A DNA stretch of 64,000 nt, from positions 20,274 to 84,273 of the IMG/VR virus record IMGVR_UViG_3300023116_005108, one strand, 5' to 3'. Origin of the DNA: a virus. Below are positions 1-64,000 of this stretch, in pieces. A program made the translations under genes and the position numbers. The notes under the pieces were generated by a model. The model had not been told where the DNA came from. It worked only from the letters and a program-made list of their open reading frames with translations, and did no database searches. The first letter of the stretch is position 1. The number at the start of each line of letters is the position of its first letter.

Positions 1-582
1 AAATTCATCTCTAACAGATTTTTGATTCATAGGAATGAAAGCATCGGATGCTGATGGAGGGGCAGAGCCAACTGTATTTATGTTCTTTCCAGCCTGTTCT
101 TCTAGGACATTCTTAGCCCAATCAGAATAGGTTAGTACATAATTTGCATCACAGAATAAATCAATCCATTCTGGATTCTGTGGCGATGCATCTACAGTTG
201 GCATCCATGCCCATTTGAAAATTCTTCTATATGGAGAATGATATACAAAGGCATCCATCCAATAATCACGAATTGTTAAAACAATATCTGGCTCGAAATC
301 TAAACAAACTCTTTCAAATCTCCAGCTTCCAAATTGATTGCCCGGACTAGAATTATACGATTTCATTTGTTCTTCGTTATGCTCATCTGGAAGAACTGGA
401 TAATTTTTCCAAGGAATACTGGAGCGTCTTGGATCATTAGCGGCTCCATATACAGACATTTCCGCTACATCGTATTTACCGCTTCTATATAGACGCGATA
501 TTACTTCCTTACTGTATTTTGCATATCCCGTATTTAGATATGCGGCCTCGCTAATGAAGAGTACTCTTTTTTTTCTAGCCAT
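1..582 (-). CDS. Glycosyltransferase, GT4-like, N-terminal part (runs off the window)
   Basis: Open minus-strand frame from ATG at 582 to the window edge, so the C-terminal half is missing. The start MARKKRVLFISEAAYLNTG has the beta-strand and Gly-rich loop typical of GT-B glycosyltransferases, and the stretch LTYSDWAKNVLEEQ (near residue 165) resembles CSDWAKNVI in the complete glycosyltransferase at 25266-26360. Its start overlaps the sigma-like gene by 8 bases, so the two are co-transcribed. Acceptor and donor sugar are unknown. Family call fairly sure, exact role unknown. Confidence 0.75.
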   Translation of the reverse strand, partial: MARKKRVLFISEAAYLNTGYAKYSKEVISRLYRSGKYDVAEMSVYGAANDPRRSSIPWKNYPVLPDEHNEEQMKSYNSSPGNQFGSWRFERVCLDFEPDIVLTIRDYWMDAFVYHSPYRRIFKWAWMPTVDASPQNPEWIDLFCDANYVLTYSDWAKNVLEEQAGKNINTVGSAPPSASDAFIPMNQKSVRDEF

Positions 583-1048
583 TATTTGTTGCTAGCCTTT
601 CTTTGATTTCTGAAAGTATTGAAGACACTTTATTCGAGTTTAGATTTAGTTTTTTGCCAATAGCTCTATTGGATTCGCCATTTCTCTTTAGTGTCACAAT
701 CTTTTCTTCAATTGTATTTTTTAAATTATAATAATCCAATACATCAGATTTGAGAATTTCTTCTGTTTCATCATAACTAAGGCTCTTTAATTCATTATAA
801 ATTAGTTCACGGCCAATCTTATTTTTTCTAATAAACTTTATCATATCATTCTTAGCACAGTGCGTAATAAATGTTGAGACCCTTCCTCGTTCTGGATTGT
901 ATTTATTTGCACTTTTGCAAATTGCTAAAAATCCAACTTGGATTAGATCTTCTATGCTAAATGCCTTGTTTGGGATATAAAGAGAATTTGCAATACTGTA
1001 GATAAGGTTTTTGTTCTCTTCAATCATTTTTTCAACTTGAGAATCCAT
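575..1048 (-). CDS. Sigma-70-like RNA polymerase sigma factor (small, region 2 plus region 4)
   Basis: 157 residues. Residues about 35-80 carry the region 2 pattern EDLIQVGFLAICKSANKY ... STFITHCAKNDMIKFI, which in this family binds the -10 element and core polymerase; the C-terminal 35 residues form a helix-turn-helix like region 4. GGAGG lies 6 bases before the second ATG (1048) and only 3 before the first (1051), so 1048 is preferred. It overlaps the SSB gene upstream (ATGA). A phage sigma factor would redirect host polymerase to phage (middle or late) promoters; which ones cannot be seen here. Confidence 0.8.
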   Translation of the reverse strand: MDSQVEKMIEENKNLIYSIANSLYIPNKAFSIEDLIQVGFLAICKSANKYNPERGRVSTFITHCAKNDMIKFIRKNKIGRELIYNELKSLSYDETEEILKSDVLDYYNLKNTIEEKIVTLKRNGESNRAIGKKLNLNSNKVSSILSEIKERLATNNG

Positions 1049-1380
1049 CATCGTCCTCCGTACTTAATAATCTTAAACTCGTTAATTCTAAAACAAATTA
1101 GCTCACTTGTTGGTGAGCCACTATTATCATGAGATATTGATCTGGCCGTTGAATCTACTATCAAAATGTAATCGCCGGGATCGGCATTAGATTCGATGGT
1201 CAGTGCTGCACCACCCCATGCTTCAAAGTTCAAAAGTTCATAATCAATTTTTTTGTTTTTAGACTTTGTACTTCTTCTATTTTCTATTTTAAGCTGTAAT
1301 GTTATTTTACAAATACTGGAATCGACATCTGTCTCAAAATTCTTGCTACGTATTTGCCCATAGAATATGCACTTATTCAT
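1048..1380 (-). CDS. ssb: Single-stranded DNA-binding protein, OB-fold
   Basis: 110 residues. The N-terminus (CIFYGQIRSKNFE) and the following alternating strands (ITLQLKIENRR, YELLNFEAWGGAA) match the SSB/PriB-type OB fold, shorter than bacterial SSB and without an acidic C-terminal tail (ends KYGGR). Binds ssDNA at forks and in recombination in this family. Sits directly upstream (in transcription: downstream) of the dnaE C-terminal half and overlaps the sigma-like gene. A second, more classical SSB lies at 26764-27102. Confidence 0.75.
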   Translation of the reverse strand: MNKCIFYGQIRSKNFETDVDSSICKITLQLKIENRRSTKSKNKKIDYELLNFEAWGGAALTIESNADPGDYILIVDSTARSISHDNSGSPTSELICFRINEFKIIKYGGR

Positions 1381-1389
1381 TTAACTGCC

Positions 1390-2949
1390 TCAAATGCTAA
1401 AAACTTTATCAATAATAAATGAATTTCTGGTTTTATCTTTTATTTGACCAGATAATAATACTGTGGCTCTATCGTATATTATATCTTTGTTTTGCTCGTA
1501 TACATCAGGAAAAATAACAATATTTTCTAATTCTCCAGAATCATCTTCGGCAGATACAAAAGCCATGATGTCGCCGTTCTTAGTTTTATGCTCTCTAACA
1601 GTTTTAATAATTACAGCAATAACACAATTGTCTGCTCTGCCATCTGTCAATTGTTTACATGTGGCATTTGCGTGACATGCATCTGAACAGGCGTTGAGTT
1701 CCGAGTGATTAATCGCATATCCAAGCAGCTTTTCTTCTATTCTAGCATATGTCATGGAGTTGTCAGCAAGATTCCTGCCGGGATTTTGAATTCTCATCAA
1801 GATATCCTCAATCTTCATGTATCGGCTCTGTGTAGATATAAATCCTCCATCCTTTTTAACTCCATAGGATAGTAGATTTTTTACAATTTCTGCCGCTGTT
1901 AAATTATTAATATTGAGATGTTCTTGTATTGACTGCATTTCTTTCTTGGTAAAGTCAGAAAAGCAGTGAAACTCATGAATCATTTCCGTTCTTGATTTGC
2001 CAAGACCAGCAAACGCACCAACGCTAATTAAGTTTTCTATAGCTCTCTTATTTACATTAGGTAGTACATGAACCAATAGGTTGGACCAGTTTATGCTTGA
2101 AATATTTGAGATACTATCCTTTAATTGTTGGAGATGAATTGCACCAACATTCTTGACGTTGCAAATGCCGAAATGAATAGCTGGAAACATACCATCGCGT
2201 TTTCCGAAAGTGAAGTTTTCCTCAAGTACTGAAATGCTTGGACCTTTGATTTCAAGACCTTCCGCTCTTGCTGCCATAATAAGTTGACGCTTTTCCATAT
2301 CGGGATCAATCTTATCATCGGCATCTCGTAGCCAGTTTTTCATAAACCTGTCAACATAGTAATTTTTTATATAAGCTGACCAATAGGCCATTTTAGCATA
2401 TGCTACTGCATGAGATTTATTGAATGAATACCTAGCCGACTTTTCGATCATGTCAAAGATCTCAGTAGCCTTGCTTTCTTCAATATTATTTTGTTTAGAT
2501 CCATCAATAAACTTGACGCGAACCTGCTTCATCAGATCCGCCTTCTTTTTACCAATAGCCTTGCGTAAGTCGTCTGCCTCTTTCAAGTTGAATCCAGCCA
2601 TCTTAACAGCGATTTCCATCGCCTGTTCTTGATATACAATAACTCCGTAAGTTTCTTCAAGTAGCTTATCAATAGCTGGATGCAGGCTTGGAACTTTATC
2701 TTTACCATGCTTTCTATCTACATAATGCTGGGTCATAGACTTTCCATCGACGAAAGCCTTTAAGGTTCCGGGTCTAATAATACTAATCAGTGCTGCTAAT
2801 TCAAGAATATTATCAGGCTTCAGTGCCCTGCACCATGTCTTGCCAAGATGACTCTCAATTTGAAAGCATCCCTTGACACGGCCTTCGCCAATCATATCCC
2901 AAACGGCACGATCATTTTCATTCAATTTTGTGATATCAATCTTCTGCAT
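1390..2949 (-). CDS. dnaE: DNA polymerase III alpha subunit, C-terminal half (fingers, helix-hairpin-helix, OB)
   Basis: 519 residues beginning at the DnaE fingers domain (IDITKLNENDRAVWDMIGEG ... GCFQIES), with TYGVIVYQEQAMEIAVKMAG and YSFNKSHAVAYAKMAYWS, and ending in an OB-fold. The three catalytic palm aspartates are not here but in the separate gene at 3654-5492. No intein sequence precedes the first Met. The two halves are separated by an exonuclease gene and must associate in trans. Homology is plain; the split is the odd feature. Confidence 0.92.
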   Translation of the reverse strand: MQKIDITKLNENDRAVWDMIGEGRVKGCFQIESHLGKTWCRALKPDNILELAALISIIRPGTLKAFVDGKSMTQHYVDRKHGKDKVPSLHPAIDKLLEETYGVIVYQEQAMEIAVKMAGFNLKEADDLRKAIGKKKADLMKQVRVKFIDGSKQNNIEESKATEIFDMIEKSARYSFNKSHAVAYAKMAYWSAYIKNYYVDRFMKNWLRDADDKIDPDMEKRQLIMAARAEGLEIKGPSISVLEENFTFGKRDGMFPAIHFGICNVKNVGAIHLQQLKDSISNISSINWSNLLVHVLPNVNKRAIENLISVGAFAGLGKSRTEMIHEFHCFSDFTKKEMQSIQEHLNINNLTAAEIVKNLLSYGVKKDGGFISTQSRYMKIEDILMRIQNPGRNLADNSMTYARIEEKLLGYAINHSELNACSDACHANATCKQLTDGRADNCVIAVIIKTVREHKTKNGDIMAFVSAEDDSGELENIVIFPDVYEQNKDIIYDRATVLLSGQIKDKTRNSFIIDKVFSI

Positions 2950-2986
2950 CTTTATTGACCTTGTTATTTTTTTTCTTTATGTTCAA

Positions 2987-3667
2987 TCATGCAAATGCAC
3001 CCTTAAACGTTTTACGAGACGCTGTGCTTCTTAACATTCTCATAGTTCTACAGAATAATTCCGCTGTCATAATAACGTCGGACATTGCATCATGTGCCGT
3101 CCCTTTATCGTAACCCATATATCCACGGACAAGATTATCGGCAGAAAGTGAATTCACATCTTTATTGTTTTCAAACAATGCAAACATAAAGTCAAGCATG
3201 TCAATGCTATGAATTCGATTGAACAAATCCTGCTCGCCACGCTTGTTATCTACAGGTCCAAAATTCCACGGATCTGTCGTACATAGGCGATTCACGATGA
3301 TAGAGTCAAAACCCTTGATATTATATCCTACAGATACTGGTGCCGACCAATTACTTCCTTTGAAGTTGTACTGATTGACGTAATCTGTAAAGTTTTTCCA
3401 GACGGCTTTAATAGTTGGTGCCTTCTTTAGCATTTCTGCGGTCTTTCCGTGAACTGCAACGGCACCATCTTCAAGCGGGTCAACACCAAGTGTTTCACAC
3501 TTTTTTATGTTTAGCTCTGGCTTCATTAAAGACTGAAACTCGGAACCTTCTTTGATTTCAAGTTTACGACCATGAACAACAACAGCGGCAATCTGTACGG
3601 GTTGTGTTGTGTACGGATTAGCTGATGTAGTTTCAAAGTCATAAACAATGTAGTCACGATAATTCAT
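2987..3667 (-). CDS. DnaQ-like 3'-5' exonuclease (DEDDh)
   Basis: 226 residues from ATG 3667, which has GAGGA 9 bases upstream (an in-frame TTG at 3682 has no such site). Motif I YDFETTS, motif II GYNIKGFD and motif III HDAMSD give the DEDDh catalytic set. In this family the enzyme proofreads for Pol III alpha. It lies between the two dnaE halves and overlaps the end of the N-terminal half by 14 bases, so the whole split polymerase plus proofreader is one translation-coupled unit. Confidence 0.9.
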   Translation of the reverse strand: MNYRDYIVYDFETTSANPYTTQPVQIAAVVVHGRKLEIKEGSEFQSLMKPELNIKKCETLGVDPLEDGAVAVHGKTAEMLKKAPTIKAVWKNFTDYVNQYNFKGSNWSAPVSVGYNIKGFDSIIVNRLCTTDPWNFGPVDNKRGEQDLFNRIHSIDMLDFMFALFENNKDVNSLSADNLVRGYMGYDKGTAHDAMSDVIMTAELFCRTMRMLRSTASRKTFKGAFA

Positions 3668-5492
3668 AATTAATTTCCTCAACAGTATTTGAAATTTTCT
3701 CCAGAAGAGAAACGCCTAAAATGTCAAATTTAACACATCCAATAGCTTCTAAGTCGCCCATTTCCATGCCCGCAATTTGCTCGGAACTACGAGATGATTT
3801 TACCATAGGGCAGATTTTTGTCAAGTCATCAGATGCAATTACAACGCCAGCAGCATGTTTGCCTTGAGTTTTGAAGACGCCTTCCATACGCATTGCCTGC
3901 TCAAACACCTTAGCATACTCGCCTTGTAGAGTATCGTCATCGTCAAGCCAGCAGTAATCAATTAGAGAATTCCTGTCATTTTCCAAAGCCCAGCGAATTA
4001 CTGATGGATTATCCATTTCTTCCAGCAGGTCGGAAATGGCAGCTTCGTTTGGAATCCTCTCCGTAATCTTATTCATTTCGTCAAAACTGCACGACTCATT
4101 GACTCTTAACACTTCCTTCAAAATAGACCTTCCTGCAAGTCTACCAAATGTAAGCATCTGGCAAACTTGACTATCGCCATATTTATTCTTTAGATATTCG
4201 ACAACCTTATCACGGTACGATGGCGGAAAGTCAATGTCGATATCGGGAAGTGATACATGATCTTCAGTATTTCTACCTTCATTATAGAATCGTTCAAAAA
4301 TCAAGCCATATTCAATTGGGTCGATTAGAGTAATTCCTGTGAGATAGCATACTAATGATCCACCACCAGAACCTCGACCGGGACCAACCAAGCATCCTTG
4401 ATTTCTAAAATAGTTAACATAATCTTGAACGATTAAGAAGTATCCGGCAAGATTTGCCTTTTCGATAACCTCTAGCTCTTTAAGTACACGATCTTTATAT
4501 ATATCATATTTATATGGATCTACTCCAGTCATAATGAGACGTTTCCATCCCTTACGACATAGCTCCTTTAGATATTCATCTTCAGTGCTTCCATCCGGAG
4601 TTTCAAAGTTTGGCAGCTTAGGTTTGGATAGGATATTAATGTCGGCACACAATTCAGTAATCTTGTCAAGATTATCTACCTGTTCTGAACTGTATGCTGC
4701 TTCAATAGCTTCTCTAGTCTTGATATGGTATGAGCTACTCCTAATAAATTTAAGCAAGTCGATATCTTTAGCATTGCTAATCTTATCGGCAAGTTGACGC
4801 ATAGTTGTCTTCAGCTTAGTACAGATTAATACGCGATGATCAACAGCATCTTTTCTTTCGGGATAATAACTTGATGTATTCGGAATTACATTGTCATAGA
4901 CGGATAGAATGTCAGACATTACCTTGGAGATCGGGAAAGTATCTGAGTCAAGATTGTTGACTTCTAGATAATAATGAGCAAATGTTTGATGCATCAACGC
5001 TATTTCATCATTGAGTATTTCTTTCCAGTTATTGTCAATGCATGACTTAACCATTTCAATATCGGCAGCATCAAAGATGCAGTCTATATTTGGAAATAGT
5101 TTATTAAATAGCTTACTACCGACATAGCCATCAATGCAGATAAAGTTGTCTGGATTAATGCTTTGTGTCAAATCGGCAAATGAAATTTTTGGAGTGCCAT
5201 CATGGTTATCTTTAGAATTGGCCTGAGATATAACTCCGAGTAAATCATCCCATGCTTCAATATTTCTACATACAAGAGTTAGTCTTGAATTATCATCTAA
5301 GATAATCTCAGATCCAATGAGCGGGGTGATATCTTCCTTTTTACATGCTTGTATGAAATTAACGCAGCCGCTAATCGTGGCTACATCAGTAATTCCAGCA
5401 TATCTATATCCAGCATCTTTGCAGGCTTTGGCAATCTGCTTAGATCGAGATGTAGACATAAGTAATGAATAATGGCTGTGATTTCTAATCAT
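3654..5492 (-). CDS. dnaE: DNA polymerase III alpha subunit, N-terminal half (PHP and palm)
   Basis: 612 residues. PHP domain at the N-terminus (HSHYSLL, His5 and His7), then the palm: GPGRGSGGGSLV (370-381), LPDIDIDF (415-422) with two catalytic Asp, and VKFDILG (587-593) with the third. The protein stops about 20 residues after KFDILG, i.e. at the palm/fingers boundary. The C-terminal half is encoded at 1390-2949. Complete by its own boundaries (natural stop, good coupling to the exonuclease gene), so this is a gene split rather than a random truncation. Confidence 0.93.
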   Translation of the reverse strand: MIRNHSHYSLLMSTSRSKQIAKACKDAGYRYAGITDVATISGCVNFIQACKKEDITPLIGSEIILDDNSRLTLVCRNIEAWDDLLGVISQANSKDNHDGTPKISFADLTQSINPDNFICIDGYVGSKLFNKLFPNIDCIFDAADIEMVKSCIDNNWKEILNDEIALMHQTFAHYYLEVNNLDSDTFPISKVMSDILSVYDNVIPNTSSYYPERKDAVDHRVLICTKLKTTMRQLADKISNAKDIDLLKFIRSSSYHIKTREAIEAAYSSEQVDNLDKITELCADINILSKPKLPNFETPDGSTEDEYLKELCRKGWKRLIMTGVDPYKYDIYKDRVLKELEVIEKANLAGYFLIVQDYVNYFRNQGCLVGPGRGSGGGSLVCYLTGITLIDPIEYGLIFERFYNEGRNTEDHVSLPDIDIDFPPSYRDKVVEYLKNKYGDSQVCQMLTFGRLAGRSILKEVLRVNESCSFDEMNKITERIPNEAAISDLLEEMDNPSVIRWALENDRNSLIDYCWLDDDDTLQGEYAKVFEQAMRMEGVFKTQGKHAAGVVIASDDLTKICPMVKSSRSSEQIAGMEMGDLEAIGCVKFDILGVSLLEKISNTVEEINYELS

Positions 5493-5524
5493 ATATCAAT
5501 TCCTTACACTTACAGCAAGTTTTA

Positions 5525-6541
5525 CTAATTACTTTCATTATCTTCTCCAAGTCTACCTCCACCAGCACCATATTTTCCAAGTTTATTCAAATTAGCATGT
5601 TCGCATACAACAGTGTTCATACCCTTAGATCTTATCAAATCATGGAAGTATTGGCAAGTAGTTTTTCCAGAATCTTGAAACTCTTCTGAAAATTTACACA
5701 ATTTTGTACACTTCCAGTTTTGCTGATCTATAGAGAGTTGTCTCGGCAGGTCAACTGATCGGATGTATTCAAACTTTTCCCGAAGCATGTCTTCTGCTTT
5801 CTTGTAATCCTCTTCGCTAAAGACAATATCAAAAACCCCGCCATTATTAACATAATAAATGGATACATAGAAATTTCTTTCTGGGAAGAGATTCTTTAAT
5901 GCGTAATAATAGAGTAGCAATTGTTTATCAGAGCAAAGATCTTCGTAGGTCTTTTCTTTACCTGTTGCCCAATTCAATCGCTTGCCGGTTTTATAATCCA
6001 AGACTTGGAAGTACAGATCATCCTCTTTGATAATTACGTCGATTGTGCCCTTGATAGAAAGATATCCATCAAATACTTTGTCATTAATCTCATATCGGTA
6101 CTTAGCCCAATCTTGCTTAATCTCAATATCAAAGAATTGCTCTGTGGCATTGATATTTTGATTTCTCGGGTCCATATAGCCATCATTGTAAGCTAATGCT
6201 TTGTATACCCATCCAATACATGTCTGTAGATCTTTTGGTCCTAAGCCAACATCTTCTTCATGATATTTGTAGTATTCAAAGCATAGCTCTGTAACGAATT
6301 CTATATCATCGCATTGAGCAAACGTTAAGTCCTGAATGTCATCATTCTTCAGTTTTCTTTTCTTCTCTTCTTGAGCCTTTTTCTTGTCAGCCAGTACCTG
6401 CATTACACGATGAAAGACCGTACCTAGTACGGCCTTTTTATTCGTTTTATCTTTCATGCCTAATACGTACTGAAAGAAATATTTCATTTCGCACATCTCA
6501 AACGTGCCTAATGAACTGCTTCTATGGTAACATATAATCAT
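5525..6541 (-). CDS. RecB/Cas4-like PD-(D/E)XK nuclease
   Basis: 338 residues. Shows the PDDEXK_1 layout: GTVFHRVMQ (His motif, about residue 41), GTIDVIIKEDDLYFQVLDYKTGK (core D...D-Y-K) near 185, and a Cys cluster near 287-305 (CTKLCKF ... CQYF) plus an early CEMKYFF, consistent with an iron-sulfur Cas4/AddB-like nuclease. Such phage enzymes process DNA ends in recombination or host DNA degradation. Sits between dnaE and dNMP kinase genes. Confidence 0.8.
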   Translation of the reverse strand: MIICYHRSSSLGTFEMCEMKYFFQYVLGMKDKTNKKAVLGTVFHRVMQVLADKKKAQEEKKRKLKNDDIQDLTFAQCDDIEFVTELCFEYYKYHEEDVGLGPKDLQTCIGWVYKALAYNDGYMDPRNQNINATEQFFDIEIKQDWAKYRYEINDKVFDGYLSIKGTIDVIIKEDDLYFQVLDYKTGKRLNWATGKEKTYEDLCSDKQLLLYYYALKNLFPERNFYVSIYYVNNGGVFDIVFSEEDYKKAEDMLREKFEYIRSVDLPRQLSIDQQNWKCTKLCKFSEEFQDSGKTTCQYFHDLIRSKGMNTVVCEHANLNKLGKYGAGGGRLGEDNESN

Positions 6542-6547
6542 ATTAAA

Positions 6548-7369
6548 TCACTTTATTGATGCGGTGTACTTGCCCATTTCTCTGATCTTTTTGGTGACAC
6601 CAAGGTTAATTAGTTCATCCAAGAATGCCTTGCATGATTGATTAATATCTAAATTTGAATTATCAATGATTGCGTCAAACTTATTATAATTGTCTGCGTC
6701 AATTTCACTCTGATGAGTGCTTTCATAGAGTGAGCGAGTTAGTCTAATAACTTTTCCACCACGCTTTTGCACAGCCTCAATCTCATTTAAGAATCGACAG
6801 TCGCCAATAACAGCAATCTCTGGTTTATCAGCTTCAATTCTTCGAAAGCAATTTTCCAACCAGATTGGCTGGTACATTTTACGCATAACGTCTGTGCCAA
6901 AGAATTGCATGAACTCACGAGCGGTCATTGGTCCCTTATGATGACATATCTTACCGTTGGGACCAATATCGCTAGTATCTCCCGGCATATTTTCCCATAA
7001 TAGATGCTCCTGAATCTGATTCTTTTGTTCGTCTGTTCCATAGACACATTCTGGTGGAATATTAAATAGCATAACACAGATTTCTTTTAATGAATCTGCG
7101 AAATTATAGCCGCGAATAAGAGGCCAAATTCTACGAGAGGCATATTGGAAAAATTCATCCGTATGCTGCTGTAGATCAAGAACTCCAAGTTCTTCAAACT
7201 CTTTTCCATTTTCATCATGAAAAGTACAGTTTACCACAAGCTCCCCTTCCGGGGAAATTAGAAACTTTTCAACAATATCATGGCGTTTCATCTCATGACC
7301 ATGTAGATAGTTGGAAAGAGTAGTCTTTCCTGATTGCTTTTTACCGCATAATGCAATGATCTGTGTCAT
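6548..7369 (-). CDS. Deoxynucleoside monophosphate kinase
   Basis: 273 residues from ATG 7369 (AAGGA 9 bases upstream; overlaps the stop of the primase gene as ATGA). P-loop GKKQSGKTT near residue 8; MTAREFMQFFGTDVMRKM and VIGDCRFLNEIEAVQKRGG match phage T4 gp1-type dNMP kinases, with the late TRSLYESTHQSE substrate region. Converts dNMPs to dNDPs, feeding the NrdA/B and ThyX products here into dNTP supply. Confidence 0.88.
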   Translation of the reverse strand: MTQIIALCGKKQSGKTTLSNYLHGHEMKRHDIVEKFLISPEGELVVNCTFHDENGKEFEELGVLDLQQHTDEFFQYASRRIWPLIRGYNFADSLKEICVMLFNIPPECVYGTDEQKNQIQEHLLWENMPGDTSDIGPNGKICHHKGPMTAREFMQFFGTDVMRKMYQPIWLENCFRRIEADKPEIAVIGDCRFLNEIEAVQKRGGKVIRLTRSLYESTHQSEIDADNYNKFDAIIDNSNLDINQSCKAFLDELINLGVTKKIREMGKYTASIK

Positions 7370-8373
7370 CAAAATTTTCCTTGAATTTGAGGCTTGATTA
7401 GTTCATTGACTTCATTGACTGTCATATCGCCAATGTCGTTTTTGGGAATTTCCACAGTATAAATATTAAATAAAAGTTTCAATCGCTCATATATGTCTCT
7501 TTTACAAGCGTCACCCGCTTTATCATTGTCAGACATAATAATCACATTTGAAACGCCGGTCTTTTGAATCAGAAATTCTTGAGCATCGCTAATCTTTGAA
7601 CCGAATATTCCAACGGCATTTCTAATACCAGATTCCCAAAGACGGATAACATCGCCTTGTCCCTCTGCTAGTATTATAGTCGCACTTCTACTAATATGCT
7701 CAATTGCTTTTCCGTAATTATACAAAAAGTTGGATTTATTGAATCCCTTTTGGTTAATCCATTTTCTAGGGTCATTACCTATAGTTCTACCGACGCATCC
7801 AACCATGTACTCATCATTCTCATCGTACACTGGAAATACAATACGCTTGTACATTTGACTATCGGGCCTAGTGCATAATCCTACATCAAAAAGATCTAGT
7901 GCTTCTTGAGAGAATCCTCTATTGATATAGTATTGTGCAGGAAAGGTAAGGTGTTTCCTTACCGTAGATCTTGTTATCTTATTTTGTAGTTTCTCAACTT
8001 TTCTTGTATTTTTCAGTAATTTATCTAGTGCTTCTGATGACTTATAAGTAATTGAAATGTCTATTTTTACGCCAGAGCAAAAATCTTGACAGAACTTAAT
8101 AACTTCTGGAAACTTATAAGGTTTTTTGAATTTATTCTCAAGGAGCATCCAGACTAAAGAAATAATATCATTAGTTGACTTCTCATTGTGACATCCCTGA
8201 GTATTACAAAACCATTTACCGCAGTGATCTTCATGATCTTCGTCAATATTGATATTGAATGCAGTAACATTGTCTCCTTCATGGACTGGACAAGAACTTA
8301 TCAGTAGGTTATGTGACTCGTAATATTCATTAATTTCAAAAAAGGCAAAGAAATCAAAAATCTTCTTCACCAT
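7369..8373 (-). CDS. DnaG-like DNA primase (zinc-binding and TOPRIM domains)
   Basis: About 334 residues. N-terminal zinc site SSCPVH ... WFCNTQGCH; central RNA-polymerase core (RIVFPVYDENDEYMVGCVGRT); TOPRIM with ILAEGQGDVIRLWESG and IIMSDNDKAG (conserved E and DxD). Makes RNA primers at the fork. Start: ATG 8373 or GTG 8370, both after GAGGA; a longer frame to 8460 would overlap the helicase gene by over 100 bases and is unlikely. Shorter than bacterial DnaG, lacking its helicase-binding C-terminus. Confidence 0.88.
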   Translation of the reverse strand: MVKKIFDFFAFFEINEYYESHNLLISSCPVHEGDNVTAFNINIDEDHEDHCGKWFCNTQGCHNEKSTNDIISLVWMLLENKFKKPYKFPEVIKFCQDFCSGVKIDISITYKSSEALDKLLKNTRKVEKLQNKITRSTVRKHLTFPAQYYINRGFSQEALDLFDVGLCTRPDSQMYKRIVFPVYDENDEYMVGCVGRTIGNDPRKWINQKGFNKSNFLYNYGKAIEHISRSATIILAEGQGDVIRLWESGIRNAVGIFGSKISDAQEFLIQKTGVSNVIIMSDNDKAGDACKRDIYERLKLLFNIYTVEIPKNDIGDMTVNEVNELIKPQIQGKF

Positions 8374-9832
8374 CTTCCTCTTCAAAATTCGCATTTTGCG
8401 AATTTGCAAATCCTTGTTGATTGTTGTTTGCATTACTCTTAATCTCTCTAATAGTGCCAACTTCTCTTACTTTTGCAAACTTGCCGTCCATTTGCAAGCA
8501 TATATAACCTTCGTCTTCCATTCCGGGTCCATGTCTGGAAACAATTGGTATAAGTTTTTTATTTCCATTGTTTATTCCATCCGTAACTTTTTCTTCATCT
8601 GACTTATCCTTGAAGATTGAGAATGAAGTACAGAGCCAAACTAAACGGTCAGATCCGGAAACTACATCTGTAGATTCCTTGGTAATACCATCTCTATTAA
8701 GCTGCACAAATGACAAACACGGGCAATCATTCTCTACACAAAAATTATGCAGTGAAGTGATCTGAAAACCGAGAACTTGGAATTCTGCAAGATTGTTATT
8801 AATACTAGAAGATGTCATCAGTTTTAGATAGTCATAAATAATCACGCAGTCATTTAGTCTTCCTGTTTCATCATAGCCAACTCTCTTTAATAGCCATCTT
8901 TTGATAATAGATAGTGTTTCATCAAATGGTCTACCAGCAATGCTAATATAGTCATAAGGTATAGATTCAATAGTCTCTACAGATTTTGTCACAGAGTCTA
9001 CTTTTTCAGGATCTGTAGCAAATTTACCGGATGCAACATCATTAATTTCAACACCGCTTTTATTTGCAATGATTCTATTCCAGTGATCTTCTGTGCTCAT
9101 TTCTGTATCAAGCATAAGTACTGGTATATCATACTCTCCAGCAATATGCAAGGCAATATTATCGGCAAGTACAGATTTTCCAGTTTTGGGACGAGCAGCA
9201 ATCAGGTCTACGCATTTTCGACGCAAGCCGCCTCCAATAGCCTTATCGAATGCACTCATACCAGTTGGAATACCAATAGACTTGCCATCATTATTCTTGA
9301 TATGTTCTAGATATGCATGGATGCCTTCGCCAATAGATTTTGGAGAAAGATCATCTTCCTTCATGAAGGATAGACATACATCTTGAATAGGGTTTTCTGC
9401 AATCGACAAAATGCTGGCGATGTCCTCATCTCCAGTAACTTTGTTCAGGTTTAAATAAATGTCTCTGAGCTTACCCTGCATGATTCTGGCAAATTCAAGC
9501 CTCTTTAGTTTTTTGGCGTGCTCTGCGACATTATTAATATTAACCGGAGTATTCATAACTCCAGTGATATGTTTTAGCATATCATTTTTTTCAACAAATT
9601 CGTCTAGGTTTAGACTCTTTGCTGATGACAGGATCTCTGTATAACCAACAACATCTCCACTTTCGAATGAATGCTTAATGCACTTATATAGGACTTTGTT
9701 ATTTTCGATTGTGAAACTCTCTTCATTTACGAAGAGTTCAACTTCTAGTAAGCATTCCTTACCATGCTGTAAAAGTCCGGCAAGAACAGCACGTTCAGAA
9801 GCTACATTTTTCAAATCGGTTTCTTTAGACAC
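8354..9832 (-). CDS. dnaB: Replicative DNA helicase, DnaB family
   Basis: About 492 residues. DnaB N-terminal helical domain (ASERAVLAGLLQHGKECL) then the RecA-like motor: Walker A ARPKTGKS, VLMLDTEMS, DCVIIYDYLKLM (Walker B region) and FVQLNRDG. C-terminus is Asn/Glu rich (disordered). GTG at 9832 is preferred because GGAGA sits 8 bases upstream and it leaves a 2-base gap to the preceding gene; TTG 9838 is an alternative. Loads and drives the phage fork with the neighbouring primase. Confidence 0.9.
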   Translation of the reverse strand: MSKETDLKNVASERAVLAGLLQHGKECLLEVELFVNEESFTIENNKVLYKCIKHSFESGDVVGYTEILSSAKSLNLDEFVEKNDMLKHITGVMNTPVNINNVAEHAKKLKRLEFARIMQGKLRDIYLNLNKVTGDEDIASILSIAENPIQDVCLSFMKEDDLSPKSIGEGIHAYLEHIKNNDGKSIGIPTGMSAFDKAIGGGLRRKCVDLIAARPKTGKSVLADNIALHIAGEYDIPVLMLDTEMSTEDHWNRIIANKSGVEINDVASGKFATDPEKVDSVTKSVETIESIPYDYISIAGRPFDETLSIIKRWLLKRVGYDETGRLNDCVIIYDYLKLMTSSSINNNLAEFQVLGFQITSLHNFCVENDCPCLSFVQLNRDGITKESTDVVSGSDRLVWLCTSFSIFKDKSDEEKVTDGINNGNKKLIPIVSRHGPGMEDEGYICLQMDGKFAKVREVGTIREIKSNANNNQQGFANSQNANFEEEDGEEDF

Positions 9833-9834
9833 TA

Positions 9835-10374
9835 TCAAATTCTCCGCGAAATACATTTGTCGCAAATGTAATTTTCTCTAGCAAACATTGGATTGACATC
9901 AAAGGATTTATTGCATTGTGAGCATGTAACACTTTTAGTTTGATATTCTCTACGCTTTCTTTCTACTCTAGGAGAGTTAGAGTCATCAATACTGTTGAAG
10001 CCTCTTTCCTGCTCAGCCTCTTCTAAAACTCCAGCCATTGACTCAAACTTATTTTGACCAGAAGACTTTACCGACCGTTTTGGCTTGGATGATTTTATTG
10101 AGAAATTTTCATCTACTTTAGGTTCTGACTTTTTGGTTTTAGATCTACCGTTCCTTCTGTTCTTTTTGGGAGGATCTTGCTTCTCTAACTTTTCAAGTCT
10201 TTCCATCATATTTTTAAGACTGGCGGATAATTCATCCACAGGTTCTGGCTCTGGAATATCTACTTTTTCTCCGGAAATCATTTGATATGCTTCTGATATA
10301 CATTCCCAATTACTGTCAATGATGCCATCATAGAGCAATTCCCGCACTTTATCAACTAAATCTGTTAACGTCAT
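9835..10374 (-). CDS. Unrecognised basic protein with C-terminal zinc ribbon
   Basis: 179 residues; GGAG 6 bases before ATG. Three parts can be seen: an N-terminal helical 50 residues, a long Lys/Arg/Ser-rich linker (KKNRRNGRSKTKKSEPK), and a C-terminal CSQC ... CDKC zinc-binding pair (about 150-175). Lies between the helicase and a possible recombination mediator, so a replication or ssDNA-binding accessory role is plausible but only from context. Confidence 0.6.
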   Translation of the reverse strand: MTLTDLVDKVRELLYDGIIDSNWECISEAYQMISGEKVDIPEPEPVDELSASLKNMMERLEKLEKQDPPKKNRRNGRSKTKKSEPKVDENFSIKSSKPKRSVKSSGQNKFESMAGVLEEAEQERGFNSIDDSNSPRVERKRREYQTKSVTCSQCNKSFDVNPMFARENYICDKCISRRI

Positions 10375-10859
10375 TTAAAACTCCTAGCTTTTCCTAAATC
10401 TTGAAAAAGTGAAACCCTCTTCTTTATATCACGACAGGTTTCTGACAACATCTGAATACCAGCATACAGTCTTAAACGCGACTTTTCAATAGATTGTGCG
10501 TAAGTATTCTCAGAAATTATAGATTGCTTTTTTATTTCTGCTGGTAGAAATTTGTCATAGTTTGACCATTGTTTAGCAAACAAATAGTTCAATGCTTCAA
10601 CACACCAAGTATACTGACTACTTATTAAATCTAGCTTCTTTTGAAGAAGACCGCCATAATTCATCAGGGTAATTGCATTTGTAAAACATTCATCAGATGT
10701 TAAACTGATTATTTCTTCTGGCGGAAGATGTAATATGTGCGAATATTCATCACTATCTTTGTACTCTACAATATTATTAGCCGCACAAAAGTTATCAATC
10801 CATTCTGTAAATTTGTCCAGTCCATCTATTCCAGAGACTGTTGAATCAAGTTCTTCCAT
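10371..10859 (-). CDS. Unrecognised helical protein, possible UvsY-type recombination mediator
   Basis: 162 residues, all-helical by composition, with good SD (GAGAGG). Contains LQKKLDLISSQYTWCVEALNY and a final basic helix with IKKRVSLFQDLGK. Size, helical character and position two genes from RecA/UvsX recall T4 UvsY, which helps load UvsX on SSB-covered ssDNA; I cannot confirm the homology from sequence alone. Overlaps the next gene upstream by 34 bases. Confidence 0.5.
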   Translation of the reverse strand: MEELDSTVSGIDGLDKFTEWIDNFCAANNIVEYKDSDEYSHILHLPPEEIISLTSDECFTNAITLMNYGGLLQKKLDLISSQYTWCVEALNYLFAKQWSNYDKFLPAEIKKQSIISENTYAQSIEKSRLRLYAGIQMLSETCRDIKKRVSLFQDLGKARSFK

Positions 10860-11251
10860 TCTGACCTCTCATTGTATGGCAATGTGACAATTTTGATTTC
10901 GTTCAACCGACACCACTCTATTTTATCGGAATCTCTCTGTTTTGCAAGCACAAAATCCATTTTATTTTTGTGAAAAAACGGAGAATATTCATAGTGCTGC
11001 TGACCATGAACTTCGATCACAAGCATTAATTCAGGCAAGAAAAAGTCGGCATATAATAAAGAGCCTCTGCCAAGACGTTTAGATCCGGGCAGAGTGACTT
11101 CTTCATATAAAGAGTAGGTAGGCCAATTCTCTTTAATTAACTCTCTAGCTTGTTTATGGTATGATGATTTTTTGGATCTGAAGTTCCTAGACTTATTTTT
11201 AGCATAATTAAACTTATGTTCTTTTCCATCTAATCCAGTAACTCTAAACAT
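10826..11251 (-). CDS. Vsr/DUF559-like endonuclease (PD-(D/E)XK fold)
   Basis: 141 residues. LYADFFLPELMLVIEVHGQQHYEY is the D-(x)n-E-x-(H/G)-(G/Q) core of Vsr/DUF559-type nucleases, followed by AKQRDSDKIEWCRLNEIKIVTLPY, the usual helix-strand end. A mismatch- or branch-cutting role next to RecA is reasonable. Start overlaps the RecA stop by 8 bases. Nuclease fold fairly sure, substrate unknown. Confidence 0.7.
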   Translation of the reverse strand: MFRVTGLDGKEHKFNYAKNKSRNFRSKKSSYHKQARELIKENWPTYSLYEEVTLPGSKRLGRGSLLYADFFLPELMLVIEVHGQQHYEYSPFFHKNKMDFVLAKQRDSDKIEWCRLNEIKIVTLPYNERSEWKNLIQQSLE

Positions 11252-12287
11252 CCTTTAGCATACCATTAACCTGTGCCTTTACTTGATCAAAAATATCCTG
11301 TCGCTCTACAAGGAATTCATAAATCTTTGCCTGTCCTTGAAACTTAGGAGGCTCTTTAAATTCTTCGCTGCCCTCCAAGAATGGAATTGAATACCAAGCC
11401 CCGGCCTTGTCTATGATGCCAAATGATTCTGCTAGATCTATCATTTCTTTTTCTTTGTCAATACCTTTGCCATATCTAATATGGCTAACACATTCTGTTC
11501 CAGATGCACCCATAGAAGAACATGCTACTTTCCAATGAACAAGCTGTCCAATCTTTTTACCATTTTCTTCCCATGGTTCTATCTTTGCAATATCAATTCT
11601 AGTATCAGCCTGATACTGAATCATTACACCGCAGTCTGGAATTTTGACTTTACCGTATCCAGATGTGTTTGTAATATAATGCGTAATAATCAATACGATA
11701 ATTTTGTTTTTTACTACTGTTTGCGAAGTCTTTTTTACCCAATGCGACAATAGTTTTGGAAGGGTTGCACGAAGTGAACCAGATGCACTCTCTTCAAGTT
11801 CTGACCTTGGCACTAAAGAAGAACATGAGTCAATCACGCATACAGCACCTTTATTTTCAGGACGCTTTATTAGTTCTTCAGCAATATTTAAGAAGTCTTC
11901 AGCGGATAGAGACTCTCCATCTTCTGGACTATGAACAATTTGTATTTTGTTTAAATCTAAACCTTCTGTACCAGAGAGATTATAAGCCTTTAATCGACTT
12001 TCGCCATCAACATAGATTACTGGACGATTATCATCTTGAGCATTTTTACAAATCTGCAAACATGTTGTGCTCTTTCCAGTTTTGGGATCTCCAGAAATAA
12101 TATTCCAAGACGCCTCTCTAATTCCTCCATTAAGAGCTAGATCAAGTTTTGGACTTACGGTGATGCACTTTAGATCTGCCATGCTTTGAATTAGCTCTGA
12201 TCCTTTAGATACGACTTTACCGAAGGCTCTTTGAATAGCCTTGTCGTTGCTCAAATCCACTTTCTTTTTTTTCTTATCGTCTGCCAT
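11244..12287 (-). CDS. RecA/UvsX-like recombinase
   Basis: 347 residues. Walker A GDPKTGKST near residue 66, Walker B VCVIDSCSSL, and loop/strand features IIVLIITHYI typical of RecA. Forms filaments on ssDNA and catalyses strand exchange in this family. Lys-rich N-terminus (DDKKKKKVD). Flanked by the Vsr-like nuclease and the possible mediator, forming a recombination group. Confidence 0.9.
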   Translation of the reverse strand: MADDKKKKKVDLSNDKAIQRAFGKVVSKGSELIQSMADLKCITVSPKLDLALNGGIREASWNIISGDPKTGKSTTCLQICKNAQDDNRPVIYVDGESRLKAYNLSGTEGLDLNKIQIVHSPEDGESLSAEDFLNIAEELIKRPENKGAVCVIDSCSSLVPRSELEESASGSLRATLPKLLSHWVKKTSQTVVKNKIIVLIITHYITNTSGYGKVKIPDCGVMIQYQADTRIDIAKIEPWEENGKKIGQLVHWKVACSSMGASGTECVSHIRYGKGIDKEKEMIDLAESFGIIDKAGAWYSIPFLEGSEEFKEPPKFQGQAKIYEFLVERQDIFDQVKAQVNGMLKDV

Positions 12288-12290
12288 TTA

Positions 12291-12788
12291 TTACAAGCCT
12301 TTCAATATATTTCTGCCATACCCAAACGGTTTCGATACTTCAGTCTTATTATTTTCAGAAATTACTATCTCTGTTTCTTTACGCTCTTTCTCAAACTTTT
12401 CGATTATAGGAATTAGCTTATCCCTATTTTCTTTTTTGGATAACTTCAATATAAACTTAGCCTGTGGTGATTTTATTGCTTTTATTACTGAGTCGGCGTG
12501 ATAGTCTTTCAGTAGTTTGTTTGCCGCAATAACTTCGCCCTTATAAGCACCATGCAACTTATTTCCTTGCAGCCAGAAACTCTCTGCGTTTTTGCCAGAA
12601 TTGAAATACTCATTTCTTTTCTGGAATATCAACTCCGCAATGTAATTTCCGGGCGTTACATAGCCAGCCTTATGCATAGATTTATAAGGAGTCTTTTCCG
12701 TGCATTGAGCAACTCGCTGCTTACTTATCTGCTCGGATTTTGTGGATGTGATTTGTGTCTTTTTTTGCTGCTCGTTTTTTTGATGCAT
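12291..12788 (-). CDS. Unrecognised protein (possible DNA-associated)
   Basis: About 165 residues. GGAG lies 7 bases before ATG 12788 (a GTG at 12791 is adjacent). The first 40 residues are Gln/Lys/Thr rich and disordered; the core (GYVTPGNYIAELIFQKR ... FILKLSKKENRDKLIPIIEKFEKER) is helical. No known family seen. Overlaps the upstream gene by 68 bases in another frame, an unusually long overlap that the clear SD supports. Confidence 0.6.
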   Translation of the reverse strand: MHQKNEQQKKTQITSTKSEQISKQRVAQCTEKTPYKSMHKAGYVTPGNYIAELIFQKRNEYFNSGKNAESFWLQGNKLHGAYKGEVIAANKLLKDYHADSVIKAIKSPQAKFILKLSKKENRDKLIPIIEKFEKERKETEIVISENNKTEVSKPFGYGRNILKGL

Positions 12789-13089
12789 CACCTTTCTCCG
12801 AAGCCTCTTTACTCATTACTGCGTATCCACGCTTAGAATTGATATTCATAAGTTTATCAACTGTGAAATCATTAGTAGCTTTGTTTTTGCATTCATCATA
12901 GTACGATGAAACTACAGATTTGTCAAGTCCTAAATCAGAAGAAACATCAGATAAAGTCATACTGGAGCATTTGCTTTCAATGTAAAATTTTTGAACTTTA
13001 GAAAGTTCGTCAGTAGTTGCTTTGGCTTCGACATTTTCTTGTGCTTTAGGTTGTCTATTCGTTCTTCTTTTGGTTTTTTTGGTCGGCAT
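12721..13089 (-). CDS. Small basic helix-turn-helix-like protein
   Basis: 122 residues. Basic start (PTKKTKRRTNRQPK) and a helix-turn-helix-like segment MTLSDVSSDLGLDKSVVSSYY near 45-65, suggesting DNA binding. Its last 68 bases overlap the next gene in a different frame. Exact family not recognised. Confidence 0.55.
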   Translation of the reverse strand: MPTKKTKRRTNRQPKAQENVEAKATTDELSKVQKFYIESKCSSMTLSDVSSDLGLDKSVVSSYYDECKNKATNDFTVDKLMNINSKRGYAVMSKEASEKGDASKKRAAKKDTNHIHKIRADK

Positions 13090-13318
13090 TTATATCCTCC
13101 ATTAATAAATCGGTTTTTAAAATAAGTTCTAATCGTTCTTTAAGAGATTTTATGCAATCAATGTATGACTCATGTTTTTCTTCAATTTGAAATTTACGAC
13201 ATAAATCATAGCCGATAAAATCTACTTCTTCTTTACCCAAAGGCTGTAGCAAGGTATTTCCATTAGTGACGGTTCCAATGTATGGAACTATCATAATTAC
13301 ACTTTTGTATTCTTCCAT
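13055..13318 (-). CDS. Unrecognised small protein
   Basis: 87 residues; N-terminal beta-type segment (SVIMIVPYIGTVTNGN) and a C-terminal helix (YIDCIKSLKERLELIL). Coupled on both sides (1-base and 35-base overlaps), so very likely translated. No motif recognised. Confidence 0.55.
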   Translation of the reverse strand: MEEYKSVIMIVPYIGTVTNGNTLLQPLGKEEVDFIGYDLCRKFQIEEKHESYIDCIKSLKERLELILKTDLLMEDINADQKNQKKNE

Positions 13319-13659
13319 TATCCGCCCTCTATGAAACGACGTTTTTGCTCCGAATTCATTTTATTGATTTGAGAGTTTATTTCTTTCTTTGCTTCTTTTA
13401 GTGCAGATTTTTTAGAATCTTTATCTTGCAGTGTTCGCTCTTGAACTTCTGACTGTCCAAGCCTTTTAGCGTTACGCTCAGATAGCTGACCAATCGTAGT
13501 TGCCTCTTGACGAACAAATACCATTGGGGGATGAATCACTCTTTCAAGCGTATCATTTCCGCAACTGATACAATATATTATAGCCTTTTCGGTTATGCTT
13601 TGGTATACATCTTTTAGCTCGGTTTCACAATTTGAGCATAAATAGTCATATGTTGGCAT
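13318..13659 (-). CDS. FmdB-family zinc ribbon protein
   Basis: 113 residues. Starts MPTYDYLCSNC with a second pair CISCGN (residues 8-38), exactly the FmdB zinc ribbon, followed by a helical charged tail. The family is found in bacteria and phages; proposed regulators, no proven function here. Directly follows phoH and overlaps neighbours by one base. Confidence 0.78.
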   Translation of the reverse strand: MPTYDYLCSNCETELKDVYQSITEKAIIYCISCGNDTLERVIHPPMVFVRQEATTIGQLSERNAKRLGQSEVQERTLQDKDSKKSALKEAKKEINSQINKMNSEQKRRFIEGG

Positions 13660-14366
13660 TATTCCTCCAATGCTCTCAGGATTTCCCCAATAATTCCATT
13701 TCTTTGAATGTCATCATAGGTTAGATAACAAACTCCAACCCCTTCAATATTTCCAACTTTTCTTATTAAAGTTTCAAGCCCGCTACGAGATCTTAAATCG
13801 GTTTGATTGATATCCCCATTGATAATAACCTTGGAATTCTTGCCCATGCGAGTGATAAACATTTTTAATTGATCCAAGGTGCAGTTTTGTGCTTCGTCCA
13901 AAATCATGCAACAATAATCAAAGGTTGCACCTCTCATGACTTCAAGCGGTTCATAACGAATCTTGCCGTCATTATAGTGGAGGCCATAGTTAGCCTGACC
14001 AAGAAAATTCTTAATATTTTCCTCAATAGGCTTTAGGTAAGGTGCAATCTTTTCATTCATCTCTCCGGGAAGTGATCCTAATTCTTTTCCGGAGCATACT
14101 AATGGACGAGTTGCAATAATTTTGTCGTAACTTCCTTCATGCAAAAAATTGGCAAACATCCCAGCACTAATATAAGATTTCCCAGAACCAGCAGGTCCAA
14201 CACAAATTGTGATTGGATTATTAATAATCGACATAATATAATTATGATGATTGTCTGTTTTAGCAGTAACGGATTTAACCGCCGTTCTTGACTGTTTATC
14301 TTTCCTTTTATTTACTGGTCTAAAATCTGGTTTATTGACTGGTCTTCTTGTTCTTTTTTTTCTCAT
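13659..14366 (-). CDS. phoH: PhoH-like ATPase
   Basis: 235 residues. Walker A GPAGSGKSY near residue 57, ATRPLVCSGKELGSLPGEM, and Walker B MILDEAQNCT, then FITRMGKNSKVIINGDINQTDL: the full PhoH set. N-terminal 40 residues are basic and disordered. Family is an ATPase linked to RNA metabolism and phosphate stress; common in large phages, role unsettled. Confidence 0.92.
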   Translation of the reverse strand: MRKKRTRRPVNKPDFRPVNKRKDKQSRTAVKSVTAKTDNHHNYIMSIINNPITICVGPAGSGKSYISAGMFANFLHEGSYDKIIATRPLVCSGKELGSLPGEMNEKIAPYLKPIEENIKNFLGQANYGLHYNDGKIRYEPLEVMRGATFDYCCMILDEAQNCTLDQLKMFITRMGKNSKVIINGDINQTDLRSRSGLETLIRKVGNIEGVGVCYLTYDDIQRNGIIGEILRALEE

Positions 14367-14377
14367 GTATTAGCTTC

Positions 14378-15577
14378 TTATGTTAAATCTGTAACACTTT
14401 TCTTAGCTTCCCAGAATCTACAACTCCAATATCTTGCCTTCCATTTAGGACCGGGATTAGTATCGCATTGATGACGGGCACGGAAATTCTTACGCCTCTG
14501 AGGATCATCGCGTTTAATATCCATGTTTGGATCGCCAAAATTCACCTTTACGATATTACCCTTATCATTTTTAACATAAACGCTAAACTTCTTTGGACCC
14601 TTTGGAGTTCTAAAGGGCTTATTGAGTTTAACATTCTTCTTCTTTTTTTCCGCCATTAATGATTCAACATCGTCTTCTTCTTCATCATTATCGTTATCTT
14701 CATCCAAAGAAGCATACATAACTGAATCAAAAATAGCCTCAATAAAATGCTCAGCTTTAGAGATCTTATCCTTAGTCCATTCTTCAAATGCCACAGGCTT
14801 AGTTTCTAGCATTTCTACTAATTCCATAAGCTGCATGTGCATTTTCATAATTTGTGCAACTTGCATTGACCCTTCTTCATATTCAGCCTTGGTGCTTTTT
14901 GGATGCGACTTTGGCAAAAGATCATTGTCTTGTTTGTAATTAGGATTACTTGGTCTACCATTTCTCATTAAATAAAGAAAGGCATTAACTCTTGCCATAG
15001 CCCATCCATCCCTTGACATATTTGGGTGATGACTTGTGGAGAAAGCACCGGCACCACGACGATACACAGCTTTAAGCTGACCAAGGGTTGCTTTGCTGCC
15101 CTTTCCTTTTTCAGAAACTTTGGCATTATGTTCAGAAACTTTGCTCTGTAGTTTAGATATTGTTTCTTTGCTTAGTGTAATTTTACCCTTATCATCTTTA
15201 GCACTATCTGGCTTATTCTTTTTGGAACCCTTCTTTCGATCTTTTTTAGGTGCTGGAGTTTTTCTTGGATCATTCTTTGGAGGTTTGCCATACTGTACAG
15301 CAATCGAATAATCTTCAGACTCTTCTCCAAAGTCTAAATATTCGTCTTCCGCTGGAATATACATCTTTGATTCATCAGTGATGATTTCTGTTGAACCAAA
15401 TGTTTGATCGTAATAGTTATCTTTTACTTGATCAGCAGTAGACGCCTTAGATGACTGTTGACAAACGGCATACCTTTGTGAAGCGTCTGGATATTCTTCG
15501 TTCATTTTTGGATTAGACATACATCTGGACAAAAAATCAGTTCTGTCTTCATCAGGTTTTCTTTGTGGAATTGGCAT
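14378..15577 (-). CDS. Phage conserved protein, likely head/packaging-associated
   Basis: 399 residues in segments: N-terminal TDFLSRCMSNPKMNEEYPD ... RYAVC, an extension that I recognise from phage head proteins; a Lys-rich linker; KATLGQLKAVYRRGAGAFS ... WAMARVNAFL (about 165-215); an acidic run DEDNDNDEEEDD; and a C-terminal module KFSVYVKNDKGNIVKVNFGD ... ARHQC ... WSCRFW. The last two modules recur in phage structural or prohead-core proteins. Assignment to the virion rests on this memory of the modules and is not certain. Confidence 0.6.
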   Translation of the reverse strand: MPIPQRKPDEDRTDFLSRCMSNPKMNEEYPDASQRYAVCQQSSKASTADQVKDNYYDQTFGSTEIITDESKMYIPAEDEYLDFGEESEDYSIAVQYGKPPKNDPRKTPAPKKDRKKGSKKNKPDSAKDDKGKITLSKETISKLQSKVSEHNAKVSEKGKGSKATLGQLKAVYRRGAGAFSTSHHPNMSRDGWAMARVNAFLYLMRNGRPSNPNYKQDNDLLPKSHPKSTKAEYEEGSMQVAQIMKMHMQLMELVEMLETKPVAFEEWTKDKISKAEHFIEAIFDSVMYASLDEDNDNDEEEDDVESLMAEKKKKNVKLNKPFRTPKGPKKFSVYVKNDKGNIVKVNFGDPNMDIKRDDPQRRKNFRARHQCDTNPGPKWKARYWSCRFWEAKKSVTDLT

Positions 15578-15586
15578 AGTTTAACC

Positions 15587-16000
15587 TCATAAATCTTGTT
15601 CTTTAACAAAAACACCATCTACCATCCTACCCTTACGGTCCTTTATATCATTATATGCTGTTTCTAAACATTGTGCGAGAGTAATTTTGTTACGCTCCAT
15701 AATATTTAGCATAACAACCATCATATCACCTAAATCATCACGGACATCTTTACCCTTACATACACTATCAGAAAGTTCGCCAAGTTCTTGTAGCAGCTTT
15801 AGTGTTTGATCTTTATCAGAACTTCCATCAATTAAGTTTCTATCATAATGCCATTGAACAATATCGTCTACCAAATCGCATACTGTATTATACAACAATT
15901 CTTTCTCGCTGGCTTGTCTCATTTTAAGTCCTTCTGTTTTTGAAAACTCAATAGGTGAATCATCAACATATCCTGTTACATGAATATACTCGTCTGTCAT
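15587..16000 (-). CDS. MazG-like NTP pyrophosphohydrolase
   Basis: 137 residues. The all-alpha NTP pyrophosphatase signature is present: LLQELGELSDSVCKG followed by DDLGDMMVVMLNI (E-x-x-E ... E/D-x-x-D metal site). Overlaps nrdB by 4 bases. Members cut (d)NTPs to monophosphates; in phages they may trim non-canonical dNTPs or lower (p)ppGpp. Confidence 0.8.
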   Translation of the reverse strand: MTDEYIHVTGYVDDSPIEFSKTEGLKMRQASEKELLYNTVCDLVDDIVQWHYDRNLIDGSSDKDQTLKLLQELGELSDSVCKGKDVRDDLGDMMVVMLNIMERNKITLAQCLETAYNDIKDRKGRMVDGVFVKEQDL

Positions 16001-17076
16001 AGTCCCAAATCTCCAAAATCCATATCGTCTAAATCATTCTTACTTGCACCAATCTTGTAGGATGTAATCTCATGCTCTTGTGGTGCGACCTGAACAGCCT
16101 CACTGTTAAGCCAAGGCTCTGTCCATCCAGAAATAGGATTCTTTAATCCAGTCTCATATGGTAGCCCAATTACCTTGCGTCGAGATTGACATAGCCAGTC
16201 GATATACTGATGCATAACGGTTTCGTTAAGCCCAATAATAGATCCATCTTTAAATAGATAAGAGGCCCATTCTTTTTCTTCTCGTGCGGCAGAGTCAAAC
16301 ATCCCGCAGGCCAATTCTTCACATTCCTTAGCAGTTTTAATAAACCCTTCATCTTCCACGCTATGTAGAATTTTTAGGATCTCTTGAGTATTGTAAAGAT
16401 GCAATGCCTCGTCTCTTTTAATCAATTTAACAATATCAGCATTGCCAATCATCTTCTTATTTTCAGCAAATGCAAATGCACAGATAAAGCTAACATAAAA
16501 TCTTACAGCTTCAAGAATATTGATACTAACAAGTGTAAGATAAATCTGTTTCTTTAGATCTTTAGTAGATCCTTTCTTTGTGAGATTGCTCAATGCGTCA
16601 TATTCTTTAATAGCAACGTCTGCTCTTTTAAGGATTTCCTTATCAGTTAGACAGCTATCAAGAACTTCAGACGGATCGTTATAAACATTCTTAATAATGT
16701 AAGTATAGCTATAACTATGGATTTGCTCAAAGAATTCCCAAGTCTTCATACATGCTTCAAGTTCTGGACTTGATACATATTCAAGAAGTGTAGGAACCCC
16801 TCGACAAATAACACTATCCATCATAGTCTGATATTTAAGATTGCTTGTAAAGATAAACCGCTCATTCTCGGACATGATATTATCATCCTTGAAATCGTTG
16901 CGATCTTTCTTTAATTCAATTTCTTCTGGTCTCCAAAAGAACTCCATCTGCTTTTTAAAGAGATCAAAGAATACAGGATATTTAAATTTATCGTATCTCT
17001 GTAGAGCTAGATCTTCGCCAAGAAACAAAGGCTGGTTACTGTAATCGACATTCTTCTTGTTTAAAATCGTTTTCAT
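15997..17076 (-). CDS. nrdB: Ribonucleotide reductase class Ia, beta subunit
   Basis: 359 residues. All radical and metal ligands can be aligned with the E. coli enzyme: Asp in SNLKYQTMMDS, Glu/His in FFEQIHSYSY, radical Tyr in that same motif, Glu in ILEAVRFYVSF, Glu/His in RDEALHLYN. So an active tyrosyl-radical subunit is expected. ATG 17076 overlaps the nrdA stop (ATGA) and has GGAG 10 bases upstream; GTG 17085 is less likely. Confidence 0.95.
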   Translation of the reverse strand: MKTILNKKNVDYSNQPLFLGEDLALQRYDKFKYPVFFDLFKKQMEFFWRPEEIELKKDRNDFKDDNIMSENERFIFTSNLKYQTMMDSVICRGVPTLLEYVSSPELEACMKTWEFFEQIHSYSYTYIIKNVYNDPSEVLDSCLTDKEILKRADVAIKEYDALSNLTKKGSTKDLKKQIYLTLVSINILEAVRFYVSFICAFAFAENKKMIGNADIVKLIKRDEALHLYNTQEILKILHSVEDEGFIKTAKECEELACGMFDSAAREEKEWASYLFKDGSIIGLNETVMHQYIDWLCQSRRKVIGLPYETGLKNPISGWTEPWLNSEAVQVAPQEHEITSYKIGASKNDLDDMDFGDLGL

Positions 17077-19298
17077 ATCGCACACGCTCCTGATTCACAA
17101 TTTGTTTCTTTTTCTGTTTCACCATCTCCATCAGGTGTATTGCAATAATACAGGTTTTTAATTCCCATCTTATAAGAATAAACTTGATCTTTGATCAACA
17201 CGCTTAAAGGAATATTACCTTCTGGGTAATTCGCATAATTATAGTATAGGTTAAGACTAATACTCATGTCAACAAATTTCTGAATAACTGCGGCAATATT
17301 AATCATGCCTTGATTATCTGGCATAGACCAAGCACGACTGTAATAGTTCTTACGATGTGCGTAGTTTGGAACAACCTGTTTTAAAACACCATTCTTTGCT
17401 TTTTTATATGATAATAGACTTCTTACTGGCTCAATTCCGTTTGTACTGTTCTGGATAACACTGCTAGATTCACAAGGCATAACAGCAGAGACAGTAGAAT
17501 GCCTAAGACCATGTTTCTTGATCTGGTCACGTAAATACTCCCAATCCATATTGTAAGTAGGGTTTACAAGTTTGTCAACAGTTTTTTTATACCAATCAAT
17601 TGGAAGAAATCCTTGAGCATATTTTGTTTCACCAAACTTTGGACATGTACCCTTTTCTTCGGCAAGTTTACAAGATTCGTTTAGTAAATGCCACTGGATT
17701 TTCTCCATTATCTCATGAACAAGATGAAGTGCCGCATTATCATGGTAGAATACTTTGTGCTTAGCCAAAAATCCGGCAAGATTTGTAATTCCAATTCCTA
17801 AAGATCTTCTATTTTTAGTGAAGTTTTCACCAGCAGCAACTGGATAGTCTTGATAGTCAATGACCGAATCAAGAGATCTAATCGCTACTGCACAGGCTGT
17901 TTGAATATCTTCATCAGTATTTACCTCTAAAAGATTAATGGCAGATAGCATACAAATACCAATCTCAGCCTCTGAGTCTTCAATATCGCTAACCGGCTTA
18001 GTAGGATGGATGATTTCCTGACATAGATTAGACATATACACAGGAACATCCCATGAGCCATGTGTATTCGCATTATCAATATTCATGCTATAGATACGTC
18101 CTGTTTCCAGACGTTCGCGAGCATAAATCTCTGCTAACTTTTTTGCAGGAATTTTCTTTTTGAAGGTAATACTGCGTGACCGCTCATATTTTGCATAAAG
18201 TTCTTCAAACTTTTCATTATCCGCAAAAGCGTCGTATAGACCCCTAGCTTCGTTTGGACTAAACAGCGTAATATCTTCACCATTAATTAGTCGTTCATAG
18301 AAAAGTTTATTAAACTGAACAGAATAGTCCAGCTTTCTAACCCGATTATCGTCAGTGCCAGCATTATTCTTGAGAACAAGAATGTCTTCAATTTCATAAT
18401 GCCAGAACGGAATATGAACTGTAGCACTTCCTCCGCGAATACCATTTTGCGAAGTAGACTTAACGGTAGACTCAAAAGTTTTCAGATAAGGGATTAGGCC
18501 CGTGTGAATCACTTCTCCACCACGAATTGGTGAGTTGATTGGACGTAGACGACCAAAGTTAAGGCCAATACCAGCCCTACGTGCGGTATAGCGTCCAACT
18601 GCGTGGACGGAGGCAAAGATGCTATCAAGATCATCACCAACATCTACAAGCACGCAGGAAGCGAACTGGCGAATCGTAGTGCGTACTCCTGCCATAATAG
18701 GAGTTGGCAAGTTTACCTTAAAAGTAGAGTAAGCATCATATGCTTCTTTAACATCTTTTAAGTTGTCAAATAGGCACATGGCAATCAGCATATATGCAAA
18801 TTGTGGCGTCTCATGAATCTCACCAGTTGCACGATTCTTAACAAGGTACTTATCCACCATCTGCTGTAGGCCAGAATAAGTATACAGATCATCGCGTTTA
18901 TGATTGATGTAGGAAGAGATCTTATTTACATCATCTTCTGACCATTTATCTAAGATATCTGGATCATAAATAGCGTTATCGACTCTTACCTGAATAAAAT
19001 GCAGAAAGTTGGGAGGATTGTTAGAACCCCAAACTTCTTTTCTCAGGTTCATATTAAGTAGTCTTGATGCGACATACTGATAGTTTGGAGATTGTTCTGA
19101 TATTAAATCATTTGCTGATTTGATCAGAGTTTGATGAATTTCCTGTGTAGTAATTCCATCATAAATTGAGAGACCCGCATTCATTTCAATGTCAGAAAAC
19201 GATACACCGTTAATTCCCTCAGTTGCCCATTCTAACACTTGGTGAATTTTTTCAACGTTATAATCCTCAGATTCACCATTTCTTTTAACTACTTGCAT
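17073..19298 (-). CDS. nrdA: Ribonucleotide reductase class Ia, alpha subunit
   Basis: 741 residues. ATP-cone at the N-terminus (VVKRNGESEDYNVEKI), active-site Cys in FASCVLVD, SNLCQEI (Asn-Cys-Glu), second redox Cys in IGICMLSA, radical-path Tyr pair in NLYYCNTPDG, and the C-terminal redox tail CESGAC. Complete. ATG 19298 with AAGGA 9 bases upstream; the longer TTG start is not favoured. First gene after a terminator, coupled to nrdB and mazG. Confidence 0.95.
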   Translation of the reverse strand: MQVVKRNGESEDYNVEKIHQVLEWATEGINGVSFSDIEMNAGLSIYDGITTQEIHQTLIKSANDLISEQSPNYQYVASRLLNMNLRKEVWGSNNPPNFLHFIQVRVDNAIYDPDILDKWSEDDVNKISSYINHKRDDLYTYSGLQQMVDKYLVKNRATGEIHETPQFAYMLIAMCLFDNLKDVKEAYDAYSTFKVNLPTPIMAGVRTTIRQFASCVLVDVGDDLDSIFASVHAVGRYTARRAGIGLNFGRLRPINSPIRGGEVIHTGLIPYLKTFESTVKSTSQNGIRGGSATVHIPFWHYEIEDILVLKNNAGTDDNRVRKLDYSVQFNKLFYERLINGEDITLFSPNEARGLYDAFADNEKFEELYAKYERSRSITFKKKIPAKKLAEIYARERLETGRIYSMNIDNANTHGSWDVPVYMSNLCQEIIHPTKPVSDIEDSEAEIGICMLSAINLLEVNTDEDIQTACAVAIRSLDSVIDYQDYPVAAGENFTKNRRSLGIGITNLAGFLAKHKVFYHDNAALHLVHEIMEKIQWHLLNESCKLAEEKGTCPKFGETKYAQGFLPIDWYKKTVDKLVNPTYNMDWEYLRDQIKKHGLRHSTVSAVMPCESSSVIQNSTNGIEPVRSLLSYKKAKNGVLKQVVPNYAHRKNYYSRAWSMPDNQGMINIAAVIQKFVDMSISLNLYYNYANYPEGNIPLSVLIKDQVYSYKMGIKNLYYCNTPDGDGETEKETNCESGACAI

Positions 19299-19321
19299 AT
19301 TCAACGTCCTTCAAAGTGGAA

Positions 19322-19352
19322 AAAAATACCAGCAGTTTTTTATTGCTGCTGG
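19322..19352 (-). terminator. Rho-independent terminator downstream of the 19371 gene
   Basis: Read on the minus strand: CCAGCAG, 10-base loop, CTGCTGG, then TATTTTTTT. It separates the envelope-type group (19.4-25 kb) from nrdA. Confidence 0.75.
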
Positions 19353-19370
19353 CATATATGTCAATTGTAT

Positions 19371-19658
19371 TTATTTTAATATTTGATTATACGAGAAAGG
19401 TAGGTCCGGAAAATGATCTAGTTCTAAAACGCCGCCATTTTGAGAAAAATGGATGCCATTTACAGACACTGAAAATGTTATAATTTTTTGCAGTGTTACT
19501 TTTGGCTTGTGACCAGAAAAAATAATTTTGATTCCGGACTGCACGCTTTCAATTTGTACCGATAAGGCTCCAGAACATTGTATCCTTAAAGGCCCGATTG
19601 TCAACCCATCTTGTGAAAAGATTTGTTGAACAATTTCAAAATATTCAGTTGGCTGCAT
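19371..19658 (-). CDS. Unrecognised small protein
   Basis: 95 residues with alternating polar/hydrophobic strands (GPLRIQCSGALSVQIESVQ, IKIIFSGHKPKVTLQKII), so probably a beta-sandwich. No motif recognised. Overlaps the thioredoxin gene by 14 bases and is the last gene before a terminator. Confidence 0.6.
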   Translation of the reverse strand: MQPTEYFEIVQQIFSQDGLTIGPLRIQCSGALSVQIESVQSGIKIIFSGHKPKVTLQKIITFSVSVNGIHFSQNGGVLELDHFPDLPFSYNQILK

Positions 19659-20325
19659 TGAAGGCTCTTAGCAGGGTTTGATGCATTCCAGAAACGTATC
19701 CGCTAGTACGGAATGTTTCTTTTCTTTGCGAGTCTAGAACAATAAAACATGGAATACCAGCAGAATTCTTTTTGTGGGCCTTCCAGAGATCGGGATGCTT
19801 GTCTACATCGACAATTTCCATATCGTCCTGTACTCCATTTCTAGCTTCGCCAACTGATAGACCGGCCTTTTGTAGCTTTGGTAATTCCGTCGCTTTAAAT
19901 CTTTGACAGGGGCCGCACCAAGAGGCGGTAAAGTATAGGATTGTTTTTTTTAATTCTATCGCTAAGGCTTGGTCTGTAGCATCTGGTTGTTGTTCCACTT
20001 TTTTTTTAACCTCCTCTGGATAAGTAGATTTATCTGGCTCCCATGATTTGCCGGTAGCTTCGCAACGACATACCCCGTCACCAGAATTGATACATTGACA
20101 TGGTGTTTTGTGACCATCTCCATGAACGATCACTTTTTCACCATTGCATTCACATGTTGTAGCAGTATCTGTTTCATTGTCAATAGGCTCTTGGTCTCCA
20201 TTTACAATAAATGCTACATATCCCTCACTTCTTGAAGTATCAATAGCAAATGTTTTTTCATTACTTGGAATTGGAATAAAAAATACAGCAAGTAGTAATA
20301 GTAATAGAATCGTGCTCTTTTTCAT
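19645..20325 (-). CDS. Secreted thioredoxin-fold protein
   Basis: 226 residues. Signal peptide: KK, then a Leu/Phe-rich run to about residue 27. A Cys-rich insert follows (CEC, CQC, CRC near 58-88, possibly metal-binding), then a thioredoxin domain with the redox motif WCGPC (Cys137, Cys140) and a cis-Pro-like AGIPCFIV. Expected in periplasm or outer face of the membrane, moving electrons or disulfides. Neighbour of a papain-like protease and small membrane proteins. Confidence 0.85.
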   Translation of the reverse strand: MKKSTILLLLLLAVFFIPIPSNEKTFAIDTSRSEGYVAFIVNGDQEPIDNETDTATTCECNGEKVIVHGDGHKTPCQCINSGDGVCRCEATGKSWEPDKSTYPEEVKKKVEQQPDATDQALAIELKKTILYFTASWCGPCQRFKATELPKLQKAGLSVGEARNGVQDDMEIVDVDKHPDLWKAHKKNSAGIPCFIVLDSQRKETFRTSGYVSGMHQTLLRAFNAAN

Positions 20326-21230
20326 CAGATGATCCTCGTATTAAGTTTCTGTGGCTTAAAGCCAGTATACCCGCTAAATGCCCAGCAATCGCCAGTTTTT
20401 AGCACGCGACGTTCAATCTCGTCAGCATCGACCCAAAAAGATCCATCCGGTTGGTCGTGACGTTTTGGACCTCCATTCCATTTACCCCAGCTATTTTGAA
20501 CGCAAACTCCGGGACGTTTATATTCATCATCAACAGCACAGATCCACATTTGATGTGCCCATCTACCTGATGGTCTTGCAAACCCTTCACTATCTCGCGT
20601 TGAAGAAAATCCTTGATTACTAGCAATGGTTACAGAATATCCATTAACAATTAGATCTCTCACTTCTTCATATGAATTGACTTGAGAAATAGTAACGACT
20701 GGATGTTCTTTTACAATATCTACAAACGCTTGAGATAATTTATATCCAGCGTTGCCCCAAGTCTTTGCTTTACTGCCACTATACGTGGTTAGGTCAATAT
20801 CGGCATACTTGCCTCTTGGAATTGAGCCATATTCATTAATATATTTTGCCGCCCATACGCCGAGAGATCCATCATCGTTACCTAATCGACCTTTACCGAT
20901 AACGTTTCTGCTACCCCAATAAATATCTTCTGTGGCAGTTTCTGCTACCCATAGTTCTGGTTCTTTTTTAAGGTAGATGTCTACACATTTAATAGCATCG
21001 ACAGCACCAGCAGCACCAAAAGCTACACAGTCTCCAATTTTCTGTGTACGCACAGGAAACGTTCCGGCAACCCTTCTAATGATGTCATATAGTAACATCT
21101 TCTTTCCAGCACCAGTATCTTTTATTGCTTGATGCTGCATAGAAAATACTGGAAAAGGTAAGCCTTGCATTGCTAGATCTACACCTTTTGGATCATTTAT
21201 CCATCCTCCTAAATGGGATAGGTCACTCAT
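20325..21230 (-). CDS. Papain-like (C1-type) cysteine protease
   Basis: 301 residues. Catalytic triad visible: QKIGDC (Gln63, Cys68), WAHQMW (His226) and QNSWGKW (Asn246), in papain order and spacing. No signal peptide is seen. Phage C1-type enzymes are uncommon; possible jobs are cell-wall peptide cutting at lysis or entry, or virion maturation. It lies between a secreted thioredoxin and membrane-anchored small proteins. Confidence 0.8.
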   Translation of the reverse strand: MSDLSHLGGWINDPKGVDLAMQGLPFPVFSMQHQAIKDTGAGKKMLLYDIIRRVAGTFPVRTQKIGDCVAFGAAGAVDAIKCVDIYLKKEPELWVAETATEDIYWGSRNVIGKGRLGNDDGSLGVWAAKYINEYGSIPRGKYADIDLTTYSGSKAKTWGNAGYKLSQAFVDIVKEHPVVTISQVNSYEEVRDLIVNGYSVTIASNQGFSSTRDSEGFARPSGRWAHQMWICAVDDEYKRPGVCVQNSWGKWNGGPKRHDQPDGSFWVDADEIERRVLKTGDCWAFSGYTGFKPQKLNTRII

Positions 21231-21678
21231 ATTTAGTTGCCTCTGCTAAACCTTGAAAGATTTTTGCGAAATCCTTACGTTGATCTATAGTTTCCAATTT
21301 CTTAGGAGTGTCATAATCTACGCTAACAAGATAGTTAGAAACCGCATCTGTAAACGCTGAGTATCTTTCGCGATCCCATCCATAGGAAGTTTGCACTTTT
21401 CCTAGAAGTGGATCAAACTGTGCTGTTTCAGTCATTGTCTGGCAGTTACTGAGATACTCTGCCGCACCAGCAAACAGTTTATAGATAAGCACTCTATCGT
21501 CTCTTGATTCGATTTTATTAAACTCTTCTGTAACTTTTTTCAACTCTTGAGTTTCAGTAACTACAATTTGTTGAGGTGCTGATTCGGGAGTTAGCTTACC
21601 TGAAAGAGCAAAGGATGACATGAAATATAATAGTAATAATCCTAGAAGGACATTTGCAAATGACTGATATTTTCCCAT
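21223..21678 (-). CDS. Membrane-anchored protein, unrecognised
   Basis: 151 residues. N-terminal membrane anchor VLLGLLLLYFMSSFAL (about 10-25), then a helical, soluble domain with likely coiled coil (TETQELKKVTEEFNKIES). Good SD (AAAGGA). Topology (short cytosolic tip, external domain) resembles inner-membrane spanins, but no family was recognised. Confidence 0.6.
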   Translation of the reverse strand: MGKYQSFANVLLGLLLLYFMSSFALSGKLTPESAPQQIVVTETQELKKVTEEFNKIESRDDRVLIYKLFAGAAEYLSNCQTMTETAQFDPLLGKVQTSYGWDRERYSAFTDAVSNYLVSVDYDTPKKLETIDQRKDFAKIFQGLAEATKYE

Positions 21679-21689
21679 CGTTTTTCCTT

Positions 21690-22025
21690 TTATGGTAAAG
21701 TCTTTTTAAATAAAATCGTGTTTAGTTGAATGACTAAATCTAATCCCTCTTTACTTCCATTTTCGACACATCTATCTCTTAGATAAGAAAGACATTCAAA
21801 ATCCTTCTGGTATTTGTCGGAATAGTCTGGCAGTGATGGACTATCACTGCCAAGACTAGACAGAATACTCTTAATATTTGGAATCATAATATAAAGTCCT
21901 CCAAGACCGCTAATGATTGTTTGAGCATACCATCGTATAGTAAAATCAAATCCATCTACAGTTGATGCCTGAAAACCATTCCAAGCACAAAATAATAACA
22001 TTCCTAATCCTATTAGTGATTCCAT
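21690..22025 (-). CDS. Small membrane protein, holin-like
   Basis: 111 residues with two hydrophobic segments (LIGLGMLLFCAWNGF; TIISGLGGLYIMIPNI) and a soluble helical C-terminus. SD GAGG. Two-helix topology and company of other small membrane proteins fit a holin candidate; inference only. Confidence 0.5.
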   Translation of the reverse strand: MESLIGLGMLLFCAWNGFQASTVDGFDFTIRWYAQTIISGLGGLYIMIPNIKSILSSLGSDSPSLPDYSDKYQKDFECLSYLRDRCVENGSKEGLDLVIQLNTILFKKTLP

Positions 22026-22035
22026 ATTTTGTACC

Positions 22036-22242
22036 TCATTTTGTGTTGTCTTTTAACCACTTAATTACAGTATCAAGACCTACTACTATGATTGGAACCA
22101 CAAGTGGACCGGCGGCTCCAAGGTCTACAGTACCAATATTCTGTACAACATAAGTTAGTCCTGCTGCAACGCCAACAAGTCCTGCATTCTTACTGAGTGC
22201 AACTAGGTCGGCTACGTTTAATGTAAACGCTTTTGAATTCAT
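22036..22242 (-). CDS. Small membrane protein, holin-like
   Basis: 68 residues, hydrophobic segments VGVAAGLTYVVQNIG and GPLVVPIIVVGLDTVIKWL, ending in a charged DNTK tail. AGGAG before ATG. Size, two helices and charged tail are what phage holins look like, but the family was not identified. Confidence 0.5.
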   Translation of the reverse strand: MNSKAFTLNVADLVALSKNAGLVGVAAGLTYVVQNIGTVDLGAAGPLVVPIIVVGLDTVIKWLKDNTK

Positions 22243-22252
22243 GTTAAAACTC

Positions 22253-22759
22253 CTAATCTAAACCAATAACAATTAATCTGTAAGTAACACCAGATCCCTG
22301 ATCAGCTAATTGAACATATCTCTGACTGGAGCCTACACTAACTCCAGTGAATGGATCATTGTATGTAAATGCCGAGTAGGGTTTTACTAAAAGGTTGCCA
22401 CTTCCTCCATTGAATAAATTTGTACATGCATTTGTTCCAGTGGCCTGAACTGCAAAGTCGTATCCCTCTGTGGTAGACTCATTATATACTGTGAAATTTT
22501 TTACGCCAGTGAAAACTACGCTGGTTGTTGCATCAAAAGAAGTTTGATTAATTGAGTATAGATCAATTTGCGTAGACTCTCCAGACGTTAAAACGCCTGT
22601 TATAGTTACAGCGTTGGTGACTTGCTTATCACCAGACCCATACGTATAAACAACACTCATGTTTTTACTGTCTGATAATGAGACGGTCTGATTACCATTA
22701 GTTGACGCAAGAGTATATGAAATTTTGTTTACTGGAGTTGCTGTTATTGATAGACTCAT
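22253..22759 (-). CDS. Unrecognised beta-rich protein, possibly virion
   Basis: 168 residues, Ser/Thr/Gly/Asn rich with beta-strand periodicity (SLSITATPVNKISYTLAS ... YVQLADQGSGVTYRLIVIG), no Lys-rich or membrane part. Composition typical of minor capsid, decoration or fibre proteins. Weak SD. No family recognised. Confidence 0.55.
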   Translation of the reverse strand: MSLSITATPVNKISYTLASTNGNQTVSLSDSKNMSVVYTYGSGDKQVTNAVTITGVLTSGESTQIDLYSINQTSFDATTSVVFTGVKNFTVYNESTTEGYDFAVQATGTNACTNLFNGGSGNLLVKPYSAFTYNDPFTGVSVGSSQRYVQLADQGSGVTYRLIVIGLD

Positions 22760-22764
22760 AATTT

Positions 22765-23034
22765 TTACCTAGTCACTAAAACTTCATTGATTGCTTTTGT
22801 TAATTCGGACAATGCCTGATTAGTTTTATCCTGTCTAGCAGATGCGTCTTCTCTCCATTCTGAACGTTCATCTCGATGGAGTTCATTAATATCATTTATA
22901 GTTTTTTGAAACTGTGCATTTCTACGATCTTCTCTTTTGTTACTAGATATGATCACATAAAAGAGTAAGCTAACCAGCGAAGAAACAGTCAGTCCTACAA
23001 TTCCTAGATCTGTAGTCCAAGGTAATGCGTTCAT
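22765..23034 (-). CDS. Single-pass membrane protein with coiled coil
   Basis: 89 residues from ATG 23034 (GGAG 7 bases upstream). One membrane helix VGLTVSSLVSLLFYVII (about 14-30) and a charged coiled coil (KREDRRNAQFQKTINDINELHRD). Could be a spanin or holin partner; unproven. Confidence 0.6.
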   Translation of the reverse strand: MNALPWTTDLGIVGLTVSSLVSLLFYVIISSNKREDRRNAQFQKTINDINELHRDERSEWREDASARQDKTNQALSELTKAINEVLVTR

Positions 23035-23050
23035 ATTCAATCTCCAAATA

Positions 23051-23074
23051 CCCCCCTCCCTTACGGGAGAGGGG
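23051..23074 (-). terminator. GC-rich hairpin, probable terminator
   Basis: CCCCTCTCCC-GTAA-GGGAGGGGGG on the minus strand, followed only by TATTT, so the U-tract is weak. It follows the 23100-23711 gene and may set that gene's transcript apart. Confidence 0.5.
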
Positions 23075-23099
23075 TTTAAAAGAAAGTGTCAAGAATCAA

Positions 23100-23711
23100 T
23101 CACTTAGCTGGATAATCTTTCAATACAGCATCAATAGCACCATACATATAAGCAAGTTCACCCGGAATACTTCTATATGTAACAAATTGACCTTGATCAA
23201 CAGCATTAGAAGCATTGTTAGTTGGCAAGACATAGCTAATATTATTAGTTGCAGGAGCACTGCTCCAATTTGTTCTTTGACCAGTAATACCAGTCGCACG
23301 CCAGTAACCACTTCTATGAGCAGTTGATGTCTTTGCACCCTTCGACTTATTGCTAACAAGAGTATGAGGGCGATTTTCTGGAGTGCCATTGACCTGAAGA
23401 ACTGTGTTTGATTGATTATTAATCTTTGTTGCAACAGTTCTAATCATAAATTGAGACTGGTCATAAGCAAATGTTCCACCAGTATCTGCTTTTGTTGCAC
23501 TTGACGCATGAGCGGCACCGGATAGTTCTTTTGGAACTGATCTTCCGGGTTTAATTGTGATTGATGTTAATGGAAATGTCTGAGTAACAGGACCATTAGT
23601 AGTGTCACTAGCAGATGTGATACCAACTACAGTACCTCCATCTCTTTTCTCAGTAGGAGATGAATCGCTTCCCGTCGTACCATAAATAATTGTATTTGGT
23701 AGTAAAGCCAT
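23100..23711 (-). CDS. Unrecognised protein, probable virion component
   Basis: 203 residues, Thr/Ser/Asn/Gly rich (SSPTEKRDGGTVVGITSASD; NNISYVLPTNNASNAV), with AAAGG SD and followed by a strong hairpin. An isolated, well-initiated gene with its own terminator and such composition suggests a highly made structural protein. No family recognised. Confidence 0.55.
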   Translation of the reverse strand: MALLPNTIIYGTTGSDSSPTEKRDGGTVVGITSASDTTNGPVTQTFPLTSITIKPGRSVPKELSGAAHASSATKADTGGTFAYDQSQFMIRTVATKINNQSNTVLQVNGTPENRPHTLVSNKSKGAKTSTAHRSGYWRATGITGQRTNWSSAPATNNISYVLPTNNASNAVDQGQFVTYRSIPGELAYMYGAIDAVLKDYPAK

Positions 23712-23793
23712 TGTTATACCTTTCTATAGCTTTATAACCAGCTTCCTAATTATCCTGAAAATAAAAGTTCCTGATCCTTAGTTGTATACGCCA

Positions 23794-24444
23794 TTACAAA
23801 CTGTCGTAAGTAATAATGTTACCGTTTTTATTCTTTTTCAATTTCGTTAAAGTTTCGATATATTCTAACTCTGATGGAAACTCACTACTCTTGATTGTTT
23901 CTATCGTCCCATCATTTCCAATAAATACCGCCCATTTCTCAGAATCTTGTATTGAAAATAACGACTCGTTAATTTTACTAAATGCTGTGTTGATTAATGA
24001 GTCTACAGAGTTATCATCTAGATGTTCTGGTGTTTTCAAATTATTGCATAGTTCTTTTTGAATCTGCATTCTAGCCACAGGAAATGTAAATAATTTTTCT
24101 ATACCTATAAAAAATCTGTATGGAGAAATCAGTGAAAGACATCCAATGCCATCTATTTTTAGATCCAGCTTTTCAAAGTCTTCATCTGTAATTTTGAAAT
24201 TAGTATGACCTATCCAGCATTCAAACATATTATATGGTGAAAAAGGGTCATCAATTTCGTAAATACCAAATGGAGTTCTCACTTTTCTAGAGAGTAAAAA
24301 ATGCCCTAGATTTAACTCTCTGCCATCTTCCTCTTCTTCATTTTCCATATCAAGATAAGACATTTCATCTGATTCATCTTCTTGATTAATTATATCTTCA
24401 TGATTTGGGGTAAATTTTTCCCAAGCTATTTTTTTCTCTGTCAT
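23794..24444 (-). CDS. Unrecognised protein
   Basis: 216 residues; acidic N-terminus (EDIINQEDESDEMSYLDMENEEEED) then a mixed domain (FGIYEIDDPFSPYNMFECWIGHTNF). SD GGAG. Together with the two small genes upstream it may form a tail or baseplate-related trio, a guess from position only. Confidence 0.5.
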   Translation of the reverse strand: MTEKKIAWEKFTPNHEDIINQEDESDEMSYLDMENEEEEDGRELNLGHFLLSRKVRTPFGIYEIDDPFSPYNMFECWIGHTNFKITDEDFEKLDLKIDGIGCLSLISPYRFFIGIEKLFTFPVARMQIQKELCNNLKTPEHLDDNSVDSLINTAFSKINESLFSIQDSEKWAVFIGNDGTIETIKSSEFPSELEYIETLTKLKKNKNGNIITYDSL

Positions 24445-24455
24445 AATAGGCTCCG

Positions 24456-24737
24456 TCAGCGAAAGGAACTTGGCCTCATTAGCGTTCTTGCTTTTTTTAT
24501 TAATAATTTATCTTCGTTAAATCTTCCAGTAATTTTATAAAAGTTTTCCAGCCATGCAATATCTTCAGGATCTGCATCTTTTGTTATTAACATGTTGATT
24601 ATTATATCATAGAATGCAGAATGTGAGGTTGGAGAAAATAATGTTATCATTAATTCTCTGAACGCAGCGGAGTCATCATATACTAACCCCAAAGTTGGGG
24701 AACCGTCTTTGTATTCTAGCTTTACATAATTTGACAT
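24456..24737 (-). CDS. Unrecognised small protein
   Basis: 93 residues, helical (AFRELMITLFSPTSHSAFYDIIINML; WLENFYKITGRFNEDKLLIKKARTL). SD GAGG. Coupled to neighbours at 5 and 11 bases. Resembles small tail-assembly chaperone-type proteins only in size and helicity. Confidence 0.5.
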   Translation of the reverse strand: MSNYVKLEYKDGSPTLGLVYDDSAAFRELMITLFSPTSHSAFYDIIINMLITKDADPEDIAWLENFYKITGRFNEDKLLIKKARTLMRPSSFR

Positions 24738-24741
24738 AAAA

Positions 24742-25092
24742 TTACCTCACACTATTTGCGAGTCTATACAGTTCAATACTATTTTTATCAAATTTAACAA
24801 ATTTTCCAGATTTTGCAATTTTGTTATTTGATATTAAATTGTAAGAGATATTCAGATTATCACCGTCGTTAATTATAGAAGATACAGTTTTTGTAGATAG
24901 TATAAAATGCAGGTAATTTTCATAAATAAATTTTGACACAAACATCATGATTTGATTATCTAAATCTCCATCTTTTACTAGATTAAAATTTGGTATTTCA
25001 CCGCTGTCATCTAATAAGATGCTAAAACCGTTTTTACTTTCTTCATCTAGACATATGATTCTAGTCAAAATATTTACAGAAAAGTTATCCAT
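24742..25092 (-). CDS. Unrecognised small protein
   Basis: 116 residues; N-terminal strands (FSVNILTRIICLDEESKNGFSILLDDSG), helix (QIMMFVSKFIYENYLHFIL), then strands. No catalytic motif recognised. Overlaps the small membrane protein gene upstream by 8 bases. Confidence 0.5.
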   Translation of the reverse strand: MDNFSVNILTRIICLDEESKNGFSILLDDSGEIPNFNLVKDGDLDNQIMMFVSKFIYENYLHFILSTKTVSSIINDGDNLNISYNLISNNKIAKSGKFVKFDKNSIELYRLANSVR

Positions 25093-25264
25093 TTGATAGC
25101 ATTTTGCCTATAGTGGCAAGTCCAGCACCGCATAGAACTACAGCTAGTCCAGATTGCCAAGTCTCTAATGATGGTATTTCTACTATCTTGGTGAAAAATA
25201 CTGGACTAAGAAATGCAACCATAACTACTCCAGTAATATGTAATATTTTTGCGAATGCCTTCAT
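25085..25264 (-). CDS. Small two-helix membrane protein
   Basis: 59 residues from ATG 25264 (GGAG 6 bases upstream; a longer GTG start would overlap the glycosyltransferase stop). Hydrophobic segments ILHITGVVMVAFLSPVFF and SGLAVVLCGAGLATIG. Unknown role; holin-sized. Confidence 0.6.
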   Translation of the reverse strand: MKAFAKILHITGVVMVAFLSPVFFTKIVEIPSLETWQSGLAVVLCGAGLATIGKMLSNG

Positions 25265-25265
25265 T

Positions 25266-26360
25266 TTAAACTCCACTCAATTTTAAAAGGTTATTGTGTA
25301 TTGTATTTGCAGTTTCCCTCCATGTAAATTTTTGTGCAGATTTAATTCCTGCTATATTTTCTCGTAAAGATCCATCTTTCCTTTTTTGATGAATATTACG
25401 CATATGTTCAACCATTTGGTCTACTTCACTACCGCCTATCTTTCTCCATTGAAATTCACCATGAAACCATTTACCATCATTGGCAGGTTCATATCCAGAA
25501 TCCATATGTATAAGTCGGCAGTTTTCTGTATTACAAAATTCCGTATGTCCAGTAGCATGTGAAATAATAACGTGTCTGCCACATGCCAGCAATTCTAAAG
25601 CCTCTAAATTCCACCCCTCTGCTCTTGATGGAAATATACCGCAATGTATCTGTGACATGATACTATACACCATGGCCTGAGTTTGCTGACGAGGCACGAA
25701 TATGATCTTATCACCTAGTTTTGTGTTCTTAAAGCTATTTATCCATGCCTGAGTCTCTTCTGGTTTCAAGAATGGATTACTTGCCATCATTACAAGAAGA
25801 ACATCATCATCTTTTTCAAATGCCTTATTGAATACTTCGGGAAGTATATCGTGTCCCTTACGTGCTTCAAACTTGCCAAAGTTTCCAAATATTGTTTTTC
25901 CATTATCTGGCAATGGACAAGGCTTAAAAATATTATCATCATATCCTAAACGAACAACATGAGTATGTCCAACTTTTTTTGGAACATTGTCATGAATTAC
26001 GTTCTTAGCCCAATCAGAGCAGACAAACAACTCATCTGGGTTGTTTAGGGAATGCAGTTCTCTATGATTAAATTCCTCCAATTCAAATATCGGCATTGCC
26101 ACTCTAAGACCTTTACCATAAAATGATCTAAGATCAAATTGATGCCATATTTTTAAACATGGAGCGTCGTAAAAAAAATCCCAACGACCTAATACATCCT
26201 GTATATGAGGACGTAATAGATCGTCAGGATTTGGTTGGTGATGATCTAATATTGGAATGTATCTTAAATCATAATTAAGATTAAGAAGTTCCTTTAGAAT
26301 GTATGATGATACGTATCCATAAGAAGTAGTATTAATAGGAGCATTAAGATTCAGTTTCAT
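25266..26360 (-). CDS. Glycosyltransferase, GT4-like
   Basis: 364 residues. GT-B fold: IFGNFGKFEARKGHDILPEVF (donor-domain start), GIFPSRAEGWNLEALELLACG (the E-x7-E nucleotide-sugar region, about 255-275). N-terminal acceptor domain shares CSDWAKNVI with the partial GT at the window start, so these two may be paralogues. Separated from the plus-strand sugar operon by about 1.6 kb. Confidence 0.82.
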   Translation of the reverse strand: MKLNLNAPINTTSYGYVSSYILKELLNLNYDLRYIPILDHHQPNPDDLLRPHIQDVLGRWDFFYDAPCLKIWHQFDLRSFYGKGLRVAMPIFELEEFNHRELHSLNNPDELFVCSDWAKNVIHDNVPKKVGHTHVVRLGYDDNIFKPCPLPDNGKTIFGNFGKFEARKGHDILPEVFNKAFEKDDDVLLVMMASNPFLKPEETQAWINSFKNTKLGDKIIFVPRQQTQAMVYSIMSQIHCGIFPSRAEGWNLEALELLACGRHVIISHATGHTEFCNTENCRLIHMDSGYEPANDGKWFHGEFQWRKIGGSEVDQMVEHMRNIHQKRKDGSLRENIAGIKSAQKFTWRETANTIHNNLLKLSGV

Positions 26361-26535
26361 TCAATTGGTCTTTTCTGAATGGTGCTAGTTTTGGTTCACT
26401 AGCTTTTTTAAGCTGTTCCAACTCTTTTTCAAGTTTTCTTTCTTCTCGCAGGAGTGTTCTCTTTTTGAGAAGTTTTCGCTTAACTCTTGTCTTACGAGCC
26501 TGCTCCTTCTGTACTCTTCTTTTTTCCTTACTCAT
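26344..26535 (-). CDS. Small very basic coiled-coil protein
   Basis: 63 residues, more than a third Lys/Arg with heptad-like Leu (KRKLLKKRTLLREERKLEKE). ATG 26535 has GAGGA 6 bases upstream. Nucleic-acid binding is likely from charge alone. Confidence 0.5.
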   Translation of the reverse strand: MSKEKRRVQKEQARKTRVKRKLLKKRTLLREERKLEKELEQLKKASEPKLAPFRKDQLNETES

Positions 26536-26764
26536 CATCTTCCTCTTGGGTCTTAACGTATATTACTTCATCTGCTCTTAGAAGTATTACTTCCCGTCCA
26601 ATATCAGTATCACTAATAACCTCTATACAATTATCACTAAGTTCACCAGAAAAAACATCGTAGATTTGATCTACTAGCAATGTTGAAGCGTCTTTTTTAA
26701 GGAAGACGGTTATATCCTGATTATTTCTTAGATGTATTGTAATCCTTCGTTTTTCACCTGACAT
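26528..26764 (-). CDS. Unrecognised small protein
   Basis: 78 residues of alternating strands (RRITIHLRNNQDITVFL; REVILLRADEVIYVK) and an acidic tail (QEEDDE). ATG 26764 overlaps the SSB stop. Possibly a small beta-barrel partner of SSB; not recognised. Confidence 0.5.
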   Translation of the reverse strand: MSGEKRRITIHLRNNQDITVFLKKDASTLLVDQIYDVFSGELSDNCIEVISDTDIGREVILLRADEVIYVKTQEEDDE

Positions 26765-27102
26765 CAAAAGCTACTTTCTTGAGAAGCCCTCTTTGCTATC
26801 TTGAATAAGTTGTTAGCATACACAACGGCCTCTCGACGTTCATTTCCATTCTTATCAGTAAATTCATCTACTGATAATCGACCAACAACTGCGATCTTGT
26901 CGCCCTTCTCTGGGGAGAAGTATTCAAAATCTCTGTATGCAAAGCCAAATAGTTTTACGTCAATAAACAACGTATCTTCTTTGTCTCCGCGTTTTGTATT
27001 AGCTGCCATTCTGATCTTAGCGTGTTTTCCATTTTCAGATTCATAGATATCTGGATCACGCACTAAGTTACCTACAAGTTTGATTTCATTGTTTAGTGAC
27101 AT
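26764..27102 (-). CDS. ssb: Single-stranded DNA-binding protein (bacterial-type)
   Basis: 112 residues from ATG 27102 (GAGG 6 bases upstream). NEIKLVGNLVRDPDIYESENG ... AKIRMAANTKR and KGDKIAVVGRLSVDEFTDKNG are classic bacterial SSB; the usual acidic tip is replaced by RASQESSF. Second SSB of the window, clearly unlike the one at 1048-1380. Confidence 0.85.
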   Translation of the reverse strand: MSLNNEIKLVGNLVRDPDIYESENGKHAKIRMAANTKRGDKEDTLFIDVKLFGFAYRDFEYFSPEKGDKIAVVGRLSVDEFTDKNGNERREAVVYANNLFKIAKRASQESSF

Positions 27103-27138
27103 AACACACCTCATTATAGTCTAAGTAATAGAAAAGAT

Positions 27139-27163
27139 CCAGTTTTTTACTGTGAGAAACTGG
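27139..27163 (-). terminator. Hairpin between two genes, weak terminator candidate
   Basis: CCAGTTT ... AAACTGG with an 11-base loop, followed on the minus strand by ATCTTTTC. Follows the 27180 gene. U-tract poor. Confidence 0.4.
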
Positions 27164-27179
27164 AAAAACTCACCATTCA

Positions 27180-27500
27180 TCAAAAGATTGTTTCTAGCAT
27201 CTTGCCACGAACAATCTGAGCGTGACCTCGATTAGATCCAGAATACACAGCCATTGCTAGTTGAGGCGTAATGCCAATAGCTCTAGCTGCACGTTCTGTG
27301 CCACGCTTTGTATTCTCAAAATAGCCGCTGCCAAGACTGCCTGCTACGGCAGTAACTGGATTAAAGGTCTTGCCTTTGTGTTGGCCTCGTCTAGCAACTC
27401 CGACAATTTTGTTTTCAACATATTCCCAAGAATACGCAGATGAAACACGAGTCAGAGTTTCTAAGAATACTGTCTGGGTCATAACTGTCTTGCTTGCCAT
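27180..27500 (-). CDS. Unrecognised protein
   Basis: 106 residues from ATG 27500 with AAGGAG 7 bases upstream. SAYSWEYVENKIVGVARRG and the Gly/Arg-rich middle (KRGTERAARAIGIT) suggest a compact nucleic-acid-binding domain, but no family was recognised. Preceded by a TATAAT box. Confidence 0.55.
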   Translation of the reverse strand: MASKTVMTQTVFLETLTRVSSAYSWEYVENKIVGVARRGQHKGKTFNPVTAVAGSLGSGYFENTKRGTERAARAIGITPQLAMAVYSGSNRGHAQIVRGKMLETIF

Positions 27501-27530
27501 AGTAAGTCTCCTTGAAAAAAATCCTAACAA

Positions 27531-27931
27531 ACAGTTTACAGTATTATACCGAGTTCCGACCGAAAGCTCACCGATTTTTCTTGATTTTCCCTGAAGTTCA
27601 GAAAAGTATCGTCTTTTTCAATGTTGCTTGGCTATAATCTACTGGCTGGTTGTTGATTTCCAGCTTACAGTCCTGTTGACAAACAAAAATCATCAGCTTG
27701 TGAGGCGTAGGCGAAATAATATCAGCTAAAGAACCTCCAACTGCACAGATATCCAATGGTTGCGAGCAGTCGCGTAATGATCTGTGTAACCCCCACAAGT
27801 TTATTTTTCAGAAGAAATTTTTATTTCTTTCTGAGCTTTATTATTTTTACATATTTAGTTTTAAGTTTCAATTGTAGAGTTTACTACTTTACATGCTTAT
27901 AGATAAGAAGTTCAGGTAAAAAGGAAAAAGT
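27531..27931. promoter_or_regulatory. Divergent intergenic region with promoter candidate
   Basis: About 400 bases between the minus-strand genes and the plus-strand sugar operon. On the minus strand TATAAT lies at 27543-27548, 42 bases before ATG 27500, without a clear -35. For the plus strand, the last 100 bases are AT-rich with several weak -10-like boxes (e.g. TTATAGAT near 27898) and a good AAGGA before ATG 27932. One uncertain ORF lies inside. Confidence 0.45.
27598..27798 (-). CDS. Doubtful small ORF in the divergent region
   Basis: 66 codons from TTG, or 31 from the internal ATG; neither has a ribosome site. The C-terminal part (KLMIFVCQQDCKLEINNQ) looks protein-like, which is the only support. 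Confidence 0.2.
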   Translation of the reverse strand: MWGLHRSLRDCSQPLDICAVGGSLADIISPTPHKLMIFVCQQDCKLEINNQPVDYSQATLKKTILF

Positions 27932-28285
27932 ATGAAGATTTCACAAAGAGCATACGAAGTAGAAAAGCGTTGGGGTAAAGAAGTTTGGTTTGCCAACAAC
28001 GAAGAAAAGGATTACTGTGGTAAAGTTCTCTATATTAATCCCGGAGAAAAATTAAGTCTTCACTTTCATGTTATCAAGGAAGAACATCTCTTTCTTTTAC
28101 ATGGAGATTGTAGTGTGACTTACCTAACACAAAAAGGTAATGAAGTAAGATTTGACATGAACGAAGGAGAAGCGTTACACATTAAGCCCGGATTTGTTCA
28201 TAGATTTTCAACTGTTAATGGGTGTACATTGCTTGAAGCTAGTACTTTCCATCGGGATAGTGATAGCTACAGGGTGCAACGGTGA
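27932..28285 (+). CDS. Cupin, mannose-6-phosphate isomerase type II-like
   Basis: 117 residues. Cupin motif 1 INPGEKLSLHFHVIKEEHLFLLHG and motif 2 EGEALHIKPGFVHRF give the metal-binding His/Glu set. Resembles the C-terminal cupin domain of GDP-mannose pyrophosphorylase/PMI enzymes. First gene of the plus-strand sugar operon, AAGGA before ATG; overlaps the next gene by 4 bases. Confidence 0.78.
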   Translation: MKISQRAYEVEKRWGKEVWFANNEEKDYCGKVLYINPGEKLSLHFHVIKEEHLFLLHGDCSVTYLTQKGNEVRFDMNEGEALHIKPGFVHRFSTVNGCTLLEASTFHRDSDSYRVQR

Positions 28286-29139
28286 AAGTCTTATTAATAT
28301 CAGATTTTGGAGTCCATCACACATCCGGTGGGGCACAAAGAAGTAATCAGATAATTATTGACAAAGGTGCTTCAAGAGGTCATTATGTGAATTGTTTTCA
28401 CTATGATTCACACGCCTCTGTTCTACAACAAGATTATGACGTTGTAATTTCTTCTAATCTTGAGGCAATTTCATCTAGATATCCACAATTAGTTCAAAAT
28501 ATCCCAAATTTAGACAATCATGTTAGACTTGAACATGACTCAAATTTGTACTGGCCAAATGACTTTAGGAAACATTTTTGGGGATCATGTAAGATATCCT
28601 TTTTCTTGACAGAGTTTCATCATCAATTTTTTGTAGATATGTACGGAGATATATTTCCAAACGTCAAGATAGTTCCCGACCCGATTGATGCGTCATTTAA
28701 AGATTTGGGTAAAGAAAGAAAAGACAAAATTGGATATGTTGGATTTATGCACCCCCTAAAGGGAACTGATAATTTTATCAAGTACGCTGATGATAATAAG
28801 GACAAGAATTTTGTTGTCGCGGGTTGGGGTAGCGAAGACTATCTTAACCAGATAAACCAACGTAAAAACATTGAATTCCTTGGAAAGTTAAGCCATAATG
28901 ATATGCTGGAGTTCTATAATGGGATAGATTCTTTGTATTATAACCCAATTTGCAATGAGCCTTTTTGTCGGGCTGTTGGTGAGGCACTAATGTGCGGCAC
29001 TAAAATAATTGGAGGTTCCGATAGAATTGGTTCATTAAAGATGTATCAATCAGACCCTCTATTCAGAGAAAAATGTATTGATGCTGCCGATGACTTTTGG
29101 GGAATTATAGAAAATGATTTCAATACTTTGTCCAACTAG
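28282..29139 (+). CDS. Glycosyltransferase, GT4-like
   Basis: 285 residues, GTG start overlapping the previous stop. KVLLISDFG ... SGGAQRSNQ (N-domain loop), IGYVGFMHPLKGTDNFIKYA and NPICNEPFCRAVGEALMCGTKII (donor site). Shorter than usual GT4 (about 350), mainly in the N-domain. Overlaps the next gene by 26 bases. Confidence 0.8.
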   Translation: MKVLLISDFGVHHTSGGAQRSNQIIIDKGASRGHYVNCFHYDSHASVLQQDYDVVISSNLEAISSRYPQLVQNIPNLDNHVRLEHDSNLYWPNDFRKHFWGSCKISFFLTEFHHQFFVDMYGDIFPNVKIVPDPIDASFKDLGKERKDKIGYVGFMHPLKGTDNFIKYADDNKDKNFVVAGWGSEDYLNQINQRKNIEFLGKLSHNDMLEFYNGIDSLYYNPICNEPFCRAVGEALMCGTKIIGGSDRIGSLKMYQSDPLFREKCIDAADDFWGIIENDFNTLSN

Positions 29140-29809
29140 AAACAGAACAGCCGGTCTAAGTCGAATGTGGCAGTCCGCCTTGGATACCGCAGACAATCCA
29201 GATTGTTTGGAGTTGGTTATATACGTCGATCATGATGATGAGGCAACTCATAAGTTTCTTGAATCTAACCTGCCCGAAGCATTAGTTATTATATCAAATC
29301 CGGATAAACCTGAAATATATAGCAATTTACATAATATATGTTGCAATGGATGTACTCATGACATATTGATGGGTTGTGCTGACGATGTTATTTTTAGAAC
29401 GAATGGTTGGGATACAGCAGTTATTGAGGAGTTTAACAAGCTAGACGACAAAATAGGATTTGTTTATCCTAATGATGGACATCATGGTGAAAATCTAGGA
29501 ACTCACGGCTTCTTTCATAAGAACTGGTTTAATACTCTAGGATATATTTCACCACCTATATTTAATGTTGATTATTCCGATAATTATGTAATGAATGTAG
29601 CTAAGGGTGTAGAAAGATGTATCTATCTTCCCAATATTCTAATCGAACATATGCATTGGACATTTGGTAAAAGTGATTTTGATGTAACGGCAAAAGAGGG
29701 TCATGCTAGAAGATTATCTACCAATAACGCTAATATATTCAGGCAGTCACATCAAATGCAGTTAGATGACATTCAAAAACTCAAGGACTTTATGAATGAA
29801 AAAATATAA
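29114..29809 (+). CDS. Glycosyltransferase, GT2-like
   Basis: 231 residues. GT-A start ISILCPTRNRTAGLSRMWQSA, YVDHDDEAT and the DxD-like GCADDVIFRTNGWD. Transfers a sugar from a nucleotide donor; acceptor unknown. Overlaps both neighbours. Confidence 0.75.
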   Translation: MISILCPTRNRTAGLSRMWQSALDTADNPDCLELVIYVDHDDEATHKFLESNLPEALVIISNPDKPEIYSNLHNICCNGCTHDILMGCADDVIFRTNGWDTAVIEEFNKLDDKIGFVYPNDGHHGENLGTHGFFHKNWFNTLGYISPPIFNVDYSDNYVMNVAKGVERCIYLPNILIEHMHWTFGKSDFDVTAKEGHARRLSTNNANIFRQSHQMQLDDIQKLKDFMNEKI

Positions 29810-30710
29810 GATATTTATATATGACGATGCTAAGCCACATGCTCATGATCAAGACCCAGTGTATGAAAACACTGTACCATTAAGCAATATAGGGATAAAA
29901 AAGCATTTTGATGTAACAACCTGTCCAGACAATGCAGACATATTTTATATGGGTCAATTTTCTGAAGGGCAAATTCCAAAATTTAATCAGTATAAATTTT
30001 TGCAAAAATATCCAAATAAACATGTTTGTGATATAGAAGGAGATTGGCTTAATAAAGACTTAGCTCCTGAAGATATTAAAAAAAGTATTTTTACGATCAA
30101 TGGTCTAAAAGATGCTTACAAACCTCATTTAGATAGGATGTTTATAAGACCAACCTTTTCTAAAAATCTCATGAATTTGTTAAAGAAAAAAACTACTAAC
30201 GATGTAAATTATAACAAAAAATTCTCTTTCATAGGATTGAACGATCCATTCAATATAAGACTATCTTTAAAAAGTGTATTAGAAAAAAGATTTCCAAATC
30301 ATACAAATATTACATTAAATAACAGATGGTTAGGATCATCAAATGATAAAACACATCACAGAATATTTAACGAAACTATATTATCTGGAACATTTTCATT
30401 ATGTCCTCGCGGTTCAGGTGTTGACTCAGTTAGATTTTTAGAATCTTGTTTTCATGGCAGGATACCAATAGTTGTGTCCGACAACGTCTGTTTTGGTTAT
30501 GAGTTTCCTAAAAAGTTTTATTTTCAGTATGATTTTAAACAAAACCATGAAATCTTTTTTGACTCTATAATGAATATGACTAATGATGAAATAAAAGAAT
30601 ACTCGAATAATGCTAGAGAATTTTTTAATACATATGTAAGAAATTACTTTTATGATCCGACTCAAATGTTTTTAGACTGGTTTAAAAGATATGAAAAAAA
30701 TACTAGATAA
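29796..30710 (+). CDS. Exostosin-like (GT47) glycosyltransferase
   Basis: 304 residues. C-terminal SGTFSLCPRGSGVDSVRFLE then GRIPIVVSD is the exostosin-family donor motif. N-terminal half IFIYDDAKPHAHDQD is variable. Noticeably more AT- and Lys/Asn-rich than the neighbours at 33.4-38.8 kb, suggesting separate ancestry. Confidence 0.78.
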   Translation: MKKYKIFIYDDAKPHAHDQDPVYENTVPLSNIGIKKHFDVTTCPDNADIFYMGQFSEGQIPKFNQYKFLQKYPNKHVCDIEGDWLNKDLAPEDIKKSIFTINGLKDAYKPHLDRMFIRPTFSKNLMNLLKKKTTNDVNYNKKFSFIGLNDPFNIRLSLKSVLEKRFPNHTNITLNNRWLGSSNDKTHHRIFNETILSGTFSLCPRGSGVDSVRFLESCFHGRIPIVVSDNVCFGYEFPKKFYFQYDFKQNHEIFFDSIMNMTNDEIKEYSNNAREFFNTYVRNYFYDPTQMFLDWFKRYEKNTR

Positions 30711-31305
30711 TGCGATTGTCGATCAGTCATCATCTAAACTAATAGATGGAGGAAGGAAGAATAACGATGATTTGACTGGACATTATATTAGAAATATAGT
30801 AAATAATATATGTTCAAACAAAGGTATAAAGTATCTTGAGATAGGTTTATATCGTGGCGGGATTTTTTCATCAGCTTTATTTCAAAACAATATTCGTGCA
30901 GTGGGTATAGATGATTGGTCACAAAACTGGCATAATGGTGAATCTAAATTAGCATTTTGGTCTAGGATAGGACCGATTATTGAAACCAATGATGTAAAAA
31001 TTATCGACAGTGACTGCTGGGTAGAAAACTTACTTGGTGATGAAAAATTTAATGTATACACCTTTGATGGACCTCACGGTTGGCAGGATCAATACAATGC
31101 TCTAACAAAGTATATACATAACATGGAAGACCAGTTTATATACATAGTCGATGATTATGATAAAGAAAAGTCACCAGAAGTTATTGATGCTGTACAATCA
31201 TCTATAGTAGACTTAAAATTAAACATCTTGTGTGAATACACCATGCCCGCAGGGGATGGATATCATGAAGGTATTTACTTTTCCTGTTTGGAGAAAACAA
31301 AGTGA
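30691..31305 (+). CDS. Class I SAM-dependent methyltransferase
   Basis: 204 residues. SAM-binding motif YLEIGLYRGGIFSSAL near residue 49, acidic loop AVGIDDWSQNW, and FNVYTFDGPHGWQDQ / IYIVDDYD, as in Methyltransf_24 enzymes of glycan clusters. Likely O-methylates a sugar. Its SAH product could be cleared by the nucleosidase at 38803. Confidence 0.72.
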   Translation: MKKILDNAIVDQSSSKLIDGGRKNNDDLTGHYIRNIVNNICSNKGIKYLEIGLYRGGIFSSALFQNNIRAVGIDDWSQNWHNGESKLAFWSRIGPIIETNDVKIIDSDCWVENLLGDEKFNVYTFDGPHGWQDQYNALTKYIHNMEDQFIYIVDDYDKEKSPEVIDAVQSSIVDLKLNILCEYTMPAGDGYHEGIYFSCLEKTK

Positions 31306-32222
31306 ATAAAATATTAACCGTATATAACACCTGTGGTATAAATCAAGATCGTACAGAATGGTATTCCAGATGTATAGAAAGTATATTTAATCAAGATTAT
31401 GAAACGGACATAGTAGTATCTTCATGTATGAATTCACGACCATGTCTTGAAACATTAAAAAGTAGATTTGGAGAATCACTAGGAATAATACATTATCCAG
31501 AAAGATACATTGTAAATGTAACTTTTAATAAGACGGTATTAATAAAAGATTTAGACAACAAATATGATGGATTTTTCTTTTTAGACTCCGGGGTGGAACT
31601 TACAGATAAAACATCTTTGAGTCAGATGCAAGAACGTATGTCTACAAACTCAATGGTTTCTCTACAAGTAGATATAGATACTGGGTTTGAACCTCTTGGC
31701 TTTAAACAAAACTCTAGTACGGCTCAGATTGTAAATCAAGATTTTAAGATTCCTTTAGGTAAAGGAATAAATTTACATTCACAAATTTTTAGTCGTGATA
31801 TACTTGATACCTTTGGCTTGATAATACCAGATGTTTTTGCTGCGTATTGTACAGAAAGTACATTTTCATTTTTAAATGCATGTGTCGAAAAAGAATGGGT
31901 AATTGTCAAGGATGTAATGGCACACCATAATAAAGCGGTTGATGGACCTTCATCTAGCCAACCTCATTTCTCACCTGTTTACAGAAACCCTTGGAATAAT
32001 TTACTATATAATAGAAATGCCTTGGATTTTATAACAGATGCAAATTGTATTTCTTGCGGTTTGGGTTATGAAGAATGTGGAAATATAATGGTGCATAATC
32101 AAGACGCTTACGATAAAGGTAAGCCAAAATACAAGCAGGAATTGATTGATAATATAAAGAAATATTTTTACTCAAATAAAACAGAGTTAGATTACAATGA
32201 TATAAATTATGAGTCTATATAG
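31302..32222 (+). CDS. Glycosyltransferase-like protein (GT-A type)
   Basis: 306 residues, GTG start overlapping the previous stop. ILTVYNTCGINQDRTEWYS, DIVVSSCMNSRP and GFFFLDSGVELTD (DxD-like) point to a GT-A glycosyltransferase. Ends with a small Cys pair (CISCGLGYEECGN). Acceptor unknown. Confidence 0.6.
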   Translation: MNKILTVYNTCGINQDRTEWYSRCIESIFNQDYETDIVVSSCMNSRPCLETLKSRFGESLGIIHYPERYIVNVTFNKTVLIKDLDNKYDGFFFLDSGVELTDKTSLSQMQERMSTNSMVSLQVDIDTGFEPLGFKQNSSTAQIVNQDFKIPLGKGINLHSQIFSRDILDTFGLIIPDVFAAYCTESTFSFLNACVEKEWVIVKDVMAHHNKAVDGPSSSQPHFSPVYRNPWNNLLYNRNALDFITDANCISCGLGYEECGNIMVHNQDAYDKGKPKYKQELIDNIKKYFYSNKTELDYNDINYESI

Positions 32223-32254
32223 CACCAACTTCACGATTAAAAAAGAGATATAAT

Positions 32255-32908
32255 ATGTTATCTGTAATAATTGTTAGTAGAGATAGGCATGATAGCTTTG
32301 ATAGATGCCTCACTTCTATAAAGGAATATTTGACAGATGTTGAAATTTGCGTAGGATATGATTCAGATGATGATAATACTAAAAAAATAGCACTATCTCA
32401 TAATGCAAATATCTTTGAATTCTCAAGACAAAAGAATAGACATTCAGGATACATAAATCCGATAGCAAAAGAATGTAATGGAGATTTTATACTATCATTA
32501 AATGATGATGTAGAAGTTGTAGATGCTGGTGATTATCAAAGTCTTTTACTCAAACATAAACACAAGTTATTTTATGGAATATGTAGTGAAAATTGGGCTA
32601 TTGGAAATGCTAAAGCTGACTGGGAAGATCATTTAAAACATAGGTTTGCTTGTTACCCTTTAATAAGTAGAATTCTTTTTAATGCTTTAGGTTTTTATAT
32701 GCCTTCGGAAGTATCTGGTCCGGGTGCTGATATAGCTTTTTCAAAAATCATATTCAACTCCAACCTAGCTGAGTATGAAGATGTTCCAATATCTATATTT
32801 GACTATGGAATGTCTTGTAGCCAAGTAGGCCATTATAATAGATATGATAATAGATGTTTGAATCGTGATATAATGAAGATAAATGAATTTATTAATAATA
32901 TATCTTAG
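32255..32908 (+). CDS. Glycosyltransferase, GT2-like
   Basis: 217 residues. LSVIIVSRDRHDSFDRCLTS and ILSLNDDVEVVDAGD (DxD) are GT2 hallmarks. GAGAT before ATG, 32 bases after the previous gene. Confidence 0.72.
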   Translation: MLSVIIVSRDRHDSFDRCLTSIKEYLTDVEICVGYDSDDDNTKKIALSHNANIFEFSRQKNRHSGYINPIAKECNGDFILSLNDDVEVVDAGDYQSLLLKHKHKLFYGICSENWAIGNAKADWEDHLKHRFACYPLISRILFNALGFYMPSEVSGPGADIAFSKIIFNSNLAEYEDVPISIFDYGMSCSQVGHYNRYDNRCLNRDIMKINEFINNIS

Positions 32909-32934
32909 CTCTAATAACAAGCTTGGAGTTTACA

Positions 32935-33435
32935 ATGTCAACAAAAATAATAACAGAAATCAAACACATAGACAATAGAGGTTCTCTTTACACCACATTT
33001 GCAGATTACGATTATGATATTCAGTTTGTTCAAGATAAAATATCTCAATCTAGATACGGAACAATTCGTGGATTTCATGGAGATGATAAAACCTATAAAT
33101 TAGTTACCTGTATTTACGGAATAATGCAGTTTGTGACTTTTGATATAGAAACAGAAAAAACCACCCGGTATTTACTGGATGCCAATAATAAAGAAGTTGA
33201 TTCTATTCTTGTTGAACCCGGACAGTTAAATGCTCATCAATGTCTATCAGATCAATGTATAATGAGCTATAAATGGAGTGAGTATTATACTTCTCCAAAA
33301 GATCAATGGACTGTAAAATACGATGATCCAACTATAGATGCTGAATGGTGTGATACTAACTATGTGATTTTGTCTCATAGAGATGCTACGGCACGAGACT
33401 TTTTGTCGCAAAAAGAAGAAGGTATATTCTCATGA
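32935..33435 (+). CDS. RmlC-like dTDP-sugar 3,5-epimerase family protein
   Basis: 166 residues from ATG 32935 (GGAG 6 bases upstream). HIDNRGSLYTTFAD, RYGTIRGFHGDDKTYKLV and GQLNAHQCLSD follow RmlC, with the catalytic His region. Slightly shorter than RmlC (about 180). Could be a 3- or 3,5-epimerase or a sugar isomerase. Overlaps the radical SAM gene by 4 bases. Confidence 0.72.
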   Translation: MSTKIITEIKHIDNRGSLYTTFADYDYDIQFVQDKISQSRYGTIRGFHGDDKTYKLVTCIYGIMQFVTFDIETEKTTRYLLDANNKEVDSILVEPGQLNAHQCLSDQCIMSYKWSEYYTSPKDQWTVKYDDPTIDAEWCDTNYVILSHRDATARDFLSQKEEGIFS

Positions 33436-34907
33436 ATTTATTGATTGTATGTCCCAGCTCAGCCGGGTTGTATCAAGATCTTAAAACTGACTTTGCTGCT
33501 AGAGAACCAAATATTTGGGCGGGACTTTTAGCCAATGCTGTTAGAAAAGAACATAATGTTCTGATATATGACATGGAGATAACAAGACCTTCTGAGTCTA
33601 AATTCATTGATGATGTGGATCAAATTGATCCTGATCTTGTATTGTTTGTGGTGACGGGGCAAAACCCCAACGCATCCACTGCTGCTATGGAAGGTGCAAC
33701 CTATGCCTCAAATATTATTGCCCACAGAAAGATTGCTTTTGTAGGACCGCACGTAAATTCTCTACCTCTAGAGACTCTTGAGAAGCACCCAGAAATAGAC
33801 ATTGCATTTACTAACGAAGGTGTTTATGCTCTTAAGAATCTTTTAAAAACAGATCTGAAAGACATCAGCGGGGTTAATGGAATAGCCTATAGAGATAATG
33901 GAGAAATAAAACTCAATCCACCAGAAAGAATTGTTCCTCAAGATCTATTAGAGCAAGACCTTCCCGGCGTAGCTTATGACTTAATGCCATGTCTGGACAA
34001 CTATAGAACTAGCACTTGGCATACTAACTTTAAAGGTAATACATCTCCCTTTGCAAGTATTTATACAAGTTTGGGGTGTTTTGCTAAATGTTCGTTTTGT
34101 ATGATTAACTCAATCAATCGAACTTCTAATGACTTTAATTTAGCTTCTGATTCCTTCAATGTATTCAGATACTGGTCTCCAGAATTTACGATAAAGCAAC
34201 TGGAGTATCTAGCGGATAAGGGTGTTAAGCATCTTAAGATTGCCGACGAAATGTTTGTCTATCGTCCCAAGCATTTCATGACTTTATGTGAATTAATCAT
34301 TGATCGTGGATTAGATTTTAATATTTGGGCATATAGTAGAGTAGACACAGCAAAACCTAAATATCTTGAGACCCTTAGAAAAGCAGGCGTTCGTCATTTA
34401 GCTTTAGGAATTGAATCTGCCAATCAAACCGTTCGACAAGAAATTGATAAGGGTAGATTCAAAGAGGTCAACATTAGAGAAGTTGTTGATGAAATTGTAA
34501 AACATGATATTGGTGTGGGAGGTAATTTCATTGTTGGACTGCCAACAGATAATTATGAAACTATGCAACAAACTATGAATCTTGCGTTTGAACTTGATTT
34601 AGCTAATATGAACGTGTATTGTTCTACCGCATTACCCGGAAGTCCTCTTTATCTCAATGCTAAGAAAGAGGGTAGATATTTGCCAGAAAAGTATAGCGAG
34701 TTTGGATTTCTAAGCTATAATCATATACCAGATAGTACTGAATTTCTCACCTCGGCAGAAGTATTAGCGTTTCGAGATTATTTCTTTGACGCATATTTTA
34801 CGAATCCGGGTGTGCTGAATAGAATGAGAAATAAATACGGTGAAGAAGCCTGTAAAAATATCCATAGAATGACCAGTATTAAATTACAAAGAAAGATCCT
34901 GCAATGA
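33432..34907 (+). CDS. B12-binding radical SAM enzyme
   Basis: 491 residues. N-terminal Rossmann-like cobalamin-binding domain (1-130, with FVGPHVNSLP), then a radical SAM barrel with CFAKCSFC (Cys216, 220, 223) and IWAYSRVDTAKPKYLE / LALGIESANQTVRQEI. Such enzymes methylate or rearrange unactivated carbons. The cofactor His of the DxHxxG motif is not obvious, so B12 binding is presumed. In a sugar operon it may C-methylate or deoxygenate a sugar. Confidence 0.82.
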   Translation: MNLLIVCPSSAGLYQDLKTDFAAREPNIWAGLLANAVRKEHNVLIYDMEITRPSESKFIDDVDQIDPDLVLFVVTGQNPNASTAAMEGATYASNIIAHRKIAFVGPHVNSLPLETLEKHPEIDIAFTNEGVYALKNLLKTDLKDISGVNGIAYRDNGEIKLNPPERIVPQDLLEQDLPGVAYDLMPCLDNYRTSTWHTNFKGNTSPFASIYTSLGCFAKCSFCMINSINRTSNDFNLASDSFNVFRYWSPEFTIKQLEYLADKGVKHLKIADEMFVYRPKHFMTLCELIIDRGLDFNIWAYSRVDTAKPKYLETLRKAGVRHLALGIESANQTVRQEIDKGRFKEVNIREVVDEIVKHDIGVGGNFIVGLPTDNYETMQQTMNLAFELDLANMNVYCSTALPGSPLYLNAKKEGRYLPEKYSEFGFLSYNHIPDSTEFLTSAEVLAFRDYFFDAYFTNPGVLNRMRNKYGEEACKNIHRMTSIKLQRKILQ

Positions 34908-35434
34908 GTAACACAACTAAAAAAGCATTAATTTTAACGTTTGAAAAATTTCAAGATCATGAAGTCATATATCCATTTTATGCTTTACAGGAGCATGGGT
35001 ATCATGTAGAAGTTTGTGCTAATGGGACAAAGGAAAGAATATTCGGTATTTTGGGTGCTCATGTAGTTTCAGACTATACTACAAGTGATTTGCTTGTTTC
35101 TGATGTAGAATCTTATGATTTGCTTTGTATTCCCGGAGGTGTCAAAGCACTTGAGAAGTTACGTCTTGAGCCTAATGCTGTAAATTTCGTTAAGAGGTGG
35201 TTTGAGCTTGACAAACCTACGATGTGTATTTGTAATGGAGGTCAGCTTTTAATAACAGCAGATGTTCTTCGTGATAGAAAATGCTCAGGATATTACTCAA
35301 TTGAGCCAGACATTCGTAATGCTGGTGCTGAGTATTCAAGGGGTGTTGTTGAAGACGGTAATCTTGTGTCATGTGCCCACTATGATGATATGGGTGAATG
35401 GATGCGAGTAGCAATGGAAAAATTCAATGGTTGA
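34904..35434 (+). CDS. DJ-1/PfpI family protein
   Basis: 176 residues. Nucleophile elbow CICNGGQLL (about residues 107-115) with Glu near residue 16 and IPGGVKALEKLR are the DJ-1/PfpI signature. Family members are glyoxalases, deglycases or amidotransferase-like; the substrate here is unknown. Translationally coupled on both sides. Confidence 0.78.
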   Translation: MSNTTKKALILTFEKFQDHEVIYPFYALQEHGYHVEVCANGTKERIFGILGAHVVSDYTTSDLLVSDVESYDLLCIPGGVKALEKLRLEPNAVNFVKRWFELDKPTMCICNGGQLLITADVLRDRKCSGYYSIEPDIRNAGAEYSRGVVEDGNLVSCAHYDDMGEWMRVAMEKFNG

Positions 35435-36026
35435 ATCTGTAAAAAAACCTTGGGGTTATGAGTATCTTTTGTATAAGAATGACGATGTCGCTATATGGCA
35501 CTTGTTTATTAATTCTTATCAAAACACATCTCTGCATAGCCATCCGAATAAGAAGACTGGTCTTGTTGTTTTAGACGGTGCTGCCAAGGTTTCTTTTCTT
35601 GGTAGTGATCACAAGTTGTTTCATGGTGAAAAAATCATGATTCGTCATGGTGTGTTTCATCAGACAAAGTCAATGACCCCTCACTTACTACAACTTCTTG
35701 AAATAGAAACTCCAGTAGACAAAGAAGATATTGTGAGACTAGAGGATTCTTATGGCAGGGCGGGATCTATTAAAATGGGAGAGGAAGGTGTGGATGTAAC
35801 ACCTCTGGATATGAAAGGTGATTTTGTAGGCGTGTCTTATGTCTGGTTTGCGGAACTAAATAAAAAACTGGACTTTGATAACTTCATGATAACAAATGGA
35901 TCTATCTCTTATGAAGGTAATAGTGTCGCTGGACCCGGAGATATTATTAGCTATGATAACATGAAGCGGTTGCTTGAAAAATTCGAAATCTCTGAGAAAA
36001 TAGAGGGGTTGGCTATAACATGCTAA
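35427..36026 (+). CDS. Cupin-domain protein
   Basis: 199 residues. Opens KKPWGYEYLLY, and the cupin motifs SLHSHPNKKTGLVVLDG and MIRHGVFHQTKS give a metal site. Similar to PMI-type cupins; second one in the operon. C-terminal 80 residues form an extra strand-rich domain. Likely sugar isomerase/epimerase. Confidence 0.68.
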   Translation: MVESVKKPWGYEYLLYKNDDVAIWHLFINSYQNTSLHSHPNKKTGLVVLDGAAKVSFLGSDHKLFHGEKIMIRHGVFHQTKSMTPHLLQLLEIETPVDKEDIVRLEDSYGRAGSIKMGEEGVDVTPLDMKGDFVGVSYVWFAELNKKLDFDNFMITNGSISYEGNSVAGPGDIISYDNMKRLLEKFEISEKIEGLAITC

Positions 36027-36814
36027 ATGAAATCATGAACAAGGCGAAAATGTGTAGAGCATTTGAGGTTGTCACATTTAGTCAAATACAAGCTGGCAAT
36101 ATTAAAATCCCTGTCTACTTATCCGCTGGTCAAGAAATGATCCCGGCGACTATTAGTACATATTTTCAAGATCGAGGAATTACACCCGCTATCTTTGGTC
36201 AACATAGAGGTCATTCTACTTATTTGTCATTTGGTGGAGATCCTACACAGCTTATTGATGAACTTCTTGGTTTGGAAACTGGATGTGCGAAAGGTATGGG
36301 AGGTTCCGCATCTATACATAGTCCAGAAATTAAGATGTTTGGTCACGATGGGTTGATGGGAAGCAATGTTCCTATTGGAGTTGGGTATTGTTATGCCACC
36401 AACGAACCCACAGTTGTATTCGTAGGGGATGCCGCAGGCGAGGAAGACTATGCTCTAGCCGCATACGGGTGGGCAGCAACAAAAAATCTTCCAATTCTGT
36501 TTGTGGTTGAGGACAACAACCTTTCCATTTTAACAGAAAAGAAAATCAGAAGATCTTGGGATATTTGTAATGTCTCTCAAGCAATGAACGTTGAATCTTA
36601 TAATATAACTGACAATCCTACAGACATACTTAATTGCCTCGGTGGATGGGACTTTTCTGCTCCAAAATTACTTAATATCAATACCGTCAGAATGTTTTGG
36701 CACGCAGGTGCTGGAACAGATGGTGAAACAAGAGATTTATTAAAGCATGAAGATTTATCGGAAGACATTGAAAGGTTTGAAAAACTATGGCAATCACGCT
36801 TAGAGACACTATAA
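36020..36814 (+). CDS. TPP-dependent enzyme, E1-alpha / transketolase N-terminal-like subunit
   Basis: 264 residues. GQHRGHSTYLSFGG, AKGMGGSASIHSPE and the TPP/Mg site GDAAGEEDYALAAYGWA ... EDNNLSIL match pyruvate-dehydrogenase E1 alpha. Paired with the beta subunit that follows (28-base overlap). In the sugar context such a pair could add a two-carbon branch to an NDP-sugar or make a C2/C3 unit; this is inference. Confidence 0.82.
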   Translation: MLNEIMNKAKMCRAFEVVTFSQIQAGNIKIPVYLSAGQEMIPATISTYFQDRGITPAIFGQHRGHSTYLSFGGDPTQLIDELLGLETGCAKGMGGSASIHSPEIKMFGHDGLMGSNVPIGVGYCYATNEPTVVFVGDAAGEEDYALAAYGWAATKNLPILFVVEDNNLSILTEKKIRRSWDICNVSQAMNVESYNITDNPTDILNCLGGWDFSAPKLLNINTVRMFWHAGAGTDGETRDLLKHEDLSEDIERFEKLWQSRLETL

Positions 36815-37695
36815 AAAATACCGTAGCTAATCATCTAGACGGTGGAGGTTTGGCTTTTGGTCAGTGTCTAACCGCCGTTGGGTGGGTTGGTGGAACCCTA
36901 CCTGAAATGTATGAAGAAGATGGTATGGTTGAACTTTCTATGGCTGATGTAGCAGGAGGTGCAATTGTTACAGGTGCTGGTCTATCAGGAAGAAGACCTA
37001 TGTATATCATAAGATATCAAGGTTTTAACTGGTATAATTGCGTTAGTATATTAAACTATGCCTGTAAAAGTAAGGACATGTGGAATATTCCGTGCCCAAT
37101 TTTTGTGAGGAGTATTGCTATGGAGGGGGCAATTGGTCCAGTAGCTGGTAGCTCCCATCATTCTCTTTATCATAGAATGCCCGGTGTTAAAATCTACTCG
37201 CCAATGACTCCCGGAGAATACGAGCAATGTTATCAGGATTTCATGAAAGATGACGATGTTTTTTATGTTTCTGAACATCGAGGGGCATATAATAATACAG
37301 AGGAACTTGAAGATGTAGACTTTTATGAACCTGACTTTGTATTGTTTCCTATTTCTATTTGCCGATTTGCAGCAATGGAAGCTTCTAGGGAATTATTCAA
37401 AGAAGGTATTAAGGTTGCTGTTTATCATCAAAAAGTTTTAAAGCCATTTGATGTAAATAAGAATTGGGCGAGAGCACTTGATATTGCTGGTCGCGGACTT
37501 GTTCTCGATGATGATTTTCCAGATGGAATAGCTTCAACACTTGCTCAAAAACTAATGCTAGAATCATCAGCTAAGGTATCAACTATGGGTCTGGAAGAAA
37601 GATCTTCAGGATTTGCAAAGCACTTAGACAATCTTCCTCCATCAAAAGAAAAAATTATAAGGTTTATTAAAAATGAAAAGAATAGAATTCGGTGA
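36787..37695 (+). CDS. TPP-dependent enzyme, E1-beta / transketolase C-terminal-like subunit
   Basis: 302 residues. Pyrimidine-binding domain (LAFGQCLTAVGWVGGTL ... MADVAGGAIVTGAGL), HSLYHRMPGVKIYSPMTPGEY, and a C-terminal domain with GLVLDDDFP, as in E1 beta. With the preceding gene makes an alpha/beta TPP enzyme. No E2 or E3 gene is nearby, so it is not a standard dehydrogenase complex. Confidence 0.82.
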   Translation: MAITLRDTIKNTVANHLDGGGLAFGQCLTAVGWVGGTLPEMYEEDGMVELSMADVAGGAIVTGAGLSGRRPMYIIRYQGFNWYNCVSILNYACKSKDMWNIPCPIFVRSIAMEGAIGPVAGSSHHSLYHRMPGVKIYSPMTPGEYEQCYQDFMKDDDVFYVSEHRGAYNNTEELEDVDFYEPDFVLFPISICRFAAMEASRELFKEGIKVAVYHQKVLKPFDVNKNWARALDIAGRGLVLDDDFPDGIASTLAQKLMLESSAKVSTMGLEERSSGFAKHLDNLPPSKEKIIRFIKNEKNRIR

Positions 37696-38806
37696 ATTGA
37701 GAATTAACAATTCGGCAAAAAAGCATGTTCAAGATTGTTTAGATACTAATTGGGCCTCGATGGGTCCAAAAACTAAACTACTTGAAGAAAAATTTGCTGA
37801 ATTGATGGGAACAAAATACGCAGTAGCAACAAGTAGCGGCACTTCGTCAATAGCTGCAATGACTATGGCATTGCCCGAAATATGTAATCGTCCTGTTATT
37901 AGGAATAAAAGCAAAGTAATATGTCCAGCTTTAGCCTTTATAGCCAATACTACAGGTATTGTGTCTGGTGGATTGATTCCTAAATGGGTGGACATCAAGC
38001 CGGAAACTTTAAATATAAATGAGGAATTAATTGAGGATGCTGTTGATGATGATGTCGTTGCGATCTATGCTGTAGGCACTATGGGTAGGCCATCTGAGAT
38101 GGATGCGATTAGAACTATTGCTAAAAAATATGACTTAGTATTGTTTGAAGACGCATGTGAGAACTATGGTAGTAAAATAAATGGAGAGTTTAGCCATAAG
38201 TATGCTATAGGAGGTTGTTCTTCATTTTTTCAGGCTCATCTTGTTCAGGCCGGTGAAGGTTCTTGTATTTATACAGATGATGAAAATCTTCGTGATCTGC
38301 TCATTAGTATTAGATCTCACGGCAGACATCCTAATTCAGCGTATTTTGACCATATAAGATTTGGGAGTAATTTTAAAACAACTGACCTTTGTGCATCTTT
38401 AGCTCTTGGTGCTATTGAGGAATTTCAACAAAATATTTCCGAAAGAAAAGCGATATGGACTGAACTTGTAAAGTTTTCTGAACAATATGCAGATTTAGCT
38501 TGGTTTAGTAGTCAGCCTGATTATATGGAAGTTATGCCTCATGGTTTTAGCATTACAGTAAAGCCAGATTCTAAAAAATCATGTAGAGAACTAGAAAAAC
38601 TGATGACCTCTAATAACATTCACTGGAAAAGAAATTTTGGTTTTTGTGGCAGTCATGCATCATTAAAAGACGTTTTATCCGAACCACAGGGATATAATAA
38701 TGCTGTGTGGTGTGGGAACAATGGACTGCATATTGGTACTCATAGATATATGAATGAAGAAAACATTCAAAGAATTTGTAGAGTTATGAAGGAATTTTTT
38801 GAATGA
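37673..38806 (+). CDS. DegT-family PLP enzyme with His in place of Lys: predicted sugar 3-dehydratase
   Basis: 377 residues. DegT/DnrJ/EryC1 fold: ATSSGTSSIAAM, PLP Asp in LFEDACENYGSK (Asp160), and SSFFQAHLVQAGEG where the PLP lysine position is His189. The known families with His here are ColD (GDP-4-keto-6-deoxymannose 3-dehydratase) and the E1/RfbH 3-dehydrase, which remove the C3 hydroxyl instead of transaminating. No iron-sulfur Cys cluster is evident, so the ColD type fits better. Confidence 0.8.
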   Translation: MKRIEFGELRINNSAKKHVQDCLDTNWASMGPKTKLLEEKFAELMGTKYAVATSSGTSSIAAMTMALPEICNRPVIRNKSKVICPALAFIANTTGIVSGGLIPKWVDIKPETLNINEELIEDAVDDDVVAIYAVGTMGRPSEMDAIRTIAKKYDLVLFEDACENYGSKINGEFSHKYAIGGCSSFFQAHLVQAGEGSCIYTDDENLRDLLISIRSHGRHPNSAYFDHIRFGSNFKTTDLCASLALGAIEEFQQNISERKAIWTELVKFSEQYADLAWFSSQPDYMEVMPHGFSITVKPDSKKSCRELEKLMTSNNIHWKRNFGFCGSHASLKDVLSEPQGYNNAVWCGNNGLHIGTHRYMNEENIQRICRVMKEFFE

Positions 38807-39318
38807 AATTTTTTTTAATAGCGAGTGAACTTGAGCTACCAAATTGTCCGTCTATAGTCGAAGACAGTGTTATTTTTACAGGAATTGGCAAAACGAACGC
38901 CGCTATGTGGGCTACTAAACTATGCACTCAATGGGGTAATAATCTTGATTTGATTGTTAATGTAGGAACCGCTGGAAGTTTTAATGAGGCTTATTCTGGA
39001 ATGCATAAGTGCGGTACTTTTGTAAATCTAGATGGAGATGATTCATTTAATAATGAAAGATATGTCTTTAATAAAGATGGTTTAACTATTGGTTCATCTG
39101 ATTCTTTTGTTGATAATGAAAATCTATATTTAGATAAACCCGATCTCGTAGATATGGAGAGTTTTGCTATTGCTCATGTCTGTCATAATTTTGGTGTTAA
39201 TTTTGTTTGTCATAAATATATTACAGATTATATTGGCTCCAATTCTGTCAATCAATGGCTTGAGTCTGTGAAAAAAGCAGAATGTGAAATATTTAAAATT
39301 ATCTATTCTTATATCTAA
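38803..39318 (+). CDS. Nucleosidase, MTA/SAH nucleosidase-like (short)
   Basis: 171 residues against about 230 for MTAN. Keeps SELELPN (Glu), VNVGTAGSF, VDMESFAIAHVC (Glu) and KYITDYIGSNS (catalytic Asp). Would cleave SAH, methylthioadenosine or 5'-deoxyadenosine, the by-products of the SAM enzymes in this operon. Middle of the domain is shortened. Confidence 0.7.
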   Translation: MKFFLIASELELPNCPSIVEDSVIFTGIGKTNAAMWATKLCTQWGNNLDLIVNVGTAGSFNEAYSGMHKCGTFVNLDGDDSFNNERYVFNKDGLTIGSSDSFVDNENLYLDKPDLVDMESFAIAHVCHNFGVNFVCHKYITDYIGSNSVNQWLESVKKAECEIFKIIYSYI

Positions 39319-39348
39319 TTTTTTTACATGCAATAATAGAGAACTAAT

Positions 39349-40305
39349 ATGAAAATAGTTATTACTGGTGCCGCTGGATATATTGGAAGTAAATTATTCG
39401 ATTTTTTAGTAAAACGCGGTCACAATGTTATAGGTTTTGATAATCTTTTTTATGATCAGGGGACGCTTGTTAGTAAAGTGGCGTGCAATTCTATTGGTGT
39501 ATCAAAATTTTTTGTTGAAGACGTTACCAGTTGGTCTGAAAATTTAAAAGATGCTATAAAAAATGCAGATATTATTATTCCACTTGCCGCACTGGTTGGT
39601 GCTCCGCTATGTGACAAATATCCAGAGCTAACATATAAAATCAACTTTGAATGGTTTTCTAAACTATTGCCGTATCTTAAAGATCAACATATAATTTATC
39701 CAAATACAAACTCTGGTTATGGCTCAACCGGCGAAGAAATTTGTACAGAAGAAACTCCATCTAATCCCTTATCACTTTACGCAAAAACAAAACAAGATTC
39801 TGAAAATTTATTGATGACTTATGAAAAGTCTACCTGTTTTCGTTTAGCTACAGTATTTGGATGGTCTTATCGCCCCAGAACGGATCTTCTTGTTAATAAT
39901 TTAACTAAAACAGCATTAGAAACTGGAAGAATATTCTTGTTTGATGGTCACTTCAGGAGAAACTATATTCATGTAGATGACATAGTTTCAGCTTTTAACT
40001 TTATTATTGATAAAATAACATATAAAAAGAGTGAAGACATACATGGAGTTTTTAATTTAGGAAATGATTCTTTAAATACAACTAAAGAAAATTTAGTTAA
40101 GGAAATATGTTCAATTGTTGGCTCAGATTTTGTAACTCAAGATAATCGTACCGATCCAGATAAAAGAGATTATTTAGTTAGTAGCCAAAAGCTGTACTCT
40201 TTAGGATGGAAACCATCAGTTAGTTTGAGGTTTGGCGTTAATCAAATGGTCAACTTTTATAGATTAATGTCAAAGTCTGACGAACTTCGTTGTAGAAATT
40301 ATTGA
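39349..40305 (+). CDS. NAD-dependent epimerase/dehydratase (extended SDR)
   Basis: 318 residues. NAD site GAAGYIG, catalytic Tyr-x-x-x-Lys in LYAKTKQDSE, RRNYIHVDDIV near 205, and an RGxNM-like end. Acts on NDP-sugars (4,6-dehydratase, 4-epimerase or reductase). Confidence 0.82.
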   Translation: MKIVITGAAGYIGSKLFDFLVKRGHNVIGFDNLFYDQGTLVSKVACNSIGVSKFFVEDVTSWSENLKDAIKNADIIIPLAALVGAPLCDKYPELTYKINFEWFSKLLPYLKDQHIIYPNTNSGYGSTGEEICTEETPSNPLSLYAKTKQDSENLLMTYEKSTCFRLATVFGWSYRPRTDLLVNNLTKTALETGRIFLFDGHFRRNYIHVDDIVSAFNFIIDKITYKKSEDIHGVFNLGNDSLNTTKENLVKEICSIVGSDFVTQDNRTDPDKRDYLVSSQKLYSLGWKPSVSLRFGVNQMVNFYRLMSKSDELRCRNY

Positions 40306-40307
40306 TT

Positions 40308-41276
40308 ATGATTATCAGTAGAACGCCTTTTAGAATATCTTTATTTGGAGGATCTACCGATTATGAATCGTATTTCTCTAAGCACGAATCCTTATTAATC
40401 GGATTCGCTATTAATAAATACTGCTACCTTTCTGTAAGAAAAACTCCATCCATATTTGATTACAAAAGTAAATTATCATATTCAAAAACTGAAATTGTAA
40501 ATAATAATTCAAAAATCAACCATGACGGAGTTAGGGGCTGTCTAGACTTTTTATCTATCAGATATGGCATAGAGCTATCTCATAATGCGGATCTTCCGGC
40601 TCAAACTGGAACTGGATCTTCGTCTGCATTTGTTGTTGGCTTATTAAACTGCTTGCATAGACTGAGTAATAAATATGTCACTAAAAAAGAACTATCCCAA
40701 CAAGCAATAAATGTTGAACGGAATATACTGATGGAGACTGGAGGTATTCAGGATCAAATTTGGTCTGCATATGGAGGTATTAACTCAATATCTATTGAAA
40801 AAAATGGCTTTTTTCATGTCAAGCCATTGCCTATCTGTGAGCATTTTTTGAAAAATTTCTTAGAAAGATCAATCCTAATTTATACGGGCAGCACAAGGCA
40901 TTCTTTTAAAATTGCTAAATCTTACAATATTAATTCTTCCCAAGAGCATAAGCACAAGATTAAAGAATTATCACATTTGGCTTATGAACAATTTCAAGAG
41001 GCTAACATTGAAAATATTGCATCGCTCCTCGACAAATCTTGGAACTATAAAAAACAGATATCTAACTTAATAAGTAATGACCGCATAAACAATTTTTATT
41101 CACAGTTATCGGAAGATGGTATGATTGGCGGAAAATTATTAGGATCTGGCGGTGCAGGTTTCATATTTGGCATATTATCTGATAAAGTGAATAAGAAAGA
41201 GTTTAGGAGAAAATATAAACAAAATTACGTGGATTTTAACATTGACTTTGAAGGATCTAAAATTATAAATGAGTAA
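40308..41276 (+). CDS. GHMP kinase, HddA-like sugar kinase
   Basis: 322 residues from ATG 40308, two bases after the previous stop (TTG 40302 is possible). RTPFRISLFGGSTDYE and the ATP loop PAQTGTGSSSAFVVGLL, plus a late GGKLLGSGGAGF. Closest by eye to D-glycero-D-manno-heptose 7-phosphate kinases, but fucokinase-type is possible. Confidence 0.78.
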   Translation: MIISRTPFRISLFGGSTDYESYFSKHESLLIGFAINKYCYLSVRKTPSIFDYKSKLSYSKTEIVNNNSKINHDGVRGCLDFLSIRYGIELSHNADLPAQTGTGSSSAFVVGLLNCLHRLSNKYVTKKELSQQAINVERNILMETGGIQDQIWSAYGGINSISIEKNGFFHVKPLPICEHFLKNFLERSILIYTGSTRHSFKIAKSYNINSSQEHKHKIKELSHLAYEQFQEANIENIASLLDKSWNYKKQISNLISNDRINNFYSQLSEDGMIGGKLLGSGGAGFIFGILSDKVNKKEFRRKYKQNYVDFNIDFEGSKIINE

Positions 41277-41646
41277 TACAGAAACACAAGAAAGAATTAG
41301 AAGAAAAACTATTTTTTTAGATATTGATGGAACTCTTGTCATTCATAAGAAAAATTTATGCAGAATGATAACTGAGCAACTAGAAGTTATTTATGGAGTG
41401 CATGAAAAATTTTTAGAATGGCGTGCTAAAGACTATTATATCGTACTTACTACCGCTAGACCTGAAGGTGTTAGAAGCTCGCTAGAGCGTCAGTTAAGCG
41501 AAGCCGGTATATTTTATGATCAGCTAGTCATGGGACTTCCTGTTGGTCCGAGAGTTCTTGTGAATGATAAAAAGCCTGACGGCACAATAACAGCATATGC
41601 TTATCCAATAGAAAGAGACTTGGGAATATCTGGAGTAGAAGTTTAA
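41269..41646 (+). CDS. HAD-superfamily phosphatase (small)
   Basis: 125 residues. Motif I IFLDIDGTLV, motif II VLTTARPEG, motif III/IV region PRVLVNDKKPDG. Small cap-less HAD similar to those in sugar-nucleotide clusters. With the flanking kinase and nucleotidyltransferase it could act as the phosphatase of a sugar-activation route. Confidence 0.72.
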   Translation: MSNTETQERIRRKTIFLDIDGTLVIHKKNLCRMITEQLEVIYGVHEKFLEWRAKDYYIVLTTARPEGVRSSLERQLSEAGIFYDQLVMGLPVGPRVLVNDKKPDGTITAYAYPIERDLGISGVEV

Positions 41647-42098
41647 TGTACAGAATTGGTATAGTTTCTGGATATTTTAATCCGCTACATCGTGGTCATT
41701 TAGAATATATTAATGCCGCCAAAAAACAGTGTGATTTTTTAAATTGTATTGTAAATAATGATCTTCAAGTGCAGATAAAAGGCTCTAATAAATTTATGGA
41801 CGAGAATCATAGATATGATATTATGAAAAATATAAAATCTATTGATGCAGTATATGTGTCGATTGACAAGGATCGCTCCGTTTCGAATACTATTGCTAAA
41901 ATAGTAGAAGAAACAATTTTTGAATACAACAAGAATTATAAGTTTATGTTCTTTAATAGCGGAGATAGACCGCCAGACAATTACAATATCCAAGAAAAAA
42001 CCGTCTGCGACAAATTAGATGTGCAGACGGTATTTATTCCATTGAAGAAAGTTCATTCTTCATCCAGTTTTTTAGCTACTCTCGGTCATGTTTCATGA
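41646..42098 (+). CDS. Cytidylyltransferase-like nucleotidyltransferase (HxGH family)
   Basis: 150 residues. GIVSGYFNPLHRGHLEYI (HRGH at 15-18) is the signature of the glycerol-3-phosphate cytidylyltransferase / HldE-C family. Expected to attach a nucleotide to a phosphorylated sugar or polyol. Last gene of the operon; its end overlaps the end of the opposite-strand gene by 23 bases. Confidence 0.75.
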   Translation: MYRIGIVSGYFNPLHRGHLEYINAAKKQCDFLNCIVNNDLQVQIKGSNKFMDENHRYDIMKNIKSIDAVYVSIDKDRSVSNTIAKIVEETIFEYNKNYKFMFFNSGDRPPDNYNIQEKTVCDKLDVQTVFIPLKKVHSSSSFLATLGHVS

Positions 42099-42396
42099 TA
42101 TGATCAATAATCCTGCTAATAATCCAGTTGATAATAGCCTTAGCGATCCACCACCAGATAACTGAAGGAATAAATCCGGCGGGACGATTAGTGAAATTTG
42201 CCTTAGTCTTAATATAACGATTGAACCTAAAGTAGAGTTCATTGTACGTCATAGTCTGGCAGTGATAAGATGTTAATCTGCCATAACATTCTCTTGCTGC
42301 CATAAAGGCGTCTTCAAAAATTACTTGCTTAACGTCATCATTTGATGTTGCATCTGATTTTGATGCTACAATATAATCTATGTCTTCTGCTCTCAT
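42076..42396 (-). CDS. Unrecognised protein with C-terminal hydrophobic helix
   Basis: 106 residues from ATG 42396 (AAGGA upstream; overlaps the PAP2 stop as ATGA). Soluble N-terminus, then FIPSVIWWWIAKAIINWIISRIIDHIM, an amphipathic or membrane helix rich in Trp/Ile. Tail-to-tail overlap with the sugar operon. Confidence 0.55.
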   Translation of the reverse strand: MRAEDIDYIVASKSDATSNDDVKQVIFEDAFMAARECYGRLTSYHCQTMTYNELYFRFNRYIKTKANFTNRPAGFIPSVIWWWIAKAIINWIISRIIDHIMKHDRE

Positions 42397-42986
42397 GTGA
42401 GTTCCTTTTTTAGAGTGGGCCAAAGTTTATCTACTAATTTTTCACCTGCCGTGTTATCACTTGGATAATGAACTCCCATTAGCATCCTCGCCCTGCCAAC
42501 ATCTTTTAATGCAGATTTAAATTCAGCAGAATGTGACGGATACTTCATTGATAGAATCTTTTCCGCCAATGCTGCAAAGGCTACATGTCCTGATGGATAA
42601 GCCATATACTTATGTGTTTTTGATGGTACATACTTGATTGATTTATCAAGAGCATATGGTCTTGGCCTTTTAAAATGACGTTTTAGCTTTAAAAGAATAG
42701 GCTGTAATACCTTATATGCCTTATCAAATTCAGCTTTTGGATATTCCAGTCCGTGCTTCTTAACAACATCTCGTAGAGTTGCCGCAGGATCATCATCAAT
42801 CCTTTTAACTAACTCTAATTCTTCTGGAGATCTATTGTTCGCCATCTTCTTAACTTGACTTAGCTCACGTTTAGTTTGTTCGCTCGTATCAGACGGAGGA
42901 CTAGGTAGTAATTTAGTCCAGTAATCAGTAACTTTTTGTGCAGCCCTCGCTTCTAGCAGTGCTAGATGTAACCGTTCGTATAGCAT
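42393..42986 (-). CDS. PAP2-family phosphatase / vanadium-haloperoxidase fold
   Basis: 197 residues. Three PAP2 motifs: KRHFKRPRPY, YPSGHVAF, RARMLMGVHYPSDN. No membrane helices, so a soluble acid phosphatase type. Four to ten bases from its neighbours; next to two exported DUF1501 proteins. Substrate may be a lipid or sugar phosphate. Confidence 0.85.
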   Translation of the reverse strand: MLYERLHLALLEARAAQKVTDYWTKLLPSPPSDTSEQTKRELSQVKKMANNRSPEELELVKRIDDDPAATLRDVVKKHGLEYPKAEFDKAYKVLQPILLKLKRHFKRPRPYALDKSIKYVPSKTHKYMAYPSGHVAFAALAEKILSMKYPSHSAEFKSALKDVGRARMLMGVHYPSDNTAGEKLVDKLWPTLKKELT

Positions 42987-42995
42987 TAAAAACTC

Positions 42996-44267
42996 CTAAG
43001 CAATAATGTCTTTAATAACTTCAGCAAAGTCAACAATCTCAATTGGTCTATCACCCGGAGCCATTAATTCCTTGTCTGGATTAATTCCCATTTGATGATA
43101 GATAGTGCCTGCCCAATGAGGAATTTCTACAGGATTTTGATCTGGTTCAGATCCTGTAGCATCAGATGTTCCATAAGTAATTCCACCCTTGATTCCGCCA
43201 CCAGCTAATACAGAGCTAAATACTCGCGGCCAATGGTCTCTTCCTGATGTATTGTTAATCTTAGGTGTTCTACCAAATTCAGAAACAACACAAACTAAAG
43301 TAGAGTCAAGCAATCCTCTTTCTGATAGATCAGAAATTAGGGCAGCAAAACCCTGATCGAACGCTGGCATTTGACTATTAATTCCATTGGCGATATTATC
43401 GTGCATATCCCATCCGCCATAAGTCATCGTGACAAATCTTGCTCCAGCTTCTACGAGTCTGCGTGATAGCAACATGCGTGCTCCAGCAGTGTTCTTACCA
43501 TATCTCTCTCTGACTTCAGGAGATTCTTTTTCTAATTTAAAGGCTTCCTGTGCTTCTGTGCTAGAGATAAGATCATAGGCTTTATCATAAAATGTATTCA
43601 TAGCCTTGACATTATCTGCATCTTTAGCTTTTTCTATGAAACTTTTATTTACAAGATCTAACGTGCTACGTCGTCTTGCAAATCTTGCCTGACCAATTTC
43701 GCTTGCCAAGTCTCTAACCTTAAAGTCATCTCTTGCTGGATCAGAGCCTAAGCTAAATGGTCCATAAGAACTGCTAAGATATCCAGTTCCAGCAAATTCA
43801 TTAGGCAGATTAGGAATGCAGATATAAGCCGGAAGGTTATTTCTAGAACCAAACTCATGAGTCACCACAGCCCCTATAGACGGATAGTTTAGTGCTGGGC
43901 TTGGTCTATAACCAGTAAAGACATTATGCGTTCCTCGCTCGTGTGCGGCCTCTCCATGAGTCATACTACGTATGATTGTTAGCTTATCGGCAACGCCAGC
44001 GGTCTTAACTAACTTCTCATTAAGAAAAGTTCCAGCAACATTAGTTTGAATACTTGCCATTTGGCCTCTATATTCAACAGGTGCTAGTGGCTTAGGGTCA
44101 AAACTCTCCTGTGCAGCCATACCTCCGGGAAGGTAAATAAAGATTACGCTCTTAGCTGGACCTTCTACGCTTTCAAAGTTTTTAATATCCCCAAATAACT
44201 TTGGAGCCATAAAACTAAGTAATCCAGCCTTAAATAAACTACGTCTTCCAATATGAGCATTAAACAT
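42996..44267 (-). CDS. DUF1501 protein with Tat signal
   Basis: 423 residues. GRRSLFKAGLLSF is a twin-arginine signal. Domain motifs: GEAAHERGTHNVFTGY (about 105-120), MTYGGWDMHDN, SEFGRTPKINNTSGRDHW, GGITYGTSDATGSE. DUF1501 is related to the alkaline phosphatase/sulfatase fold and is abundant in Planctomycetota. Expected to be exported folded. Separated by 8 bases from a second copy. Confidence 0.9.
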   Translation of the reverse strand: MFNAHIGRRSLFKAGLLSFMAPKLFGDIKNFESVEGPAKSVIFIYLPGGMAAQESFDPKPLAPVEYRGQMASIQTNVAGTFLNEKLVKTAGVADKLTIIRSMTHGEAAHERGTHNVFTGYRPSPALNYPSIGAVVTHEFGSRNNLPAYICIPNLPNEFAGTGYLSSSYGPFSLGSDPARDDFKVRDLASEIGQARFARRRSTLDLVNKSFIEKAKDADNVKAMNTFYDKAYDLISSTEAQEAFKLEKESPEVRERYGKNTAGARMLLSRRLVEAGARFVTMTYGGWDMHDNIANGINSQMPAFDQGFAALISDLSERGLLDSTLVCVVSEFGRTPKINNTSGRDHWPRVFSSVLAGGGIKGGITYGTSDATGSEPDQNPVEIPHWAGTIYHQMGINPDKELMAPGDRPIEIVDFAEVIKDIIA

Positions 44268-44275
44268 AAAATCTC

Positions 44276-45529
44276 CTACGATAAAATGATTTTAGCTTCG
44301 CCATCAAGTAAATATCTTGGACGACCAGCCATATCAAATCGCTGCTGCCTTCCATCAATTAACATGTGGTCAAAAATTGTAGCCTGTAAATCTAACGGTC
44401 CAAACTTATCACTCTTAGGTACATATGATCTATCGGCTTCGCCAATAGTTCTTCCTGATTGGTATTTGCCTCCAGCCATCATTAACGGAGTAATAGAAGG
44501 CCAATGGTCACGACCTGCTGTTGCATTGATCTTAGTTCTTCCAAATTCTCCAGTAACAACAACTAATACCTCTTCATTAATTCCACGATCCCACAAATCT
44601 TGTAAAAGACCAGAGATTGCTTTATCAATTGGAGGTACTCTCTTTTTAATGCCATCTGAGATATTGTTATGCATATCCCATCCGCCATAGTGTATTGTAA
44701 CAAACTTGGTTCCATTTTCAACTAATCTTCTGGCTAAAATCATTTGTTCGCCAATATCATTAGCTTTTTCTGAACCATAGATTTTCCTAGTGTCATCAGA
44801 TTCTTGCTTGAGATCAAATGCATCTTTTGCAGATCCTAATATAACATTATAGGCTTGATCTTTATAAAATCCAACAGATTTTGCTGATCTACTATTGATT
44901 TTTTGACCAAGACTGTCAATGCTATTTAGAAGTTCTCGTCTATTATTAAATCTCTCCATCTCAATTCTTGGAGAGAGATTATCCTTTGCTGATGGATCAA
45001 AAGGCTTATAAGCTCCACCAAGCCATGCTGGATCTTCACCATCAATTTTGCCTTGTTTCACATAACATGGCATACCATTGGCGGGATGATTAGCTCCGTA
45101 AATAGCAGAAACTAATGATCCAAATGAAGGCATTTTAGATATAGCGGTTTGTGTTCTTTCTTTATTATAATGTCCAGTCATCATAAAGTGAGTAGCCTGT
45201 AGATGAGCAGAGTCTCCATGACTAAATGAATTGACGACATTCAACTTACTTGTATGTTTAGCAAGTTCTGTCCAGTTGGCACCAAGATTAATGTTAGTTG
45301 ATGCACAATAATTAGATCCATCAACAGGTCGCCATTCGGCAGGAACTGTATCTGTTGGTGCATGGAATGTTTCAAATTGTGCTGGGCCTCCACCAAGCCA
45401 TATCCAGATCACTGACTTACTATTTGTATCCTGATGAAAGGCTGCGTCTGTAAATCCAGCTATTGACATTGCTGTACTTATAGATCCAATCTTTAAGAAA
45501 GATCTTCTGCCAAAATCAAATGTTATCAT
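44276..45529 (-). CDS. DUF1501 protein with Tat signal (second copy)
   Basis: 417 residues. Textbook Tat motif GRRSFLKIG. Motifs GDSAHLQATHFMMTGHY, IHYGGWDMHNN, GEFGRTKINATAGRDHW. Diverged strongly from its neighbour, so not a recent tandem duplication. GGAG before ATG; its start overlaps the lipoprotein gene by 14 bases. Confidence 0.9.
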   Translation of the reverse strand: MITFDFGRRSFLKIGSISTAMSIAGFTDAAFHQDTNSKSVIWIWLGGGPAQFETFHAPTDTVPAEWRPVDGSNYCASTNINLGANWTELAKHTSKLNVVNSFSHGDSAHLQATHFMMTGHYNKERTQTAISKMPSFGSLVSAIYGANHPANGMPCYVKQGKIDGEDPAWLGGAYKPFDPSAKDNLSPRIEMERFNNRRELLNSIDSLGQKINSRSAKSVGFYKDQAYNVILGSAKDAFDLKQESDDTRKIYGSEKANDIGEQMILARRLVENGTKFVTIHYGGWDMHNNISDGIKKRVPPIDKAISGLLQDLWDRGINEEVLVVVTGEFGRTKINATAGRDHWPSITPLMMAGGKYQSGRTIGEADRSYVPKSDKFGPLDLQATIFDHMLIDGRQQRFDMAGRPRYLLDGEAKIILS

Positions 45530-45716
45530 TGTTTTTCTCCAGAATTAAGGCGAGGTTTGAGTTTGGTGGGAATGGTGAGGATTGTTGCAGTGGGACAGCA
45601 ACTGGAACAGGAACCTGCTTAATAATTACAGGTACATGTCTATGATTTTCCCAGACAATATAGCTAATTAAACAAATGCATCCAGACAATAGAAATCCCA
45701 GTGTAAAATTTTTCAT
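45516..45716 (-). CDS. Small proline-rich lipoprotein
   Basis: 66 residues. Signal ends with lipobox LLSGC (residues 9-14), followed by a Pro/Val-rich stretch (VPVPVAVPL). Good GAGGGAG site. Could be an outer-membrane spanin or an anchor for the Tat-exported DUF1501 proteins it is coupled to; both are guesses. Confidence 0.65.
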   Translation of the reverse strand: MKNFTLGFLLSGCICLISYIVWENHRHVPVIIKQVPVPVAVPLQQSSPFPPNSNLALILEKNNDNI

Positions 45717-45791
45717 GGCAAGTCTCCCTCAACTTTTCTGTATAGGCAAAACACAAGATCAAAGCCTGTCTTATAGTATACGCCATGAAAT

Positions 45792-46286
45792 TCATTGTAT
45801 GTACTTGGACCATTCATGCGGGACGGATTCGCATAAGATCATTTTGCTAAATGGTTTTGGCTTGACTAGCAAAGTCATGCGTGCCTGCTCTAAGGTTTTA
45901 TCGCCCTTAGATGTATTGCATTTTCTACAGCATGATACTTGATTTTCCCAAGTGTTTGCCGCTGCCTTATTTGGGAACTTGCTAACAGGAATAATATGAT
46001 CTATCGTAAATGTTTCTGGAGATAAATTCACTCCACAATAGCCGCACTTATTGTTGTCTCTAAGTCTAATAGATCTTTTGGTAGGAACTGTTTTTTTATT
46101 AATGACAATGTACTTAGAATATATCATCACCGCCGGAATTGGCATTGAGCCATTAATCGTTGTAATACTGTTAATATAATAAGAAAGAGCCGTAACATTG
46201 GAATTATTAAGATCCAACATTACGGCCCTTCTGCCTGATACAACAGACAATGGCCGAGCATTGGCATTTAAAATTAGAGTTTTCAT
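45792..46286 (-). CDS. HNH endonuclease
   Basis: 164 residues. CGYCG, TFTIDHIIPVSKF, NTWENQVSCCRKCNTSKGDKT are the full HNH/zinc set. N-terminal LILNANARPLSVVSGRRAVML is the strand typical of the RloB/paclobutrazol-type HNH group. May be a DNA-processing or freestanding mobile nuclease. Confidence 0.85.
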   Translation of the reverse strand: MKTLILNANARPLSVVSGRRAVMLDLNNSNVTALSYYINSITTINGSMPIPAVMIYSKYIVINKKTVPTKRSIRLRDNNKCGYCGVNLSPETFTIDHIIPVSKFPNKAAANTWENQVSCCRKCNTSKGDKTLEQARMTLLVKPKPFSKMILCESVPHEWSKYIQ

Positions 46287-46468
46287 CTAAAAGTTCCCAC
46301 GTTATTCCTTTGCATAAGCTCTGATATCTTCTCTAGATCCGCAGGACTTAGACCAGTCCTATAAAGCGGGTCGCATCCATATTGAATAAATCTTTCATTA
46401 TTAATCCATCCAACAACTCTATTCTCATGATCAAGAACTTTTGTCTTATCTTTGCTGATCCTGAACAT
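46283..46468 (-). CDS. Unrecognised small protein
   Basis: 61 residues from ATG 46468 (GGAG 6 bases upstream). FRISKDKTKVLDHENRVVGWINNERF suggests a small beta domain. Overlaps dCMP deaminase by 23 bases and the HNH gene by 4. Confidence 0.55.
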   Translation of the reverse strand: MFRISKDKTKVLDHENRVVGWINNERFIQYGCDPLYRTGLSPADLEKISELMQRNNVGTFR

Positions 46469-46970
46469 CTTTATCTCCATCCATATCCCTAACGAATAAA
46501 ACATACTTTTTAGGTATGTAGACTATAGATATTTTATCCTTGATTAGCCTTAAAATCTGCGAATAATTTTCAGAATAGATATCCATTTTAGGATTTGATG
46601 CATCTGTGAATTTGATTTCACTTATTCCGCATTGATATATCATTTGCAGACAGTCAAGACATGGTATTGCTGTTATATATGCTGTAGCTCCTAGAGTACT
46701 TCTACCAAGTCTTGAACAATTGTAAATAGCATTAGCCTCTGCGTGAATCATGAAAGGATATTTTTGAGGTCTAACCCTTGGTAGTATAGTATCATCAATA
46801 TCCCTGATGAATCCATTATATCCTGTAGATAATGAAGTTTTATCTTTTACAAGGACGCATCCACATTTAGTTTGACTATCATGACTGTTAAAACTCCAAA
46901 GAATTGCTTCTCTGAAGAAAATTTTATCCCACTTAGTTGCTTCCTTTTGGATTTTAATATATTCTTCCAT
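46446..46970 (-). CDS. dCMP deaminase
   Basis: 174 residues from ATG 46970 (GGAG 9 bases upstream). Zinc and catalytic motifs MIHAEANAIYNCS and AIPCLDCLQMIYQCG. Converts dCMP to dUMP, the substrate of ThyX at 56714-57415. Lies directly after the tmRNA terminator. Confidence 0.87.
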   Translation of the reverse strand: MEEYIKIQKEATKWDKIFFREAILWSFNSHDSQTKCGCVLVKDKTSLSTGYNGFIRDIDDTILPRVRPQKYPFMIHAEANAIYNCSRLGRSTLGATAYITAIPCLDCLQMIYQCGISEIKFTDASNPKMDIYSENYSQILRLIKDKISIVYIPKKYVLFVRDMDGDKDVQDQQR

Positions 46971-46992
46971 AGCTATAATCTCCAGTGAAAGG

Positions 46993-47024
46993 AAAAAATG
47001 CCCGTTTGGATAGCAAGGGCGGGC
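46993..47024 (-). terminator. Rho-independent terminator of the tRNA-tmRNA transcript
   Basis: Minus strand: GCCCG, 15-base loop, CGGGC, A, then TTTTTT. Lies just past the tag stop codon of the tmRNA. Confidence 0.75.
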
Positions 47025-47161
47025 AACCCCCCGTGACTGCCTAAGCAGCCAACGCAAAACTAGGTTTTGCAGTTATTGTCTGTCGATTTTTTAGCTGGCC
47101 CTTCGACAAACCAGCACATGCAGTCATCACCTACGCAACCAGTCGATACCATTACGCCCCC
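47025..47161 (-). ncRNA. ssrA: tmRNA, coding piece (circularly permuted ssrA)
   Basis: 5' end GGGGGCGTAATGG-TATCGACTGG is the conserved 5' half of a tmRNA tRNA-like domain, and its first 7 bases pair with CGCCTCC of the acceptor piece 120 bases upstream (one G-U). A pseudoknot follows: GCTGG/CCAGC with TGTCGA/TCGACA. The tag frame (47070 to 47041) begins at GCA after TAACT and reads AKPSFALAA then TAG. The 3' end was not defined; taken at the terminator. Confidence 0.88.
47041..47070 (-). other. tmRNA proteolysis-tag reading frame
   Basis: Nine codons, AKPSFALAA, and TAG. The ALAA end is the ClpXP-type degron. Resume codon GCA is placed by analogy (A four bases before it, as required in known tmRNAs). 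Confidence 0.8.
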
Positions 47162-47281
47162 GTCAGAAACACACTATCTTACCGTCATAAGTAGTCCGTC
47201 AACTAGATGCTTTGAGTACGTGGTTACATCTAGGAGGATTTGAACCTCACATAGACCGTATTCAACATCCTAGTGTGCTTC
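47162..47281 (-). ncRNA. tmRNA intervening segment with a tRNA-like T-arm
   Basis: 120 bases between the CCA end of the acceptor piece and the 5' end of the coding piece, expected to be removed in processing. It is structured: an outer CACACTA/TAGTGTG stem, a T-arm-like GAGGTTCAAATCCTC, and CTAGATG/CATCTAG flanking TAACCA. Longer and more ordered than a simple spacer. A TTGACG ... TAAGAT pair inside could be a weak internal promoter. Confidence 0.5.
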
Positions 47282-47362
47282 TGGTGGAGGCGGCGAGAAT
47301 CGAACTCGCGTCCTGTGTTGTTTCACTAACAACGTCTACATGTTTATTCCGGCGAACCGGAA
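47282..47362 (-). ncRNA. ssrA: tmRNA, acceptor piece (circularly permuted ssrA)
   Basis: Minus strand: a TTCCGG-TTCG-CCGGAA hairpin, then AACATGTAGACG, hairpin GTTGT/ACAAC, GGACGCGAGTTCGATTCTCGC (T-arm) and CGCCTCCACCA with CCA encoded. This is the 3' part of a tmRNA but lies upstream of the 5' part. ACATGTAGAC pairs with GACTGCATGT of the coding piece (helix P2, one mismatch). Starts one or two bases after tRNA-Asn. Confidence 0.88.
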
Positions 47363-47363
47363 G

Positions 47364-47435
47364 CTCCGAAAATAGGACTCGAACCTATAACCCATCGGTT
47401 AACAGCCGATTGCTCTACCATTGAGCTATTTCGGA
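47364..47435 (-). tRNA. tRNA-Asn (GUU)
   Basis: Acceptor TCCGAAA/TTTCGGA, anticodon loop CTGTTAA, T-loop TTCGAGT. No CCA encoded. Abuts the tmRNA acceptor piece. Confidence 0.93.
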
Positions 47436-47436
47436 T

Positions 47437-47517
47437 TACCGGAGACAGGACTTGAACCTGCACGCCTTGCGGCACTAGATCCTAAATCTAGCGTGTCTGC
47501 CATTTCACCACTCCGGC
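47437..47517 (-). tRNA. tRNA-Leu (UAG)
   Basis: Acceptor GCCGGAG/CTCCGGT, anticodon loop TTTAGGA, long variable arm TGCCGCAAGGCG, T-loop TTCAAGT. No CCA encoded. Confidence 0.93.
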
Positions 47518-47525
47518 ATTACATT

Positions 47526-47593
47526 ACCTCGCAGGGACTTGAACCCCAACTAGCAGAACCAAAATCTGCTGTGCTACCGATTACACCACAAGG
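47526..47593 (-). tRNA. tRNA-Gln (UUG)
   Basis: Acceptor CCTTGTG/TGCGAGG with three G-U pairs, anticodon stem GCAGA/TCTGC, loop TTTTGGT, T-loop TTCAAGT. Rather short (about 68 bases) and no CCA encoded. Confidence 0.85.
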
Positions 47594-47599
47594 TATTAA

Positions 47600-47938
47600 T
47601 TAATCCTCCGTATCTCTTTTTCCTCTAACAATTTCTTTTCCCTTATCTGTTAGATGAAAATAAAACTCACCGTCTTCACCAATAGTATAATCAATAATCT
47701 CTTTCTTCATTAGTTCTTGAAGATCATCTGATATATCTTGTTCTTCTTCTGGTTCTTGTAAAATATTCATCTGATATTCAAGTATCTCATAGAAAACGAT
47801 ATCTTCATCTTCATCATTTGTCAATTCTTCTCTATGCTGTTCTGCCAGTTCCTCATTATCAAAAACGCCAAGAAGGGCCACAGATCCATCCTTCTTAGCA
47901 TCGGGCATCATATATTCAACTAAAACATAGACAACCAT
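47600..47938 (-). CDS. Unrecognised acidic protein
   Basis: 112 residues: N-terminal strand (VVYVLVEYMMPD), acidic middle, and a C-terminal domain YTIGEDGEFYFHLTDKGKEI resembling a winged-helix end. Directly upstream of the tRNA group. Confidence 0.5.
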   Translation of the reverse strand: MVVYVLVEYMMPDAKKDGSVALLGVFDNEELAEQHREELTNDEDEDIVFYEILEYQMNILQEPEEEQDISDDLQELMKKEIIDYTIGEDGEFYFHLTDKGKEIVRGKRDTED

Positions 47939-47951
47939 AGTAATTTACCCC

Positions 47952-48194
47952 TTAAAGAAATACGTAGCCAATCGCGAGTGATCCAAATGCTATTAAGGAT
48001 AGAATTATCCAAGATCCTATCACTCTTATTTTCATAGCATGAGAGTAGTACAAAGCGGCTTTTTCTACAATCTCGTCCATTTCATCTTCAGTTAATCCTT
48101 CCATTGTTAGAAGGAAATGTAGTTGAGTATAATTAATCTTTCCCATTAAATATTTATAAGTAACGATCCAAGATTTTTCACTGATAACTGTCAT
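47952..48194 (-). CDS. Small tail-anchored membrane protein
   Basis: 80 residues; C-terminal membrane helix IGSWIILSLIAFGSLAIGYVFL. N-terminal soluble helical part with acidic GLTEDEMDEIVEKAA. Unknown role. Confidence 0.5.
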   Translation of the reverse strand: MTVISEKSWIVTYKYLMGKINYTQLHFLLTMEGLTEDEMDEIVEKAALYYSHAMKIRVIGSWIILSLIAFGSLAIGYVFL

Positions 48195-48399
48195 ATATTT
48201 TATCCATAAATTTATCGTATTGATTTGCTGCTTTTAAGTTTGTCCTAATTTTATCATACAGCTTCTTTGGAAGTATGATCATACCACTTTCTAAGAACTT
48301 GTCAATAGGAATCTGTTTGCTTTTTCCACTTGGTCCTTGAACTGTTAATTTGTCATCAGAAGTTTTTAATATAAACTCATCAATTATTGTTTTGATCAT
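48178..48399 (-). CDS. Unrecognised small protein
   Basis: 73 residues, TIIDEFILKTSDDKLTVQGPSGK then a helical end. Overlaps both neighbours by 4 and 17 bases, so likely real. Confidence 0.5.
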   Translation of the reverse strand: MIKTIIDEFILKTSDDKLTVQGPSGKSKQIPIDKFLESGMIILPKKLYDKIRTNLKAANQYDKFMDKIYDSYQ

Positions 48400-48797
48400 T
48401 TTATTAAATCTTTCCAGAAATCAATAAACATTCTCCAAACAACAGAATCAATTTCAAATAACTCTCCACCGCTCCAATTTAGATAATAGAACAGCCATGT
48501 CTGGAATATGAATATTATTATAATTATTATATCAATGTAGCTTAAAACCTTTTTAGGAAGCCAAGGCTTATTTTTTCTGGCAAGAGCCATGTAAAACAAA
48601 AGGCAGGCTACTAAGCATGTTAGTATCAATTTAATTGACAGGAAAAAACTTAATCCAAATGTGGTAATGAGGAATAGTGATATTGGATTTTTTTCTAAAA
48701 CTACAATTGTACTTCTTGTTAAGTACGTAATTACCGTATCAAATATGCCAACAAAAGTAATCCACAAGATGAATCCCAAGTGCAGGAAAAACTTCAT
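48396..48797 (-). CDS. Multi-pass membrane protein
   Basis: 133 residues with about four hydrophobic segments (LGFILWITFVGIFDTVI; ISLFLITTFGLSFFL; LILTCLVACLLFYMAL; IDIIIIIIFIFQTWLFYYL). No family recognised; candidate for membrane remodelling or superinfection exclusion. Confidence 0.6.
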   Translation of the reverse strand: MKFFLHLGFILWITFVGIFDTVITYLTRSTIVVLEKNPISLFLITTFGLSFFLSIKLILTCLVACLLFYMALARKNKPWLPKKVLSYIDIIIIIIFIFQTWLFYYLNWSGGELFEIDSVVWRMFIDFWKDLIK

Positions 48798-48859
48798 GAC
48801 TTGTGCTCCACTGAATGGTTAAAAGATGACCCTCCAGCAAAGTATACTCCATGAATTAG

Positions 48860-49456
48860 CTATGACCACTTCTCCTCTGTGAACCAGTCAATAAACCTTT
48901 CTTGCTTCAGAATGATTCCGGGTTTATTTCCCATGTAATATATCGACTCAATCTTGTTGTTGTCTTCAGCATATTCCAAAAAATATCGTACTTGTCCGGG
49001 AGACATTAGGCTCCATCTTAGAATATCTGATATAGATTCTATCTTAGCAATATGTCTTGTCAAGTTATAATCTTTAGGCTTTTTCAAGTCCATCGTTTTT
49101 TCTGACGGATAGATAAATAAGATTCCGGCATTTTCCTTAATATATGATTTTAGATCTGCAACCTTTAGGGTGAGTTTTCCAAATGTTGGAACCCATTTAA
49201 TTTCTAAAGGCATGTCAGAAATATCCAATGAATGATAGGACAGGTCAACCATGTAGTCAGCACCAGCAGTATTTCCTTTAGCAATAAACGCACCTTCATT
49301 ATCTACTCCATTGTCTCTGGGATTAGTTACATTGATATAGTCAAGTGGTTGACATATATCCATCCACTTATTAAAGAAATACTTTTCTATCTGCGTGCTA
49401 AAGTAAATATCCTTCTTGAAAGTATTTACATCTCTATGGTCAAACCTGCGACTCAT
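48860..49456 (-). CDS. Possible PD-(D/E)XK nuclease
   Basis: 198 residues. GADYMVDLSYHSLDI ... DMPLEIKWVPTF gives D-(about 15)-E-x-K, followed by a helix and strand (ILFIYPS). This is the restriction-endonuclease core pattern. AAGGAGG before ATG. Substrate unknown. Confidence 0.5.
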   Translation of the reverse strand: MSRRFDHRDVNTFKKDIYFSTQIEKYFFNKWMDICQPLDYINVTNPRDNGVDNEGAFIAKGNTAGADYMVDLSYHSLDISDMPLEIKWVPTFGKLTLKVADLKSYIKENAGILFIYPSEKTMDLKKPKDYNLTRHIAKIESISDILRWSLMSPGQVRYFLEYAEDNNKIESIYYMGNKPGIILKQERFIDWFTEEKWS

Positions 49457-49698
49457 GCTACCCTCCTTCTTTTACCTGATGACTCGATTTTTCCTATAAA
49501 ACATAGGAAGCATAATGGTGGTGGAAAAATATCAAACACTCTCTTAAAATGTCGAATCTTCCCATTCCTATCTCTTAGCATGTAATGCTTGATATCTTTG
49601 CCCTTTGGTCCAAGTTCACTACTGTAAACAAAGATCTTGCCTCCATAAAATAATCTAAGTATCAAGGCCCAGCAGTAACAATTTCCAATGCAGTACAT
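49453..49698 (-). CDS. Unrecognised small Cys-rich protein
   Basis: 81 residues, CIGNCYCW start and PPPLCFLCF near the end, basic tail KRRRVA. GGAG 6 bases before ATG. Overlaps next gene by 4. Confidence 0.45.
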   Translation of the reverse strand: MYCIGNCYCWALILRLFYGGKIFVYSSELGPKGKDIKHYMLRDRNGKIRHFKRVFDIFPPPLCFLCFIGKIESSGKRRRVA

Positions 49699-49701
49699 AA
49701 A

Positions 49702-49869
49702 TCACTCCATTCCTTTTTCAAGCAATTCTAAGATAAACTTACAATGCCATTGAACAGTTTCACCCTTAACAAGAGTGATCCAATCCTCGTGCTTACGAGA
49801 ACTTTCGTTTTGTTCTTCAAGTGTTTCGATTTCAGAAATCAAGTAATCTTTTAGTTCTTCAAGCGTCAT
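49702..49869 (-). CDS. Small acidic helical protein
   Basis: 55 residues, MTLEELKDYLISEIETLEEQ ... HCKFILELLEKGME. AGGAG 7 bases before ATG and an 11-base overlap with the upstream gene support it. Predicted coiled coil. Confidence 0.6.
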   Translation of the reverse strand: MTLEELKDYLISEIETLEEQNESSRKHEDWITLVKGETVQWHCKFILELLEKGME

Positions 49870-50185
49870 TTAGAATCTCCTCAATTTGTTGTGCTAATGG
49901 CTCAGGAATAAACTGGCCTACTGTCCAAAGCTCCTTTAATACTTTCTTAGTTCTTTGCAGGTCTCTAAAAGTTTTATTTACTGCTTCTTCAGTCCTTTCT
50001 TCAGCATAGTCATCCAGCTTAAATGTCCTGCAAAAACAATCAAATATTGCCTCGTATTTTCTATCTAGCAAATTGGCAATAGCTATGATTAAATCAGGAT
50101 CGGGATTTTTAGCAACAAGTCGTAGATCATCTATAGTTGCCAATATTCTATTTAGTTCCGTTTCCAGTTCAAATCTATCACTCAT
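49859..50185 (-). CDS. Unrecognised helical protein
   Basis: 108 residues, all helical (LETELNRILATIDDLRLVAKN; AVNKTFRDLQRTKKVLKELW). Good coupling; no family. Confidence 0.5.
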   Translation of the reverse strand: MSDRFELETELNRILATIDDLRLVAKNPDPDLIIAIANLLDRKYEAIFDCFCRTFKLDDYAEERTEEAVNKTFRDLQRTKKVLKELWTVGQFIPEPLAQQIEEILNDA

Positions 50186-50339
50186 ACCATCTCCTTAGAA
50201 TATTTAGTGTAATAAAAAAGTTAGTGATAACCGCTTGCAATATAAGTATCGTCCTGATGAATGCAATGACATCGCTTTCACTGTTATTATTTCCAGATTT
50301 TTCACCAACTGCCTTGCACCACAGTCTCCAAAGTTTCAT
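50178..50339 (-). CDS. Small membrane protein
   Basis: 53 residues, MKLWRLWCKAVGEKSGNNN then one membrane helix FIRTILILQAVITNFFITL. Weak SD (GGAAAG). Overlaps the next gene by 8 bases. Fills an otherwise empty 200-base gap. Confidence 0.45.
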   Translation of the reverse strand: MKLWRLWCKAVGEKSGNNNSESDVIAFIRTILILQAVITNFFITLNILRRWYE

Positions 50340-50381
50340 TCATCTTGCTTTCCAAAAACAAAATCGTTAATAGTGCGTCCG

Positions 50382-50903
50382 TTAATCCAACATAACTAAC
50401 ATTGAGTTCCACCAGTCTGGTGCAGGTCGTCTCTTGTTCCATTCGCATTGAATGTTTTCTCGTTTATCGTAAAAATAGTAGTCACGATATGCAACAACTG
50501 CTGAGGCGTTGCGATATTCATCTGGCATGGCTTGAGCAAAAGGAGTCATATTGCCTTCTGGAATCATGTCGGACATCGTTGCCATCTGCCGTATACCGGC
50601 ACTACAAGCATGTTCCTTGCCGTATCGCTCAGTATATTCTTCTGCTAAGGCAATGGCGTGACACGCCGCCCATTCAAAATTGCTGCGTGAATCACCGCAC
50701 CATTGAGTGCAAGGATGGTGATGATAGCCGCCGCGAAGTGGCTTGCCTGACTGAGTGAGTGGCATTTGGCTGTCAGTCGCACCATGTCGCCGTAGAGCCG
50801 ATCCAAGCTGCTGATATAGTTCTACCACCATCTTTACGCAGTGCTTGTCACAGTGCATCTCTGCCGCTTCTACGGGGTCATAAGAGAGTACAAAAATGTT
50901 CAT
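50382..50903 (-). CDS. Conserved phage protein of unknown function
   Basis: 173 residues. NIFVLSYDPVEAAEMHCDKHCVKMVVELYQ is an N-terminus that recurs in many large phages; His/Cys/Trp rich (HHHPCTQWCGDS). GGAGG before ATG and a perfect TTGACA-16-TATAAT promoter upstream suggest early, strong expression. I do not know a proven function. Confidence 0.7.
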   Translation of the reverse strand: MNIFVLSYDPVEAAEMHCDKHCVKMVVELYQQLGSALRRHGATDSQMPLTQSGKPLRGGYHHHPCTQWCGDSRSNFEWAACHAIALAEEYTERYGKEHACSAGIRQMATMSDMIPEGNMTPFAQAMPDEYRNASAVVAYRDYYFYDKRENIQCEWNKRRPAPDWWNSMLVMLD

Positions 50904-50943
50904 AGTTCACCTCCAAAAAAAGAAAGCCAATGAGTATGTCTTG

Positions 50944-50971
50944 ATTATAACATACTATCGGCTTATGTCAA
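50944..50971 (-). promoter_or_regulatory. Consensus sigma70 promoter for the 50382 gene
   Basis: Minus strand TTGACA (50971-50966), 16-base spacer containing GCCGATA, TATAAT (50949-50944). Gene start 41 bases downstream. Confidence 0.85.
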
Positions 50972-50989
50972 TAGGTTCTTGAAGAAAAA

Positions 50990-51074
50990 TCTCGACAGAG
51001 GGACTTGAACCCTCACTCCCACTACAGGAACCGGATTTTAAGTCCGGTGCGTCTGCCTATTCCGCCATGTCGAG
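50990..51074 (-). tRNA. tRNA-Leu (UAA)
   Basis: Acceptor CTCGACA/TGTCGAG, anticodon stem CCGGA/TCCGG with loop CTTAAAA, variable arm TTCCTGTAGTGGGAGT, T-loop TTCAAGT. No CCA encoded. Confidence 0.93.
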
Positions 51075-51078
51075 TTAA

Positions 51079-51151
51079 TGCTCGCGGTAGGATTCGAACC
51101 CACAATCCGCAGGGTAGAAACCTGCTGCATTATCCGTTATGCTACACGAGC
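51079..51151 (-). tRNA. tRNA-Arg (UCU)
   Basis: Acceptor GCTCGTG/CGCGAGC, anticodon stem GCAGG/CCTGC, loop TTTCTAC, T-loop TTCGAAT. Confidence 0.93.
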
Positions 51152-51156
51152 GTAAG

Positions 51157-51229
51157 TAGGGATGGTGGGAATCGAACCCACGACCAATGCTTTATAAGAA
51201 CACTACTCTTACCACTGAGCTACATCCCC
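51157..51229 (-). tRNA. tRNA-Ile (UAU)
   Basis: Acceptor GGGGATG/CATCCCT, anticodon stem GTGTT/AGCAT, loop CTTATAA, T-loop TTCGATT. The UAU anticodon reads AUA directly, where most bacteria use a lysidine-modified CAU tRNA. Confidence 0.88.
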
Positions 51230-51324
51230 GTTGTAGTGGTTAGTGTCCTGATGATTCCTAGCCCATCCGCTTTGAAGGATGCGAACTCTTAGTAGGAACA
51301 GCATGGCTTCCTTATTGTATATAG
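51230..51324. other. Short non-coding stretch with nested hairpins
   Basis: ATTCCTA ... TAGGAAC encloses CATCC-GCTTTGAA-GGATG. No tRNA could be assigned; function unknown. Confidence 0.35.
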
Positions 51325-51492
51325 TCAGTTAAATACTTTTGCAGTTAGTTCGAGAAGTCTTTTCTTCAGATTGCCAATATTTTGAATGACTTCCTTTTTT
51401 TGAAAATGATCGCTGGTATTTCTTAATTGGTTTTCTAAAAAGTCAATTGCCTTAATTACCTGCTCTCGCTCCCAATCAATTTCTGTGCTCAT
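51325..51492 (-). CDS. Small coiled-coil protein
   Basis: 55 residues, MSTEIDWEREQVIKAIDFLE ... LKKRLLELTAKVFN. AGGAG 9 bases before ATG. Heptad pattern suggests a dimeric coiled coil. Confidence 0.6.
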   Translation of the reverse strand: MSTEIDWEREQVIKAIDFLENQLRNTSDHFQKKEVIQNIGNLKKRLLELTAKVFN

Positions 51493-51520
51493 TATAATTA
51501 TCTCCTAAGAAAATAAGAAA

Positions 51521-51600
51521 GAGATCGAGCGGGATTTTCACCCGCGAGTCTAGTGTTGTCCATCTGTCTAATAGCTCAAGGCATCCGACTTTCGATCTCG
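51521..51600 (-). ncRNA. tRNA-like structured element, unassigned
   Basis: Outer 8-base stem GAGATCGA/TCGATCTC, a T-arm-like hairpin GCGGG-TGAAAAT-CCCGC, and GAGCTA/TAG(A)CTC. The loop lacks the TTC of a true T-loop and no anticodon arm is found. Shares the 13-mer AAGTCGGATGCCT with the element at 62634-62736. Confidence 0.4.
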
Positions 51601-51615
51601 TCTAACCAACCACGA

Positions 51616-52470
51616 TTAGAAGTTCACATCTTCTTCATAGTAATCTTCCTCTGTCTCTGCTGTATCATCATAATCGTATGTTTCTCCATCGTCCTCATAC
51701 TCGTATACGGCTTCTTGAAGCTGCTCACGAGCAATGGCGATAACTTCATACTCACTAACTCGCATCTTCTGACATTCACAGTCAGATGGAACGCTTACAA
51801 TATCCTTTGGATTAAATTTAACCAGAACAACTACACCAGTTGGACCAGCCCAATCTGATGCGTACTCATAAGTACCAACGTGCAGACCAGAATCGCATCC
51901 CTTAGTATGATCGTCACAAACTTGGCGGCGTTTCATAACGCACTTATCTCCGACATTATTACGGAATGTCTTGCCAGTGTAGATGTCTACGAGATCACCT
52001 TCTTTAACTTCACCGTTCTTAACAGTGATGGGATCGCCAGCATGAGCACGTACACCCTTGTAGCCTACCATCATACCGTCGTCAGTAATTGGCAAACCCT
52101 TATGGCTCGACCAAGTATAAGATTCTTGAACAGCACGCTCACTAACATTATCATAAAGATTTGTTAGATAGTTAAGCATGGGCTGGTGGGGAAATCCTTG
52201 ACGAATTAATTCTACGATACGATTAGTTGGCTGAGTAGCAATCTGCTCATCTTCAAAATACAAGAAGCCATTGCGAAACTCAAAGTCGCCCTCTGACCAA
52301 TCCTCAATTTCATTGCCAGATTGGAGCAGTTCTACAAACTTATCTGAATCATCTGAATGAACGCATGATACAAGATCTGTGTAGTGAGGATGTGTATGGT
52401 CAAACTGGTGTGGCTGACCATTTAAAACTACAGTCCAATGATTGTCATTACTCTTAATGTGCGTCAACAT
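51616..52470 (-). CDS. rIIB: rIIB-like protein
   Basis: 284 residues. GLPITDDGMMVGYKGVR, CDSGLHVGTYEYASDW, VVVLVKFNPKDIVSVPSDCE and QKMRVSEYEVI are the conserved rIIB core; the N-terminus and a Tyr/Asp/Glu-rich tail are specific. T4 rIIB acts with rIIA in lysis inhibition and exclusion defence. AGGAG before ATG and its own consensus promoter. Confidence 0.88.
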   Translation of the reverse strand: MLTHIKSNDNHWTVVLNGQPHQFDHTHPHYTDLVSCVHSDDSDKFVELLQSGNEIEDWSEGDFEFRNGFLYFEDEQIATQPTNRIVELIRQGFPHQPMLNYLTNLYDNVSERAVQESYTWSSHKGLPITDDGMMVGYKGVRAHAGDPITVKNGEVKEGDLVDIYTGKTFRNNVGDKCVMKRRQVCDDHTKGCDSGLHVGTYEYASDWAGPTGVVVLVKFNPKDIVSVPSDCECQKMRVSEYEVIAIAREQLQEAVYEYEDDGETYDYDDTAETEEDYYEEDVNF

Positions 52471-52511
52471 AATTCAAAACTCCTGTCAAAGTGAAAATAA
52501 GATACCAGTTC

Positions 52512-52539
52512 ATTATAACTTACTTATCGTCAATGTCAA
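52512..52539 (-). promoter_or_regulatory. Consensus sigma70 promoter for rIIB
   Basis: TTGACA (52539-52534), 16-base spacer with GACGATAA, TATAAT (52517-52512). Lies partly inside the end of the 52520 gene. Confidence 0.85.
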
Positions 52540-52825
52540 TACGCTTCTTGATAGTTTTGTCAAAAATTTTCCCATCTTCATATAAAAGATAGAAAGACTT
52601 GGCGATTCTATTTGTTGGGCAAAAACGACCTTCAGCCCATTCTTGCGTCCATACGTTAATTCGATAGCGATTATTCCAGATATGATGCTGGTCAATTTTG
52701 AAAAGGTTCGGAATATTACCAACGAACTCCAATAGAAGTTCTTCTGGGATACTTGGAGATTTCTTTTGAGGCATAACTTCTTCCTTTACTGGAATAGGTC
52801 GTGGGGTTCTTACCATTGTTGTCAT
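52520..52825 (-). CDS. Unrecognised protein between rIIA and rIIB
   Basis: 101 residues. Pro-rich start, then PEELLLEFVGNIPNLFKID and NRYRINVWTQEWAEGRFCPT. GGAGG before ATG and ATGA overlap with rIIA, so part of the rII operon. Function unknown. Confidence 0.6.
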   Translation of the reverse strand: MTTMVRTPRPIPVKEEVMPQKKSPSIPEELLLEFVGNIPNLFKIDQHHIWNNRYRINVWTQEWAEGRFCPTNRIAKSFYLLYEDGKIFDKTIKKRIDIDDK

Positions 52826-54714
52826 CGTACAGTACCTCCAATATAGGGTGCGAATGCTTCCGGATTCCTGCCAATCTTGTAGGAATCAACCAATTGAACC
52901 AGCGGATACTTCTTGAAAAAAGCATCCATCCATTCTTGGAAGATTGTATCTTCCTTAACTTCGATACCAATTCTCTTAGCGATGGTGGCGATGTTCCTCT
53001 CAGGAATCATATTAACATACTCTTTCCACTCTGTCAACTCTGGACTCTCAATTTTATTGTGAAGTTCTTGCATCCTGTCAAAGTCAGTACTGCTGTAGAT
53101 GTATACCCCATTAGGAGCATTTTTTGCTACTTCACGCTTAACGTAGTCGTCAATATGAATCCAGTTACTTGAAGAGAATGCCTTGCCTTTAATGTAAGCG
53201 GACTTCAATCCATGTACTGTTGGCACGTTGATTCCGTTCGCTTTCAATGTCTTGATAGAGTCATTAAGCTGCCATGCATCTCTGCTAATGACGCTGTAGC
53301 TCTGAATTTCCCAACGATTGATCTCAACGTATACGAGTTCTTCAGATTCTGTATCAACATCAATAGCATTCCAGTGATCAGACTTCTTACCATGACAACG
53401 TTCGCTATAGCTAAATGCAAATGTCTTAACTACAGGACCGCTGCTACGGACGTAGGAACGTTCAATTTTTGGCAGGTCATCAAGATCCAGCAAAACATCA
53501 GTGTCAATCTTACACTCAGAAATCTGCTGCGGAGTCAGCAGAACTACTTTACATCCTGTATCCTTAACATAATTCCTCACACGCTGAGTCATACGAGGCT
53601 TATATTCATAGTATTCAACATTATTACCAAGAGGAAGATTTGTTGTTTCGATCTTCTCTGTAGTACGACGATGATTAGTCGTGAATACTTCCATAGCTTC
53701 TGATGTAGGTGGCAGCGTATAATCCGCCATCCTAATCTTAGCATTGTTGCCAATACTCCCAGAGTTCAAACGTTGAGACATGATCGCTCGCTTGAATGGA
53801 GTAGGCTCAGCTTCAATCTTCTGCGTTACCAGATCATGAAGTTGTGCTCTAACAAGTTCAAATTTTGCCTTAACAGCAGCCCTGACCTTATCTGTCATTG
53901 ACAGATTTTCACGAGCAGTATCAAAATCTAATTCGCCAAGTTCAAACTTTAAGTACCCACCAGCGTGGATGTCGCACAATTCATAAGGAATTCTGTAAGA
54001 AATATTACCCATAATTGCATACATATCGCCATAGCCGCCAGTCAGGCCAAAATCATCTGACTGGAAGATATAAGCATCACGTTGCTGCTTGCATCGTGAA
54101 ACAACATGCACGTTATTAATATTTGGAATAGTTCCCTGCCAAAAGCGAAAGACGTTCTCTGCTTCAGCCTCGAACTGACAAACCCTGCCATTCACAGACA
54201 GACTAACTTCAAGACCATTAGCCTCGTCTGTTTCACATTCTGCTAACAGAGCAACGACCGGCTTGCGAGCCTCATCACGATAACAATTGTAGGTACGGCA
54301 AATGCCATCCTTGTAACTTTTAACGGTAAAACTATCAGTCATGCTGTATGGAGATAGAGATCCAATACCAAAACATCCAATCACTTCATTAGAATCACGC
54401 TTTGTGGAGATTCCAATACCAGCAAAGATAGTGCGGACTTCACAATCATCAAGACCTGTTCCATAATCGCGGATAGAAAAGAATGGCTCAAGTGATGTTG
54501 GCAGATGCACATCAAATGGAATGTCTGTAGTACCTGCCATAACATGTGAGTCATGAGCATTACAAGCCAGTTCGCGGATAACAGCACGTTCTTTGTGCGA
54601 ATAAACCTTATCAGCAAACATGTCTACAATGAATGCGAGATCGCCAACTGCAAAGTCAGATGTGGCAAAGTCGCCGTGAACAGTAACGTCCTGTGGTGCA
54701 TTTTCAATCTTCAT
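52822..54714 (-). CDS. rIIA: rIIA-like protein (GHKL ATPase)
   Basis: 630 residues. GHKL ATP-binding motifs: RAVIRELACNAHDSH (N-box), FFSIRDYGTGLDD (G1), STKRDSNEVIGCFGIGSLSPYSM (G2). Remainder is rIIA-specific, slightly shorter than T4 rIIA (725). Acts at the membrane with rIIB. AAGGA before ATG. Confidence 0.9.
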   Translation of the reverse strand: MKIENAPQDVTVHGDFATSDFAVGDLAFIVDMFADKVYSHKERAVIRELACNAHDSHVMAGTTDIPFDVHLPTSLEPFFSIRDYGTGLDDCEVRTIFAGIGISTKRDSNEVIGCFGIGSLSPYSMTDSFTVKSYKDGICRTYNCYRDEARKPVVALLAECETDEANGLEVSLSVNGRVCQFEAEAENVFRFWQGTIPNINNVHVVSRCKQQRDAYIFQSDDFGLTGGYGDMYAIMGNISYRIPYELCDIHAGGYLKFELGELDFDTARENLSMTDKVRAAVKAKFELVRAQLHDLVTQKIEAEPTPFKRAIMSQRLNSGSIGNNAKIRMADYTLPPTSEAMEVFTTNHRRTTEKIETTNLPLGNNVEYYEYKPRMTQRVRNYVKDTGCKVVLLTPQQISECKIDTDVLLDLDDLPKIERSYVRSSGPVVKTFAFSYSERCHGKKSDHWNAIDVDTESEELVYVEINRWEIQSYSVISRDAWQLNDSIKTLKANGINVPTVHGLKSAYIKGKAFSSSNWIHIDDYVKREVAKNAPNGVYIYSSTDFDRMQELHNKIESPELTEWKEYVNMIPERNIATIAKRIGIEVKEDTIFQEWMDAFFKKYPLVQLVDSYKIGRNPEAFAPYIGGTVR

Positions 54715-54758
54715 GTCAATCGTCCTTCAAAAAAGTGGTTGGTTGTTTGTACGGCTTG

Positions 54759-54786
54759 ATTGTACGATGATTATCGGCATTGTCAA
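54759..54786 (-). promoter_or_regulatory. Near-consensus sigma70 promoter for rIIA
   Basis: TTGACA (54786-54781), 16-base spacer with GCCGATAA, TACAAT (54764-54759). TTGACA overlaps the stop of the 54783 gene. Confidence 0.85.
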
Positions 54787-54977
54787 TAGATGTCTTGAAA
54801 CTTTTCTTCAAGAAAATCAGAAATCAGTTTTTCTGCATCTTCAAGAGTCCATTCCATAGCATACGCATGATATGCTTCTCTGCATCGAGTGCCAAGAGCG
54901 TTTTCGTTTTCAAATTCTTTCTTGGCAAGTTGAAAATTTTCTCTGTAAAGAATACTCAGATGATCTTCTAAATTCAT
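54783..54977 (-). CDS. Unrecognised small helical protein
   Basis: 64 residues, LEDHLSILYRENFQLAKKEFE ... WTLEDAEKLISDFLEE. AAGGAA before ATG. Acidic. Confidence 0.5.
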   Translation of the reverse strand: MNLEDHLSILYRENFQLAKKEFENENALGTRCREAYHAYAMEWTLEDAEKLISDFLEEKFQDIY

Positions 54978-55012
54978 TTTAAATTCCTTAACAGGTAATA
55001 AAAAAAATTAGT

Positions 55013-55083
<71 letters not shown>

Positions 55084-55084
55084 T

Positions 55085-55130
55085 AAAAAACTCTCTGATA
55101 GACTAAGTTTAGCATAACCTACCAGAGAGT
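55085..55130 (-). terminator. Rho-independent terminator
   Basis: ACTCTCTG ... CAGAGAGT with a 25-base loop (itself able to form CTAA/TTAG), followed by TTTTT on the minus strand. Ends the 55162 transcript just before tRNA-Lys. Confidence 0.78.
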
Positions 55131-55161
55131 CAAGGGGAATGATGGGAAAATTCTTACAGAA

Positions 55162-55569
55162 TCAGGACTTTAGCAAATATGCTGTTGGCGTCGAAATAGG
55201 ATCTGGAGATGGAACTGGAACCGGATCGTATTCTGATGCTGGCGGGACAGGGGCTGGAAGAACTTGCTGTACCTCATACATTCTGCCCGGAATACATCTT
55301 GGCGGAACATAACGATATGTTTTTCTGTATACTGGAACATTGTATGGCGTTGTAAATGGTGCGGCAATAACTGCACCAACTCCATGCAATACGCGATGTC
55401 CCACCCCTCCAATATAACACGCAGTTCCACGCAATACCTCACACGGGGTAACATAATGGAAATGCATTGTACGTCCCTGTACTACACTTCTTGGAACGCA
55501 GCAGTCGTCTGCTGCAAGAAAACTACATGAACTAAACAGCAAAATCGTAGCAGTAATAAGTTTCTTCAT
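55162..55569 (-). CDS. Exported Pro-rich protein, possible lipoprotein
   Basis: 135 residues from ATG 55569 (GGAGG 6 bases upstream). Signal KKLITATILLFSSCSFLAAD, with either a lipobox-like FSSC or cleavage after ALA-type FLA. Then a Gly/His/Tyr region and Pro-rich tail (APVPPASEYDPVPVPSPDP). Followed by a strong terminator. Envelope or lysis role possible. Confidence 0.6.
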   Translation of the reverse strand: MKKLITATILLFSSCSFLAADDCCVPRSVVQGRTMHFHYVTPCEVLRGTACYIGGVGHRVLHGVGAVIAAPFTTPYNVPVYRKTYRYVPPRCIPGRMYEVQQVLPAPVPPASEYDPVPVPSPDPISTPTAYLLKS

Positions 55570-55594
55570 AAAATACCTCCAAAGATTAATAAAA

Positions 55595-55876
55595 TCAAAA
55601 TTCCTCACCACTTAACCATTCCCATTCAAAACCCTCTAAAACATCCTTGTCGTATTGAGAATAGTTTGCCTCAATTTCTTCCCACCATTCCACATCTGAT
55701 AGCGTATAAGGATAGTAACTATAGCATTCATCTTCTTCAACCGCGTCCATAATACAGTCATGACAAACATTTTTATATTCTTCCATACTGTTTCCCATTG
55801 CAAATAAAATTCGACGAAAAGTGCCGCAGTAATCACATGCATCTACTTGTGGCGGAATTGGATCAATGAATTTCAT
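55595..55876 (-). CDS. Small zinc-finger protein
   Basis: 93 residues from ATG 55876 (AAGGAG 6 bases upstream). CDYCGTF ... CHDC zinc pair, then an acidic Trp/Tyr-rich tail. Unknown role. Confidence 0.55.
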   Translation of the reverse strand: MKFIDPIPPQVDACDYCGTFRRILFAMGNSMEEYKNVCHDCIMDAVEEDECYSYYPYTLSDVEWWEEIEANYSQYDKDVLEGFEWEWLSGEEF

Positions 55877-55898
55877 TGTACACTCCTTATCGTTATTT

Positions 55899-56141
55899 TC
55901 AAGTGTTGGCTGGAGGAAAATCTTCAAGTTCTGGAAAATATCTGTTTAATGCCTGCAATCTATCATCTGCATCTGCTAGTTTAGACAATGCACTGTGTAA
56001 ATTTTCATGAAGATCTTTTGTTGAATGATCTCCAATTCCAGCAGGATGGTCCAATAAAACAGCAAGGCTAGCTAACGCCTCAGCTTTATCTGTCTGTGCC
56101 TTCATTGCCATTGCAAACAGTGCTGATTTTCTATAGTTCAT
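55899..56141 (-). CDS. Unrecognised small helical protein
   Basis: 80 residues, MNYRKSALFAMAMKAQTDKA start, helical and Ala-rich. SD AGGAA. No family. Confidence 0.5.
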   Translation of the reverse strand: MNYRKSALFAMAMKAQTDKAEALASLAVLLDHPAGIGDHSTKDLHENLHSALSKLADADDRLQALNRYFPELEDFPPANT

Positions 56142-56150
56142 TTTTATTTC

Positions 56151-56483
56151 CTATCTATCATAAGGCCAAATTTCTGCGAGCTTATCGTTTACTCCAACAA
56201 TATTAACCAACCATCGTCCATACTTTTCTGTCTTGGTAGTATTGATAGTAACCCACCATTCTTCATTATCTAAATTAGATTCATTTATAATGTCGGCAAC
56301 TGTCCTCACTAGCCTTCTACATTCATCTGTTGCTTTAGACCAGTCTGGATGTCCACGTTCAGGTGTATCAACATTGATTAACCTGCCACGCAACTTCATA
56401 GTGATTCCAAATCCTAGATCAACAGTAAAGTCGATTGTATCACCATCTACAAATTTATCAACTCTCGCTCTGTAGTTGTACAT
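56151..56483 (-). CDS. Staphylococcal-nuclease-like (thermonuclease) protein
   Basis: 110 residues. VDGDTIDFTVDLGFGI, RLINVDTPERG and the late EKYGRWL match SNase. The first catalytic Arg region (LRGRLINVDTPE) is present; shorter than staphylococcal nuclease, as is usual for phage copies. No signal peptide, so intracellular. Confidence 0.82.
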   Translation of the reverse strand: MYNYRARVDKFVDGDTIDFTVDLGFGITMKLRGRLINVDTPERGHPDWSKATDECRRLVRTVADIINESNLDNEEWWVTINTTKTEKYGRWLVNIVGVNDKLAEIWPYDR

Positions 56484-56721
56484 TTATTTCTACTTTCTTT
56501 CCTGAATAGCGACGGGGATCGGCAAGTCCATTATCGAGTCGGTCCCTTGTGGTTATGTAATGTCTATCGCCATCCTTGCATAATACCTGATTATCGTCCA
56601 ATGTCAAGCCTAAACTTAAATGATCTACCACCATTTCTGCATGAGAACCAAAGGGTGATGGTCCTGCAATAGTTCGACCAACTTCATGACGTTTCTTTGA
56701 TAAACTTCTCGATTTAGCCAT
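56458..56721 (-). CDS. Unrecognised small basic protein
   Basis: 87 residues from ATG 56721 (AGGAA upstream); basic start KSRSLSKKRHEVGR. Overlaps thyX by 8 bases and the nuclease gene by 26. Confidence 0.5.
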   Translation of the reverse strand: MAKSRSLSKKRHEVGRTIAGPSPFGSHAEMVVDHLSLGLTLDDNQVLCKDGDRHYITTRDRLDNGLADPRRYSGKKVEINVQLQSES

Positions 56722-57415
56722 TATCTTTTTCCTTCCTGATTGATTCCAAAGTAAACTTAAACGGATTTCCTTCAATGTTTTGTACCTGCTCCAACATCAT
56801 AGCAGCAATTTCGCGGATTTCAAGTTGAGCATGTTCAGAATTACGAAGTTTCTGGAAGTTGGCAAAGGATCTCATGTTAAACATTACATCAGCTTGAATC
56901 TGACTATTGTAAGTCTTGAAGAATCGTGCTGACTCTTTTGCTCGCTTGCGTCCCAATACTGGTTCAGTTTGTTCCAAACACTGATGGTATAGCAAATTCC
57001 CCATATCGGTATAAAACTCTAGCAATTTAGCCCAAGTAAGACTACCAGTGCCGGGGTGTTTGCTGTTAATATTATTGGGGTCAAGTTGAGTTCCAGCCGC
57101 AACTTTAATATCTTTCCAATCTTCCGGCAGGTAATACTTATCTTCCTTCAATTCCTTATATCTAGCAGACTCGGCGTTAAGACTGCTAATACGATGTTTA
57201 AGAAGATGAATGTGACTAGCGATATCTGTATTAACCAAAAAATGAACAACTCCTTTTTCAAACGGGGTTTCATGACCGTTACTCCATAACATGTCTATAA
57301 GTTTACCAACTCGCTGACGCTTATCGTCCGTTAGTTCGCGGCTTGTAGATGTCCATGCTGAGCAGGCGATTACTTCGTCAGATCCATAATAACCAATAAG
57401 TTCCACAGTATTCAT
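56714..57415 (-). CDS. thyX: Flavin-dependent thymidylate synthase
   Basis: 233 residues. ThyX motif HRISSLNAESARY (about 78-90) and ETPFEKGVVHFLV, RSFANFQKLRNSEHAQLEIR. Makes dTMP from dUMP with FAD and methylene-THF. With dCMP deaminase and RNR it completes dTTP synthesis. Confidence 0.93.
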   Translation of the reverse strand: MNTVELIGYYGSDEVIACSAWTSTSRELTDDKRQRVGKLIDMLWSNGHETPFEKGVVHFLVNTDIASHIHLLKHRISSLNAESARYKELKEDKYYLPEDWKDIKVAAGTQLDPNNINSKHPGTGSLTWAKLLEFYTDMGNLLYHQCLEQTEPVLGRKRAKESARFFKTYNSQIQADVMFNMRSFANFQKLRNSEHAQLEIREIAAMMLEQVQNIEGNPFKFTLESIRKEKDNG

Positions 57416-57418
57416 ACA

Positions 57419-57574
57419 TCAAGATCCTTTGCTGATTTCATACCAAATGAAGCCAAAATTGGCAACCGCATAAGACGAGAATATCAGTCCATGCGGATAG
57501 TCCTTTTTCATAAAGAAAGATATACCAGTTATCAGATAACATATAGTTGGAACAACTAAAGATATTAGAGTCAT
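57419..57574 (-). CDS. Small membrane protein
   Basis: 51 residues, MTLISLVVPTICYLITGISF and a second hydrophobic part GLIFSSYAVANFGFIWY. GAGGG before ATG and ATGA overlap with the DUF1501 stop. Unknown role. Confidence 0.6.
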   Translation of the reverse strand: MTLISLVVPTICYLITGISFFMKKDYPHGLIFSSYAVANFGFIWYEISKGS

Positions 57575-58797
57575 ACTAATCCCTCAATTATTTTTCCGCT
57601 ATTTGCGATCTTCATAGGTCTTCCTCTTTTACTTGTATAGATAGTATTAACATCAATACCAAGTGCTGCAACTGTACTAGCCATGAGATCTTCTGCGGTA
57701 TACGCTAGACCATCAATCATCTTTCCATCCTCAGTTGTTGCACCAATAGCTCGACCGCCTTTGAATAGACCTCCAGATACGAATGCACTCCATGTCGCTG
57801 CCCAATGGTCACGACCAGCATTCTGATTAATTCGCGGAGTTCTACCAAACTCTCCCATCATTACTATAGCAGTTGTATCCCACATGTCAAGCCTCTTTAG
57901 GTCAAGAATAAGGGTTGATACTACTTTATCTAATTCGGGAAGTTTAGTACTAAGGGTATCATGAGTTGTTTGATGAAGATCCCATCCTCCAAATCCAATC
58001 TCAACAAATGGAACTCCTTGCTGTAGAAGACGACGAGCGATCAATGCACTGTTGCCAAAACCAGTAGTTCCATATGCGTTTCTTACTTCTTGAGGCTCCA
58101 TATTAACTTTCAACGCATTCATTTGCGGGGAAGTATTTAGTTTAATGGTTTTCTCGTAAAGTTTCTTATGGTCTGTAGGAAGTTCTCCACGATTAGAATC
58201 AATAAAATCTTTCTCTAAAGTAGAAAGGAACTCTAGACGACCTCTGCTTAGATTTCCTCCCAAATTATTAATTTGACCATTAGCATTTACTACAAAAGGA
58301 TTGTAAGCAGTTCCTAAGAATCCGCCTCCAACACTTCCTGTGCCTACAGAAAAGAATGCCGGAATCTCAAGATCTTCCCTGTTTCTGCCAAGTTCATAAG
58401 ATACTACAGATCCCAAAGATGGATGAGCAACTGTAGAACTAGGCTTAAATCCTGTATGCATATAGTATGTCCCTCGCATATGGTCAGCTTCACGAGTGGA
58501 CATACTTCTTACAACAGAGAAATCTTTTCCAAGTTTTGCCAGTTCGGGCATGAGTTCACTAATCTGGAAATCCCCTGCTGTATTGATCGGCATATGAGGA
58601 CCGCCTTCTTTAGTTCCGGGTTTCAAATCCCACATGTCAATAGTTGGTGGACCGCCTCCCAGCCAAATCAAAATCGCTCCCTTACGGTCATTACGAAGTT
58701 GAGATGAGTTTTGAATAATGGTTTGACCAAAGGAAAGCGATGTGGAAGCAAGAGAAGCAAGTCCACCAACATGTTGTAAAAAGTGTCGTCTATTCAT
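57571..58797 (-). CDS. DUF1501 protein with Tat signal (third copy)
   Basis: 408 residues. NRRHFLQHVGGLAS is a twin-arginine signal. READHMRGTYYMHTGF, GFGGWDLHQTTHD, GEFGRTPRINQNAGRDHW, SGGLFKGGRAIG. Lies 12 kb from the other two copies and is inserted at the edge of the repeat-junction array, right after a truncated duplicate of a small array gene. Confidence 0.9.
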   Translation of the reverse strand: MNRRHFLQHVGGLASLASTSLSFGQTIIQNSSQLRNDRKGAILIWLGGGPPTIDMWDLKPGTKEGGPHMPINTAGDFQISELMPELAKLGKDFSVVRSMSTREADHMRGTYYMHTGFKPSSTVAHPSLGSVVSYELGRNREDLEIPAFFSVGTGSVGGGFLGTAYNPFVVNANGQINNLGGNLSRGRLEFLSTLEKDFIDSNRGELPTDHKKLYEKTIKLNTSPQMNALKVNMEPQEVRNAYGTTGFGNSALIARRLLQQGVPFVEIGFGGWDLHQTTHDTLSTKLPELDKVVSTLILDLKRLDMWDTTAIVMMGEFGRTPRINQNAGRDHWAATWSAFVSGGLFKGGRAIGATTEDGKMIDGLAYTAEDLMASTVAALGIDVNTIYTSKRGRPMKIANSGKIIEGLV

Positions 58798-58865
58798 GAT
58801 TTTTCTTTCTTGTAGTTAAAAATGTCAATATATCCGTCTGGTTTTTTTTCTGACTTGTCACTCAT
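58794..58865 (-). CDS. Truncated small ORF, duplicate of the start of the 61313 gene
   Basis: 23 codons, MSDKSEKKPDGYID then a different tail. Nearly identical over 57 bases to 61466-61522. Keeps the junction ribosome site. Its stop overlaps the DUF1501 start (ATGA), so it may now serve only as a translation-coupling leader. Confidence 0.55.
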   Translation of the reverse strand: MSDKSEKKPDGYIDIFNYKKEKS

Positions 58866-58877
58866 TTATCAACTCCT
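58821..58877 (-). repeat. 57-base direct repeat, copy 1
   Basis: Matches 61466-61522 with a few substitutions; covers the junction element and the first 15 codons of the small gene. Confidence 0.85.
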
Positions 58878-59335
58878 TCAAAGATATTTCCTACTACTTC
58901 GTAGTATGGATCAAGCCCGTCGATTTCATTATTAGTTGGGCATTGACCGTAGTAGTATTCAGATACAGGATAATTTACTGTATTGCTATTTGAATATTCA
59001 ACTTTCTCACACTCACTAAATATACCATCTTTGAAATAGCCATAATCAAGTAGATTCCATCCCATTACATACCCATAGTTTTCATTATTAAAATCTACAA
59101 GGTAGATGGTTGTAAAACTTCGATGTGTTAGCAAATCGCCTTCATAAATATCCTTACCATTTTTATCTTTGAGTCCGGTGTATTGTTGTGTCACAACATC
59201 ATCGTTATTTAGGTGTGGTCTGTCGAATGTACTTGTGTCATACCAGTCTAAGATGCCATTATGATTTAGCCACACTTCGTCGGAAATCCAACAGGCTTTT
59301 CTTTTGTGCCAAGCCCTAAATTTAAATTCTCTCAT
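58862..59335 (-). CDS. YopX-family protein
   Basis: 157 residues from ATG 59335 (ATGA overlap). REFKFRAWHKRKACW, QQYTGLKDKNGKDIYEGDLL and YYEVVGNIFEGVDK are YopX signatures. Family is phage-associated with unknown function. A paralogue lies at 62744-63217. Its GVDK end forms the junction element of the next gene. Confidence 0.82.
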   Translation of the reverse strand: MREFKFRAWHKRKACWISDEVWLNHNGILDWYDTSTFDRPHLNNDDVVTQQYTGLKDKNGKDIYEGDLLTHRSFTTIYLVDFNNENYGYVMGWNLLDYGYFKDGIFSECEKVEYSNSNTVNYPVSEYYYGQCPTNNEIDGLDPYYEVVGNIFEGVDK

Positions 59336-59595
59336 ACAATAGTCACCCATCCTTCCCCTTCGATATATTTATACCCACAAAGTTCCATCATTTCATGTTC
59401 CCACTTCTTGTATCCACCCTTTTTTCTGCAACGATGAGGGTTTCTATTTTTGGTTTTCTCGATAAACAATTTAGCTATCTCATCCAGCTTCTCCTGTCTG
59501 AAATCAACCATAAGCTGTATTTCATCAGTACGGATTGAATAGCACTCGTTCATATATTCTTCTGCTTCTTGATATTCGCGTTCGCCTCTATCCAT
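59332..59595 (-). CDS. Unrecognised small protein
   Basis: 87 residues, charged and helical, with KNRNPHRCRKKGGYKKWEHE basic patch. SD AGAGGAA. Confidence 0.5.
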   Translation of the reverse strand: MDRGEREYQEAEEYMNECYSIRTDEIQLMVDFRQEKLDEIAKLFIEKTKNRNPHRCRKKGGYKKWEHEMMELCGYKYIEGEGWVTIV

Positions 59596-59828
59596 TACAG
59601 TTCCTCTTTATCAACTCCTTCACGATATTTTTGAAATTCTTGTGGACAGAACCTTGATTTACAATCAGGGCAATGGTAGTGACCAACTAGAGAATACATA
59701 CCCTGAAATTGAGCATCTTTATGTTCACAGTCAGTAACTTCTGATAGTGTCCGTATGGGATATGGAGGATACAAATATGGAATGGCTGCTGGTCGCCAGT
59801 TACTTCGATATTTTGTTTTATCACTCAT
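59595..59828 (-). CDS. Small Cys/Pro-rich protein with zinc site
   Basis: 77 residues. MSDKTKYRSNW start from the repeat junction; CEHKD and CPDCKSRFCP form a likely zinc site. End reads EGVDKEEL, i.e. a junction element that has lost its stop. Confidence 0.55.
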   Translation of the reverse strand: MSDKTKYRSNWRPAAIPYLYPPYPIRTLSEVTDCEHKDAQFQGMYSLVGHYHCPDCKSRFCPQEFQKYREGVDKEEL

Positions 59829-59838
59829 TTATCAACTC

Positions 59839-60144
59839 CTAATATCCCATATTTAATTCTTGTGCTTGTTCAGTAAGTTCATCAAGTGCCTTGTTTCTTT
59901 CTGCATCCACTTCTACCATATGAAAACAAATAAAGAGTCCGAGATCTCTAATTAGCTCGCCCCAAGTTGGTGGAACGTCACCTATATTTTGATCTTCACA
60001 ATATTTATGGTGAGCCTGCATAATTTCTTCGAGTGTCATCCACCTGTCTGATTCTAGAGCATGGATACCAATACACGCAGTTCCTTGTGGATGTGGATAA
60101 TTTTGTCCGGGCTGTGGATCAACTCTGATTCTGCGAAATTTCAT
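59839..60144 (-). CDS. Unrecognised small protein
   Basis: 101 residues from ATG 60144 (GGA 7 bases upstream; ATG 60156 possible). FRRIRVDPQPGQNYPHPQ and a helical end. Ends just before a junction element. Confidence 0.5.
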   Translation of the reverse strand: MKFRRIRVDPQPGQNYPHPQGTACIGIHALESDRWMTLEEIMQAHHKYCEDQNIGDVPPTWGELIRDLGLFICFHMVEVDAERNKALDELTEQAQELNMGY

Positions 60145-60229
60145 ATCTTTTTCCATATAGTTTATTAACTACAACCTTAACATAACCATCCTGATCCACT
60201 GATGATATAGCGGTACAATGGTCAGTCAT
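60119..60229 (-). CDS. Small protein of the junction array
   Basis: 36 residues, MTDHCTAISSVDQDGYVKVV. Starts at a full junction element; overlaps the next gene by 26 bases. Confidence 0.5.
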   Translation of the reverse strand: MTDHCTAISSVDQDGYVKVVVNKLYGKRYEISQNQS

Positions 60230-60435
60230 TTATCAACTCCTAATTGTATCATCAACTTTTCTTTTTCTTTATCACTAATTGTTTTACAGATTGCACCCTC
60301 GTATGGATCTTCTGTTACAAGAATCGTCCTGCCTTTAAAACCACTTGGGATAAAGTAAAATGATGTAGGATATTCTTCATCAAATGCTGTTTTTATTGTC
60401 ATGTCTTTTAGTGCATATTCTGACTTGTCAGTCAT
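60226..60435 (-). CDS. Small protein of the junction array
   Basis: 69 residues, MTDKSEYALKD start, strand-rich middle (TSFYFIPSGFKGRTILVTED), ends GVDK. Confidence 0.55.
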   Translation of the reverse strand: MTDKSEYALKDMTIKTAFDEEYPTSFYFIPSGFKGRTILVTEDPYEGAICKTISDKEKEKLMIQLGVDK

Positions 60436-60445
60436 TTATCAACTC

Positions 60446-60637
60446 CTAATAATACGTGGGTTCGCCTTCTTCAAAATCTTTGCAATATTCTTTTGGTGCA
60501 AAATCGTTGATGTCTAATTCTATAACCTCATTACCCTTTGAGCAACTAGCAGACGGTGTGTAATCATAGTTTCTATCTTCTACTACAACACAATGTTTAC
60601 AATCTTGACAATCTTGTTTATGTTCGTCAGAACTCAT
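60446..60637 (-). CDS. Small Cys-rich protein of the junction array
   Basis: 63 residues, CQDCKHC ... CSKG ... YCKDF; a probable zinc or iron-sulfur knot. Confidence 0.55.
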   Translation of the reverse strand: MSSDEHKQDCQDCKHCVVVEDRNYDYTPSASCSKGNEVIELDINDFAPKEYCKDFEEGEPTYY

Positions 60638-60640
60638 TTA

Positions 60641-60874
60641 TCAACCCCTCATTGATCCACGGTCATTGACTTGACAGATTAACATAGCCTCTATTTCGGC
60701 AATAGAAAAAGACCCTTTTAGTTGAAAAGGATATTCTTCAACTTGCGGGTCAAATAAAACAACACTTCTTTCTGGATCTTGCTTCAATAGGTACGATACC
60801 AAGTGAGGCGTAGACCAGAAAGTTAGATTATTTTCCTCACGCATTTTTTCAATTAATTTATGACCATCTCTCAT
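60641..60874 (-). CDS. Small protein of the junction array
   Basis: 77 residues: LVSYLLKQDPERSVVLFDPQ then SIAEIEAMLICQV. Ends in a different frame of the junction motif, so the motif is kept at DNA level. Confidence 0.55.
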   Translation of the reverse strand: MRDGHKLIEKMREENNLTFWSTPHLVSYLLKQDPERSVVLFDPQVEEYPFQLKGSFSIAEIEAMLICQVNDRGSMRG

Positions 60875-60884
60875 TTATCAACTC

Positions 60885-61316
60885 CTATCGAATAAATACT
60901 TTAATTTTTATAAACCCATCTTCATCCTGATTAGAAGACGCCTCTCCAATACAAGGACCGTGTTTTCTCCAAGTAACTTTGCCCTTTTTAGAAACGTATA
61001 AAGGCTGACCTTTTGGTATTCTTTGTGGTTTAAGATACATCCTGATTTCTCCCTCCCACAGAATATTGATCTTCATCCCTGTTGATACTTGTGGAATATA
61101 GGTTTTAAGATGTTCTTTAGTCATGTCAATAACAACAACATCCACTAAAGAAATACCCAATAGCTCGTCAGTAACGCGACGATTCTTAAAACTACGGCAA
61201 GTGGCCGGATCTCGATCTGTGTGATTTCCATATACAAAATCACCAATAGAAAGTTCATCTTCGCAAAAGAAACAAATGTATTCTGACCCTCTTCGTATTG
61301 TTTTAAAGTCTTTCAT
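60885..61316 (-). CDS. Unrecognised protein of the junction array
   Basis: 143 residues from ATG 61316 (ATGA overlap, GGTGG upstream). CFFCEDEL zinc-like pair; C-terminal beta domain (MKINILWEGEIRMYL; PLYVSKKGKVTW; GFIKIKVFI). Confidence 0.55.
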   Translation of the reverse strand: MKDFKTIRRGSEYICFFCEDELSIGDFVYGNHTDRDPATCRSFKNRRVTDELLGISLVDVVVIDMTKEHLKTYIPQVSTGMKINILWEGEIRMYLKPQRIPKGQPLYVSKKGKVTWRKHGPCIGEASSNQDEDGFIKIKVFIR

Positions 61317-61510
61317 TTTCCACCCCACTCATTCCAATGATCGTACATATCTGCCCTTGACTTTAATAGTTTTTCCCTATCTTCTTTTGAAATATAGATA
61401 GGATTTACATCCATTAGACTTACTGGCGGCACATTCCAGAATGGTATTTTAGCATTTAAATGGGGAATGTCAATATATCCGTCTGGTTTTTTTTCTGATT
61501 TATCAGTCAT
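61313..61510 (-). CDS. Small protein of the junction array
   Basis: 65 residues, MTDKSEKKPDGYIDI start; YISKEDREKLLKSRADMYDHW helix. Its first 15 codons are duplicated upstream of the DUF1501 gene at 57571-58797. Confidence 0.6.
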   Translation of the reverse strand: MTDKSEKKPDGYIDIPHLNAKIPFWNVPPVSLMDVNPIYISKEDREKLLKSRADMYDHWNEWGGK

Positions 61511-61522
61511 TTATCAACTCCT
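61466..61522 (-). repeat. 57-base direct repeat, copy 2
   Basis: Partner of 58821-58877. Confidence 0.85.
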
Positions 61523-61698
61523 AATGTAGTATTAAGCTCTGCCATTCGCAGCCTTGTTGTTTCAAATCTATCTTTCATTCTTGTGAAACAGTCTGAAATA
61601 ACTTTCTGTTCTTCTGTGGTACAGCAATGACCCTTGAGAATTGCTTCCCATTTATTGCAGTCTCTATTAAATTCTACAATATCTCTCCAATCAGTCAT
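61507..61698 (-). CDS. Small protein of the junction array
   Basis: 63 residues from ATG 61698 (GGAGG upstream), helical, ends TTLGVDK. Confidence 0.55.
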   Translation of the reverse strand: MTDWRDIVEFNRDCNKWEAILKGHCCTTEEQKVISDCFTRMKDRFETTRLRMAELNTTLGVDK

Positions 61699-61837
61699 TA
61701 ACTTCCTCCAGCCAATTAACAACAATCGAAACGATCTGTCTTGCGGACCAATCACTTAGGCTAAATTTATCTTGTAGTTCTTCTAATAATTCGTTGTATG
61801 ATATACCCGCTTTAATAAATTCTGATTTATCAGTCAT
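61691..61837 (-). CDS. Small protein of the junction array
   Basis: 48 residues, MTDKSEFIKAGISYNELLEE ... IVVNWLEEVND. Starts at a full junction; shares 34 identical bases with the start of the 63204 gene. Overlaps the next gene by 8 bases. Confidence 0.6.
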   Translation of the reverse strand: MTDKSEFIKAGISYNELLEELQDKFSLSDWSARQIVSIVVNWLEEVND

Positions 61838-62040
61838 TTATCAACTCCTTCATCAGCTTCAACAACTTGGTCAAGCATTTTTTTAGCAATCAAAAGATCA
61901 TCAGATGAGATACATTCAATAACCTGCCTTAGAATTTCTCTTCTAAACTCTGGCTGAGTATTGATTCTCTCAGTAACGGTCAAATTAAATGATTTGCTTA
62001 TTTGATCTACTGCGTTTTCGATTTGTTCGTCAGAACTCAT
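61834..62040 (-). CDS. Small helical protein of the junction array
   Basis: 68 residues, MSSDEQIENAVDQISKSFNL, ends EADEGVDK. Junction in front of it is a variant (GGGGTTGACAAAATGA). Confidence 0.55.
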   Translation of the reverse strand: MSSDEQIENAVDQISKSFNLTVTERINTQPEFRREILRQVIECISSDDLLIAKKMLDQVVEADEGVDK

Positions 62041-62051
62041 TTTGTCAACCC

Positions 62052-62354
62052 CTAATTATTGTTCCTATTAAGATGTGCATAAGCCTGATTTTTAGACGGA
62101 AGCGTAATCGAGAAATCTGATGTAATGATTGTAATAACCAACTGGTCTTTGTTCTTCATTTCTCTAAAAGAAAAATCTTTTGGATGCCACTCGCCCTTCT
62201 GTGTATTCCATATATTTATCAAATCTCCGCTCCTTCTGATAAACATGTGTGAATTATCATGGTAATTTTTTGTGCATAGATATTCATACTTGTCATCTGG
62301 GGCTACTTTTATTTCTACGCCCAAGAAACCATGATCAATTTGAGTTAAACTCAT
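62052..62354 (-). CDS. Unrecognised protein of the junction array
   Basis: 100 residues, beta-rich (FLGVEIKVAPDDKYEYLC; LVITIITSDFSITLPS). Starts at a junction element (GGGAGTTGATAAATGA). Confidence 0.55.
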   Translation of the reverse strand: MSLTQIDHGFLGVEIKVAPDDKYEYLCTKNYHDNSHMFIRRSGDLINIWNTQKGEWHPKDFSFREMKNKDQLVITIITSDFSITLPSKNQAYAHLNRNNN

Positions 62355-62357
62355 TTA

Positions 62358-62417
62358 TCAACTCCCTAGATTTCCGTTGAATTTGTACAATCTAAAGTCT
62401 GCTTTATGCGATTTCAT
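62358..62417 (-). CDS. Very small ORF
   Basis: 19 codons, MKSHKADFRLYKFNGNLGS. ATGA overlap with the gene upstream and its stop inside a junction element. May be only a coupling leader. Confidence 0.3.
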   Translation of the reverse strand: MKSHKADFRLYKFNGNLGS

Positions 62418-62617
62418 ACGTATTTAACCTCAATTCCATAAATACACATTCTTGGAAATTCGTCAAATTTTCTTTGAAAGTTATGCGAACCACCATCATC
62501 AGAATGAAGATTAACCATGTCTTGCAGTTTATAGTATTCATCATATGGTAAAACTACTTCTTTTACTTTCAAAGCAGACAAGATTATAAACGCTTGTTTT
62601 ATTTCTGTAATGTCCAT
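62414..62617 (-). CDS. Unrecognised small protein
   Basis: 67 residues from ATG 62617 (GGAG 6 bases upstream); the longer frame would run into the tRNA-like element. DITEIKQAFIILSALKVKEVV is a helix-strand start. Confidence 0.55.
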   Translation of the reverse strand: MDITEIKQAFIILSALKVKEVVLPYDEYYKLQDMVNLHSDDGGSHNFQRKFDEFPRMCIYGIEVKYV

Positions 62618-62633
62618 TTTATTCTCCAAAAAA

Positions 62634-62736
62634 AAGAGAGGGGCGGGACTCGAACCCGCATCAGGCATCCGACTTAGGATGGAAGCACCCATTGCTTCTT
62701 ATTCTACGTCTAGCGTCTTTATCCATCACCCTCCCA
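62634..62736 (-). tRNA. tRNA-like gene, isotype unclear
   Basis: Acceptor GGGAGGG/CCCTCTC and a canonical T-arm GCGGG-TTCGAGT-CCCGC are clear, but about 100 bases long. Two candidate anticodon hairpins: GAAGC-AATGGGT-GCTTC (would be UGG, Pro, with A instead of U at 33) and CATCC-TAAGTC-GGATG (six-base loop). Either a tRNA with an insertion or an unusual one. Confidence 0.5.
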
Positions 62737-62743
62737 CTGTAAT

Positions 62744-63217
62744 CTAACCAAGTTTATCAACTCCTTCAAATATATTACCCACCACTTCGTAGTGATACCA
62801 GTTTGGATCATGTAGGTTTGTTATCTCATAAGGTTCCATAATGTCTCCCTCTTTTAGATTAACATCATCTCCTGTGCTTTCAAGATAAAACCCCGGATAT
62901 TTGTAAGTCCCACCATCAAATTCTCCAGTGCCATATTTTACAACAGCATGTACGATGTAGTCTTCCATGCTATCTTTTGGAAACGAGAGAATATCCCCCT
63001 CGTAAATTTCCTGACCATTCTGATCGGTGAGTCCCGTTGATTGTTGAACTACAAGGTCTAAATTCTCCGCATTAAATACCTTATGTTCTACAGCTTTTCC
63101 ATCATCATCAACTTTAACAAAGTGAGCAAATGACAGACCATCATAGGCTATTAAAATAGTATTAGTGTACCATTTCTTATGAAGTTTAGACCACACACGA
63201 AATTTAATATTTCTCAC
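62744..63217 (-). CDS. YopX-family protein (second copy)
   Basis: 157 residues from GTG 63217 (GGGGAG 10 bases upstream). RNIKFRVWSKLHKKWY, VVQQSTGLTDQNGQEIYEGD, YHYEVVGNIFEGVDKLG. Clear paralogue of 58862-59335, with the same end and a junction element that has lost its stop. Confidence 0.82.
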   Translation of the reverse strand: MRNIKFRVWSKLHKKWYTNTILIAYDGLSFAHFVKVDDDGKAVEHKVFNAENLDLVVQQSTGLTDQNGQEIYEGDILSFPKDSMEDYIVHAVVKYGTGEFDGGTYKYPGFYLESTGDDVNLKEGDIMEPYEITNLHDPNWYHYEVVGNIFEGVDKLG

Positions 63218-63620
63218 AGTAACAAATCTCCCCTTCTTCAAGGTAACGATTACATCCTCGACAAAAATGTAGCAATACTTTAGCTCTATCTTCTTGAGAT
63301 AGCTCTTTTAATTGAGCTAGTGATACGCTTGGCAGGTCTATCATAACACCTGTTGGAGCAAAGTCAACAGCTTTAAATCCAGTTTTGATTTTTTCAAAGG
63401 TTTCCGAATCTATCCACCCTTTTGACTCATAACCGCATCTTGGACAGGTATAAATACCCATACAGAAACAATGACTGTTTTGAGCAGCCATGATACATCC
63501 ACATTCTTTACAATCAATAGCTCCGAGGCATCCCGCTCCGGGTTGGTTTCTCCAGCTATAATCAATTGGTTCTGTTCTGGTTTTACCAGTGTCGATTATG
63601 AATTCTGATTTATCAGTCAT
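63204..63620 (-). CDS. Zinc-binding protein of the junction array
   Basis: 138 residues, MTDKSEFIIDTG start. CKECGC ... CFC ... CPRCGY and a late CRGCNRY ... CYC: two to three zinc sites. Nucleic-acid or protein binding likely. Confidence 0.6.
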   Translation of the reverse strand: MTDKSEFIIDTGKTRTEPIDYSWRNQPGAGCLGAIDCKECGCIMAAQNSHCFCMGIYTCPRCGYESKGWIDSETFEKIKTGFKAVDFAPTGVMIDLPSVSLAQLKELSQEDRAKVLLHFCRGCNRYLEEGEICYCEKY

Positions 63621-63871
63621 TTATCAACTCCTTCCGGCGATGCCGGTTTCATAATAACTTTCCATTCTTTAGCATCCAACATATTCAGGTAAGGATAATA
63701 TGCCTGAGTATTGTAGTATGCCGGATACCCGCTGTCAAGTAAAACAGGAATTAGTTCATCCTTTTCTTTATAAGAAATACCACGATGCTGAAATAGCCCG
63801 CTCTTATAGTATTGTCTAAATGTCATGCCGGTTTCTTTGTGGATCAATTTCCAGCGGTTCCACTTACTCAT
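63617..63871 (-). CDS. Small protein of the junction array
   Basis: 84 residues, MSKWNRWKLIHKETG;  Tyr-rich centre (PAYYNTQAYYPYLN), ends SPEGVDK. Confidence 0.55.
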   Translation of the reverse strand: MSKWNRWKLIHKETGMTFRQYYKSGLFQHRGISYKEKDELIPVLLDSGYPAYYNTQAYYPYLNMLDAKEWKVIMKPASPEGVDK

Positions 63872-64000
63872 TTATCAACTCCTTCAAGATATTGTAACGA
63901 AGAAATACAAAACTTCAGTCCAAAAATTTCTTTGACCCAATTTTCTTGAGTTGGAGTTGTTTTTACAGTTTGAATTGGTACAGATCGCCACAGTTTTACC
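63868..64000 (-). CDS. Partial protein, C-terminal 43 residues (runs off the window)
   Basis: Open to the window edge; reads VKLWRSVPIQTVKTTP ... LQYLEGVDK. Ends in GVDK within a junction element, so the array continues beyond the window. Confidence 0.6.
   Translation of the reverse strand, partial: VKLWRSVPIQTVKTTPTQENWVKEIFGLKFCISSLQYLEGVDK

Follow-up and report, generated by a model that had tools for sequence, protein, structure and literature searches.

The window, that is, the whole 64,000-nucleotide stretch of viral DNA analysed here, encodes a circularly permuted two-piece tmRNA on its minus strand. ARAGORN calls it in the permuted form (tmRNA*, 47374-46950, minus strand, tag AKPSFALAA), and two Rfam models agree in cmscan searches: RF04321 (tmRNA_permuted) matches 47343-47041 (-) with 87.6 bits (gathering score 47, E 2e-15), and RF01849 (alpha_tmRNA) matches 47362-47036 (-) with 60.9 bits against a cut-off of 50. 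The original prediction had placed a phage-encoded permuted tmRNA at 47025-47362 and had proposed a permuted covariance model and ARAGORN as checks; its coordinates are correct, both tools report the permuted form, and the strand, which it did not name, is minus. ARAGORN probably extends the low end too far, since at 46950 it overlaps the dCMP deaminase gene that follows downstream (ATG near 46970). ARAGORN, Rfam and the placed positions all give the same order, that is, the 3′ piece is encoded first, followed by a spacer and then by the 5′ piece. The tmRNA has a fold z-score of -5.05, and none of 100 shuffled sequences was equally stable. RF04321 has a single match in the 84,273-base virus record, namely this gene. 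Within the 64-kb window no one-piece tmRNA (RF00023) reached its threshold; for the remaining 20 kb of the record the search covered RF04321 only. The feature is thus confirmed as a genuine permuted two-piece tmRNA.

The mature 3′ piece (47282-47362, minus strand; delimited by RF04321 and RF01849, with the outer end at about 47362 estimated) comprises one P2 strand, the T arm, CGCCUCC and an encoded ACCA, and the mature 5′ piece (47000-47161, minus strand; placed by Rfam, low end estimated) comprises the 5′ strand of the acceptor stem, the other P2 strand, pseudoknot PK1, the tag and 3′ hairpins. The structural elements that had been described beforehand were all recovered. The ends pair over 7 bases (GGGGGCG, 47161-47155, with CGCCUCC, 47292-47286) into an acceptor stem with a G3-U70 pair at 47159/47288, the alanine signal, and ACCA follows at 47285-47282. 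The P2 helix joining the two pieces, ACAUGUAG (47343-47336) with CUGCAUGU (47123-47116), is present in the minimum-free-energy fold. PK1 lies ahead of the tag at 47081-47115 (-), its stems being placed at 47115-47110/47099-47094 and 47108-47103/47086-47081; both sides of the second stem differ in the near-twin gene L020, and the alignment shows that pairing is kept. The tag frame AKPSFALAA with its stop TAG (47041-47070, minus strand) is the one reported by ARAGORN, and the expected tRNA neighbourhood is there as well, with tRNA-Asn, tRNA-Leu and tRNA-Gln genes called by ARAGORN immediately upstream (47363-47595, minus strand).

The spacer and the near relatives of the gene

Between CCA and GGGGG lies an intervening segment (IVS) of 120 nt (47162-47281, minus strand; fold z-score -3.09, with 1 of 200 shuffled sequences equally stable). 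Its left arm GAAGCACACTA (47271-47281) and right arm TAGTGTGTTTC (47166-47176), both on the minus strand, form an 11-bp terminal helix, and with ACCA and UGAC (leader TGAC, 47165-47162) standing ahead of these two arms the acceptor stem is lengthened with few interruptions. That is, as the sequence itself establishes, the precursor is able to fold with the acceptor stem continuing through the encoded CCA into the terminal helix of the IVS. Group I introns of tmRNA genes, as described in passages of PMC11915505, are likewise gene sequence missing from the mature RNA, but those introns sit in the T loop and splice, whereas here the T loop is intact and the additional stretch sits between the two mature ends, where no ligation is needed.

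The IVS fits none of the known families. Rfam gave no match inside it, in a search where weaker overlapping matches of the tRNA/tmRNA clan would stay hidden. Against 50,697 phage records, blastn gave a single 32-nt match for the tmRNA, and for the IVS two matches to Arthrobacter phages with an E value of 0.3, which were taken as chance; the IVS of another collected gene, L028, had no match in the same records. A 21-nt piece of the interior was found in three IMG/VR contigs, all of the same phage with the same tmRNA.

Near relatives were collected using nothing but 20 nt of the mature 5′ piece, and ten genes (the window gene and nine others) were compared, with spacer lengths counted after CTCCA. 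Seven of the ten (L008, L012, L015, L018, L020, L021 and L024) have a spacer of only 12-13 nt and no encoded CCA, and the longer spacers measure 70 nt (L017), 174 nt (L010) and, in the window, 123 nt on this count. Most near relatives being without a long IVS, such a segment is therefore not needed for a tmRNA. The near-twin L020 equals the window at 81 of 92 aligned positions in the 3′ piece and upstream and at 53 of 60 positions at the start of the 5′ piece; in place of the CCA and 120 nt of the window, it then has 13 nt that lack a CCA. L020 looks close to an empty-site twin, and the window gene would then be the occupied counterpart. Known structured RNAs were seen on some of the collected contigs: GOLLD RNA, at L010:3077-3542 (-) and L222:736-1203 (+), lies near phage permuted tmRNA genes, and manA RNA lies at L008:1452-1629 (-), on a contig that also carries a related permuted tmRNA.

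A class of capped spacers

The window IVS carries, adjoining CCA and GGGG, the two ends of a wider class with the pattern RAAGCACAC..GTGTGYTTYTGAY. Searching IMG/VR for the left end plus CCA gave 64 stretches, and a search for the right end gave at least 120 matches. Among 62 loci examined (those of the scans, the window and L010), both ends were present in 48; the other 14 looked by eye either like unrelated sequence (nine: L030, L034, L052, L060, L068, L069, L071, L074 and L085) or like tmRNAs with an altered right end (five). With two to three mismatches allowed per end, both ends were found in 129 of the 220 collected sequences, representing at least 97 distinct genes, with eight of the 129 duplicating the gene of the window and one (L092) coming from a bacterial metagenome-assembled genome (MAG). 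IVS length among the 97 ranges from 26 to 224 nt (median 74). ARAGORN calls a permuted tmRNA in 74 of them, and RF04321 matches nine of the other 23 (L121, L143, L053, L131, L028, L042, L043, L145 and L183), the remaining 14 lying outside the Rfam comparison.

Most loci having been collected by end patterns, the constancy of helix positions 1-9 is partly built in. Of 76 distinct end pairs, however, 72 are paired at position 10, by five different combinations (UA 45, CG 11, AU 11, UG 3, GC 2), and 60 at position 11; at position 1 just 49 of the 76 are paired. The covariation at positions 10 and 11 indicates that the terminal helix is an RNA helix.

The same layout occurs in cultured phages, namely Pseudomonas phage PaMx31, Phaeobacter phage MD18, DSS3_MAL1 and Rhodobacter phage RcSimone-Hastad, and with a shorter spacer in Pelagibacter phage Mosig; Stenotrophomonas phage BUCTxx99 has nearly no IVS. 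Among the loci L222 and L223, the permuted tmRNA of MD18 (tag ANTNAAPMEMAIAA) is missing from the deposited annotation, and that of the related DSS3_MAL1 is annotated.

Across 84,980 bacterial and archaeal species, one genome each, the two-ended pattern had no match, and the identical pattern matched 30 of the 87 loci collected by then, which served as a positive control. The left end alone gave 29 matches in the same species collection, with L092 the only tmRNA-like one by context. This locus, on a Rhodobacteraceae MAG contig, is nearly identical to its viral counterpart L067, with 693 of 700 surrounding positions equal. Both L067 and L092 have a capped IVS in which CGCCTCCACCA is all that remains of the tmRNA 3′ piece and the 5′ strand of the acceptor stem is spoiled; a further capped gene in L067 looks intact. 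Permuted tmRNAs scored above the cut-off in 131 of 142 genomes of Shimia's class, the Alphaproteobacteria. Their spacers measured 5-47 nt in the 29 readable loci out of 31 (the 30 best-scoring ones and L226), and up to 232 nt in the 18 that were read among 20 loci with long matches, where the reading of L275 is wrong; the sample consists of well-scoring or long cases from the Alphaproteobacteria rather than random ones. By eye, none of the alphaproteobacterial spacers read starts with RAAGCACAC. The cassette spacer class thus appears to be largely phage-specific and not typical of bacteria. Compared with the permuted tmRNAs modelled by RF04321 and RF01849, the window gene shares the piece order, acceptor stem, P2, PK1 and tag and passes both cut-offs, but differs in having a 120-nt spacer with a conserved terminal helix, against 5-47 nt in the 29 alphaproteobacterial cases and up to 232 nt in some others.

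The original prediction had called a permuted tmRNA in a phage notable. The gene is indeed permuted and phage-borne, but its being notable in itself has weaker support, since the form is already known in phages and further examples are readily found: in passages of PMC9004378, tmRNA is encoded by 402 of 18,146 phage genomes, giving 133 unique structures, among which 53 are two-piece and 50 of those come from marine or aquatic samples, and passages of PMC11915505 count 79 unique phage tmRNA sequences of all forms. Phages with ssrA are also listed in PMC4131195, in passages where the word "permuted" is absent. The window gene is likewise a permuted tmRNA encoded by a phage, and among the known ones that of Mosig also has a capped spacer, with an interior similar to part of family I described below. 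The unusual part is the 120-nt spacer, on which the original prediction made no remark; what looks new is its membership of a group of small structured RNA cassettes that phages appear to exchange among otherwise unrelated copies of this gene. Searches of open PMC papers, including passages of PMC9004378, PMC11915505, PMC4131195 and PMC3978253, gave no description of conserved or exchanged tmRNA spacers.

Inheritance and structure of spacer interiors

Interiors were compared with the ends removed, over 3,570 pairs of distinct genes and with a cut-off of at least 75% identity, which 65 pairs reached. This yielded 16 interior families comprising 51 genes and left 46 of the 97 genes as singletons, the window among them. 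Strongly diverged flanks (upstream <70% and downstream <80% identity) were found in 31 of the 65 similar-interior pairs, the other 34 failing this test; the upstream flank compared includes some sequence beyond the tmRNA. As a baseline, 300 sampled pairs with unlike IVSs average 57% identity on either side. The clearest cases are L079/L146, with IVSs 90% identical and flanks 50% and 54% identical, and L010/L028, with 145 identical nt in the IVS and flanks of 58% and 79%; L033, L040 and L075 have an identical 62-nt interior, and the nearest shared proteins listed for them are 41-93% identical. A search for shared reading frames in 17 pairs, covering flanks of 1-14 kb, found none in four (L079/L146, L047/L142, L178/L183 and L079/L086, where L086 and L047 have only about 3 kb in all) and at least one in 13. 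Some pairs, such as L128/L171 and L132/L218, match on a single side, which crossovers inside the IVS would be expected to produce. Similar interiors with similar flanks or shared genes (34 of 65 and 13 of 17, respectively) are what plain descent predicts. Read at the level of the sequences, these comparisons show that in related genes the spacer interior has had an inheritance of its own, separate from that of the mature tmRNA. For the window's own cassette, exchange is argued from the ends and from L020 only, because its interior is private to contigs of the same phage and belongs to no family.

Family I has a core of the form AUGAAAGAAACC-hairpin-GGGCU, the letters of which are unchanged in all nine distinct members drawn from loci collected by IVS ends only, with one stem pair switching from G-C to C-G; the expression that listed these nine would miss more distant forms. 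Mosig carries a shortened variant with AUGAAGGAAA, in which the second half is absent. A family I pattern without any tmRNA part returned 71 stretches; their loop, which was allowed to vary from 2 to 14 nt, measures 5 nt in 43 of them and 7 nt in the other 28. In 68 of the 71 the copy has tmRNA on both sides, two are cut by the end of the stretch yet agree, and one lies outside tmRNA. Among 15 distinct cores all 113 of 113 cells are paired, in a set where the search pattern itself imposed most of the constant letters, and three of nine pairs are altered on both sides, a count reached in 5 of 500 shuffles and matched by 0 in six slid versions of the alignment. Searched with Rfam at E values up to 1, the spacers of 12 loci gave only tmRNA (weaker overlapping tRNA/tmRNA-clan matches would be hidden). 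The pattern had no match in 398 Pseudomonadota genomes, and the family I model R1 found no additional relatives at E values up to 1 in 84 other loci. A hammerhead-like reading was weighed by eye and given up, since the core appears not to fit the hammerhead consensus. Family I is a covarying RNA that lacks an Rfam match, and its structure is under selection. Its core is absent from the window IVS, to which R1 aligns in the outer stems only (11.5 bits).

Families I and II each occur in tmRNAs of the alpha and the beta model. By Rfam, five of six family I genes fit the beta model (L148, L140, L323, L313 and, barely, L183) and L283 the alpha model; among family II genes L146, L278 and L279 fit the alpha model and L086 the beta model. 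Both families also have a copy elsewhere. At L307:986-1049 (-), family I immediately follows the CCA that ends an intact tRNA-Thr, and there too the arms pair with CACCA; the same record also contains a permuted tmRNA. At L277:8270-8360 (+), one of the nine family II copies has its core outside tRNA and tmRNA, with no Rfam match, and RF04321 had no match in the 116,897-base record. This relative is apparently opened at a different helix and, as a hairpin, circularly permuted.

Processing, possible roles and rival explanations

Taken together, the data suggest, with a probability that we put at roughly two in three, that the window holds a permuted phage tmRNA that looks functional, with a spacer from a class of exchangeable RNA cassettes largely confined to phages. 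By analogy with known permuted tmRNAs, RNase P would cut ahead of GGGGG and other nucleases would trim back to CCA, the IVS being discarded and the two pieces held together by the acceptor stem and P2; alanine would then be added and, with host SmpB, stalled ribosomes could be rescued and proteins tagged AKPSFALAA. From the comparison of genes, the CCA+IVS unit would move from one phage tmRNA gene to another; the likeliest route is recombination at conserved borders, about 17 nt on either side, and the unit may be able to pass around because a removable spacer costs the tmRNA little. Recombination at such borders accounts for the exchange by known phage biology, and no dedicated enzyme is invoked.

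The spacer of permuted tmRNAs is usually regarded as cut out and lost. Since in one family at least the IVS core is an RNA structure under selection, the cassettes probably do something, and since the tmRNA copies and the tRNA-Thr copy both hold CCA in duplex, control of 3′-end maturation is a first guess, namely that cassettes control or assist the maturation of a CCA end kept in duplex. A wider proposal, tentative and in our estimate more doubtful than probable, is that these are mobile, CCA-anchored phage RNA cassettes that sit in the removable spacers of permuted tmRNAs and rarely after the CCA of a tRNA, hold CCA in duplex, pass as units between unrelated phages, and act as switches or small RNAs gating the chargeable tmRNA or tRNA during infection. 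If phages do keep and trade structured RNAs in the spacer, it would be a safe harbour for RNA elements where no splicing is needed, and a simple place for seeking new phage RNAs. It also becomes a testable question whether a phage times the maturation of its tmRNA, and hence ribosome rescue, via the spacer.

Alternatively, the IVS could be inert, its ends persisting for the sake of a longer acceptor stem in processing, and its shared interiors being functionless accidents of recent phage recombination. The wide differences between interior families, the many singletons, the mostly short and unrelated spacers of Alphaproteobacteria and the near relatives that work with 12-13 nt are all consistent with this, but we regard it as unlikely overall, if a serious contender, given that the family I core keeps its letters in nine of nine members, covaries and has one copy after a tRNA CCA, and that family II has a copy outside tmRNA. 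A function in trans is conceivable too, the cassettes acting after release as small RNAs, for instance decoys or tRNA mimics in the course of infection, for which the tmRNA gene merely gives promoter and processing. The copies at L307 and L277 point in that direction, as do T-arm-like hairpins, present in 7 of the 97 IVSs compared with an average of 0.22 and at most 2 in 100 shuffle rounds (the motif was set after seeing cases). That the site can hold unrelated cargo is illustrated by L133 and L160, where the IVS contains a reading frame of 63 aa with a DUF6356 match (46.2 bits, cut-off 24.4); the encoded protein is identical in the two, with 8 of 224 IVS positions differing. The location of 68 of the 71 family I copies within tmRNA, together with the two agreeing ones, suggests instead a role tied to the tmRNA, which makes release in trans rather improbable.

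For the window IVS in particular, a decayed insertion of a tRNA or permuted tRNA might be considered. It contains a T-arm-like hairpin, GAGGTTCAAATCCTC (47234-47248, minus strand; a post hoc motif), with a pairing probability of 0.99 and an adjoining 7-bp stem, CUAGAUG/CAUCUAG; the rotated IVS gives a poor tRNA call of unknown type at ARAGORN -ps80, where none of 200 shuffles does. A precedent comes from passages of PMC11915505, which report a nominally archaeal permuted tmRNA gene with a tRNA-Ala within its intervening sequence, likewise an RNA module in a removable spacer; the tRNA there is intact, whereas ARAGORN calls none in the window IVS at default settings. At settings looser than -ps80 shuffled sequences score too (26 and 53 of 200), and the acceptor-like stem beside the hairpin has a probability of 0, forcing it costing 4.9 kcal/mol (-31.7 versus -36.6), so that a tRNA origin seems improbable. 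Finally, the tmRNA could be a competitor of the host tmRNA or a decaying gene, without use in trans-translation. SmpB (PF01668) had no match in the 84,273-base record or in the longer 118,642-base contig of the same phage, which carries the same tmRNA, and both records may be fragments; trans-translation would therefore need the SmpB of the host, unless the records are incomplete. An SmpB gene in the same genome does not define this kind of tmRNA in phages, since they are able to rely on that of the host. Passages of PMC4131195 describe strong inhibition of tmRNA by a molecule resembling the tag-less tmRNA of phage DS6A. With the tag frame, PK1, P2, acceptor stem and G3-U70 all intact, and host SmpB use expected of phages, competition or decay is nevertheless very improbable here.

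The suggestion that the tmRNA could mark the host lineage proved unsafe, because Melnitz, with a gammaproteobacterial host, carries an alphaproteobacterial-type tmRNA according to passages of PMC9004378. The phage ribonucleotide reductase shares about 55% amino-acid identity with its nearest relatives, those of Pelagibacter phage Mosig and of cyanophages, which is too distant for naming a host. Elsewhere in the window, ARAGORN calls four further tRNA genes (Leu, Arg, Ile and Lys) at 50990-51229 and 55011-55084 (-), and aminotransferase and nucleotide-sugar epimerase genes at 37673-41276 (+) perhaps form a phage surface-sugar module.
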